DNA of 34,464 nucleotides from Alphaproteobacteria bacterium. GTDB lineage: Bacteria; Pseudomonadota; Alphaproteobacteria; TMED109. Below the pieces are notes generated by a model. That model saw nothing but the letters and a program-made list of their open reading frames with translations, searched no databases and was not told the DNA's origin. Every line of letters begins with the position of its first letter. The stretch's first letter is position 1. Position numbers and translations under genes: made by a program. The DNA is taken from contig JAJDYI010000031.1 of NCBI GenBank assembly GCA_022825235.1, positions 1 to 34,464 on the forward strand. The letters are read 5' to 3'. Below, piece by piece: positions 1-34,464 of the stretch.

Positions 1-132
1 ATACCGATATAATCGCCATTGTCAATATACCATCCGCTATCTACATGGCTACAGTCATCCGCGCGAATGGCCACGCAAACCCCGCCAGCACAAGCACTTG
101 GCTCGATCATCCGGTGGCAATCAGGGGGAACT
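1..132. other. AT-richer segment beyond the traC break
   Basis: The first 132 bases do not continue TraC in any frame on the minus strand. The leftmost part is visibly richer in A and T than the tra genes. On the minus strand one frame stays open from about 108 to the window edge (starting MIEPSACAGG), but it is too short to call a gene and I do not recognise it. No inverted repeat typical of an insertion-sequence end is visible, although the edge cuts off most of the segment. Confidence 0.4.
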
Positions 133-2265
133 TCAGACTAGGGCTCCCCGGTACTTCCGCGCGCGCCGCGCCGCCCCTTCCAGGAACGCCTTGCTGTCCT
201 CGCCCGACAAGAGGTCCCAGGCTTCGTCGATCACGATCGCCTTCGCGCGTGTGCGGGGGCCGTGGTACATCCTTTGCGTGGCCAGGAACACGACGAGCAT
301 GAGCACCACGCCCTGCACGTCGCCCCTGCCCTTGAGCTCCGCGAGTTCGAACACGGTCATCGCGTTGTCCAGGTCGGGAACGCCGGAGCCCGCGAACAGC
401 CGTCCCATCGCCCCGCCCGGGCACCAGGGGCCGAGCGCCGTCGCCATGTCCATCGCCCGGCGGTCGCCCCGGACCGTCAGTTCGGCGCGGACGGTGCCGA
501 GGTCGGCCGCGTTGCCGGCCTCCTCCCAGGCGCCGGCGATCGCCTCGTCGATCAGCGCCGCCTCGATGTCGTCGATGCCGCCCCGGCGCCGCGCCATGCG
601 CCCGATGACGCCCGCGAGCATCGCGAAGCATTCCTCGCGGTAGTCGCCGTCGCGGTTCGCGGTCTCCGCGTCGATCATGGCGAAGGGATTGAGTGTCGCG
701 GCGTCCTTGCCGAACGCGATGAAACTGCCGCCCAGCGCCTCCGCCGTGTGCTGGAACGAGCGCCCGTCGTCGATGACGACCGCCTCGCCGCCCGCGCCCA
801 CGATGCCCGTGACGAGCTCCTGCATCAGCACGGACTTGCCGGAGCCCGACTTCCCCGTGACCGCGACGTTGTAGTTGCCTTCCAGGTTCGCGAACGGCGA
901 CCAGCACGCGGGCTGGCCGCGCCGCCCGATCAGGAAGAGTGCCGGCGGATTGTCCGGGCTGGCCGGCTGGCCGCGCCACTCGCCGTGGACGGGCGCGAGG
1001 TTGACGGCGCTGGAGGTGAGGAGCGTCTTCATGCGCCCCATCCGCTCGAAGTCGGCGTCGAGCCCGCCGGCCGCCGCCATCGGCAGGCACGCGAGCCACG
1101 ACGGGAGCTGGACGTAGCGCTCCGCCGTGACCCGCCAGCCCTGCCCGTGGTAGATCGCACGGACCGCCTGCTCGGCCTCGTCGAGGGCGTCGAGTGGCGC
1201 GTAGACCGCCACCAGGTACGTCGCGCGGACGAGCTTCTCGCCGTCCTTGATCCGCTCCGTGACCGCCTGCCAGTCGCGCGCCTTCTCGGGCAGCCCCGGC
1301 AGGTACCGGGCGATCCCGGTGCCGGCTTGTTGGGTAGCCCGCGCCGACTTGAGGAACGCCTTCTCGCCGGCGGCCTCGTCGCCGGTGGTGAAGACGAGCG
1401 CCGTCAGCACCGGGCAGCCCGGCTGCAGGAAGTCGCGGTGGAAGTCCCCGATGAGGACGTTGCCCCGCCAGCTCGGCCACACGTCCGGATAGGCGATCGC
1501 GGAGAGGACCCGCACGGCCACGTCCTCGCCGTCGGGGTGATGGAACGTGAGCCCGGTAGGCGCCACGGTGAGCGCGCGGCCCGGTGCGATGCACTGCTCG
1601 TGGAGGGGATCGCGCGGCGCCCAGCGCCGGGGCGGCGGCCGGATGCCGCCGTCATCCGCGCCCCGGACGTCGGGTGCGGTGAGTTCGGCCGCCAATGCAA
1701 GCAATGCGTCGGGCTCCAGCCGCCGCGCCTGAGCGCCGGCCGAGGCGAGCGTGCCTTCGAGCGCCCGGCGGAACGCGCCGAGCCCGGTCTCCGCGGCCGG
1801 GCCGGGCGGGCCCGCGAGGCAGGCGGTGACGAAGACCCGGTAGTCGGAGAGCGTGTTCGGCGGGCCGCCGGCATGGAGCTTCCGCCAGCCGGCCGGCTGC
1901 AGGAGCGCGCCACGGCGCTCGCCGATCCGCGCCTGGACCCCGCCCGCACGGGCGCGGGGCGCGGCCCATTCGTCGTAGGTCGCCCCGAAGCGTGGGCTCG
2001 CCCAGTGCAGGACCTGGAGCGTGCAGTGCTCGGGTGCGGCGTCGGCGAGGGTCCCCGCCAGAGCGCCCGCGATTTCCTCGTCGACGTCGACGAACGGCGG
2101 GAGCTCCAGCACGAAGCCGATGCTCGCGGCATTCACGTAGAGTTCGCTCCGCTCGTCCCAGGCGCGCCACGGGAGGATCTGGTGGAGCGCCGCGGGCACC
2201 GGCGGCGGCGACCAGGACGCCGGCGCCTCCGGCCCCTCGAACAGTTCCAGCAGGCGGCCGATCAC
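133..2265 (-). CDS. traC: TraC, F-type T4SS ATPase, C-terminally truncated
   Basis: TraC is the VirB4-like ATPase that powers pilus assembly and transfer in F-type type IV secretion, acting at the cytoplasmic face of the inner membrane. The 710-residue product has the N-terminal TraC_F domain, a Walker A motif GKSGSGKS at about residues 471-478 and a Walker B motif AIVIDEAW at about 674-681. The GTG start at 2265 overlaps the TGA of traV in the sequence GTGA, so the two are translationally coupled; the frame is open further upstream but that part lies inside traV. F-plasmid TraC is 875 residues. Here the protein ends at RKYRGALV, where homologues continue for roughly 150-170 residues with the C-terminal ATPase motifs. 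The missing part is not found in another frame, so this is a break rather than a simple frameshift. The product is probably inactive. Confidence 0.85.
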   Translation of the reverse strand: MIGRLLELFEGPEAPASWSPPPVPAALHQILPWRAWDERSELYVNAASIGFVLELPPFVDVDEEIAGALAGTLADAAPEHCTLQVLHWASPRFGATYDEWAAPRARAGGVQARIGERRGALLQPAGWRKLHAGGPPNTLSDYRVFVTACLAGPPGPAAETGLGAFRRALEGTLASAGAQARRLEPDALLALAAELTAPDVRGADDGGIRPPPRRWAPRDPLHEQCIAPGRALTVAPTGLTFHHPDGEDVAVRVLSAIAYPDVWPSWRGNVLIGDFHRDFLQPGCPVLTALVFTTGDEAAGEKAFLKSARATQQAGTGIARYLPGLPEKARDWQAVTERIKDGEKLVRATYLVAVYAPLDALDEAEQAVRAIYHGQGWRVTAERYVQLPSWLACLPMAAAGGLDADFERMGRMKTLLTSSAVNLAPVHGEWRGQPASPDNPPALFLIGRRGQPACWSPFANLEGNYNVAVTGKSGSGKSVLMQELVTGIVGAGGEAVVIDDGRSFQHTAEALGGSFIAFGKDAATLNPFAMIDAETANRDGDYREECFAMLAGVIGRMARRRGGIDDIEAALIDEAIAGAWEEAGNAADLGTVRAELTVRGDRRAMDMATALGPWCPGGAMGRLFAGSGVPDLDNAMTVFELAELKGRGDVQGVVLMLVVFLATQRMYHGPRTRAKAIVIDEAWDLLSGEDSKAFLEGAARRARKYRGALV

Positions 2266-2795
2266 GGGAGCTTCCAGCCGGCCGGTTGCAGCACCACCCG
2301 CACCCAGTGGGCCTCGCGGTAAACGCCGTCGGCGTCGACGAAGGGCGCGATCCAGATGCGACCCAGAACCTCGGGAACGCGGAGGGAGGCTTCCGCCGAG
2401 GGCGCGGGTGCGGCTGGTGGTTCGGTCGCAGCAGCGTCCGTGGGCGATTCCGGGACCGGGCGGGGTGCGTGGGGATCGGAGCCAGTCCCGAACAATCCCT
2501 TCAGCCAGCCGAAGAAGCCGCACCCGACCTCGCAGGCTTGGCCCGTATCGCGCCATCCGCCCGCAGCCTCCCCGCCCACATGCCGGCGGGCCGCTTGCAG
2601 CGGCTCGCCGAACAGGACCGCCGATCCCGCGGCGCCTTCCGGCACCGCCGGATCGGCCGCGGCAATGCTGGTGCAGGAGCTTCCCTGGGCCAGCGGGCAC
2701 TGCCACGATTCGCCGACATGGGTGGCCGAGCAGGCGGACAGCACGAGCGCCGCGAGGGCGCCGGCAATCGTCAGTGCGGCTCGTTTCATTCTCAT
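2262..2795 (-). CDS. traV: TraV, outer-membrane lipoprotein of the F-type T4SS
   Basis: TraV is the small lipoprotein that, with TraK and TraB, forms the outer-membrane core of the F-type transfer channel (the VirB7 role). The 177-residue product has a lipoprotein signal peptide with the lipobox LSAC and the acylated cysteine at residue 22. More cysteines follow in the N-terminal half, and a Pro/Ala-rich linker precedes the conserved end. The ATG at 2795 overlaps the TGA of traB (ATGA), and its own stop overlaps the traC start. Similarity is low, as usual for this family. The assignment rests on the lipobox, size and position between traB and traC. Confidence 0.8.
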   Translation of the reverse strand: MRMKRAALTIAGALAALVLSACSATHVGESWQCPLAQGSSCTSIAAADPAVPEGAAGSAVLFGEPLQAARRHVGGEAAGGWRDTGQACEVGCGFFGWLKGLFGTGSDPHAPRPVPESPTDAAATEPPAAPAPSAEASLRVPEVLGRIWIAPFVDADGVYREAHWVRVVLQPAGWKLP

Positions 2796-4051
2796 TCACT
2801 CTCTCCCGTGTTGCCGTGGCCGCCCAGCAACCCGCCGTCGAGACGCGCACCCTCCAGGAACACGACGCTCACGCGCGTGCCCGAGCGCAGCTGGATGACC
2901 GGCTGGTACTGCTCGGCGCGGCGGATCAGGTAGTCGGCGACCTTCTGCCCGGCGGACGCAGCGCCCGCGCCGAGGCCCGCCCGACCGATGTCCATGAGGC
3001 CGTTGTTGGCGACGGCCGCCGTATTCGCGCCTGTCGCGACGGCCTGCGGCCGGAATGCCTGCGCGGCCCCCTGCCCGGCGCCTGACACGAGGCCGGCGAG
3101 GAACGCCTTCTGGACGAGCGCCCCCTCGCGGCTCACGACCGGGCCGCGGACGCCGGTCTTGCCGGAACCCGCGATGAACCCCGCGACCTCCGTCTCGATC
3201 ACGCTCCCGGGCTCGGGCCCCGCACACGTCAAGGTCCTCAACCTCGCGTACACCTTCTCGCTGGAGAGATCCCCGTGCGCCGCCCACGTCACGGTGCAGC
3301 CCGCGACGTCGGCGCTGAGCGCAGAACCACCCGCGGCCGCGGTCCATGCCGGCCCGATCAGGCGCAGCAGGACCGGCCGCGGGTCGCCCTGGGAGGAAAT
3401 GCCGGCCGAGGCGTCGACGCCCGCGAGCACGACTGCCTCGGCGTGACTGCCCGCGGGTAGCCATGTGGAAAGCGGCTTCCAGGCCTCGATCGCCGGGGCG
3501 CCGGACGACGTGTCGTCCAGCTCGAAGGTTTCGATCAGCGGCGGCGGGGCCTCGGGAAGCGAAAACGCGCCATCGGGGCCCTGCCCCGGATCCACGGGCG
3601 CGCCTGGAAACGCTGGCACGTCCCCGAGGGTCGCATTCGGAGCCAGCCCCTCGGACACCCGCCGCTCTAGGTCCTCGATCATCGCGGCCTGGCGGTCGAT
3701 CACCGAGCGCGCATCCGCCGCGTCCACGGCGAGCTTCTCGCGGAGCCGCTCATTCTCGGCGCCCAGGCGCCGCGCGTCGGTCTCCATCTCGCGGAGGCGC
3801 GCCTCGATGGTCCCGATCCGCGCCTCGGAGCGGCGGGTCCACGCCTCCTCGGCGGTGTCCGGACCCGCAAGCTCGGCGTCGATGCCGGTCGCGGCGGGCG
3901 TCTTGCCGCCCCCACCCGCGCCCAGCCAAAGTGCCAGTGCCACGAGGAGCACCGCGGCGACGACCGAGAAGAGCAGGAGCTGGCGTCGGCGCACGCCCCC
4001 GGCATCGGCGTCGACCGCCTGTGCGCGGGCATCGTTTGCGGCGGCACTCAC
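2792..4051 (-). CDS. traB: TraB, VirB10/TrbI-like scaffold protein
   Basis: TraB spans the periplasm and links the inner-membrane machinery to the TraK/TraV outer-membrane ring. The GTG at 4051 overlaps the traK stop (GTGA) and gives 419 residues; F TraB is about 475. Visible features are a short cytoplasmic N-terminus, one membrane segment at about residues 24-44, a predicted coiled coil at about 76-135 rich in Arg/Glu/Leu, a proline-rich stretch, and the conserved VirB10-like beta-barrel domain in the C-terminal half ending near RSGTRVSVVFLEGARL. The frame is open further upstream, but that extension lies inside traK and looks like shadow sequence. The gene appears intact. Confidence 0.88.
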   Translation of the reverse strand: MSAAANDARAQAVDADAGGVRRRQLLLFSVVAAVLLVALALWLGAGGGGKTPAATGIDAELAGPDTAEEAWTRRSEARIGTIEARLREMETDARRLGAENERLREKLAVDAADARSVIDRQAAMIEDLERRVSEGLAPNATLGDVPAFPGAPVDPGQGPDGAFSLPEAPPPLIETFELDDTSSGAPAIEAWKPLSTWLPAGSHAEAVVLAGVDASAGISSQGDPRPVLLRLIGPAWTAAAGGSALSADVAGCTVTWAAHGDLSSEKVYARLRTLTCAGPEPGSVIETEVAGFIAGSGKTGVRGPVVSREGALVQKAFLAGLVSGAGQGAAQAFRPQAVATGANTAAVANNGLMDIGRAGLGAGAASAGQKVADYLIRRAEQYQPVIQLRSGTRVSVVFLEGARLDGGLLGGHGNTGESE

Positions 4052-4827
4052 CGGGCGGCGCCCGCGCCGCGCGGTTCCGTCACGACGACCGCGATCCGGT
4101 TCCTGGCCGTGGCGGCATGCGGGGCCGCAACCCAGACCGCGGCGACCCCGGCGCCGAAGCTTTCGGCGAGCGCGCCCGCGTTGGTGTCCGCGCCCGCCGT
4201 CAGGACATGGGCCGTGAAGCGCGTGCCACGCCAGGTCTCGATCGCCGGCGGCCACTTCGCCGGAGCCGGCGCGGGCGCCTCGACGACGTAGCCGGGCAGC
4301 GCCTCATGACGCGCGGCGGCCCGCACCAGCCGGACCAGTTCCGCGACCCGGGCGTCGTGCGCTACGGCCGCCGACCCTTGTGCGGCGGGCTGAACCGCGG
4401 CGGCATTGCGGATCAGCACTTGCGCGGAGGGTCGCGCATCCGGGACCAGGGTAAGGCGGTAAGTGAAGCCCCGCTCGGTGCCCAGGAACAGCGTGATCGG
4501 CAACGCGCCGCCGGATGTCCCGTCCGGCGCCGGATCAGGCGCCTCCACGGGGCGGAGATAGAGGTCGCCCGAGGCGGCATCGTGCTCGATGTCGTACCCG
4601 CCGGGGCTCCGGATGACCCGCCGGATGCGGTCGTCGGCCAGGGCCACGCGGGTGATGCCCGCGGCGGACACCGCCGCCTCCAGCTCGGCGTGGTCCGAGG
4701 CATCCAGCGTCTGGATGGCCGCGGCCGGTTCGGGCAGGGCGGCAAGCGCCACGCACGCCGCCAGCAGTACGGCCGCGGGCTGGCCGACCCGGGGGCCGAG
4801 GCGTGCGATTCGGTCTCGGTACATCAT
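4048..4827 (-). CDS. traK: TraK, secretin-like T4SS outer-membrane core protein
   Basis: TraK corresponds to VirB9 in function: it sits in the periplasm/outer membrane and binds TraB and TraV. The 259-residue product has a cleavable signal peptide (about residues 1-37, ending PAAA) and a C-terminal domain typical of TraK_C. The start was placed at the ATG at 4827 because it overlaps the traE stop in TGATG. A second ATG follows immediately and cannot be excluded. The reverse frame is open much further upstream, but that part overlaps traE. The gene sits between traE and traB in the canonical order L-E-K-B. Confidence 0.87.
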   Translation of the reverse strand: MMYRDRIARLGPRVGQPAAVLLAACVALAALPEPAAAIQTLDASDHAELEAAVSAAGITRVALADDRIRRVIRSPGGYDIEHDAASGDLYLRPVEAPDPAPDGTSGGALPITLFLGTERGFTYRLTLVPDARPSAQVLIRNAAAVQPAAQGSAAVAHDARVAELVRLVRAAARHEALPGYVVEAPAPAPAKWPPAIETWRGTRFTAHVLTAGADTNAGALAESFGAGVAAVWVAAPHAATARNRIAVVVTEPRGAGAAR

Positions 4828-5378
4828 CAGTTCTCCATCTCCTCGAAGCGCACCAGGCCGATCCGTCCGCCATCGAGGCGGAACGTGAGCCGGTAGTGCT
4901 TGTCCTCGCGGGCGGACTCCTCGCGCCCGATCCAGGTCGCGAGCTCGCCCTCGACGTCGACGGCGAGCGCCTCGACTTCCGCCTCGATGCGCGCGGGGTA
5001 GAAGGCCGCGGCGAGGTCGCGCCCGGCCATGCGGCGCGCCTCCGACGCCACCCAGGCGCTGATGGCCCCGCGCGCCGACGGGTGGCTCATCCGCGCCGCG
5101 GCCTCGCGCACGTGCTCCGCGTTCTCGGGCGTCAGCGACAGCAGCGTCACCGCCGCCGTTCGCGCCATGTCCTCGAGGTACCGCTCGCCGGCGCGACCGC
5201 CGCCGACCTCCCAGGCCGGCCCCGTCACCGCGGGCACCAGCACCGTGACCGCCTCGCGTCCGGCCAGGCCGAGCGCAAGGACGAGGTTGGCCGCCATCGA
5301 GAGCACCAGGAGGGCCGAGAGCGCCACGCGGGCGTCGCGGGTGCGACGGAGCCCGGTCTCCATGACTGCGCGATCCAC
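4827..5378 (-). CDS. traE: TraE, inner-membrane T4SS assembly protein
   Basis: TraE is a small VirB5/TrbJ-neighbour-type assembly protein of the F-type system, needed for pilus formation and anchored in the inner membrane. The 183-residue product has a single N-terminal membrane segment at about residues 18-39 and a mostly soluble remainder, as in F TraE (188 residues). A GTG at 5378 has a GGGGG tract about five bases upstream and is preferred; an ATG at 5363 is the alternative and would remove five residues. It lies 9 bases after traL and overlaps traK. Confidence 0.85.
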   Translation of the reverse strand: MDRAVMETGLRRTRDARVALSALLVLSMAANLVLALGLAGREAVTVLVPAVTGPAWEVGGGRAGERYLEDMARTAAVTLLSLTPENAEHVREAAARMSHPSARGAISAWVASEARRMAGRDLAAAFYPARIEAEVEALAVDVEGELATWIGREESAREDKHYRLTFRLDGGRIGLVRFEEMEN

Positions 5379-5387
5379 GGGCGCCCC

Positions 5388-5681
5388 CTACCCGACGAAC
5401 CGCCGGACGTGGCTCGGCGGCGTCGCCTTCAGACGCAGCACGAAGTCCGGCAGGAACCAATAGAGGGCGTACCTCGCGATGTTGGCCCCGCCGCCCCGCT
5501 TGACCCGGCGGAGGAGCAGCCAGCCGCCGACACCGGCGACGAGGCCCGGCACGAAGGCATTGGCCGCGAGACCCAGAAGCGCCGGTCCCATCAGGACGGC
5601 CGCCTCGTCCACTGTCCAGAACAGCCAGCGTTCGGGGTCGTCGAGCCGGCGCGGGATCGCGTGACGCTGGGGGTCGCTCAC
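5388..5681 (-). CDS. traL: TraL, pilus assembly membrane protein
   Basis: TraL is a short VirB3-like inner-membrane protein required for pilus assembly. The 97-residue length matches the family (F TraL is 91). It contains the expected N-terminal RRLDDPERWLFW segment, a hydrophobic hairpin at about residues 25-58, and a conserved YALYWFLP stretch near residue 72. It starts with ATG ten bases after the traA stop and ends 9 bases before traE, inside an unbroken transfer operon. Confidence 0.87.
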   Translation of the reverse strand: MSDPQRHAIPRRLDDPERWLFWTVDEAAVLMGPALLGLAANAFVPGLVAGVGGWLLLRRVKRGGGANIARYALYWFLPDFVLRLKATPPSHVRRFVG

Positions 5682-5691
5682 GGCCGCGTCC

Positions 5692-6012
5692 TCAGACGAT
5701 CGCGGTGCCGACGAGACCGGTCACGATCCCCGTGCCGGCGCCGGCCGCGACGCCAACCCCGACCGCGCCCATCAATTGCATCGCGTTGAAGCGGAGCACC
5801 GAACCGACCAGGGCGGCGCCCACGGCCAGGGCTGCCGCGAGCTGACCGCCGGTGCCCGAGACCATGTCGGTCACCGTGTCGAGCGGCGCGTCGAACGTCG
5901 TGTCGGTGGTGGCGAACGCCACGTCAATGCCGCCCGCGGCCAGCACGGCGGATGCCAGCGTGGTGACCAGCTGCAGGCGGACCGTGCCGGGGCGGCTCGG
6001 CAGGCCCGTCAT
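5692..6012 (-). CDS. traA: TraA-like prepilin
   Basis: This is the likely pilin subunit of the conjugative pilus. The 106-residue product has a long leader with an AxA-type processing region around residues 25-35, then two hydrophobic stretches at about 57-75 and 80-104 separated by a short basic/polar loop. This is the topology of TraA/VirB2 pilins. Its place directly before traL is the canonical one. The ATG at 6012 overlaps the TGA of the upstream HTH gene (ATGA). Pilins diverge quickly, so the call rests on topology, size and position. Confidence 0.75.
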   Translation of the reverse strand: MTGLPSRPGTVRLQLVTTLASAVLAAGGIDVAFATTDTTFDAPLDTVTDMVSGTGGQLAAALAVGAALVGSVLRFNAMQLMGAVGVGVAAGAGTGIVTGLVGTAIV

Positions 6013-6236
6013 CGCCTCGCTCCCGCGAGGGCGGTCCCGTCATCGGAGGTCGAGGTGCGCCTGCGATTCTCCGCCCAGGCATCAAGATCTTCGGTCACGT
6101 ACCGGATCCGGCCGCCGAAGCGGTGGTAAATCGGCCCGCTCCCCTTCACCCGGTAGCGGTCGAGGGTGCGGGGCGACAGGCCGAGGTACTCGCCCGCCTG
6201 GTGGGTGTTCAGATACCGGTTCCCGTTCGCTGGCAT
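6009..6236 (-). CDS. AlpA/excisionase-like helix-turn-helix protein
   Basis: The 75-residue product matches the HTH_17 (MerR-like, AlpA/excisionase) pattern: YLNTHQAGEYLGLSPRTLDRYR followed at about residues 34-50 by a wing with FGGRIRYV and then LDAW. Such proteins act as recombination directionality factors or as transcription activators of mobile elements. The ATG at 6236 has an AAGGAG ribosome site at the proper distance. The stop overlaps the traA start, so it is translated with the transfer genes. I infer that it couples transfer gene expression to excision or autoregulates the operon. The fold is clear, the exact role is not. Confidence 0.75.
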   Translation of the reverse strand: MPANGNRYLNTHQAGEYLGLSPRTLDRYRVKGSGPIYHRFGGRIRYVTEDLDAWAENRRRTSTSDDGTALAGARR

Positions 6237-6727
6237 GCCGATCTCCTTATCTCCGGTTCCCTTCCCGCTAGGTCATGCCCCGGCGCAGGGCGGGCAATCG
6301 AAGCGCAGAAAACGCGGCGCGGGCATGGAGGGTTTGGGAAACTCGATACCCTCCCCGGCACACGTGCGCTCCCGGCATCCAACGGGCAGCAGTGGAGCGC
6401 AGGACGCATACCGGTCCTGCGCACGCGTGACGGGTTTTGCACGGGTCGGGCGGGCTGCAATCCGGCGTCGGGAGGGATTCAGTGCGGTCCGACAGGCGGG
6501 CGCCGCGGCGGCGAGCGCGCAACGGCGGCGTCGTTCACCGGCGTGGGAATGTCGTCAGAAAACGTGCGCGCGGGCGCGGCGCGCTACGGCTTGCGCCTGG
6601 CCGCCAGTTGTGCGGCGGGTCGTCGCTGCTCCGCCCTGCTGGTCAGTGGCTGCGGGCGGGGCGCTTCGCCCGGTGGGGTGCGGTTACGGCCTCCCCGGCG
6701 CAGTTGCCGGGCTGCGGGAACCCGGGT
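6237..6727. other. Intergenic leader of the transfer operon
   Basis: This 491-base stretch lies between the HTH gene and the unknown 146-residue gene. Frames here are open only because of the high GC and have no convincing protein features. The promoter of the HTH-tra operon should lie here, but I could not pick a confident -35/-10 pair. Confidence 0.4.
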
Positions 6728-7168
6728 TCAGTGCATGGTGGCCGGGGAATCCGAAGCCTTCAGCTCCGCTTGCACCTGCCGGGCCGCCTCTTGTGCTCGC
6801 AGTTTCCGGTACAGCCGCCATGCGTCCCGTCCGACGCCGCGGTAGACCTCCGCCACCGCCGGCATCCCGAGGAGGTCGAATTCTTCCCGGACCATCCGGC
6901 CGCCCAGGGCGGTCTCGCGGCCGCTGCGGGCAGATGCCAGGGACGCGGCGGCGGCGGCGTGGAAGACCTCACGGCCCATGACGCCGACGGAGGTGCCGGC
7001 AAGAATCAGGTACGCGGTCTGCCTTGTAAGCCGGTCCAGGGGGCCGATGGTGACGGTCGCGGCCCTTCGCGCACGCACGGACAGCGGCCGTGAGGCCCGC
7101 CGGCGATAGGCGCCGCGACGGCGTCGTCGAAAAGCGGCCTCGCCGGCGTCCAGCGGTTTGCCCTTCAT
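6728..7168 (-). CDS. Unknown basic 146-residue protein of the element
   Basis: I do not recognise this protein. The ATG at 7168 is preceded by a near-perfect ribosome site (GGGAGGGA, five bases away), which supports a real gene. The N-terminal 40 residues are strongly basic (a run of Arg around 14-23). The centre (about 45-75) is moderately hydrophobic, with TAYLILAGTSVGVMGREVFHAAAAASLA. The C-terminus is an Arg/Glu/Ala helix. It lies between the integrase and the HTH gene on the same strand, so it belongs to the mobile element. It could be a small DNA-binding or partition-like accessory protein, but nothing in the sequence proves this. Confidence 0.6.
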   Translation of the reverse strand: MKGKPLDAGEAAFRRRRRGAYRRRASRPLSVRARRAATVTIGPLDRLTRQTAYLILAGTSVGVMGREVFHAAAAASLASARSGRETALGGRMVREEFDLLGMPAVAEVYRGVGRDAWRLYRKLRAQEAARQVQAELKASDSPATMH

Positions 7169-7475
7169 GCCAGTCCCTCCCAGTGCTTGCCCCGGCCGCT
7201 GTCAGGCCGCAGGTTGTGGGGCGCTCGCGTCCATGCGCGTCGGTGCGCCGGCTCGCCACTTAACGCGCACAAGGGTGCAGCATCACGGTGAGCCGGACAT
7301 ACCTGAGCCGCCCGCGAAACCATAGGGCCGATGCCGGCCCGATGTTGCACATCAAGAAAAGGCGCGGGCCCCTGCTGCTGCGGCGCACTCCGGGCGCGAT
7401 CGGATGCTCCACTGCGCGGATGGCGGTGACCGTTGGGCAGAACGCGACTGACAACGCACCAAACGTGGCGCTTGC
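7169..7475. other. Intergenic region after the integrase
   Basis: These 307 bases separate the integrase stop from the unknown 146-residue gene. I see the ribosome site of the latter at the left edge. I see no convincing gene, strong hairpin or repeat elsewhere. Confidence 0.4.
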
Positions 7476-8654
7476 CTACGGCCGGGCTGTTTCCGGGGCG
7501 GTGACGCGAAGGTTCCCGCCGATGCTCTCGGTGACCCGGGCGGCTGCGGACTGCATGGAATCGCGGGCGAGGTGCGCGTACCGCGCGGTCGTTTGCACGC
7601 GCGTGTGACCAAGCAGTTTCCCGATCATGGTGAGGCTTTCGCCCAGCGCCAGCGCACGGGACGCGAAGCTGTGCCGGAGATCGTGAATCCGCACGTCCTC
7701 CAGTCCGGCCCGGGCCCGGATGCGCCGCCAGGGGCGCTGCAGGTCCGTGAGATGGGCGCCGGGCAGCTTTCCGGCAATCACCCAGGGGTTGCCGTCCTCG
7801 CGAGGCAGCCCGTCCAGCACGGCGCGCGCGGCCGGCCCCAGCGGCACCGCCCGCCTGCCGGTCTTGGTGTCAGGCAACTCGATGCACCCGGCCCTGATGT
7901 ACTCCCATCGCAGGGTCGGGATTTCCGACAGGCGGCAGCCCGTGAGCAGCAGCAGGCGGATCGCGGCCACGGCCGACGGCATCTCGACCTCGGCCTCGTG
8001 CAGCACCTCGCCCAGCCGGTCGGTCTCCTCGGGCGTCAGGAACCGCTCGCGGGGGCGTTCCTTGTAGACCTTGACGTGGCGGCACGGATTGGAGCCATCC
8101 GCGCGCCAGCCCCACACCTCCGCCAGCGAGAACATCTTCGAGAGCACGGCCAGCGTCCGATTTGCCTGATAGGGCACGTCGCGCATTGCGTGATGCAGCT
8201 TCGCGATGTCCTGGCGAGCGACTGCCGCCACTTTCACCGTTCCGATCGTCGGGTTGATGTACAGCCTGACCCGCCGCGCGTACTCCTCGCGGGTCGTCGG
8301 CTTGCAATGGGTCGCGACGTACTCTTCCAAGAAGCGCTTGCCGAGGTCAGACATGACCGGGGCAGCAGGCGACGTCGCGCGGACGGTGGCTGGATCGGTC
8401 CCCTTCCTCGCACCGGCCAGAATCTGCAGCGCCTCCGTCCTTGCGTCATCCGGGGTGAACGGCCCGTGCTGGCCGATCGTGAACCAGCGGAGCCGCCCAT
8501 TGAGGCGGGTCTGGACGACATAATGCTTCCGGCCCGACTTCCGGACCCGCACGCCGAACCCGGTGAGTTCGCTGTCCCAGTACACCGCGTCCTTACCGTT
8601 CGGCTTGAGGGCATCAACGGCGCGCTTGGTGAGCTTTGAGCTTCGCTTCGCCAT
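7476..8654 (-). CDS. int: Tyrosine recombinase, P4/DUF4102-type integrase
   Basis: This enzyme integrates and excises the element by breaking and rejoining DNA at attachment sites. The 392-residue product has an N-terminal arm-binding domain (about 1-85, typical GFGVRV and YVVQTRLNGRLRWFTIG), a core-binding SAM-like domain (about 100-185) and the catalytic domain. All catalytic residues are present: R241 in TGCRLSE, K264 in DTKTG, H324 and R327 in HDLRH, H350 in LLGH and the nucleophile Y359 in ARYAH. It therefore looks intact. It is read away from the adjacent tRNA-Ala, whose 3' end faces it at about 290 bases, the common arrangement for tRNA-targeting integrases. Confidence 0.93.
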   Translation of the reverse strand: MAKRSSKLTKRAVDALKPNGKDAVYWDSELTGFGVRVRKSGRKHYVVQTRLNGRLRWFTIGQHGPFTPDDARTEALQILAGARKGTDPATVRATSPAAPVMSDLGKRFLEEYVATHCKPTTREEYARRVRLYINPTIGTVKVAAVARQDIAKLHHAMRDVPYQANRTLAVLSKMFSLAEVWGWRADGSNPCRHVKVYKERPRERFLTPEETDRLGEVLHEAEVEMPSAVAAIRLLLLTGCRLSEIPTLRWEYIRAGCIELPDTKTGRRAVPLGPAARAVLDGLPREDGNPWVIAGKLPGAHLTDLQRPWRRIRARAGLEDVRIHDLRHSFASRALALGESLTMIGKLLGHTRVQTTARYAHLARDSMQSAAARVTESIGGNLRVTAPETARP

Positions 8655-8819
8655 GATCGGACTTCTCTCGGAATTTGCGTTTGCTCAAATCGACCGCTTC
8701 GACATCGTCTGAACGCCCACATTCACACAAGTACCAGTGCGGACGGGCTGGTCCGGGACGCCCCGTTGCGCTCGCGCGGCCTCGCGCCCTGCCGACAATC
8801 AAACCTGCCGCTTGCCGGT

Positions 8820-8852
8820 CACTCTACCAGAGTGGCAAACATATGGCAAACA
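8820..8852. promoter_or_regulatory. Direct and inverted repeats in the attachment region
   Basis: Two exact copies of TGGCAAACA start at 8833 and 8844, an 11-base period of about one helical turn. The first copy is abutted and slightly overlapped by a perfect inverted repeat, CACTCT-acc-AGAGTG (8820-8834). They lie between the integrase gene and the tRNA 3' end. This fits arm-type binding sites for the integrase or a site for the AlpA-like protein. A reverse-oriented GTTTGC also occurs near 8677. Function is inferred from position and periodicity. Confidence 0.45.
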
Positions 8853-8945
8853 CTTGGAGTATTCCTACTGGCCCTCTCTTGCGCAGGTAAAACAGCTTCT
8901 GTCTAACTAAACCTCTCTATCTACGGCTATTATTGGGTTTCCGGA

Positions 8946-8968
8946 TGGTGGAGCCGAGGGGGGTCGAA
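8946..8968 (-). other. Presumed attachment core within tRNA-Ala 3' end
   Basis: The 3' part of tRNA-Ala (T loop, T stem, acceptor strand and CCA) faces the integrase. Integrases of this type recombine within tRNA 3' ends, leaving a direct repeat of this segment at the far end of the element. No second copy is visible in the window, so the exact crossover cannot be fixed. Confidence 0.5.
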
Positions 8969-9021
8969 CCCCTGACCTCGTGAATGCCATTCACGCGCTC
9001 TCCCAACTGAGCTACGGCCCC
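8946..9021 (-). tRNA. tRNA-Ala (GGC)
   Basis: The reverse strand folds into a full 76-base cloverleaf. The acceptor stem is GGGGCCG with CGGCTCC (one G-T pair), the D stem GCTC/GAGC, the anticodon stem CGTGA/TCACG and the T stem AGGGG/CCCCT with loop TTCGACC. The seven-base anticodon loop ATGGCAT gives anticodon GGC, reading Ala codons GCC and GCU. The CCA end is encoded. Confidence 0.96.
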
Positions 9022-9082
9022 ATCGCCCCGGTATGTGCGTCGGATTGTGAGCAAACGAACGCAAGCGCGCAAGCGCTCACTG

Positions 9083-9376
9083 CTATTCGCCTTCCAGCGC
9101 CTCGTCCTCGATCGTCGGCTTCGGGGAGGGCCCAAGGGTTACCGTATCGGTGTCCTCGTCGAACTCGTCCTCCTCCTGCTTTGTCTCGTCGGTGGCATCT
9201 TCCACCACGTCATCGCTGGCAACTTCGGTCTTCTGCAACGATGCCGCTGTACGTTGCTGCATCAGCCGCACCTCGTTGCCGCATTTCGGGCACACCGGCG
9301 GTGACTGGTTAAGGTCGAAGAAGAGGATGCCGCAGTCGCTGCAAGCACGCTTCTCTCCGAGATCGAGTTCCGGCAC
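9083..9376 (-). CDS. TIGR02300 / FYDLN zinc-ribbon protein
   Basis: This is a conserved alphaproteobacterial protein of unknown function. The 97 residues begin with a zinc ribbon (Cys12, Cys15, Cys29, Cys32) containing the family signature, here FFDLN at residues 19-23. They end in a very acidic, disordered tail (residues about 50-97). The start is a GTG at 9376 with GAGGGA eight bases upstream. In many alphaproteobacteria this gene neighbours tRNA-Ala and aroA, so the left boundary of the backbone is in the expected place next to the tRNA. Confidence 0.85.
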   Translation of the reverse strand: MPELDLGEKRACSDCGILFFDLNQSPPVCPKCGNEVRLMQQRTAASLQKTEVASDDVVEDATDETKQEEDEFDEDTDTVTLGPSPKPTIEDEALEGE

Positions 9377-9599
9377 GATAGAAGTCCCTCGTGGAATTGG
9401 TGCAGCGGGGACGCCCCTTTGCCACGATCGCCGACGCGAGTCAAAGCCCGTCGCCCGTGGGCGCGGCGGGCAAATCTTCCGCGTGCCGGCAGACCAGCCC
9501 GACCTGACCGTCGAGGAACTGTGTCACGCGTAGGGCGCGCGCCCGTCAGGCAGGCATGCTGTAGCCGTATTCGGGTTACGGGAGAACCTCTCCGCTTCC

Positions 9600-9960
9600 C
9601 TCCGCCGGCCAGCGCGGATCACGTCGTCCATGACGTCGCCGCCTCTCGCAGCCCCCTGCGGGATCCGGCAAGCGGGCGAGGTCGGGACACGGAGGTCCGT
9701 GAACCGGTTCCCGGGCGGCCATAGCACCCGGCACAGTCACCGCATGGAGGCTCGTAAGCGGGAAGCAGTCGCAACCAGACCTCCCGGAGGTCCCCGGCAG
9801 ATGCAGGGCCCGGGGCGCGCAGGCGGAAGGCATACCCGCCAATGTCCGGGGGACGGGCTCCATAACCGCAGGCATCGCGACGGCGGCAACGGCTGCATCG
9901 ACCACGTTGCCGCCGTCCCGGAGGCCAGTCATCACAGCCCGCGACTCCCACGGGATACGC
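9600..9960 (-). pseudogene. Decayed gamma-glutamyltransferase remnant
   Basis: On the minus strand one frame contains GGNVVDAAVAAVAM followed by EP, the hallmark of the large-subunit N-terminus of gamma-glutamyltransferases, and later AVTVPGAM, which matches the family's AVxVPGxxxG segment. Between them the similarity shifts to another frame (DIGGYAFRLRAPG, like the family's GIGGxxF region). At least two frameshifts are therefore present. There is no proper start, no autoprocessing Thr motif and no small subunit. It is a fragment of a once complete gene of roughly 530 residues. The motifs are strong, the exact edges uncertain. Confidence 0.55.
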
Positions 9961-10067
9961 GGCGTCTCGGAGGGCCGCGCCGGGGGCTGGCCAAGAGCAC
10001 GAAAATCACGCGTTGGAGGTTGCCCTGGCGACGCCACGGAGATTCGCGGGCCACCGTTCGGCCATGC

Positions 10068-10087
10068 TATCGTGGCGCCGCACGATA
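10068..10087. repeat. Short inverted repeat before the SRPBCC gene
   Basis: TATCGTG and CACGATA form a perfect 7-bp inverted repeat around GCGCCG, about 80 bases upstream of the SRPBCC start. It could be an operator or a weak hairpin; there is no T-tract to make it a terminator. Confidence 0.3.
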
Positions 10088-10164
10088 TCCGTGCCATCTG
10101 ATCACGCGAACTCTTCGCCCCTTTCCGAAGGCAGGGGGCCATCTCTCCCCAAGGAGCTCTTCTC

Positions 10165-10686
10165 ATGAACCATCTGGTCCGTGGTGCCGCTGCCGCACTC
10201 TTTGCCGCCGTCATGTTTGTTGCCAGCCTGAGCCCGGCGCTCGCCGCCGACATCGAGGTCATTCACGGCGAAGAGACGGTGCAGGTTACACCGGCGGACG
10301 CATGGGCCCGCGTCGGCGGCTTCTGCAACCTCGCGGACTTCCTCAGCCTAGTCGTGACCTGCGAAATCATTTCCGGCGACGGCGGTATGGGCAGCGTCCG
10401 ACGCCTCGAACTGGGCAACGGCGAAGTCGTGGAGGAACCGATGGTCGCCATGGGGCCGATGCACTACACCTATTCGATGACCGCCGGCTTCCTCGCCGGT
10501 ATCCAGTACCACGGCACCTTCATGGTGACCGCGGGCGCGGAAGCGGGAACAAGCATCGTGAGCTGGACGGGCGTGTTCGACCGTGCTGCCATGCCCGACA
10601 TGGCCGCGGCAGACGATCTTGCCGCCACGCTGAACGGCATCTATGCGGCCGGCGCCAAGGAAATGGCGGCGTTCGTTTCCCAGTAG
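10165..10686 (+). CDS. Exported SRPBCC-fold protein
   Basis: The 173-residue product has a clear signal peptide (residues 1-28, cleaved after ALA). A START/Bet v1-like SRPBCC domain of the polyketide-cyclase-2 type follows, seen in the spacing of VTPADAWARVGGFCNLADF, then a GSVRRLELGNGEVVEE strand pair and the C-terminal long helix. Such domains bind hydrophobic ligands in a cavity; the ligand is unknown here. Export to the periplasm is unusual but not rare for this fold. The ATG has an AAGGAG site at good spacing. It is a single gene flanked by the gamma-glutamyltransferase relic and the trcR locus. Confidence 0.75.
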   Translation: MNHLVRGAAAALFAAVMFVASLSPALAADIEVIHGEETVQVTPADAWARVGGFCNLADFLSLVVTCEIISGDGGMGSVRRLELGNGEVVEEPMVAMGPMHYTYSMTAGFLAGIQYHGTFMVTAGAEAGTSIVSWTGVFDRAAMPDMAAADDLAATLNGIYAAGAKEMAAFVSQ

Positions 10687-10778
10687 TCCGTGATTCCGGG
10701 CGGGGCGGAGCGATCGCACCTGCCCCGTTCCGGATCATCCAAAAGGGGCCTGCTGCGAAAATTTGCCCCTTCTGATTC

Positions 10779-10916
10779 CGCCTGCGCTTCGTGTCGCAGG
10801 ACGAGCTTCCGCGCTTCTTCTACCGCAGCCGTCGCATCGGTCCACTCGCGCTGATCGAGCAGAACCGGCCCGGGCTTGACGTTGGCGATGTCCCAGAGAT
10901 CGGCGCAGGTGGCCCC
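10779..10916 (-). pseudogene. Degenerate duplicate of the TrcR C-terminal module
   Basis: Directly after the trcR stop, and in the same frame, the sequence encodes a segment resembling TrcR residues 138-175. The duplicate has LWDIANVKPGPVLLD and AVEEARK where TrcR has HWNSPNITPRDPVLLD and AVEKARQ. It can be read from a TTG at 10952 or by readthrough of the TAG at 10956. It has no clear ribosome site and runs on into unrelated sequence. I interpret it as a partial internal duplication cut off by the stop codon, but a translated small protein is possible. Confidence 0.5.
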
Positions 10917-10955
10917 GCCCGCGCGACTCGCCCGCGGCAGGACCGACGCCAACCC

Positions 10956-11597
10956 CTAGTCCGTGGGCCCCGCCTGTGGCTGGACCAGCGCCTGCAGGAG
11001 CATGGGATCAGGCGCTTCCTCGGGCGGCTTCGACCGTTCCTCTTCCTCACGCGCCTGCTCCCGGTCGCGCCACCGCTTGGACTGGCGCGCCTTCTCGACC
11101 GCCTCCACCAGTTCGGCCCGCGTGCACAGATCGAGCAGCACCGGGTCCCGCGGCGTGATGTTGGGCGAATTCCAGTGCTCCCGGTTCCGGATCTTGTCGA
11201 TCGTCCCCTTGGTGGTACCGACCAGCCGGCCGATCTGGAAATCGCTTAGTTCCGGATGGTGCCGGAGCAGCCACGCCACCGCGTCCGGGCGGTCCTGGCG
11301 GCGGGCCACCGGTGTGTAGCGCGGGCCCGTGCGCCGGGTCTCGTCCTCCACGCTCAGATTCGGGTTGGTCCGAAGATCGGCGGCCGGATCCTGCTGACAG
11401 CGTTCGATCTCCGCCTGTTCGACCTCCCCGCTGACCACCGGATTCCGGGCGGCCACGCCGGCCGCGACGTCGCCATCGGCGATTCCCTGCACCTCCAGCA
11501 CGTGCAATTGGCAGAACCGTGCGATCTGCTCGAAGGTCAGCGTCGTGTGGTCGATCAGCCAGAGGGCCGTCGCCTTGGGCATCAATGGACCGGTCAT
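10956..11597 (-). CDS. trcR: TrcR, DUF1013 cell-cycle transcriptional regulator
   Basis: TrcR is an alphaproteobacterial regulator linked to the CtrA/GcrA cell-cycle circuit. The 213-residue product begins with the diagnostic PLMPKATALWLIDHT segment and carries GPRYTPVARRQDRPDAVAWLLRHHPELSD (written here as a family block, residues 91-119). A helix-turn-helix-like GRLVGTTKGTIDKIRNR and HWNSPNI follow. The C-terminal 40 residues are charged and Pro-rich. It ends in TAG, after which a degenerate copy of the module at residues 138-175 continues in frame. The ATG start is divergent from the NDUFA12 gene across a 170-base promoter region. Confidence 0.88.
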   Translation of the reverse strand: MTGPLMPKATALWLIDHTTLTFEQIARFCQLHVLEVQGIADGDVAAGVAARNPVVSGEVEQAEIERCQQDPAADLRTNPNLSVEDETRRTGPRYTPVARRQDRPDAVAWLLRHHPELSDFQIGRLVGTTKGTIDKIRNREHWNSPNITPRDPVLLDLCTRAELVEAVEKARQSKRWRDREQAREEEERSKPPEEAPDPMLLQALVQPQAGPTD

Positions 11598-11767
11598 CAG
11601 GGAATCCTGGGCTTGCGGGGCAGAGGGGCGACACGACGCATATAGGGCGTGCGGTTCCGACCGATTCCTGCCACACTAGGCGGACGGCGGCAATTTGGAG
11701 GCCTCATCCGGCGCCGGAGGGGTGACAGGCGACCCGTCTCCGGGCCCGGATATAGCTGGCAACGCGC

Positions 11768-12157
11768 GTGTCCAACAGTCCCGCAACCTGGCTCACGGTG
11801 CTGCTCTTCGGTACCCGGGTCGGGGTCGACGAGTTCGGCAACCGGTATTACCGGGAACGCCAGGCGACCGGTCGCCGGGAACGGCGCTGGGTGCTCTATC
11901 GCGGACCGGCCGAGGGATCGGCGGTGCCGCCGCTCTGGCAGGCATGGCTCACGCACACGACGAACCAGCCACCGGGCGACGATACCCCCGATCGCTATCC
12001 GTGGGAGAGGCCGCACCGCCCGAATCCGACCGGCACGGCGGACGCCCACCGCCCGCCGGGATCGCTGCTGAGTGCCGCTCCCCGGTCGCCGCGTCCGTAC
12101 CAGCCCTGGACGCCTGCACTTGACGAGGAGACTCCCCCTGACCCGAAACGCCCTTGA
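11768..12157 (+). CDS. NDUFA12-family subunit of NADH:ubiquinone oxidoreductase
   Basis: This is the bacterial homologue of the mitochondrial complex I accessory subunit B17.2/NDUFA12, peripheral on the matrix/cytoplasmic arm. The 129 residues show the family pattern FGTRVGVDEFGNRYY, then RRWVLYRG and PPLWQAWLTHT with a proline-rich tail. Start is a GTG at 11768; no better ATG is available. In many alphaproteobacteria it precedes mlaD and DUF2155, as here. It overlaps the possible mlaD start region by up to about 85 bases, depending on which mlaD start is used. Confidence 0.88.
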   Translation: MSNSPATWLTVLLFGTRVGVDEFGNRYYRERQATGRRERRWVLYRGPAEGSAVPPLWQAWLTHTTNQPPGDDTPDRYPWERPHRPNPTGTADAHRPPGSLLSAAPRSPRPYQPWTPALDEETPPDPKRP

Positions 12158-12575
12158 GACGCTCCTCGGGGCCGTGGTTCTGGCGGCCGCCGCGTACTTC
12201 CTGGTCTATGCCCACGAACGCACCGCCCTGCAGACCGGCGGCGGCTACGAGCTCTCCGCCCGGTTCGCCTCCGTGGGCGGCCTCACCGTCGGCTCGCCGG
12301 TCCGCGTGAGCGGCATCACCGTCGGCACGGTTGTCAGCCAGGCTATCGATCCGGCCACCTACGAAGCAGTCGTCACACTGATGCTCGAACCCGAAGTCGA
12401 GCTGCCGACGGATTCCTTCATCTCGGTGGCCAGCGACGGACTGATGGGGGGGGCCCACCTGCGCGTGTCACCCGGCGCCGATGACACGATGCTGGCGCCG
12501 GGCGATACGATCGAGAACACCGAATCCGCCGTGGACTTCCTGCGCGCCATCTCGAAGCTCTTCGGGAATCGGTAG
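12138..12575 (+). CDS. mlaD: MlaD, MCE-domain lipid transport protein
   Basis: MlaD binds phospholipid in the periplasm as part of the Mla system that keeps the outer membrane asymmetric. From the chosen start the product has 145 residues: an N-terminal membrane anchor (about 7-25, ALETLLGAVVLAAAAYFLVYA) and one MCE domain (about 37-115), with the family pattern FxSVGGLTVGSPVRVSGITVGTV. The start is odd: the frame is open from a GTG at 12072, but homologues begin near TRNALETLLG. There the only candidate is a CTG at 12138, which has a strong GAGGAG site seven bases upstream. A TTG at 12120 is another option. The remaining mla genes are not adjacent. Confidence 0.85.
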   Translation: MTRNALETLLGAVVLAAAAYFLVYAHERTALQTGGGYELSARFASVGGLTVGSPVRVSGITVGTVVSQAIDPATYEAVVTLMLEPEVELPTDSFISVASDGLMGGAHLRVSPGADDTMLAPGDTIENTESAVDFLRAISKLFGNR

Positions 12576-12591
12576 TGCACCCGGACGCCCT

Positions 12592-12816
12592 GTGACCGCA
12601 TCTTCGGAACTCATTCCCGAGCAATGGCTTGCACCGGACCAAACGCCGCTGTCTTGCACGGAGAAGATCAAGGTACTCAACGAGAACATCCGGGAAATCC
12701 GGGAACTCGCCCGGGACGCGTTGGAAGACGGCGTGTTGATGGGCGCCGACCCGGAGCAGGTGCGCGCCGTCTTGGCGCGCTCGGTGCAGGACTTGCCGGA
12801 GCCGTTTTCGGACTGA
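12592..12816 (+). CDS. Small conserved-looking protein between mlaD and DUF2155
   Basis: A GTG at 12592, 16 bases after mlaD, opens a 74-residue frame. It reads SSELIPEQWLAPD, then CTEKIKVLNENIREIRELARDALEDGVLMGADPEQ, ending EPFSD. The amphipathic helical middle and acidic composition look like a real small cytoplasmic protein rather than shadow sequence. I believe similar short proteins occur at this place in other alphaproteobacteria, but I cannot verify that. It overlaps the 5' part of the DUF2155 frame almost completely, which is hard to explain unless one start is misplaced. No function is assigned. Confidence 0.5.
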   Translation: MTASSELIPEQWLAPDQTPLSCTEKIKVLNENIREIRELARDALEDGVLMGADPEQVRAVLARSVQDLPEPFSD

Positions 12817-13208
12817 GCGCTGCTGTCGCCGAGGGCCCCGTCGTGGTGCTGCGGGTCCTCGAGAAGGGGCCGGCACGGGCGTACGAAATCGAAGCCCCGC
12901 TCGACGCGGCGACACGGGTGGGACCGCTCGAAATCGTGCCGACCCGCTGCTGGGAGCCCCCGCCCGAGGACGTGCCCGAGAGTGCCGCCTTCCTGGTGAT
13001 CACGGAACGCGATCCGACGGGCCGGTTCGCCGGGGCCGAGATCTTCCGGGGGTGGATGTTCGCCTCGAGCCCCGGTCTGTCCGCCCTCGAGTACCCGACG
13101 CACGACGTCTGGGTGCTGGATTGTCGGGAGGCGAGACGGATGATGCCGGAGACGGATCCGGCTGCGGCAGCCGTGCCGGAGGAACCAGAGGGGGGCGCGC
13201 CGCGCTAG
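12624..13208 (+). CDS. DUF2155 exported protein
   Basis: The C-terminal two thirds match DUF2155: VVVLRVLEKGPARAYEIEAP, a paired Cys/Pro-Glu region (CWEPPPEDVPESAAF), then GWMFASSPGLSALEYPTHDVWVLDC, the most conserved block. Before it, around residues 50-71, lies a convincing signal peptide (RRLGALGAGLAGAVFG and then AVAEG). The only ATG in this frame is at 12624 (a TTG is at 12654), which would put about 50 extra residues before the signal peptide and overlap the 74-residue gene. A frameshift, or initiation in the upstream frame, may be involved. The domain call is firm; the start is not. The function of the family is unknown. Confidence 0.75.
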   Translation: MACTGPNAAVLHGEDQGTQREHPGNPGTRPGRVGRRRVDGRRPGAGARRLGALGAGLAGAVFGLSAAVAEGPVVVLRVLEKGPARAYEIEAPLDAATRVGPLEIVPTRCWEPPPEDVPESAAFLVITERDPTGRFAGAEIFRGWMFASSPGLSALEYPTHDVWVLDCREARRMMPETDPAAAAVPEEPEGGAPR

Positions 13209-13240
13209 CGCTCTCCGGGCAGACGGCCCTGCGTCGTTAT

Positions 13241-13258
13241 CCGGGCCCAGGGGCCCGG
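13241..13258. terminator. Hairpin between convergent DUF2155 and aat genes
   Basis: CCGGGCCC and GGGCCCGG form an 8-bp perfect hairpin around AG in the 63-base gap between two convergent genes. It is well placed as a bidirectional terminator but lacks a T-tract. Confidence 0.45.
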
Positions 13259-13271
13259 CGTCGCTGCCAGG

Positions 13272-14000
13272 CTACGCGGACGAAACGGCGGCGGCGTGGC
13301 CAAGCTCACGCGGGACCGGCCCGCCGGCCGCCACGGGCAGGCGCACCGCGTCCGGATACACGCCATCGGCGACCTGCCCGGCGCGGCCGATCCGGAAGAA
13401 GTCCGCATTCCGTGCCAGCGCCGCGTCCAGGTGCCGGCGGAAGGCGGCCCGCGACAGACGTTCCTGTCCGAACTGGTCCAGGTGGTCGTTTTCGAACTGC
13501 GCGTCGAAGAGCGTGAAGCCGCCCACGCGGAGCCGGTCGACCAGGTGCACGAGCGCGATCTTGCTGGCGTCGCGCTCGGCCGAGAACATGCTCTCGCCGA
13601 AGAACGCGCCGTTGAGTGCGAGCCCGTAGAGACCGCCGACGAGCTCGCCGTCCCGCCAGCACTCGACCGAGTGGGCGTAGCCCTCCACGAACAGCTGCAG
13701 GAACGCGGTCCGGATCGCCGGGTTGATCCACGTCTCCGTGCGGTCCCGGAGGGGGTCGCACCGACCGCAGGCGCCGATCACTTCCGGAAAGGCCTGATCC
13801 ACGGTGATGCCGAACGGGCGCTGCCGGAGGGTCCGCGCCAGGCGGCGCGGCACATGAAATCGCGACAGCGGCAGCACCCCCCGGACGTCCGGGTTGATCC
13901 AGTAGACGTTCCGGTCGCCGCGGCTCTGCGCCATCGGGAACCAGCCCCGCCGGTACGCCTCGAGCACGCCCGCCATCGGCAAGACGGCCGTCGTCGTCAC
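13272..14000 (-). CDS. aat: Leucyl/phenylalanyl-tRNA-protein transferase
   Basis: Aat adds Leu or Phe from aminoacyl-tRNA to proteins with N-terminal Lys or Arg, marking them for ClpAP in the bacterial N-end rule. The 242-residue product contains the family landmarks: YRRGWFPMAQS near the N-terminus, YWINPDVRGVLPL, RTETWINPAI, VECWRDGELVGGLYGLALNGAFFGESMF and HLDQFGQE. Length is as expected. Its GTG overlaps the accC stop (GTGA), so it is the last gene of aroQ-accB-accC-aat. The Pro/Ala-rich last 20 residues are variable. Confidence 0.93.
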   Translation of the reverse strand: MTTTAVLPMAGVLEAYRRGWFPMAQSRGDRNVYWINPDVRGVLPLSRFHVPRRLARTLRQRPFGITVDQAFPEVIGACGRCDPLRDRTETWINPAIRTAFLQLFVEGYAHSVECWRDGELVGGLYGLALNGAFFGESMFSAERDASKIALVHLVDRLRVGGFTLFDAQFENDHLDQFGQERLSRAAFRRHLDAALARNADFFRIGRAGQVADGVYPDAVRLPVAAGGPVPRELGHAAAVSSA

Positions 14001-15346
14001 GTGCTTTCCCGGTTCATGAGCTCCCGTTCCAGCCAGTGGACATCGTACCGTCCCGCCACGAAGTCCGGGTGCTCGAGGATGCGCTGGTGCAGCGGGATGG
14101 TGTTGGCCAACCCGTCGATCGCGTACTCGCGGAGCGCGCGCCGCAACCGCCGCACCGCCTCGTCTCGGTCGCGGCCGTGGACGATGAGCTTGGCGATCAG
14201 GCTGTCGTAGTGGGGGGACACCTCGCTGCCGCCGAACATCGCGGAATCGACCCGGACGCCAGGCCCCGACGGTGCGTGGTAGCCCGCCGCCCGGCCGGGC
14301 CGCGGCGTCAGCGTTTCCGGGTCTTCCGCCGTGATCCGGCACTCGATGGCGTGGCCGGTGATGGAGACCGCATCCGGCTCGAAGCCGAGCGGCTCGCCGG
14401 CGGCGATGCGGAGCTGCTCGCACACGAGGTCGATGCCGGTCACCATTTCCGTCACCGGATGCTCGACCTGGAGACGCGTGTTCATCTCGATGAAATAGAA
14501 CTCGCCGTCGTCGTAGAGCATCTCCACGGTGCCCAGTCCCAGGTACCCGAGCTCCTGGACGGCCCCGACGATGATGTCGCCGACCCGCCGCCGCGCGTCG
14601 GCATCGAGCACCGGCGAAGGCGCCTCCTCCACCATCTTCTGGTGGCGCCGCTGGACCGAGCAGTCCCGCTCGCCGAGGTGCATGACGTTGCCGTGCGCAT
14701 CGGCGAGGATCTGGAACTCGATGTGCCGGGGGGTCGCCAGGTACCGTTCGGCGTACACGGTGTCGTCGCCGAACCCCGCCTGCGCTTCCGCCCGCGCCAG
14801 CTGCCACGCACCTTCCAGCTCGGCTTCCGCCTCAACGACCTTCATTCCCCGGCCGCCGCCGCCCGCCGCCGCCTTGACGATCAGGGGGAACCCGATTTCC
14901 CCGGCGAAAGCCCGAAGCTCGTCCAGCGAGGCCAGCGCCCCCTCGGCGCCGGGGACCACCGGCACGCCTAGTGCGCGCATCCGCCGGCGGGCCTCCACCT
15001 TGTCGCCCATGATGGAAATGTGGTCTGCCTTCGGCCCGATGAACGTGATGTCGTGGAGGGCCACGATCTGGGCAAAGTCGGCATTCTCGGACAGGAAGCC
15101 GTATCCCGGATGCAGGGCATCGACTCCGCTGACATGGGCAGCCGTGATGATGGCGGGCACGTTGAGGTAGCTCGACTGCACGTCCGGCGGGCCGATGCAG
15201 ACCGACTCGTCGGCGAGCCGCACGTGCATCGCGTCGGCGTCGGCGGTCGAGTGGATGGCGACGGTCCGGATGTCCAGGTCGTGGCACGCCCGGAGAATGC
15301 GGAGCGCCGCCTCCCCCCGGTTGGCGATGAGCACCTTGCTGAACAT
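13997..15346 (-). CDS. accC: Biotin carboxylase subunit of acetyl-CoA carboxylase
   Basis: AccC carboxylates the biotin on AccB using ATP and bicarbonate, the first half of malonyl-CoA synthesis. The 449-residue protein has the biotin-carboxylase N domain (FSKVLIANRGEAALRI), the ATP-grasp domain with the glycine loop GGGGRGM at 162-168, ERDCSVQRRHQK at 226-237, and the catalytic EMNTRLQVEHPVTE at 287-300. The start was set at the ATG at 15346 directly before FSKVLIANRG; the open frame extends further upstream but overlaps accB. It lies 7 bases after accB and overlaps aat by 4. Confidence 0.97.
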   Translation of the reverse strand: MFSKVLIANRGEAALRILRACHDLDIRTVAIHSTADADAMHVRLADESVCIGPPDVQSSYLNVPAIITAAHVSGVDALHPGYGFLSENADFAQIVALHDITFIGPKADHISIMGDKVEARRRMRALGVPVVPGAEGALASLDELRAFAGEIGFPLIVKAAAGGGGRGMKVVEAEAELEGAWQLARAEAQAGFGDDTVYAERYLATPRHIEFQILADAHGNVMHLGERDCSVQRRHQKMVEEAPSPVLDADARRRVGDIIVGAVQELGYLGLGTVEMLYDDGEFYFIEMNTRLQVEHPVTEMVTGIDLVCEQLRIAAGEPLGFEPDAVSITGHAIECRITAEDPETLTPRPGRAAGYHAPSGPGVRVDSAMFGGSEVSPHYDSLIAKLIVHGRDRDEAVRRLRRALREYAIDGLANTIPLHQRILEHPDFVAGRYDVHWLERELMNREST

Positions 15347-15353
15347 CGGCTGC

Positions 15354-15836
15354 CTACTCGATGATGGCCAGCAGGGCGCCGAACTCGACCGGCGTCGCAT
15401 CCTCGACAAAGATCTGGGCCACGGTGCCGCTGCGGTGCGCCAGGACCGCGTTCATCGTCTTCATCGCCTCGATGATGAACATCTGGTCGCCCTCGCCCAC
15501 CTGGTCGCCGACCTTGATGAATGGCTCGGCGCCCTGCGCGGCCGCCACGTAGAGCGTCCCGACCATCGGTGACGTGACGGCACCGAGGTGGTCCGCGAAT
15601 TCCTCGGGACGGTCCGGATCCGGCGACGCGGGGGCCGGTTCGGGGTCGGGCGGGGTGGCCGGCGCAGGGTCGGGCGCCGGCGCGGGTGCCGCGGGAATCG
15701 GCGCCGCCGGCCGGCCGCCGCGCGCGAGCCGGACGGAGCGTCGTCCGTCCGTCAGCTCGAGCTCGGCCAGGTCGGTTTCGTTCATGAGCTCCGCCAGCCG
15801 GCGGAGGAGCGGTTCGTCTACCGGGAAATTGGGCAT
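15354..15836 (-). CDS. accB: Biotin carboxyl carrier protein of acetyl-CoA carboxylase
   Basis: AccB carries the biotin that shuttles carboxylate between AccC and the carboxyltransferase. The 160-residue product has an N-terminal region binding the biotin carboxylase, a Pro/Ala-rich flexible linker (about 43-78), and a C-terminal biotinyl domain with EAMKTMN, where the Lys at 126 is the biotinylation site. The ATG at 15836 is preferred over upstream in-frame codons that run into aroQ. It is 22 bases downstream of aroQ and 7 bases before accC. Confidence 0.95.
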   Translation of the reverse strand: MPNFPVDEPLLRRLAELMNETDLAELELTDGRRSVRLARGGRPAAPIPAAPAPAPDPAPATPPDPEPAPASPDPDRPEEFADHLGAVTSPMVGTLYVAAAQGAEPFIKVGDQVGEGDQMFIIEAMKTMNAVLAHRSGTVAQIFVEDATPVEFGALLAIIE

Positions 15837-15858
15837 GCCAGACTCGCCGTCCCTGGGT

Positions 15859-16332
15859 TCACGTCCGCGCGCCCCGGCCGGCCGGCGGGGCATCGAGCAG
15901 GGGCGCGATGGCCGCCAGCGCCAGAGCGTAGCCGGCCACGCCGACCCCGCACAGAACCCCGTCCGCCCGGGCGGAGACGTACGAATGATGGCGGAACGCC
16001 TCGCGTCCGTACACGTTGGAGACGTGCACCTCGATGACCGGCCCCGCGAACGCATTGAGCGCGTCGAGCAGCGCGACAGAGGTGTGGGTGTAGCCCGCCG
16101 CATTGAGCACGATCCCGCCGGCCCGGCCGGTCGCTTCCTGGACCCAGTCGACCAGCACGCCTTCGTGATTGGTCTGCCGGAAGTCGATTCCGAGCCCAAG
16201 CGGGCCCGCAGTCCGCCGGCACAGTGCCTCCACGTCGGCCAGTGTTTCCGGTCCGTAGATGCCGGGCTCGCGCGTGCCGAGCAGATTGAGGTTCGGGCCG
16301 TTCAGCACGAACACGGTGGTAGTCTCCGCCAT
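15859..16332 (-). CDS. aroQ: Type II 3-dehydroquinate dehydratase
   Basis: AroQ removes water from 3-dehydroquinate to give 3-dehydroshikimate, step three of the shikimate pathway. The 157 residues begin [21 protein letters not shown]; Arg21 and Tyr26 lie in the mobile lid, with Tyr26 the catalytic base. NAAGYTHTS supplies Asn77 and His83, and EVHVSN supplies Glu101 and the catalytic His103. It opens the aroQ-accB-accC-aat operon and is divergent from thiG across 76 bases. All expected residues are present. Confidence 0.95.
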
Positions 16333-16408
16333 GAATGGAATCTACAGTAACGGCACGGCGATGCCTTGAGATTCCGACGAACGGAAACCGCGCGCGGGGT
16401 GGGATTCG

Positions 16409-17380
16409 GTGGAGATAACGGTCAACGGTACGGAGCGTACCGTCGCCCCCGACCTGTTGCTTGACGATCTCCTGCGGGACCTGGGGCTGGACTCCAGGAA
16501 GATCGCGGTCGAGCGGAACCGGGAGATCGTGCGGCGGGCCGACTTCGGAACCCTCAGGCTCCAGCGCGGCGACAGCATCGAGATCGTCCATCTGGTGGGC
16601 GGCGGTGACGACGACCGCTGGGAGGTGGCGGGCCGACGTTTCCGCTCGCGCCTGATCATCGGCACCGGCAAGTTCGCGAGCTTTCAGCAGAACCGGGCGG
16701 CGCTGGAGGCCTCCGGCGCCGAGATCATCACCGTCGCCGTGCGCCGGGTGAATCTCGATGACCCGAACGCCGAGCGTCTGACCGACGTGATCGACCCGAA
16801 GGCCTACACCTACCTGCCGAACACGGCCGGCTGTTTCACGGCGGACGATGCCCTCCGCACCCTTCGCCTCGCGCGGGAGGTCGGGGGCTGGACGCTGGTG
16901 AAGCTGGAGATGCTGGGCGACCCCGACACGCTGTATCCGGACATGCCCGAAACCTTGCGCGTGACGGAGATCCTGGTCCGCGAGGGCTTCGAGGTGATGG
17001 TCTACTGCACCGACGATCCGCTGCTGGCGCAACGCCTGGAGGATCTCGGGGCGGCCGCCGTCATGCCGCTCGGCGCACCCATCGGTTCCGGTCTCGGCAT
17101 CCAGAACCCGCTCAACATCCGCTTCATCGTGGAACGTCTGCAGATCCCGGTCATCGTCGACGCGGGTGTGGGGACGGCCTCGGACGCGACGCTGGCGATG
17201 GAGCTGGGTTGCGATGGGGTCCTGATGAACACGGCGATCGCCGGCGCCGACGACCCGGTGCGCATGGCCCGGGCCATGCGTGCCGCCGTGCGTGCCGGAC
17301 GCGACGCCTATCTCGCCGGCCGCATTCCCCGTAAGTTTGCAGGCGACCCCTCGTCGCCCGTCACCGGGCTGATCGGGTAG
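16409..17380 (+). CDS. thiG: ThiS-ThiG fusion, sulfur carrier and thiazole synthase
   Basis: ThiG builds the thiazole phosphate of thiamine from deoxyxylulose phosphate, dehydroglycine and sulfur carried by ThiS. The 323-residue protein starts with a ubiquitin-like ThiS domain (1-66, [10 protein letters not shown] to HLVGGG) and continues as full-length ThiG (about 70-320), with the Schiff-base Lys165 in [10 protein letters not shown] and the phosphate-binding GVLMNTAI region. In free ThiS the Gly-Gly is the C-terminus that becomes a thiocarboxylate; here it is internal at 64-66. Fused ThiS-ThiG proteins are known. Start is a GTG at 16409. There is no visible TPP riboswitch, and no thiE, thiF or thiO nearby. 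Confidence 0.93.
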
Positions 17381-17397
17381 AACCCCTCGCTTCACAC

Positions 17398-17415
17398 GGC
17401 ACCCGAGCGGGTGCC
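17398..17415 (+). terminator. Hairpin after thiG
   Basis: GGCACCC and GGGTGCC form a 7-bp perfect stem with loop GAGC, 18 bases after the thiG stop. The following bases are C-rich rather than T-rich, so termination would be weak or need other factors. Confidence 0.4.
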
Positions 17416-17446
17416 CCCACTTCCCACCTAACCTAGGACCCCGCCA

Positions 17447-18460
17447 ATGGCCGCCAACCGCCGGATCGTCCTCGCCTCCCGTCCAATGGGCTTGCCCACC
17501 GCCGAGAACTTCCGACTCGAAGAGGAACCGGTCCCCGAGCCGCGACACGGCGAAGTGCTCGTGCGCGCCCTGTGGCTCTCGCTCGACCCCTACATGCGCG
17601 GCCGGATGAGTGCCGGCAAGTCGTACGCCGCCCCCAATCCGGTCGGCGGGGTCATGACCGGCGGTGTCTGCGGGCGCGTCGAGAAGAGCCAGGACCCCGC
17701 CTTCAACGAAGGCGACATCGTCCAGGGATTTGCCCTCGGATGGCAGGACTACGCGATCGCCACGGCCGCGCAGATCCGCAAGGTCGATCCCTCGCTGGCG
17801 CCCATTTCGACATCGGTCGGGATCCTGGGCATGCCGGGCATGACCGCATACTTCGGTTTGCTCGAGGTCGGGCGGCCGGTTCCCGGTGACACGGTCCTCG
17901 TGTCCGCCGCGTCCGGCGCCGTGGGGGCCGCGGTCGGTCAGATCGCGAAGATCGGCGGCTGCCGGGTGGTCGGCACGGCCGGCTCCGATGACAAGGTCGC
18001 GTACATCACCGAGGAGCTCGGTTTCGACGCCGGCATCAATTACCGGACCGCAGGCGACCTCAATGCCGCCGTGCGGGAGGCCTGCCCGGACGGCGTGGAC
18101 GTCTATTTCGACAACGTGGGCGGTCCCGTCACCGACGCGGCCTTCGCCAATCTGGCGCAATGGGGACGGGTCGCCATCTGTGGCCAGATCTCCCAGTACA
18201 ACAACACGGAAGAGGCGATGGGGCCGCGGTCCCTGCGGCATGTCCTGATCAACCAGGCGAGAGTCGAGGGCTTCCTGGTGTTCCGCTTCACGCAGAAGTA
18301 CCCGATCGCCCTCCGCCGCATGGCGCGCTGGATCAAGGAAGGGAAGCTGCGCTACCGCGAGGACGTCGTCGAGGGACTCGAACGCGCGCCCGAGGCCTTC
18401 ATCGGCATGCTACAGGGCAAGAACTTCGGCAAGCTGGTCGTGAAGGTGGCCGACGAGTAG
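17447..18460 (+). CDS. NADP-dependent, zinc-free MDR reductase (CurA-like)
   Basis: This 337-residue protein belongs to the leukotriene B4 dehydrogenase/CurA branch of medium-chain reductases, which reduce the C=C bond of alpha,beta-unsaturated carbonyls using NADPH. It shows VRALWLSLDPYMRGRM near the N-terminus, the nucleotide-binding ASGAVGAAVG at 155-164, and YFDNVGG followed by GQISQYN in the C-terminal half, all typical of the branch. The zinc ligands of classical alcohol dehydrogenases are absent. It seems to be a single gene. Exact substrate is unknown. Confidence 0.88.
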   Translation: MAANRRIVLASRPMGLPTAENFRLEEEPVPEPRHGEVLVRALWLSLDPYMRGRMSAGKSYAAPNPVGGVMTGGVCGRVEKSQDPAFNEGDIVQGFALGWQDYAIATAAQIRKVDPSLAPISTSVGILGMPGMTAYFGLLEVGRPVPGDTVLVSAASGAVGAAVGQIAKIGGCRVVGTAGSDDKVAYITEELGFDAGINYRTAGDLNAAVREACPDGVDVYFDNVGGPVTDAAFANLAQWGRVAICGQISQYNNTEEAMGPRSLRHVLINQARVEGFLVFRFTQKYPIALRRMARWIKEGKLRYREDVVEGLERAPEAFIGMLQGKNFGKLVVKVADE

Positions 18461-18484
18461 GCCCTGCCGCAGCCCGTTCCCCGA

Positions 18485-18506
18485 CTGTCAAGAACTCTTC
18501 ACGGAA
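18485..18506 (+). promoter_or_regulatory. Possible Pho box upstream of plcP-agt
   Basis: CTGTCAAGAAC is followed directly by TCTTCACGGAA. The first half matches the PhoB consensus CTGTCAT at six of seven positions; the second half keeps only its TCA core. The 11-base period fits. It lies about 100 bases before the first gene of a pair known in other bacteria to be PhoB-controlled. The match is partial, so this is a hypothesis. Confidence 0.4.
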
Positions 18507-18609
18507 TCGACACCGGAACGCACCACGCCATCTGCTGACATCACGCCTGCTTGGATGACGGTCGCCGCGCTGTTGGCGGCCGTCGCTGCTTGCGGGGCGC
18601 GTTCCGGCC

Positions 18610-19404
18610 ATGAACATCGTCGGCTTTCCCCGGCGGGTCCGCACACTGTGGATCTCCGACATTCATCTCGGCACGCGGGGGTGCCGGGCGGACGACTTGC
18701 TGGCGTTCCTCCGCACGATCGAGTGCCGCACCTTTTACTTGGTGGGGGACATCGTCGACTGCTGGCGGCTCAAGAAGTCCTGGTACTGGCCGGCCAGCCA
18801 TCAGGCAGTCGTCCGCGAGTTCCTGCGCCGGGCGAACGCGGGCGTTGAGGTCATCTTCATCCCGGGCAACCACGACGAGGCAGCTCGCGAATTCGACGGC
18901 CTCGACATGGCCGGCATCAAGATCCGCACCGAGGCGATCCATGTCGCCGCCGATGACCGACGGTTTCTCGTCGTGCATGGCGACGGGTTCGACGGCGTCG
19001 TACGCTACGCTCGCTGGCTCTATTGTCTGGGCGACCGGTCCTACCGGGTGATGCTGCGCTGCAACCGGGTCTTCAACCAGGTCCGCAGGCTCTGCGGGCT
19101 GCCGTACTGGTCGCTGTCGGCGTTCCTGAAGCACCGGGTCAAGAATGCCGTGCAGTTCATCGCCGACTTCGAGATCGTGCTCGCCCAGGAAGCCCGCCGC
19201 CGGGGCGTCGACGGGGTCGTGTGCGGCCACATTCACCACGCCGAGATCCGCTTCATCGGTGATGTCCTCTACTGCAACGACGGCGACTGGACCGAGAGCT
19301 GCACCGCGCTCGTCGAACACTTTGACGGCCGACTGGAGATCCTCCAGGGCGGCGCACGAAACCGCCTGGAGAGCCAGGGGACGAGGCTGGCGCAGGCGTC
19401 CTGA
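18610..19404 (+). CDS. plcP: PlcP/LpxH-like metallophosphoesterase
   Basis: A 264-residue calcineurin-like phosphoesterase with all metal-binding motifs: D17-I-H19, G46-D47 and D50, G-N-H88-D89, H123-G-D and G-H207-I-H209. Automated annotation would call it UDP-2,3-diacylglucosamine hydrolase (LpxH). Its neighbour, a GT4 glycosyltransferase 6 bases downstream, points instead to PlcP, the phospholipase C-type enzyme that turns membrane phospholipid into diacylglycerol under phosphate starvation. The extended region 125-190 rich in Arg and Tyr/Trp (VRYARWLYCLGDRSYRVMLR) would suit membrane binding. PlcP is preferred on context; LpxH-like activity is the alternative. Confidence 0.65.
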   Translation: MNIVGFPRRVRTLWISDIHLGTRGCRADDLLAFLRTIECRTFYLVGDIVDCWRLKKSWYWPASHQAVVREFLRRANAGVEVIFIPGNHDEAAREFDGLDMAGIKIRTEAIHVAADDRRFLVVHGDGFDGVVRYARWLYCLGDRSYRVMLRCNRVFNQVRRLCGLPYWSLSAFLKHRVKNAVQFIADFEIVLAQEARRRGVDGVVCGHIHHAEIRFIGDVLYCNDGDWTESCTALVEHFDGRLEILQGGARNRLESQGTRLAQAS

Positions 19405-19410
19405 TCCGCC

Positions 19411-20409
19411 GTGCGCATCGTCATCGTTTCGGACGCCTGGCACCCGCAGATCAACGGGGTGGTCCGAACGCTCGTCGCCGTCCAGCGCGAACTGCAGGCA
19501 ATGGGGCACACCGTACGGGTGATCGGACCGGACGGCTTCCGCACCGCACCGCTCCCGACGTATCCCGAGATCCGGCTCGCCCTGAATCCATGGCGGGTGC
19601 GGGGTGCGATCGAATCGTTCGAGCCGGACGCCGTGCACATCGCGACCGAAGGGCCGCTGGGCTGGGCGGCGCGCCGGTGGTGCCGCCGCGCAGCCAAGCC
19701 CTTCACGACCTCGTTCCACACCCGGTTTCCGGAATATCTCTCGGCGCGCACCGGATTGCCGGAAGAACTGGGCTACGCGGGGCTACGCCGGTTTCACTGT
19801 CATGCCGAAACCGTGATGGCCGCCACGCCGAGACTGGTCGCGGAACTCGAGCGGCGGGGATTCGGACGGGTCGGGCTGTGGGGGCGCGGGGTCGACACGT
19901 CGCTGTTTCGCCCGCGCCCCTGCGACCGGAGCCGCAGCGGTCCGTTGTGGCTGACGGTCGGCCGGGTGGCCGTCGAGAAGAACCTCGAGGCATTTCTCAG
20001 CCTCCAGCTGCCGGGACGCAAGATGGTGGTGGGGGACGGGCCGGCGCGCGAAGCGCTCCAGCGCCGGTTTCCCGACGTCGAGTTTCCGGGCGCCTGCACC
20101 GGCGACGATCTCGCGCGCACCTACGCACAGGCCGACGTCTTCGTCTTTCCGAGCCGCACCGACACGTTCGGAAACGTCATGCTGGAAGCACTCGCCAGCG
20201 GCGTGCCGGTGGCCGCCTATCCCGTGCCGGGCCCGCTCGACGTGGTGGGCGATGCTCCCGATGTCGCCGTTCTGGACGGCGACCTGGGCCGGGCCGCACA
20301 GGCGGCGCTCGAACTCGATCGCGCCGCCTGCAGGCGGTTTGCCGAAGGGCGCGGTTGGGATGCGAGCGCCCGGCAGTTCCTCGCCAACCTGTCCGTCAGG
20401 GGCGCCTGA
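19411..20409 (+). CDS. agt: GT4 glycosyltransferase, Agt-like glycolipid synthase
   Basis: A 332-residue retaining GT-B enzyme of family GT4. The N-terminal domain starts IVIVSDAWHPQINGVVRT with the sugar-acceptor loop. The C-terminal domain has GRVAVEKNLE at 184-193, GDGP at 208-211, and SRTDTFGNVMLEA at 248-260, the donor-binding motif of diacylglycerol glycosyltransferases and mannosyltransferases. Placed 6 bases after plcP, it would add a sugar to the diacylglycerol released by PlcP, giving glycolipids that replace phospholipids. Start is a GTG at 19411. The sugar donor cannot be read from sequence. Confidence 0.78.
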   Translation: MRIVIVSDAWHPQINGVVRTLVAVQRELQAMGHTVRVIGPDGFRTAPLPTYPEIRLALNPWRVRGAIESFEPDAVHIATEGPLGWAARRWCRRAAKPFTTSFHTRFPEYLSARTGLPEELGYAGLRRFHCHAETVMAATPRLVAELERRGFGRVGLWGRGVDTSLFRPRPCDRSRSGPLWLTVGRVAVEKNLEAFLSLQLPGRKMVVGDGPAREALQRRFPDVEFPGACTGDDLARTYAQADVFVFPSRTDTFGNVMLEALASGVPVAAYPVPGPLDVVGDAPDVAVLDGDLGRAAQAALELDRAACRRFAEGRGWDASARQFLANLSVRGA

Positions 20410-20603
20410 AGATGCAATGGATACATGCCCTAGGCTGGCGCGCCAGGCACCATGCCCGGCGCGTTCAGTCCCTGACAGCGAGTGGTGAACCTCCCGCATG
20501 GGGCAATGGGAGATCAATATTCCGTCTCATCGCGAATTTGTCATGTGTTGACCGCTGGTGTCAGTGTTTAGGCCTGTATCCGGCGCTTGCTATCTGCACC
20601 CGG

Positions 20604-20870
20604 TCATCGAAATAGGTCGGCATGGCTACCGGTATGTGTGAGCACCAGGGCATCGCCGTCGATATGCCAGATCAGAAGCCAGTCGGGCTCAATACGGCAT
20701 TCCCAGGAACGGGCCCTTCGGCCCGATAGCCGATGGGCACGGCAGTGAGGGGGAAGAGGCTGGTCGGAAAGCAGGCGCTCCACGACGGCCCAGAGTTTTT
20801 CGAGGTCCCGCTAACGGCGGCGGGCGCGACGCAGGTCCCGGCGGAACCGCTTCGAAGTGCGGAGGCGCAC
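20604..20870 (-). pseudogene. yafQ: YafQ/RelE-type toxin with an in-frame amber codon
   Basis: Downstream of the antitoxin, the minus strand encodes a complete YafQ-like mRNA interferase interrupted only by a TAG at 20811-20813. The reading is MRLRTSKRFRRDLRRARRR, stop, then RDLEKLWAVVERLLSDQPLP, a RIEPDWLLIWHID block and the C-terminal THTGSHADLF, which holds the catalytic His region. The start used is a GTG at 20870; a CTG overlapping the antitoxin stop is an alternative. With the stop the product is 19 residues and inactive. Total length of 88 codons equals the family norm. It seems a recent inactivation, since the rest is well conserved. Confidence 0.75.
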
Positions 20871-20878
20871 GTAGAGGC

Positions 20879-21142
20879 TCAGTCGTCAGGCACGGACGCC
20901 CTGAGTGCATCCAGATTTTCGTACTCGATGAGGTCCTTGCCGTCGTACGCCTCCTGCAGCTCCCGGCAGGTCTGTGCATTCGGAATGTTGACAGCGAACG
21001 GCATGCCGTGGCGCAGGGTGACCTGTTTGTAGAACAACGTAATGGCCTCAGTGGCGGAGAGGCCCAGTCGAGTGAAAATCGCTTCGGCGTCGTGCTTGAG
21101 TTTGGGTTCGACACGCGCTCGGATCATCGCGGTCTTGGTCAT
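20879..21142 (-). CDS. dinJ: RelB/DinJ-family antitoxin
   Basis: The 87-residue protein has the ribbon-helix-helix N-terminus of DinJ (TAMIRARVEPKLKHDAEAIF, then LGLSATEAITLFYKQV) and the RHGMPFAVNIPN segment typical of the family. A C-terminal tail (LIEYENLDALRASVPDD) would wrap the toxin. The ATG at 21142 was chosen because homologues begin MTKTA; the longer open frame upstream has no support. It would bind its own promoter and neutralise YafQ. Its toxin partner downstream carries a nonsense codon, so the antitoxin is probably an orphan. Confidence 0.85.
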   Translation of the reverse strand: MTKTAMIRARVEPKLKHDAEAIFTRLGLSATEAITLFYKQVTLRHGMPFAVNIPNAQTCRELQEAYDGKDLIEYENLDALRASVPDD

Positions 21143-21482
21143 GGGTGGCGTCCCTGTGCAGAGGCAACGTATCCTGGATGGGGTACAGCATAGCCGATGC
21201 GAACGGGTCCAGCGGCCGCGAGGCAGGAGCTCCATTCGGGATCGTGAGTGGGGCGGAGATCACTCAAACACGCATTGCGTTCTGAAGCACCGGGCCATGG
21301 CCGATGTCACAGAAGACCGATTGGCCCGCTTTGCTCACCACTGCCGGATGTGCTGACGTCGGGCAGTGTTTGGGGCCGGTTCCGGCAGGTGTCGGGGTCT
21401 GGATCGTGCCGCCGGGGAGCTTCCACCGGCCAGAGAGATCCACGCAGAAGGACCGTGGCGGGGTCGCAGTGCCCCGGCAGCC
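21143..21482. other. Intergenic region upstream of the antitoxin
   Basis: These 340 bases lie between the divergent start of the antitoxin gene and the first copy of the long direct repeat. They should contain the antitoxin promoter. I see no supported gene, and the open frames lack protein-like features. Confidence 0.35.
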
Positions 21483-21773
21483 CGAAGTCGCCCGCCAGGG
21501 GCTCACCACGGAAATCACGCGGGCGCGCCGCAACATGGGCGGCCGGAAATAGGCAAGATCTAGGTTCACGGCTTTTGGCAGGACCGGTCGGAGATGGACC
21601 GATCACGCCACTCAGTGCGCCTTGGCTTGGCCGGGCGGACCCGGCACGATCCGCCGCGAGACGGCCCTTAGGTTCCAGCTCATGGCCGCAGGGAGACCAT
21701 CATGAAGTTTTTTCGACTGGGGACCTTGCCCGCCGTATTGCTTGTCCTTGGGTCGGTTGGTGCAGCCGCTGCC
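21483..21773 (+). repeat. Direct repeat copy 1 (leader plus signal-peptide region)
   Basis: This 291-base segment aligns without gaps to 22574-22864, at a constant offset of 1091. By hand I count about 36 mismatches (about 88% identity). The last 97 bases, covering the ribosome site and signal-peptide codons, differ at only two positions, while the upstream part is near 82%. Copy 2 leads into the intact nucleosidase-like gene; copy 1 leads into a truncated frame. Confidence 0.85.
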
Positions 21774-21818
21774 GGCACCAACACCCGGATGACGGATGGA
21801 GCGGGCTCAGTCGTGTAA
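21702..21818 (+). pseudogene. Truncated copy of the nucleosidase-like gene's 5' end
   Basis: The ATG at 21702 starts a 38-residue frame that repeats the signal peptide of the downstream nucleosidase-like protein (MKFFRLGTLPAVLLVLGSVG) with one Ala-to-Val change. It then diverges into GTNTRMTDGAGSVV and stops. A trace of similarity (CCGGATGACG) persists for a few bases after gaps. The rest of the gene is absent and its place is taken by the end of a small gene on the other strand. It could still make a short exported peptide, since its ribosome site is intact. Confidence 0.65.
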
Positions 21819-22031
21819 CTCGAGACGCCGCTCGATTCGGTCCAGGCGTTCCTGCATGGCTGCGATGGTGCTGTCATGCGAAACTTCCGAGTGCATGAAT
21901 CCGGCCATGTGGGATTTGATCCCGCGAACGTCTGCCTGGAGTTCGTTCATCCGTCCATCCATGGCCGCCAGCTTGGCCTGGATGGCCTTGAGGTGCTCAA
22001 GCAGAAGCTGGTTGGTGACATTGTCGGTCAT
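21807..22031 (-). CDS. Small coiled-coil protein of unknown function
   Basis: A 74-residue protein, MTDNVTNQLLLEHLKAIQAKL to ERLDRIERRLELHD, with heptad spacing of hydrophobic residues over almost its whole length. It should form a coiled coil. Similar small proteins with LLEHLKAIQ and RLDRIERRL are common near mobile or decayed regions of alphaproteobacterial genomes, with no established function. The ATG at 22031 is used. It lies between the two copies of the long repeat, and its 3' end overlaps the truncated signal-peptide frame on the other strand by 12 bases. Confidence 0.65.
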   Translation of the reverse strand: MTDNVTNQLLLEHLKAIQAKLAAMDGRMNELQADVRGIKSHMAGFMHSEVSHDSTIAAMQERLDRIERRLELHD

Positions 22032-22573
22032 CTACTGGCCCTCAAAGGGGATCGTACTACGTAATCGGCGGCTGGGAAATAGGCTCGCCGCGACGGTAGA
22101 TCCTTGCTGATTCAGGCTTGTATCGGCGCGGGGAGCCGCTGCCGTGAGTTCCTCGCCTTACGGATGCTCAAATGGTGCCGGTCGGTTCCGCGCTTGCTGG
22201 TCGCGCCGTGGCAAGCAAGGCTCGCCCCTGTCGGATACAACTTGCCGGCGTCATTTTTCGGATTGACGGGACGCGCCGGGTGCCACCATCTGCGTGTCCT
22301 ACAGCACCCTGAGCACGCAGGGTTCGGCCTGCTGCTGCAAAAAACGCGCTGTACGGAGAAAATCCCTTCCCACTTGGGATATGCGTCTCGTCCAATCTAG
22401 AGCCTGGTGGCGTCCGATTCGGAATACGAGGCCGCCCTTTCTGGACTTGGAGAGTTCGCGTCCCACCTTGCACTGCCGAGCCCAGCCTCAACTTTCCGCG
22501 GAGTCCGCCACTCGCAGAGCCTTCTGCCATTAATCATTTGGTCTCCGGGGGCGGATCGAGCGCCGATCAAGCG
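22032..22573. other. Gene-poor spacer between the repeat copies
   Basis: These 542 bases contain only short frames without protein-like features. The composition is less GC-rich than the flanks in places. I recognise no gene, transposase remnant or RNA in it. Confidence 0.35.
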
Positions 22574-22864
22574 CGAAGTCACCCGCCAGGAGCTCGCCAT
22601 GGTAATCACGCGGGAGGGCCGCAACATGGACGGCCGCGAATGGGCAAGATCCAGGTTCCGGGGTTTCGGCAGGGCCGGTCCGAGGCAAACCGATCACGCA
22701 GTGCCGTGCGCCTTGGCTTGGCCGGGCTTACCCGGCACGATCCGGATCGAGACGGCCCTCGGGTTCCAGCTCATGGCCGCAGGGAGACCATCATGAAGTT
22801 TTTTCGACTGGGGACCTTGCCCGCCGCATTGCTTGTCCTTGGGTCGGTTGGCGCAGCCGCTGCC
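22574..22864 (+). repeat. Direct repeat copy 2 (leader plus signal-peptide region)
   Basis: This is the partner of the repeat at 21483-21773. It ends inside the signal-peptide codons of the intact nucleosidase-like gene and so includes that gene's ribosome site, and presumably its promoter. Confidence 0.85.
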
Positions 22865-23728
22865 GCGCCGGTGCCCGCGCACGGAGTCCGGGATGACGCC
22901 CCCCGCATTGCCGTGGTCTCCGCGTTCGCACCGGAACTCGCGATCCTGAAGAGCGAACTGACCGGGGCGACCATCCATGTGATGAACGGCGTCGAGTTCG
23001 CCACCGGCCGTCTCGAGGGACGCGCTGTCGTCCTGTTCCTGAGTGGCATCAGCATGGTCAATGCCGCCATGACTGTGCAGCTTGCAATCGACCATTTCAC
23101 CATCGACCGGATCGTGTTCTCGGGCATTGCGGGCGGGGTGGATCCCGCACTCGACATCGGGGACGTCGTCATTGCGGATCGCTGGGGCCAGTACCTCGAA
23201 ATGGTGTTCGCGCGCGACGGCCCGGAGGGATGGGAGAAGCCCCCCTTCTTCCAGTACCCGCACGGGAACTTCGGGATGATGTTTCCACGCTCCGTCACCG
23301 TTCAGCGCGCGGGCGCGCCAGCGCCGGAGACCCGGTTCTGGTTTCCCGCGGATGAAGCCATGCTCGCCGCCGCGCGCGATGCGGCCGGCGGCGTCGCGCT
23401 CGGGCGCTGCTCCGCCGAGGGCGCCTGCCTGGAACGCGCGCCAAGAGTTGTCGTCGGCGGTGCGGGGGTCTCGGGCGGCGCCTTCATCGACAATGCCGCA
23501 TTCCGCGACTACACGTTCGATACCTTCGGCGCGCGGGTGCTGGACATGGAAAGCGCCGCCGTGGCGCACGTGGCCTGGGCGAACGAAGTGCCGTTCATCG
23601 CCATCCGAAGCCTGTCCGACCTCGCCGGCGGGAGTGCCGGCGGAAACCAGCTGGACATCTTCTTCCGGCTGGCTGCCGACAACGCGGCACAGGTCGTGAA
23701 GGCGCTCCTGCATGCACTCCCCGAATAG
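22793..23728 (+). CDS. Exported MTA/SAH nucleosidase-like protein
   Basis: The 311-residue product has a signal peptide (1-24) and a purine-nucleoside phosphorylase/MTAN fold. Motifs include the start of the fold IAVVSAFAPELAIL (Glu48 in the position of the catalytic-pocket Glu), VFSGIAGGVDPALDIGDVVIA, the ribose-binding DMESAAVA with Glu253, and RSLSDLAGG with Asp276, the base-protonating Asp. All catalytic positions are kept, so it may cleave nucleosides such as methylthioadenosine outside the cytoplasm. An insertion with Cys206 and Cys212 (GRCSAEGACLE) may form a disulfide, in keeping with export. The ATG at 22793 follows AGGGAGA; the open frame upstream lies within the repeat and is not coding. 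Confidence 0.85.
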   Translation: MKFFRLGTLPAALLVLGSVGAAAAAPVPAHGVRDDAPRIAVVSAFAPELAILKSELTGATIHVMNGVEFATGRLEGRAVVLFLSGISMVNAAMTVQLAIDHFTIDRIVFSGIAGGVDPALDIGDVVIADRWGQYLEMVFARDGPEGWEKPPFFQYPHGNFGMMFPRSVTVQRAGAPAPETRFWFPADEAMLAAARDAAGGVALGRCSAEGACLERAPRVVVGGAGVSGGAFIDNAAFRDYTFDTFGARVLDMESAAVAHVAWANEVPFIAIRSLSDLAGGSAGGNQLDIFFRLAADNAAQVVKALLHALPE

Positions 23729-23749
23729 CGGCGGGCCGCGAGGAGCGAG

Positions 23750-24190
23750 ATGCCGAGTTTTACGGCCGACGCTGGTCGATTCCTATGGCTGCCGATCAAC
23801 GGCGTCGTTGCAGCGGTGGTGCTCGCGAGGCGCCGCTGGCGTGATCGTCCTGCCTTCGATCCCGCGCGGACCAGCGGCCTGCGTGCCGCCGTTATCCTGC
23901 TGGCCGGTATCGCCGTTCCGGCAGCCGGCCAGGCGGAATGGCGGACCCTGCAGCGCACGACGTTTTGCCGTGACCATCAGGAGTTCACGAGCGCCCTCGC
24001 CCGGCTGCACGGCGAGACCCGGGCCTGGTGGGGCGTCAGCGACGACGGGAAGGCGGTCGTGGAATTGCACTGGTCACCGGAGAGCGGTTCCTGGACGCTG
24101 CTGCGGGTCGAGCACGACGGCGTTGCGTGCGCACTGGCAGCCGGCGAGTCGGGCGCGCTCGAGTTCCGCACGGAGAGCGAACAGCCATGA
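23750..24190 (+). CDS. Unknown protein with internal signal-peptide-like segment
   Basis: The 146-residue frame starts with ATG after a GAGGAG site. A hydrophobic segment (about 43-62, LRAAVILLAGIAVPAAGQA) resembles a signal peptide but lies late, so the true start could be downstream. The remainder (CRDHQEFTSAL, then WWGVSDDGKAVVELHWSPESGSWTLLRVEHDGVACALAAGES as a block at about 92-134) resembles small periplasmic proteins of unknown function common in alphaproteobacteria. Two Cys could pair. It overlaps the acyl-CoA synthetase start (ATGA), which supports a shared transcript. Confidence 0.55.
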   Translation: MPSFTADAGRFLWLPINGVVAAVVLARRRWRDRPAFDPARTSGLRAAVILLAGIAVPAAGQAEWRTLQRTTFCRDHQEFTSALARLHGETRAWWGVSDDGKAVVELHWSPESGSWTLLRVEHDGVACALAAGESGALEFRTESEQP

Positions 24191-25830
24191 GCCCCCCGTC
24201 AGCAGCGCATCCCCATGCGGACGGCCTGCCGCGCCGGCCGGTGAACCACCAGCCCCTCACGCCGCTGTGGTTCCTGCTGCGAAGCGCGGATGTCTTTCCC
24301 CAGCGGCGCGCCTGGGTGCATGGGCGCCGCTCCGCCACGTATGCGGAATGCCTGGCGCGGTGCCGCCGCGTTGCGTCCTGGCTCCAGGCGGCGGGAATCC
24401 GGCCGGGCGACACGGTGGCCGCGCTGCTCCCGAACACGCCGGCAATGCTCGAATGCCACTACGCAGTGCCGATGTCGGGTGCCGTGCTGAACACGATCAA
24501 CACCCGTCTTGATGCGGCAACGGTCGGCTACATCCTGCAGCACGGCGGCGCCCGGCTGATGCTGGCTGACACCGAGTACCGCGGACTCGTCAAGGCGGCC
24601 CTCGCGGACATCCCGGCAGCCGAGCGGCCGCGCGTGATCTGGTCGGCGGATTCCGAGGGCCCGGCCCCGCAGCCGGTCGGCACCGACTACGAAGACATCG
24701 CCGGCGCCGGCACGCCGGTGCACGGCATGCGCATGCCGGACGATGAGTGGGAGGCCATTAGCCTCAATTACACGTCGGGCACCACCGGCCATCCGAAGGG
24801 CGTGGTCTATCACCACCGCGGCGCCTACCTCACCGCGGTGAACAACCAGCTGGTCTGGGAACTCGGCCACTATCCCGTCTACCTGTGGACGCTGCCGATG
24901 TTCCACTGCAACGGCTGGTGTTTCCCGTGGACCGTCACTGCCCTCGGCGGCACGCACGTCTGTCTGCGCCGGGTGGAGGGCGACGCGATCCTCGAAGCCA
25001 TCCACACGCGCGGGGTGACGCATTTCTGCGGCGCCCCCATCATCCTTGCCACCGTCACCGAGGCCGCCGCCCGGCTCACCGAACCGCTCCCCCGCTCCGT
25101 CCGGGTGATGACGGCGGCGGCACCACCACCCGCGACCGTGATCGAGGCGATGCAGGCCAAGGGCTTCCACATCACGCACGTGTACGGCCTCACGGAGACC
25201 TACGGACCAGCCGTGGTGTGCGCCTGGCAGGAGGAGTGGGCGGACTTGCCGGCCGCGGAGCAGGCGCAGCGCAAGGCCAGGCAGGGCGTCCGATACCCTT
25301 CCCTTGAGGGGCTTCAGGTCATGGATACCGGGCGCCTCGAACCCGTGCCCCGGGACGGCGCAGCGCTAGGCGAGGTGATGATGCGCGGCAATATCGTCAT
25401 GAAGGGATACCTGCGGAACCAGGAAGCGACCGATGCGGCCTTCGAAGGCGAATGGTTCCACACCGGCGACCTCGCGGTGGCGCATCCGGACGGCTATATT
25501 GAACTGAAGGACCGGTCGAAGGACATCATCATCTCGGGCGGCGAGAATATCTCGTCCATCGAGGTCGAGAACGCGCTCTACCGGCACCCGGGTGTTGCCG
25601 CCGCAGCTGTCGTTGCCCGGCCCGACGCCAAGTGGGGGGAAACGCCGTGCGCGTTCGTGGAACTCCGGGAGGACGCGGGAACTGTCTCCGAGGCGGAGCT
25701 CATCGCCTTCTGCAGGGAAAAGCTTGCCCACTTCAAGGCGCCGAAGACCGTGATCTTCGGCGCGCTGCCGAAGACTTCGACCGGCAAGATCCAAAAATTC
25801 GCGCTGCGCGAGCGGGCCCGGGCTCTCTGA
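24187..25830 (+). CDS. AMP-forming acyl-CoA synthetase
   Basis: This 547-residue ANL-family enzyme activates a carboxylic acid to an acyl-adenylate and then to the CoA thioester. Motifs in order: TSGTTGHPKG at 196-205 (phosphate loop), MFHCNGWCFPWTVTALGGTHV (acyl pocket), YGLTETYGP, GEWFHTGDLA, DRSKDIIISGGENISSIEVEN, and PKTSTGKIQK with the catalytic Lys534. The pocket sequence is of the medium- or branched-chain type, as in methylmercaptopropionate-CoA ligase (DmdB) and plant AAE enzymes, so short/medium acids are likelier than long-chain fatty acids. Start ATG overlaps the previous stop. Confidence 0.9.
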   Translation: MSPPSAAHPHADGLPRRPVNHQPLTPLWFLLRSADVFPQRRAWVHGRRSATYAECLARCRRVASWLQAAGIRPGDTVAALLPNTPAMLECHYAVPMSGAVLNTINTRLDAATVGYILQHGGARLMLADTEYRGLVKAALADIPAAERPRVIWSADSEGPAPQPVGTDYEDIAGAGTPVHGMRMPDDEWEAISLNYTSGTTGHPKGVVYHHRGAYLTAVNNQLVWELGHYPVYLWTLPMFHCNGWCFPWTVTALGGTHVCLRRVEGDAILEAIHTRGVTHFCGAPIILATVTEAAARLTEPLPRSVRVMTAAAPPPATVIEAMQAKGFHITHVYGLTETYGPAVVCAWQEEWADLPAAEQAQRKARQGVRYPSLEGLQVMDTGRLEPVPRDGAALGEVMMRGNIVMKGYLRNQEATDAAFEGEWFHTGDLAVAHPDGYIELKDRSKDIIISGGENISSIEVENALYRHPGVAAAAVVARPDAKWGETPCAFVELREDAGTVSEAELIAFCREKLAHFKAPKTVIFGALPKTSTGKIQKFALRERARAL

Positions 25831-25849
25831 TCGACCGCCAGGTGGTCCG

Positions 25850-26659
25850 GTGACGCGCTACCGCCTCACCCTCGAGTACGATGGCTCCCGCTTCCGGGGC
25901 TGGCAGCGTCAGGCCACGGGGCTCTCCGTCCAGGCCGCCCTTGAGGCGGCGGTCGCCGCTTACGCCGGCGAAACGGTGGCCGTGCAGGGAAGCGGCCGGA
26001 CGGACACCGGCGTACATGCGCTCGGCCAGGTCGCGCACTTCGATCTCGCGCGTCCGCGCCCGCCCGAATCCGTCCGCATGGGGCTCAACTACCACCTTGC
26101 CCGGATCGCCGGCGGCGCCGTGGTCGTGTTGGCCTGCAGCGAGGCCGCCCCCGAGTTCCACGCCCGGTTCTCGACCGTCGAGCGCAGCTACCTGTACCGG
26201 ATCCTGACCCGGCCCTCGCCGCCGGCGTTCGGACGGGATCACGTCTGGTGGATGCCCCGCGCGCTCGATGCCGCCGCGATGGCGGCCGCCGCGCGGCCGC
26301 TCGTCGGCTTCCACGACTTTACGAGTTACCGGGCAGCGGGCTGTCAGGCGAACTCGGCGCTACGCACGCTGACGGAGTTGTCGGTGGCGCGGAGCGGGCC
26401 CGAGGTCACCGTGCGCGCCCGGGCCCCGTCGTTTCTCTACCGGCAGGTCCGGATCCTCGTGGGGACGCTGGTCGAGGTCGGGCTTGGGCGCGCTGGCGCG
26501 GACGCTCCCGCCCGTGCGCTGGCCGCCCGGAGCCGGGCGGCAGCAGGACCCACGGCACCGGCGCGCGGCCTCTATTTCAAAGCGGCGATCTGCGCCGGCG
26601 ACCGATCTCCGATTGACCGGAATGGGCACGCACTTGCCGCCTTGGATCAAAATCTGTAA
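25850..26659 (+). CDS. truA: tRNA pseudouridine synthase A
   Basis: TruA converts uridines 38-40 of the tRNA anticodon arm to pseudouridine. The 269 residues contain YDGSRFRGWQRQ, the catalytic GSGRTDTGVHALGQ with Asp52, FHARFSTVERSYLYRI and FLYRQVRILVGTLVEVG. Start is a GTG at 25850, 19 bases after the acyl-CoA synthetase. The domain ends near GLYFKAAIC; the last 20 residues (about 249-269) extend beyond the usual end and look unstructured. Confidence 0.95.
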   Translation: MTRYRLTLEYDGSRFRGWQRQATGLSVQAALEAAVAAYAGETVAVQGSGRTDTGVHALGQVAHFDLARPRPPESVRMGLNYHLARIAGGAVVVLACSEAAPEFHARFSTVERSYLYRILTRPSPPAFGRDHVWWMPRALDAAAMAAAARPLVGFHDFTSYRAAGCQANSALRTLTELSVARSGPEVTVRARAPSFLYRQVRILVGTLVEVGLGRAGADAPARALAARSRAAAGPTAPARGLYFKAAICAGDRSPIDRNGHALAALDQNL

Positions 26660-26797
26660 TAATTCCGTGCTTTTTCGCCCGTACGGCGACGTGTTAAGGT
26701 TCGCCATACTGCCCGGACTGTGCGGCTGCCTACATCGGCGGCCGTTCGGACAGGCGGCGGCCTGAAAGGGCGATTCAATGGAGGGAGTAGACAGGTC

Positions 26798-27850
26798 ATG
26801 AAGAAACTTGTCGCATTGACGGCGGCGCTCGCCGTCACAGGCTGGGCAGCTTCCGCGAGCGCGGAATGTGGACCCGATAGTTGGGGCGACTGCGTCGGCA
26901 AGCCGTGGGTTGACGGCGACGTGATGGACACCCCCTTGGGCTCCAAGTGGTGGCCGCACCCGCTCTGGGGCGAAGGCGATGAAGCCGGCTCCACGAACTG
27001 GTACTCGCAGCCCGAGGTTGTGATGCGTGCCCTTGCGCAGATCAGTGAAGGCAAGGCCATGAAGATCGGGCACGACTACGTGAGCGGCATGCCGCTGTTC
27101 GGCGAGCGGAAGTTCTCGCTCCGGATCCCCGGCACACCGACTGGCGGGGCCTTCGGCGCGAACCAGATCATGTGGAACGACGAGTTCCTGTCCACGGAAA
27201 TCGGCCAGGTCGGCACCCAGTTCGATGGTCTCGGCCACATCGGTGTCCAGGTCGGCGCGGTCGGCGACAAGACCGAGATGCGTTGGTACAACGGCTTCAC
27301 CGCGCAGCAGATGGGGAACCCCTACGGGCTGAACTTCCTCGGCAGCGAAAAGCTCAACCCGATCATCGCGCGCGGCATCCTGCTCGACATCGCGGCGGTC
27401 CGTGACACCCCGATGGAAAAGGGTGACGTCGTGACCATGGCTGACGTCAATGCCGCCCTCGAGGCGCAGGGCATGGCCGACTACGAGCCCATGGCTGGCG
27501 ACGCCATCCTGATCCGGACCGGATGGGAACGGCACTGGGAAAACCCGCCGGCGTTCAACGACGGCTGCCCCGGCATCGGCATGGAAGTCGCCCGCTGGAT
27601 CGCCGAGACCGTCCAGGCCGGCGTGACCGGCTTCGACACGTGGCCGGGCGACGCGGTCCCGAACCCGGACCCCGCGTGCGCCTTCTGCGTCCACACGTAC
27701 CTGCAGACCAGGCACGGAATCGTGAATCAGGAGAACCTGAAGCTGTCCGTCCTGGCGGATGCAGGCGTCTACCAGTTCGCGTACTTCTACAGCCCGGTAC
27801 CCGTCAAGGGCGCGACGGGCTCGATCGGCTCGCCGGTCGCGATCTGGTAA
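26798..27850 (+). CDS. Exported cyclase-family (kynurenine-formamidase-like) protein
   Basis: The 350-residue product has a signal peptide (1-22, ending ASA) and the PF04199 cyclase fold seen in kynurenine formamidases and isatin hydrolases. The metal-binding signature HxGTHxDxxxH appears as Q137-VGT-Q141-F-D143-GLG-H147: two His ligands are Gln, Asp143 and His147 remain. Other family parts are present (ILLDIAAVRD, GDAILIRTGWERHW, HTYLQTRHGIVNQENL). A metal site may be altered or use other ligands; some subfamilies do carry such Gln residues. The ATG at 26798 follows a GGAGGGAG stretch at a distance, and a strong terminator follows the gene. Confidence 0.82.
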   Translation: MKKLVALTAALAVTGWAASASAECGPDSWGDCVGKPWVDGDVMDTPLGSKWWPHPLWGEGDEAGSTNWYSQPEVVMRALAQISEGKAMKIGHDYVSGMPLFGERKFSLRIPGTPTGGAFGANQIMWNDEFLSTEIGQVGTQFDGLGHIGVQVGAVGDKTEMRWYNGFTAQQMGNPYGLNFLGSEKLNPIIARGILLDIAAVRDTPMEKGDVVTMADVNAALEAQGMADYEPMAGDAILIRTGWERHWENPPAFNDGCPGIGMEVARWIAETVQAGVTGFDTWPGDAVPNPDPACAFCVHTYLQTRHGIVNQENLKLSVLADAGVYQFAYFYSPVPVKGATGSIGSPVAIW

Positions 27851-27888
27851 AGGCCATCGGCGCGCCTCGGCGCGTCTGAACGGCTGTC

Positions 27889-27927
27889 GAGACCATGGCC
27901 GGGCTTGCCCGGCCATGGTCTCTCTTT
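27889..27927 (+). terminator. Strong rho-independent terminator after the cyclase gene
   Basis: A perfect 16-bp stem (GAGACCATGGCCGGGC at 27889-27904 with its complement at 27907-27922) around a two-base loop is followed by TCTTT. It lies 39 bases after the cyclase stop and ends that transcript before the next small gene. Confidence 0.88.
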
Positions 27928-27947
27928 ACATGCTTGGAGAGATGGCC

Positions 27948-28295
27948 ATGCGCACATTCACGGACGTCTCGCGAGCGTTGCGCCGGGGGATGCTGGGGAT
28001 GCTGATCGCGACCCTCGGCTCCATGACCGCAGTCGCACCGGCAAGCGCGTTCACGGTCACCAATTCCGACCCGCAGCTCCGGGCGAAGGTGTCCATCAAT
28101 TACTGGCTCCGGTGGGTCAAGGCCGGCGAGAGCGTCGTGTTCATCCCCGAAGCCTTCCCCGTAACGGTCTACGTCCAGTTTCCTGAAGGCACCCTGACGT
28201 GCGAGGTGACCAGCAACTCGGACCACATCGAGCTGACGGGGGACGAGTGCCTCGTGAACGGGGAACCGGCAGGTCAAACCACCTTGCGGTTCTGA
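27948..28295 (+). CDS. Small exported protein of unknown function
   Basis: The ATG at 27948 has GGAGAG six bases upstream and gives 115 residues; two upstream in-frame ATGs are less well placed. A signal peptide (about 1-32, LGMLIATLGSMTAVAPASA) precedes a mature part of about 83 residues, FTVTNSDPQLRAKVSINYWL to AGQTTLRF, predicted mostly beta, with two Cys that could pair (in TLTCEVTSN and GDECLVNG). I recognise no family. It starts just after the terminator and about 80 bases before hisB, so it is probably transcribed separately. Confidence 0.65.
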   Translation: MRTFTDVSRALRRGMLGMLIATLGSMTAVAPASAFTVTNSDPQLRAKVSINYWLRWVKAGESVVFIPEAFPVTVYVQFPEGTLTCEVTSNSDHIELTGDECLVNGEPAGQTTLRF

Positions 28296-28376
28296 CGGTC
28301 GGGGACCGGCAGGACACTCATCATCGAGGAGCGCGGACGACGGCACACGGACTCGTGCCGGTTCGCGACATGTCGC

Positions 28377-28991
28377 ATGCGCACCGCCAGCGTAGAACGA
28401 TCGACCGGTGAGACCTCGATACGGGTGACCGCGTCGCTGGACGGCACCGGCAAACGCAGCGTTGCCACCGGCATCGGGTTCCTCGACCACATGCTGGAAC
28501 AGCTCGCCAAGCACAGCCTGATCGACCTCGAAGTCGCCGCCGACGGCGACCTGCACATCGATGGCCATCACACCACCGAGGACACGGGGTACGCGGTCGG
28601 GCGGGCAGTGGCCGACGCGCTAGGAGACCGCCGCGGTATCCGCAGGTTTGGTCACGCACTGATTCCCATGGACGAGACGCTGTCCCGGGTGGTCGTCGAC
28701 CTGTCGGGACGTCCGTACCTGGTCTGGAAGGTCGCGTTCACGCAAAACCGGCTCGGCGAAATGGATACCGAGCTCTTTCGGGAGTGGTTCCAGGCGTTCG
28801 CGCAGGCCGCCGGCTGCAACCTGCACGTCGAAAATCTGTACGGCGTCAACAACCACCACGTGATCGAATCCTGCTTCAAGGGATTGGCGCGCAGCCTGCG
28901 CGAGGCCGTCCGGGTGGACCCGGCGGCAGCCGGCGAGATCCCGTCAACCAAGGGCGTCCTGCGGAACGACGCCCGATCCGGGGCAGCGTAG
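28377..28991 (+). CDS. hisB: Imidazoleglycerol-phosphate dehydratase
   Basis: HisB carries out step six of histidine synthesis, dehydrating IGP to imidazole acetol phosphate. The 204-residue monofunctional form has both repeats of the fold, with the Mn-binding segments [10 protein letters not shown] at about 62-71 and [12 protein letters not shown] at 157-168, and the GFLDHML segment at 34-40. It is the first gene of the histidine cluster, 30 bases before hisH. No attenuator with a His-rich leader peptide is visible upstream. Confidence 0.96.
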
Positions 28992-29021
28992 TCGCGGCAT
29001 CACAGCAACACCGGTACGACC

Positions 29022-29660
29022 ATGATCACCGCCATCATCGACTACGGATCGGGCAACCTGCGCTCGGTGGCCAAGGCATTCGAGCGCGTCCTCCGGACGG
29101 ACGCGCGCGATGCCGAGGTGGCCGTGACGGGGGACCCGGCCGTCGTCCGCAGGGCCGATCGCATCGTCCTGCCGGGCGTTGGGGCCTTCGCCGATTGCAT
29201 GCGGGGTCTCCGGCAGATTGCCGGCATGACCGAGACCCTGCAGCGTCGGGTGATCGACGACGCCGTCCCGTTTCTCGGAATCTGCGTCGGCATGCAGATG
29301 ATGAGCCGGGAAAGTGAGGAACACGGGCGGCACGCCGGGCTCGGGTGGATCCCGGCAAGCGTCGCCCGGATGGCCCCGGCACCGGGTTACCGTATCCCGC
29401 ACATGGGCTGGAACGAACTTCTCGACGTGGCTCCCCACCCGGTGTTTGCCGGTCTCGAGCCGCATGCGCACGCGTACTTCGTCCACAGTTACGCGGTCCA
29501 CGCCGACTGGCCGGAACACGTCGCCGCGCGCACCTGCCACGGCGGACCGGTCGTCGCGGCGCTCGCACGGGACAATCTGATCGGTACCCAGTTCCATCCG
29601 GAGAAGAGCCAGGCCATCGGCCTGCGCATGCTCGCCAACTTCATCCGGTGGACGCCGTGA
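29022..29660 (+). CDS. hisH: Glutaminase subunit of imidazole glycerol phosphate synthase
   Basis: HisH hydrolyses glutamine and channels ammonia to HisF. The 212-residue class I amidotransferase has IIDYGSGNLRSV at the N-terminus and the triad Cys88 (FLGICVGMQ), His192 and Glu194 (GTQFHPEKSQ). The partner hisF is three genes downstream. Its stop overlaps the start of a GNAT gene (GTGA). Confidence 0.96.
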   Translation: MITAIIDYGSGNLRSVAKAFERVLRTDARDAEVAVTGDPAVVRRADRIVLPGVGAFADCMRGLRQIAGMTETLQRRVIDDAVPFLGICVGMQMMSRESEEHGRHAGLGWIPASVARMAPAPGYRIPHMGWNELLDVAPHPVFAGLEPHAHAYFVHSYAVHADWPEHVAARTCHGGPVVAALARDNLIGTQFHPEKSQAIGLRMLANFIRWTP

Positions 29661-30175
29661 GCGACGCCGCCACCGACATCATCGAGCGGTTCCGCCCGGG
29701 GGAACTCGCCGAGCTGTGCGATGCGACCCGGAAGGCGCTCGACGACGGCATCGGCTTCGGGTGGGTCTCGATGCCTTCGGACGAGCGGCTCGAGGCCTAC
29801 TGGAAGGGTGTCCTTGTGGTGCCTCACCGGACCCTGATCGTCGCCCGGTACCGGGGGGTCATCGCAGGGTCGGTCCAGGTCGTCCGGCCGGTCACCCGCG
29901 ACGAGGCCCGCGCGTTCTCGGCTTCGATCGATACCCACTTCGTTGCGCCTTGGGCACGCGGGCACGGCCTGGCGGGCGCCCTGCTGGATCACGCGGAACG
30001 GCAGGCCGCGGCGGCGGGCTTCACGCAGATCTGCCTGGATGTACGGGTGACCCAGCAGCGCGCCATCCGGTTGTACGAAGCAAACGGGTACGAACGCTGG
30101 GGGACGCTTCCCGACTATCACCAGGTGGGCAACAAGATGATTGCGGGACACTTCTACCGAAAGAAGATCTCGTGA
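29657..30175 (+). CDS. GNAT acetyltransferase inside the his operon
   Basis: The 172-residue product has the GNAT fold: a beta strand LIVARYRGVIAGSVQVVRP, the acetyl-CoA pyrophosphate loop RGHGLAG at 101-107, and the C-terminal RLYEANGYERWG. It overlaps hisH upstream and hisA downstream by four bases each, so it is translated with the histidine enzymes. Such an extra ORF between hisH and hisA has been seen in some other alphaproteobacterial his clusters. Its substrate is unknown; no histidine pathway step requires acetylation. Confidence 0.85.
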   Translation: MSDAATDIIERFRPGELAELCDATRKALDDGIGFGWVSMPSDERLEAYWKGVLVVPHRTLIVARYRGVIAGSVQVVRPVTRDEARAFSASIDTHFVAPWARGHGLAGALLDHAERQAAAAGFTQICLDVRVTQQRAIRLYEANGYERWGTLPDYHQVGNKMIAGHFYRKKIS

Positions 30176-30897
30176 ACCTCTATCCTGCCATCGACCTCAA
30201 AGACGGACGGTGCGTGCGCCTGGAGCGGGGCGATCCTGGGCGCGCAACCGTGTTCGGCGACGAACCGGCGGAACAGGCGCGGCGCTTCGAGGATGCCGGG
30301 TGCACGTGGCTGCACGTCGTCGATCTGGACGGCGCGTTCGTCGGCGGATCGCCCAACGCCGAGGCCATCGCGGCGGTGTTGGAAACCACGTCGATGCGGG
30401 TCCAGCTCGGGGGAGGAATCCGGTCCGCGGCCGCCGCCGCGGCGTGGCTGGATGCCGGGGTGGAGCGCGTCGTGCTTGGAACCATTGCCGTGACCGACCC
30501 GGGCAGCGCGCGCGCGATCTGCCGCGCCCACCCCGGCCGGGTCGCCGTGGCGGCGGACGCGCGCGCGGGCCAGATCGCGATCGAGGGCTGGGCGCACACG
30601 ACCGACGTCGACATCGAATCCTTCGTCGGCCGTGCCGCCGATTTCGGAGCCGCTGCGGTGATCCACACCGACATCTCGCGCGACGGCGTCCTGCAGGGCG
30701 TAAACATTCCCGAACTGCGCCGCGTGGCGAAGGCCAGCCCCGTTCCCGTCGTGGCGTCCGGCGGCGTCGCCGCCACCGCCGACCTCGAGCGGATCAAGGC
30801 GCTGGACGAAGCCAACATCGATGGCGTCATCGTCGGCCGCGCCTTCTACGAGGGACGACTTGATGTGCACCAGGCTGCCCGGCTCCTGGCCGCCTGA
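30172..30897 (+). CDS. hisA: Phosphoribosyl-formimino-AICAR-phosphate isomerase
   Basis: HisA isomerises ProFAR to PRFAR, step four of histidine synthesis. The 241-residue (beta/alpha)8 barrel has the catalytic Asp8 in PAIDLKDGRCVRL and Asp129 in VAVAADAR, and phosphate-binding loops GGGIR and the second-half SGGVAA. Start is GTG at 30172, overlapping the GNAT stop. HisF follows 3 bases downstream. The clear first- and second-half symmetry with HisF is as usual. Confidence 0.96.
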   Translation: MNLYPAIDLKDGRCVRLERGDPGRATVFGDEPAEQARRFEDAGCTWLHVVDLDGAFVGGSPNAEAIAAVLETTSMRVQLGGGIRSAAAAAAWLDAGVERVVLGTIAVTDPGSARAICRAHPGRVAVAADARAGQIAIEGWAHTTDVDIESFVGRAADFGAAAVIHTDISRDGVLQGVNIPELRRVAKASPVPVVASGGVAATADLERIKALDEANIDGVIVGRAFYEGRLDVHQAARLLAA

Positions 30898-30900
30898 GCC

Positions 30901-31683
30901 GTGCTGAAGGTCCGGATCATTCCCTGTCTCGACGTGAAGAACGGTCGCGTCGTCAAGGGAACCAATTTCGTCAACCTGCAGGATGCGGGCGACCCGGTCG
31001 AGCAGGCGCAGCTCTACGACTCGCAGGGGGCCGACGAGCTCTGCTTCCTCGATATCACCGCCTCGCACGAGGATCGCGGCATTCTGCTCGATGTCGTCCG
31101 CCGGACCGCCGAAAAATGTTTCGTGCCAATGACCGTGGGAGGCGGGGTTCGGACCATCAACGACATCCGGCGACTCCTGCTGGCGGGCGCCGACAAGGTT
31201 TCGATCAATACTGCCGCCATTCGAGATCCTGACCTCGTGGCCCGCGCCGCGGAGAAGTTCGGATCGCAATGCATCGTGGTGGCGATCGATGCCAAGCGCA
31301 GCGGCGATGGCTTCGAGATCTTCACCCACGGTGGCCGGCGACCGACCGGCATCGACGCCGTGCAGTGGGCCCGCCGGGTCACCGGCATGGGGGCTGGCGA
31401 GATCCTGCTGACGTCGATGGATCGAGACGGCACCCGGAACGGGTTCGACATCGAACTCACCCGGGCGGTCAGTGATGCCGTCGATGTGCCCGTCATCGCC
31501 TCCGGCGGCGCCGGTTCGGCCGCCCACTTGGCGGAGGCGGTGCGCGAGGGAGGCGCGAGCGCTGTTCTGGCGGCTTCGATCTTCCACTACGGTGACACCG
31601 CTATCGCCGATGTACGGCGGGCGCTCAGGGCCGACGGCATTCCCGTTCGGCCGGAAGTGCCCGCTGCGGAGGAACAAGCATGA
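30901..31683 (+). CDS. hisF: Cyclase subunit of imidazole glycerol phosphate synthase
   Basis: HisF uses ammonia from HisH to close the imidazole ring, producing IGP and AICAR. The 260-residue barrel has Asp11 in [15 protein letters not shown] and Asp130 in VVAIDAKR, and the phosphate loops TVGGGVR and ASGGAGS. Start is GTG at 30901. Its stop overlaps the hisI start (ATGA). Confidence 0.97.
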
Positions 31684-32051
31684 GTCTGATGGACGTGGTG
31701 CACTTCAACGCGGATGGACTCGTTCCGGTCGTCGCCCAGCAGCACGACACGGGCGAAGTGCTGATGCTGGCGTGGATGGACCGCGCGGCGCTTGACGCCA
31801 CGTTGGCCACCGGCCGGGTCACGTATTTCTCGCGCAGCCGGCAGTCCGCCTGGGTCAAGGGCGAAACCTCTGGACACGTCCAGCGGCTGATGGACCTGCG
31901 GGTGGACTGTGACGGCGACACCTTGCTTGCGCTGGTCGACCAGACGGGACCAGCCTGCCACATCGGTGCACGATCATGTTTTTTCCGGGCGTTCCGGGAC
32001 GCCGTGGCAACCGACATCCGACCCTCCGTGGAAGGCAAGACCGATGGCTGA
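31680..32051 (+). CDS. hisI: Phosphoribosyl-AMP cyclohydrolase
   Basis: HisI opens the purine ring of phosphoribosyl-AMP, step three of the pathway. The 123-residue protein has [28 protein letters not shown], the Mg/Zn site DCDGDT and the Zn-binding Cys/His in ACHIG and SCFF. It is not fused to HisE, unlike the HisIE enzymes of enterics. It overlaps hisF by 4 bases and hisE by 8. Confidence 0.95.
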
Positions 32052-32415
32052 TCAACCCGCGACGCTGGCTGCGGCCCTCGGAGACCTGTGGCAAACCATC
32101 GGCGCTCGCGCCCGTGCAGGGGACGCGGGATCCTCGTACACCGCACGCCTGCTGGCGGGCGGGGTGGACCGGGTGGCGCAGAAGGTCGGCGAGGAGGCAA
32201 CCGAGACGGTCATCGCCGGCGTCCGCCGTGACCCGGACGCGGTCGTGACCGAGAGCGCCGACCTCCTCTACCACCTGCTGGTGCTTTGGCAGTCCGCCGG
32301 CGTGGAGCCGGGAGCGGTGGCCGCCGAGCTGGCCAAACGCGCCCATCATTCGTCCGATGATCGAACGAGCCGGCGCGGCCACGAGCACCAATCCTCATCC
32401 GGAGGGAAGGGCTGA
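32044..32415 (+). CDS. hisE: Phosphoribosyl-ATP pyrophosphatase
   Basis: HisE removes pyrophosphate from phosphoribosyl-ATP, step two of the pathway. The 123-residue all-alpha protein has the MazG-like metal motif [14 protein letters not shown] at 46-59 and [13 protein letters not shown]. After residue 100 there is a polar tail ([18 protein letters not shown] and so on) not typical of the family, with several His. The start at 32044 overlaps hisI by 8 bases; the stop shares a base with the hinT ATG (TGATG). Confidence 0.94.
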
Positions 32416-32798
32416 TGAACGCGGCAGGACACGTGTACGACGACAGCAACGTCTTTGCGCGCATTGTCCGGGGGGAGCTCCCCTGTGACAAAGTCTTCGA
32501 AGATGAACACACGCTGGCCTTTCGGGACATCCAGCCGCAGACCCGTGTGCACATCCTCGTCATTCCGAAGGGACGCTATGTGTCCATGGCCGATTTCTCG
32601 TCCCGTGCCACGGGCCCGGAAATCGAGTCCCTGATCCGCGCGATCGGCCAGGTTGCGCGCGATGCGGGTATCGAGGCAGACGGCTACCGGTTCCTTTCGA
32701 ACCACGGGGAACACGCCTACCAGGAGGTGCCGCACTTCCACGTGCACGTGTTCGGGGGAGAGCAGCTCGGCCGCATGATCAAGCCGCCCGGACGCTGA
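32415..32798 (+). CDS. hinT: HinT-type histidine triad nucleotide-binding protein
   Basis: HinT is a purine nucleoside phosphoramidase. The 127 residues include FARIVRGELPCDKVFEDEH, the hydrophobic core HILVIPK, and the catalytic triad H107-F-H109-V-H111 in PHFHVHVFGG. It overlaps the hisE stop and ends the his operon. Phosphoribosyl-AMP and AICAR-related chemistry upstream makes a housekeeping link plausible, but co-transcription with hisE is simply common in this class. Confidence 0.94.
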   Translation: MNAAGHVYDDSNVFARIVRGELPCDKVFEDEHTLAFRDIQPQTRVHILVIPKGRYVSMADFSSRATGPEIESLIRAIGQVARDAGIEADGYRFLSNHGEHAYQEVPHFHVHVFGGEQLGRMIKPPGR

Positions 32799-32803
32799 GC
32801 ACC

Positions 32804-32819
32804 CCGGTGCGATCACCGG
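32804..32819. terminator. Hairpin between convergent hinT and TPR gene
   Basis: CCGGTG and CACCGG form a 6-bp stem with loop CGAT in the 48-base gap between convergent stops. No T-tract follows on either strand, so it would be a weak terminator. Confidence 0.35.
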
Positions 32820-32846
32820 CTGCTGACCTGGAATGGCCGGTACCGT

Positions 32847-34433
32847 CTACCGCGTGCGCGCCAGCCCCTGGACGGACTTCGCGCGGTTGGGCGTGCGCTC
32901 CAGAGCCTTGCCAAATTGCACCGCTGCTTCTTCCATGCGGCCCTGCGCCAGCAGGAACTCGCCGTACATCTCGAACGCGGGCTTCATCGGCAATGGCGGA
33001 CCGGACGGCGGATCCAGCTCAGCTTCGAGGGCGGCTGCCTCCACCAGGAGGGCTTCCGCTGCAACAGCGTCTCCCTGTGCCAGCGCCAGTGCCGCTTCCA
33101 GCTGCTTTTCCTCAACCGCTGCAATTCTGGCACGGTAAGCCGTTGATGACTCGCGCATAAGGCGCTGATGGGTTTCGCGAATGCTGGCCAGCGCAGCTTC
33201 CGCCGCCGCCAAGTCTCCCCTGTGCGCTGCGCTCAGGCCGGCGGCCAGCTGCACGGCCGAGTGGTTGCGTTCGGCGTCCGTCAGAACGGCATGGTCAAAC
33301 TCGGACCAGGCCTCCTGCTCCAGGGTGTGGCGGGCGAGCATGCTCATCGTGCCGTTTCGGACTCTCGCGGTCGGAAACTGCCTCAACGTTCGAAATGCTT
33401 CATCAAGGGCCCATTGCGCCATCCCGTCATTGCCCAGTTGGAGCTGGCCGTAGTGGTACCACTGCAGCGCATGGTATTCGGAGCGACCGCGCGCAACGCC
33501 CTTTAGCTCGATTTGGTCAAGCGCCGCCTTGTAGGACGCGTCGTTGGAGGCGACGACACCTTCCCACATTCCGAGCTGAACGAAAATGTGCGACGGCATG
33601 TGCAGGGCGTGCGGCGCAGCCGGTGCGATCTCGGCGTAAACCCTGGCTGCCGGCAAGGCGAGGATTGCGTGCTCAGGATCGTCGAACGCGTGGATGATGA
33701 AATGGGCAGCCCCGGGGTGCCGTGGATTGCGTCCGAACACGTCCAGCGCTATCGCGCCGGCCCGCACTTGCCGGCTGAATCCCCCGTCACCGGGACGAAC
33801 CGTGCCCAGCAGTGAGACCGCGTAGATCGTGGCAATCTCATCGTCGTCGGGAAACCGCTCATGGAGCCGTCGCATCGTCTCGGAATAGGCGATGTCCCTG
33901 GAGAGTTTGTCGCCGACGCCGTAGAGGGCGTCCACTGCCTCCATCAGCCCGCGTTCCCGGCCGCGCGGCGTCCTTTGCGCGCGCGCGTCCGGCGTTGCCC
34001 CGTACCTTGCCAGTGTCGCGCGGGCCGCATCACGGTCCTGCTCGGCCCACAGGGGAGCGTTGTAGCTGAGCGCCTCTCCCCAGTAGGCGAGACCGAAGTC
34101 CGGGTCGATGGACTGGGCCTCGCGAAAGGCCTCGCGGGCGGCCGCAAACTCAAAGCTGTGAAATGCCTTCATCCCGGTGAGGAACGCGCTTTGAGCCGCA
34201 GGCGCACCGGAGTTGGGGAAATCGATGCTGCCCAGATTCTCGGACAGGCTGTCCGCAGTGTCGTCGGCCAACGCCGGGGGAACGGCCAGGGAGAGGGCAC
34301 TCAGCCCTGCCCAGAGACCGACGACGGATAAGCATCCATGTCTCGCGTCAAGCGGTGATTCGCCTGTGATTCGGTGCTGACGGCGGTTCTGCACAGAAGC
34401 TCCACAGATTATCCACAGATGGGATGAGGTCAT
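32847..34433 (-). CDS. Exported tetratricopeptide-repeat protein
   Basis: The 528-residue product has a signal-peptide-like segment ending near residue 57 (LWAGLSALSLAVPPALA) followed by TPR-type helical repeats: FEFAAAREAFREAQSIDPDFGLAYW, a long middle with PGAAHFIIHAFDDP and HALHMPSHIFVQLGMWEGV, and C-terminal repeats ending GRMEEAAVQFGKALERTPNRAKS (each cited as blocks of the repeat). The middle signature is shared by a family of uncharacterised bacterial TPR proteins. The ATG at 34433 puts the signal segment unusually far in; a GTG at 34394 would be a more normal start. Function is unknown; protein-protein scaffolding is likely. Confidence 0.8.
   Translation of the reverse strand: MTSSHLWIICGASVQNRRQHRITGESPLDARHGCLSVVGLWAGLSALSLAVPPALADDTADSLSENLGSIDFPNSGAPAAQSAFLTGMKAFHSFEFAAAREAFREAQSIDPDFGLAYWGEALSYNAPLWAEQDRDAARATLARYGATPDARAQRTPRGRERGLMEAVDALYGVGDKLSRDIAYSETMRRLHERFPDDDEIATIYAVSLLGTVRPGDGGFSRQVRAGAIALDVFGRNPRHPGAAHFIIHAFDDPEHAILALPAARVYAEIAPAAPHALHMPSHIFVQLGMWEGVVASNDASYKAALDQIELKGVARGRSEYHALQWYHYGQLQLGNDGMAQWALDEAFRTLRQFPTARVRNGTMSMLARHTLEQEAWSEFDHAVLTDAERNHSAVQLAAGLSAAHRGDLAAAEAALASIRETHQRLMRESSTAYRARIAAVEEKQLEAALALAQGDAVAAEALLVEAAALEAELDPPSGPPLPMKPAFEMYGEFLLAQGRMEEAAVQFGKALERTPNRAKSVQGLARTR
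34409..34417 (+). promoter_or_regulatory. Perfect DnaA box
   Basis: TTATCCACA matches the DnaA-box consensus exactly. It lies 15 bases upstream of the GTG at 34394 that may start the TPR gene. It is a single box, so it may be chance or a DnaA-controlled promoter rather than an origin. Confidence 0.4.
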
Positions 34434-34464
34434 GCCGTGGCCACCGGTGCGGTCTCGGCCCAGG

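What the first reader, a model, noticed from the sequence alone, without database searches (positions are those of the whole stretch)
21483..22864. 291-bp gapless duplication of a leader and signal peptide
The two copies lie exactly 1091 apart. The ribosome site and signal-peptide codons are about 98% identical, but the upstream 190 bases only about 82%. Uneven divergence suggests gene conversion or selection on the 5' end. Copy 1 now encodes a 38-residue exported peptide.
Basis: seen in the sequence. Interest (0 to 1): 0.5.

Follow-up and report, generated by a model that had tools for sequence, protein, structure and literature searches.

The report
Dead partial copy of gene start
A stretch of about 300 bases carrying the start of an enzyme gene was copied about one kilobase upstream, long ago, in an area scarred by mobile DNA; the extra copy looks like an ordinary decaying fragment, not a working gene or a mobile leader.

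Summary
Two copies, 21479-21774 and 22570-22865, lie 1091 apart without gaps at 88% identity; the upstream part is 82.7% and the ribosome-site/signal-codon part 97.9% identical. Copy 2 starts a nucleosidase-family gene (22793-23728). Copy 1 is a 5' fragment ending after codon 24 with a junction-derived tail. No third copy was found in the genome, so a mobile leader is not supported. Another species of the genus (G006) has both copies; G003 has one, on the copy-2 flank. So it is not an assembly artefact, copy 1 is derived, and the duplication predates that species split. The uneven divergence is significant here (p 0.003, break chosen from the data) but absent in G006 (p 0.95), and partly due to bunched changes in copy 1. 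Patchy gene conversion is possible but weakly supported; selection on the copy-1 peptide is not supported (V15D in G006). Copy 1 lies between a truncated, probably IS1380-type transposon end and a 74-codon ORF, near an interrupted YafQ/DinJ pair: probably an ordinary mobile-DNA scar.

The parts
21479..21774 (+). copy 1: derived, truncated duplicate of the nucleosidase leader and first 24 codons
21702..21818 (+). 38-codon ORF of copy 1 (24 codons from the duplicate plus a short junction-derived tail); probably not functional
   Evidence: G006 version has V15D in the hydrophobic core
22570..22865 (+). copy 2: the native leader and signal-peptide codons
   Evidence: G003 has this arrangement with its only copy found
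22793..23728 (+). predicted secreted nucleosidase, PNP_UDP_1 / TIGR01704 MTA-SAH nucleosidase family, 311 aa (signal peptide by eye)
21807..22031 (-). 74-aa coiled-coil-like ORF in the spacer; its homologue in G006 has an internal stop; another homologue lies on another contig in G005
22250..22375 (-). probable decayed 5' end of an AAA/DUF4143 ATPase gene that is open upstream of the nucleosidase in G001, G002, G004 and G005 (weak match; approximate limits)
   Evidence: Pfam scan of the G001 protein only
21324..21433 (+). truncated dispersed repeat, probably the terminal repeat of an IS1380-type element, outer tip to the left, ending just left of copy 1
20879..21142 (-). RelB/DinJ antitoxin ORF; the YafQ toxin reading frame next to it (about 20600-20880, - strand) is interrupted by an in-frame stop

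Best explanation
Copy 1 is a vestigial partial duplicate of the 5' end of the nucleosidase gene (leader, ribosome site, first 24 codons). It arose before the window's species and G006 separated, in an intergenic region repeatedly rearranged by mobile DNA (an IS1380-type end, a YafQ/DinJ module, a 74-codon ORF; in G006 also a TnpB gene), in which the ATPase neighbour seen in other species was lost or decayed. It has since drifted. Its closer 3' match to copy 2 most likely reflects constraint on the working copy-2 start, small numbers and bunched changes in the upstream part of copy 1, with perhaps minor gene conversion. Shown: the duplication, its derived state, its shared ancestry with G006, no further copy found. 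Inferred: that mobile elements caused it, and that it has no function.
For: 2 matches only in the own genome. Of 61 genomes searched, 5 match the copy-1 DNA: 2 (G000, G006) with two copies, 1 (G003) with one over 286 of 296 bases, 2 (G002, G004) over 69-75 bases near the start codon. In G003 window positions 20499 and 22440 lie 364 bp apart, so the stretch that holds copy 1 is extra in the window, and G003's copy continues the copy-2 flank. Six sites group copy 1 with copy 1 across species, against 2 and 0 for the other splits. Copy 1 in G006 has V15D, and the neighbouring ORF there has a stop. Leader differences between the two species are alike for copy 1 (23 of 201) and copy 2 (22 of 201), as expected if most of the leader is unconstrained in either. 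A repeat that borders IS1380-type transposase fragments elsewhere sits left of copy 1.
Against: The copy-1 ORF stays open at the same 38-codon length in both genomes, and its start region differs at only 2 of 95 sites between them, fewer than copy 2 (5 of 95); the copy-1 orthologues are themselves uneven (23 of 201 against 2 of 95, Fisher p 0.006; 0.15 without 21587-21614; max chi-square p 0.088), which drift alone does not predict. The max chi-square test for the window's pair is significant. No junction proves which element made the duplication.
Confidence: 0.78

Rival explanations
1. Gene conversion between the copies in the window's lineage homogenised about 100 bp around the ribosome site and signal codons.
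For: 2 of 95 differences between copies here, fewer than between copy-2 orthologues (5 of 95), although the duplication is older than the split; max chi-square p 0.0034; two sites (21587, 21677) group the copies by genome, and at 21723 both window copies and G006 copy 1 share A where G006 copy 2 and G003 have G.
Against: The longest run of agreeing variable sites for the window's pair is only 4 (permutation p 0.35); a copy-diagnostic site (21736) survives inside the supposed tract; no unevenness in G006's pair; p 0.045 with a different break when clusters are collapsed.
Confidence: 0.15
2. Copy 1 is a functional short exported peptide, its 5' end kept by selection.
For: Open 38-codon frame with a ribosome site in both genomes; 2 of 95 differences between the copy-1 orthologues at 21680-21774 against 23 of 201 upstream.
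Against: V15D in the signal core in G006; over the whole ORF the sequences show 4 differences, 3 of them changing residues; the tail is junction sequence; the two-copy arrangement was found in 2 of 61 genomes, and in 2 of the 7 of this genus.
Confidence: 0.05
3. The leader is a structured regulatory RNA (for example a SAM/SAH riboswitch) copied as a module.
For: The gene is in an MTA/SAH nucleosidase family; a GC-rich fold is predicted.
Against: No Rfam match here at the gathering threshold, and at E up to 5 only an implausible lncRNA at E 3; 1 of 66 predicted pairs has a change on both sides that keeps it; in G001, G002, G004 and G005 DNA similarity at copy 2 begins only at or near the start codon (22769-22806).
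Confidence: 0.02
4. Assembly expansion or chimera.
For: Draft assembly in 87 contigs.
Against: The same arrangement, with copies 1080 apart, in the genome of another species; within each genome the copies differ by 8-13%.
Confidence: 0.01

Closest known systems
Truncated paralogue (partial gene duplication) decaying as a pseudogene
   Same: Only the 5' part of a gene is copied, broken sharply at both ends, derived relative to a single-copy relative, apparently drifting
   Different: Keeps a short open frame through its junction; shared by two species, so relatively old
IS1380-family insertion sequence (family name recalled; Pfam DDE_Tnp_1_4) end remnant
   Same: The 110 bp left of copy 1 match dispersed repeats; in contigs 49 and 16 of the same genome these lie near DDE_Tnp_1_4 transposase fragments
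   Different: No DDE_Tnp_1_4 match in the window's contig, and the duplicated leader itself is not part of the element

Membership tests
MTA/SAH nucleosidase (TIGR01704) for the copy-2 gene | score above the curated cut-off | tested here: met
   103.1 bits against 73.8; but the related NF004079 model is below its cut-off (140.1 against 169)
mobile leader / repeat family | more than two dispersed copies in the genome | tested here: not met
   2 matches in the own genome; 40 of 72 first-look candidates scored
gene-converted duplicate pair | tract significantly more alike within a genome than between genomes | tested here: inconclusive
   run test p 0.35, max chi-square p 0.0034 here and 0.95 in G006, splits 6:2:0
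known riboswitch or other Rfam RNA | covariance-model match | tested here: not met
functional secreted microprotein | conserved signal peptide and tail under purifying selection | tested here: inconclusive
   V15D, and 3 of 4 differences change residues, but only two sequences, and few differences in the start region
functional secreted microprotein | expression and export | not testable with these tools
   no expression data
IS1380-type element for the repeat left of copy 1 | adjacent transposase of that family | tested here: inconclusive
   none in the window's contig; fragments near two other copies of the repeat (contigs 49, 16)

The most novel reading that the evidence does not exclude
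Copy 1 is still transcribed and translated as a short exported peptide, or it is a silent partner that exchanges sequence with the real gene start by gene conversion, so that a working gene's 5' end is kept uniform by a fragment.
Probability: 0.06. Interest if true: 0.35.

Novelty: new member of a known kind. Interest (0 to 1): 0.1.

Why it matters
As an ordinary partial duplication it matters little: it shows how regions rich in mobile DNA leave gene fragments in this lineage, and warns against annotating the 38-codon ORF as a secreted peptide. If gene conversion between the fragment and the working gene were proved with more strains, it would be a small example of a pseudogene shaping a gene's start.

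Tried and rejected
Riboswitch or structured leader: Rfam scans and a consensus fold gave no support. Sigma-70-type promoters and intrinsic terminators at 21400-22900: 0 and 0 found, uninformative for this lineage. Mobile leader: not supported. Whether the spacer 21775-22569 recurs in the genome: only itself (all 20 first-look candidates scored). A blastn of 21400-22569 against a set of fetched loci (17 listed, and up to 10 more if present) found no second IS end right of copy 1. IS110 was my first guess for the dispersed repeat; Pfam favours DDE_Tnp_1_4 (E 2.1e-31 for the contig 49 fragment; for the G001 ORF 4.7e-4, below its cut-off, and IS110 at 0.058). In the control the DDE_Tnp_1_4 model rings in 3 of 14 well-known genomes, over its cut-off in 1. 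Two literature searches (listings and abstract starts seen only) gave nothing used here; no claim about print is made.

Full report
What is there. The two copies are at 21479-21774 and 22570-22865, 296 bp, no gap, 88% identical, 1091 apart. Identity is 163 of 197 at 21483-21679 and 93 of 95 at 21680-21774. Copy 2 ends inside the signal-peptide codons of a 311-aa protein (22793-23728) that matches Pfam PNP_UDP_1 (E 5.4e-42) and passes the cut-off of TIGR01704, MTA/SAH nucleosidase (103.1 against 73.8 bits), but not that of NF004079 (140.1 against 169). That the N-terminus is a signal peptide is my reading of the sequence; no predictor was run. Copy 1 gives a 38-residue ORF, 24 codons from the duplicate and the rest from the junction.

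Other copies. In the own genome (3.85 Mb, 87 contigs) only these two were found (40 of 72 first-look candidates scored). Of 61 genomes (own plus relatives) 5 match the copy-1 DNA: G000 and G006 with two copies each, G003 with one over 286 of 296 bases, G004 and G002 over 69-75 bases (at most 12 candidates scored per genome). The nucleosidase protein itself matches in 7 of 7 genomes of the genus examined.

Which copy is new. In G003 window positions 20499 and 22440 are 364 bp apart, and its copy continues the flank of copy 2. So the stretch 20500-22440, with copy 1, is extra in the window relative to G003. In G001, G002, G004 and G005 the same place holds an open frame of 424-481 codons on the opposite strand, an AAA/DUF4143 ATPase by Pfam (G001 protein scanned). 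A decayed start of it is weakly recognisable in the window's spacer (tblastn E 0.001-0.002 in a small set) and better in G006 at DNA level (E 2.6e-10 against G001). Copy 1 is therefore the derived copy.

Age. Across the window, G006 and G003, six sites group copy 1 with copy 1 of the other species (21509, 21551, 21561, 21576, 21638, 21736), two group the copies by genome (21587, 21677), none supports the third split. The duplication most likely predates the split of these two species.

Uneven divergence. For the window's pair 35 of 201 against 2 of 95 (Fisher p 6e-5); with the break chosen by the data, p 0.0034. For G006's pair 18 of 201 against 7 of 95 (p 0.82; max chi-square p 0.95). For copy-2 orthologues 22 of 201 against 5 of 95 (p 0.13). 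For copy-1 orthologues 23 of 201 against 2 of 95 (p 0.006, or 0.15 without 21587-21614; max chi-square p 0.088). Against G003 the four copies give p 0.01 to 0.10. In all 8 comparisons the 3' part is the less diverged one. Thirteen of the window's copy-1 bases differ from an otherwise uniform column, 7 of them at 21590-21614, where copy 1 differs from the other three window/G006 copies at 10 positions in all. Without 21587-21614 the window's pair still gives p 0.001; with clusters counted as single events p is 0.045 and the best break moves to 21594. A run test for conversion in the window's pair is not significant (p 0.35), nor in G006's (p 0.28). One run test was low, window copy 2 with G006 copy 1 (12 sites, p 0.005), which mirrors the bunched changes in the window's copy 1. 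My reading: constraint on the start of the working gene plus chance and bunched changes, with patchy conversion not excluded.

Function of copy 1. In G006 the peptide has aspartate in the hydrophobic core (V15D), and within the ORF 3 of 4 differences change a residue (read from the sequences). Against this, the start region of copy 1 differs little between the two species (2 of 95). Two sequences cannot settle the matter; nothing found points clearly to selection for export.

Setting. Left of copy 1, 21324-21433 matches a repeat found at 7 other places in the own genome, 27-104 bases long, on contigs 4, 16, 49, 81, 85 and 86. In contig 49 the repeat borders the C-terminal part of a transposase (Pfam DDE_Tnp_1_4, E 2.1e-31), and in contig 16 an N-terminal part lies a few hundred bases off. 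It is therefore probably that element's terminal repeat; the name IS1380 for this family is recalled. Right of copy 1 lies a 74-aa coiled-coil-like ORF (21807-22031), with an internal stop in G006, an 84% relative in G005 and a remote one in G039 (4 of 61 genomes match, own included). The G005 relative lies beside an antitoxin-like and a TnpB-like ORF, by my reading. Further left is a DinJ/RelB antitoxin with a YafQ frame interrupted by an in-frame stop. G006 carries in addition a TnpB gene at the place matching window 21280-21287; whether it was gained there or lost in the window is not shown. The region collects mobile DNA, and copy 1 is a fragment within it. That a particular element made the copy is inferred, not shown.

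Verdict. True observation, ordinary explanation; interest 0.1.

Noticed in passing
window 21324-21433; G000 contigs 16, 49, 81, 85, 86: Dispersed repeat, in its best copies starting TAGCCCGCTTCGCTCACCAC, apparently the terminal repeat of a DDE_Tnp_1_4 (IS1380-type) element; copies in contigs 81 and 86 and in G006 contig 41 sit near ORFs that look like Phd antitoxins by eye, not tested by a family search.
   Followed up: partly
window 21807-22031 (-): 74-aa coiled-coil-like protein without a Pfam family above cut-off; relatives in G005 (84%) and G006 (86%, one stop) and a remote one in G039 (36%); the G005 one lies near antitoxin-like and TnpB-like ORFs by eye.
   Followed up: partly
window 20600-21142 (-): DinJ/RelB antitoxin open but the YafQ toxin frame interrupted by a stop; a similar stretch (89%, window 20543-21261) is on contig 45 of G001, whose nucleosidase gene is on contig 8.
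   Followed up: partly
window 21587-21614: Bunched substitutions in the window's copy 1 that seem to create local repeats (GGACCGGTC...GGACCGATC and CACTCAGTG), perhaps template-switch mutations; by eye only.
   Followed up: no
L023 229-1626 (-), G006 contig 24: TnpB/IS605-type gene (465 aa) in G006 at the site matching window 21280-21287, with TTCTGAAG on both sides.
   Followed up: no
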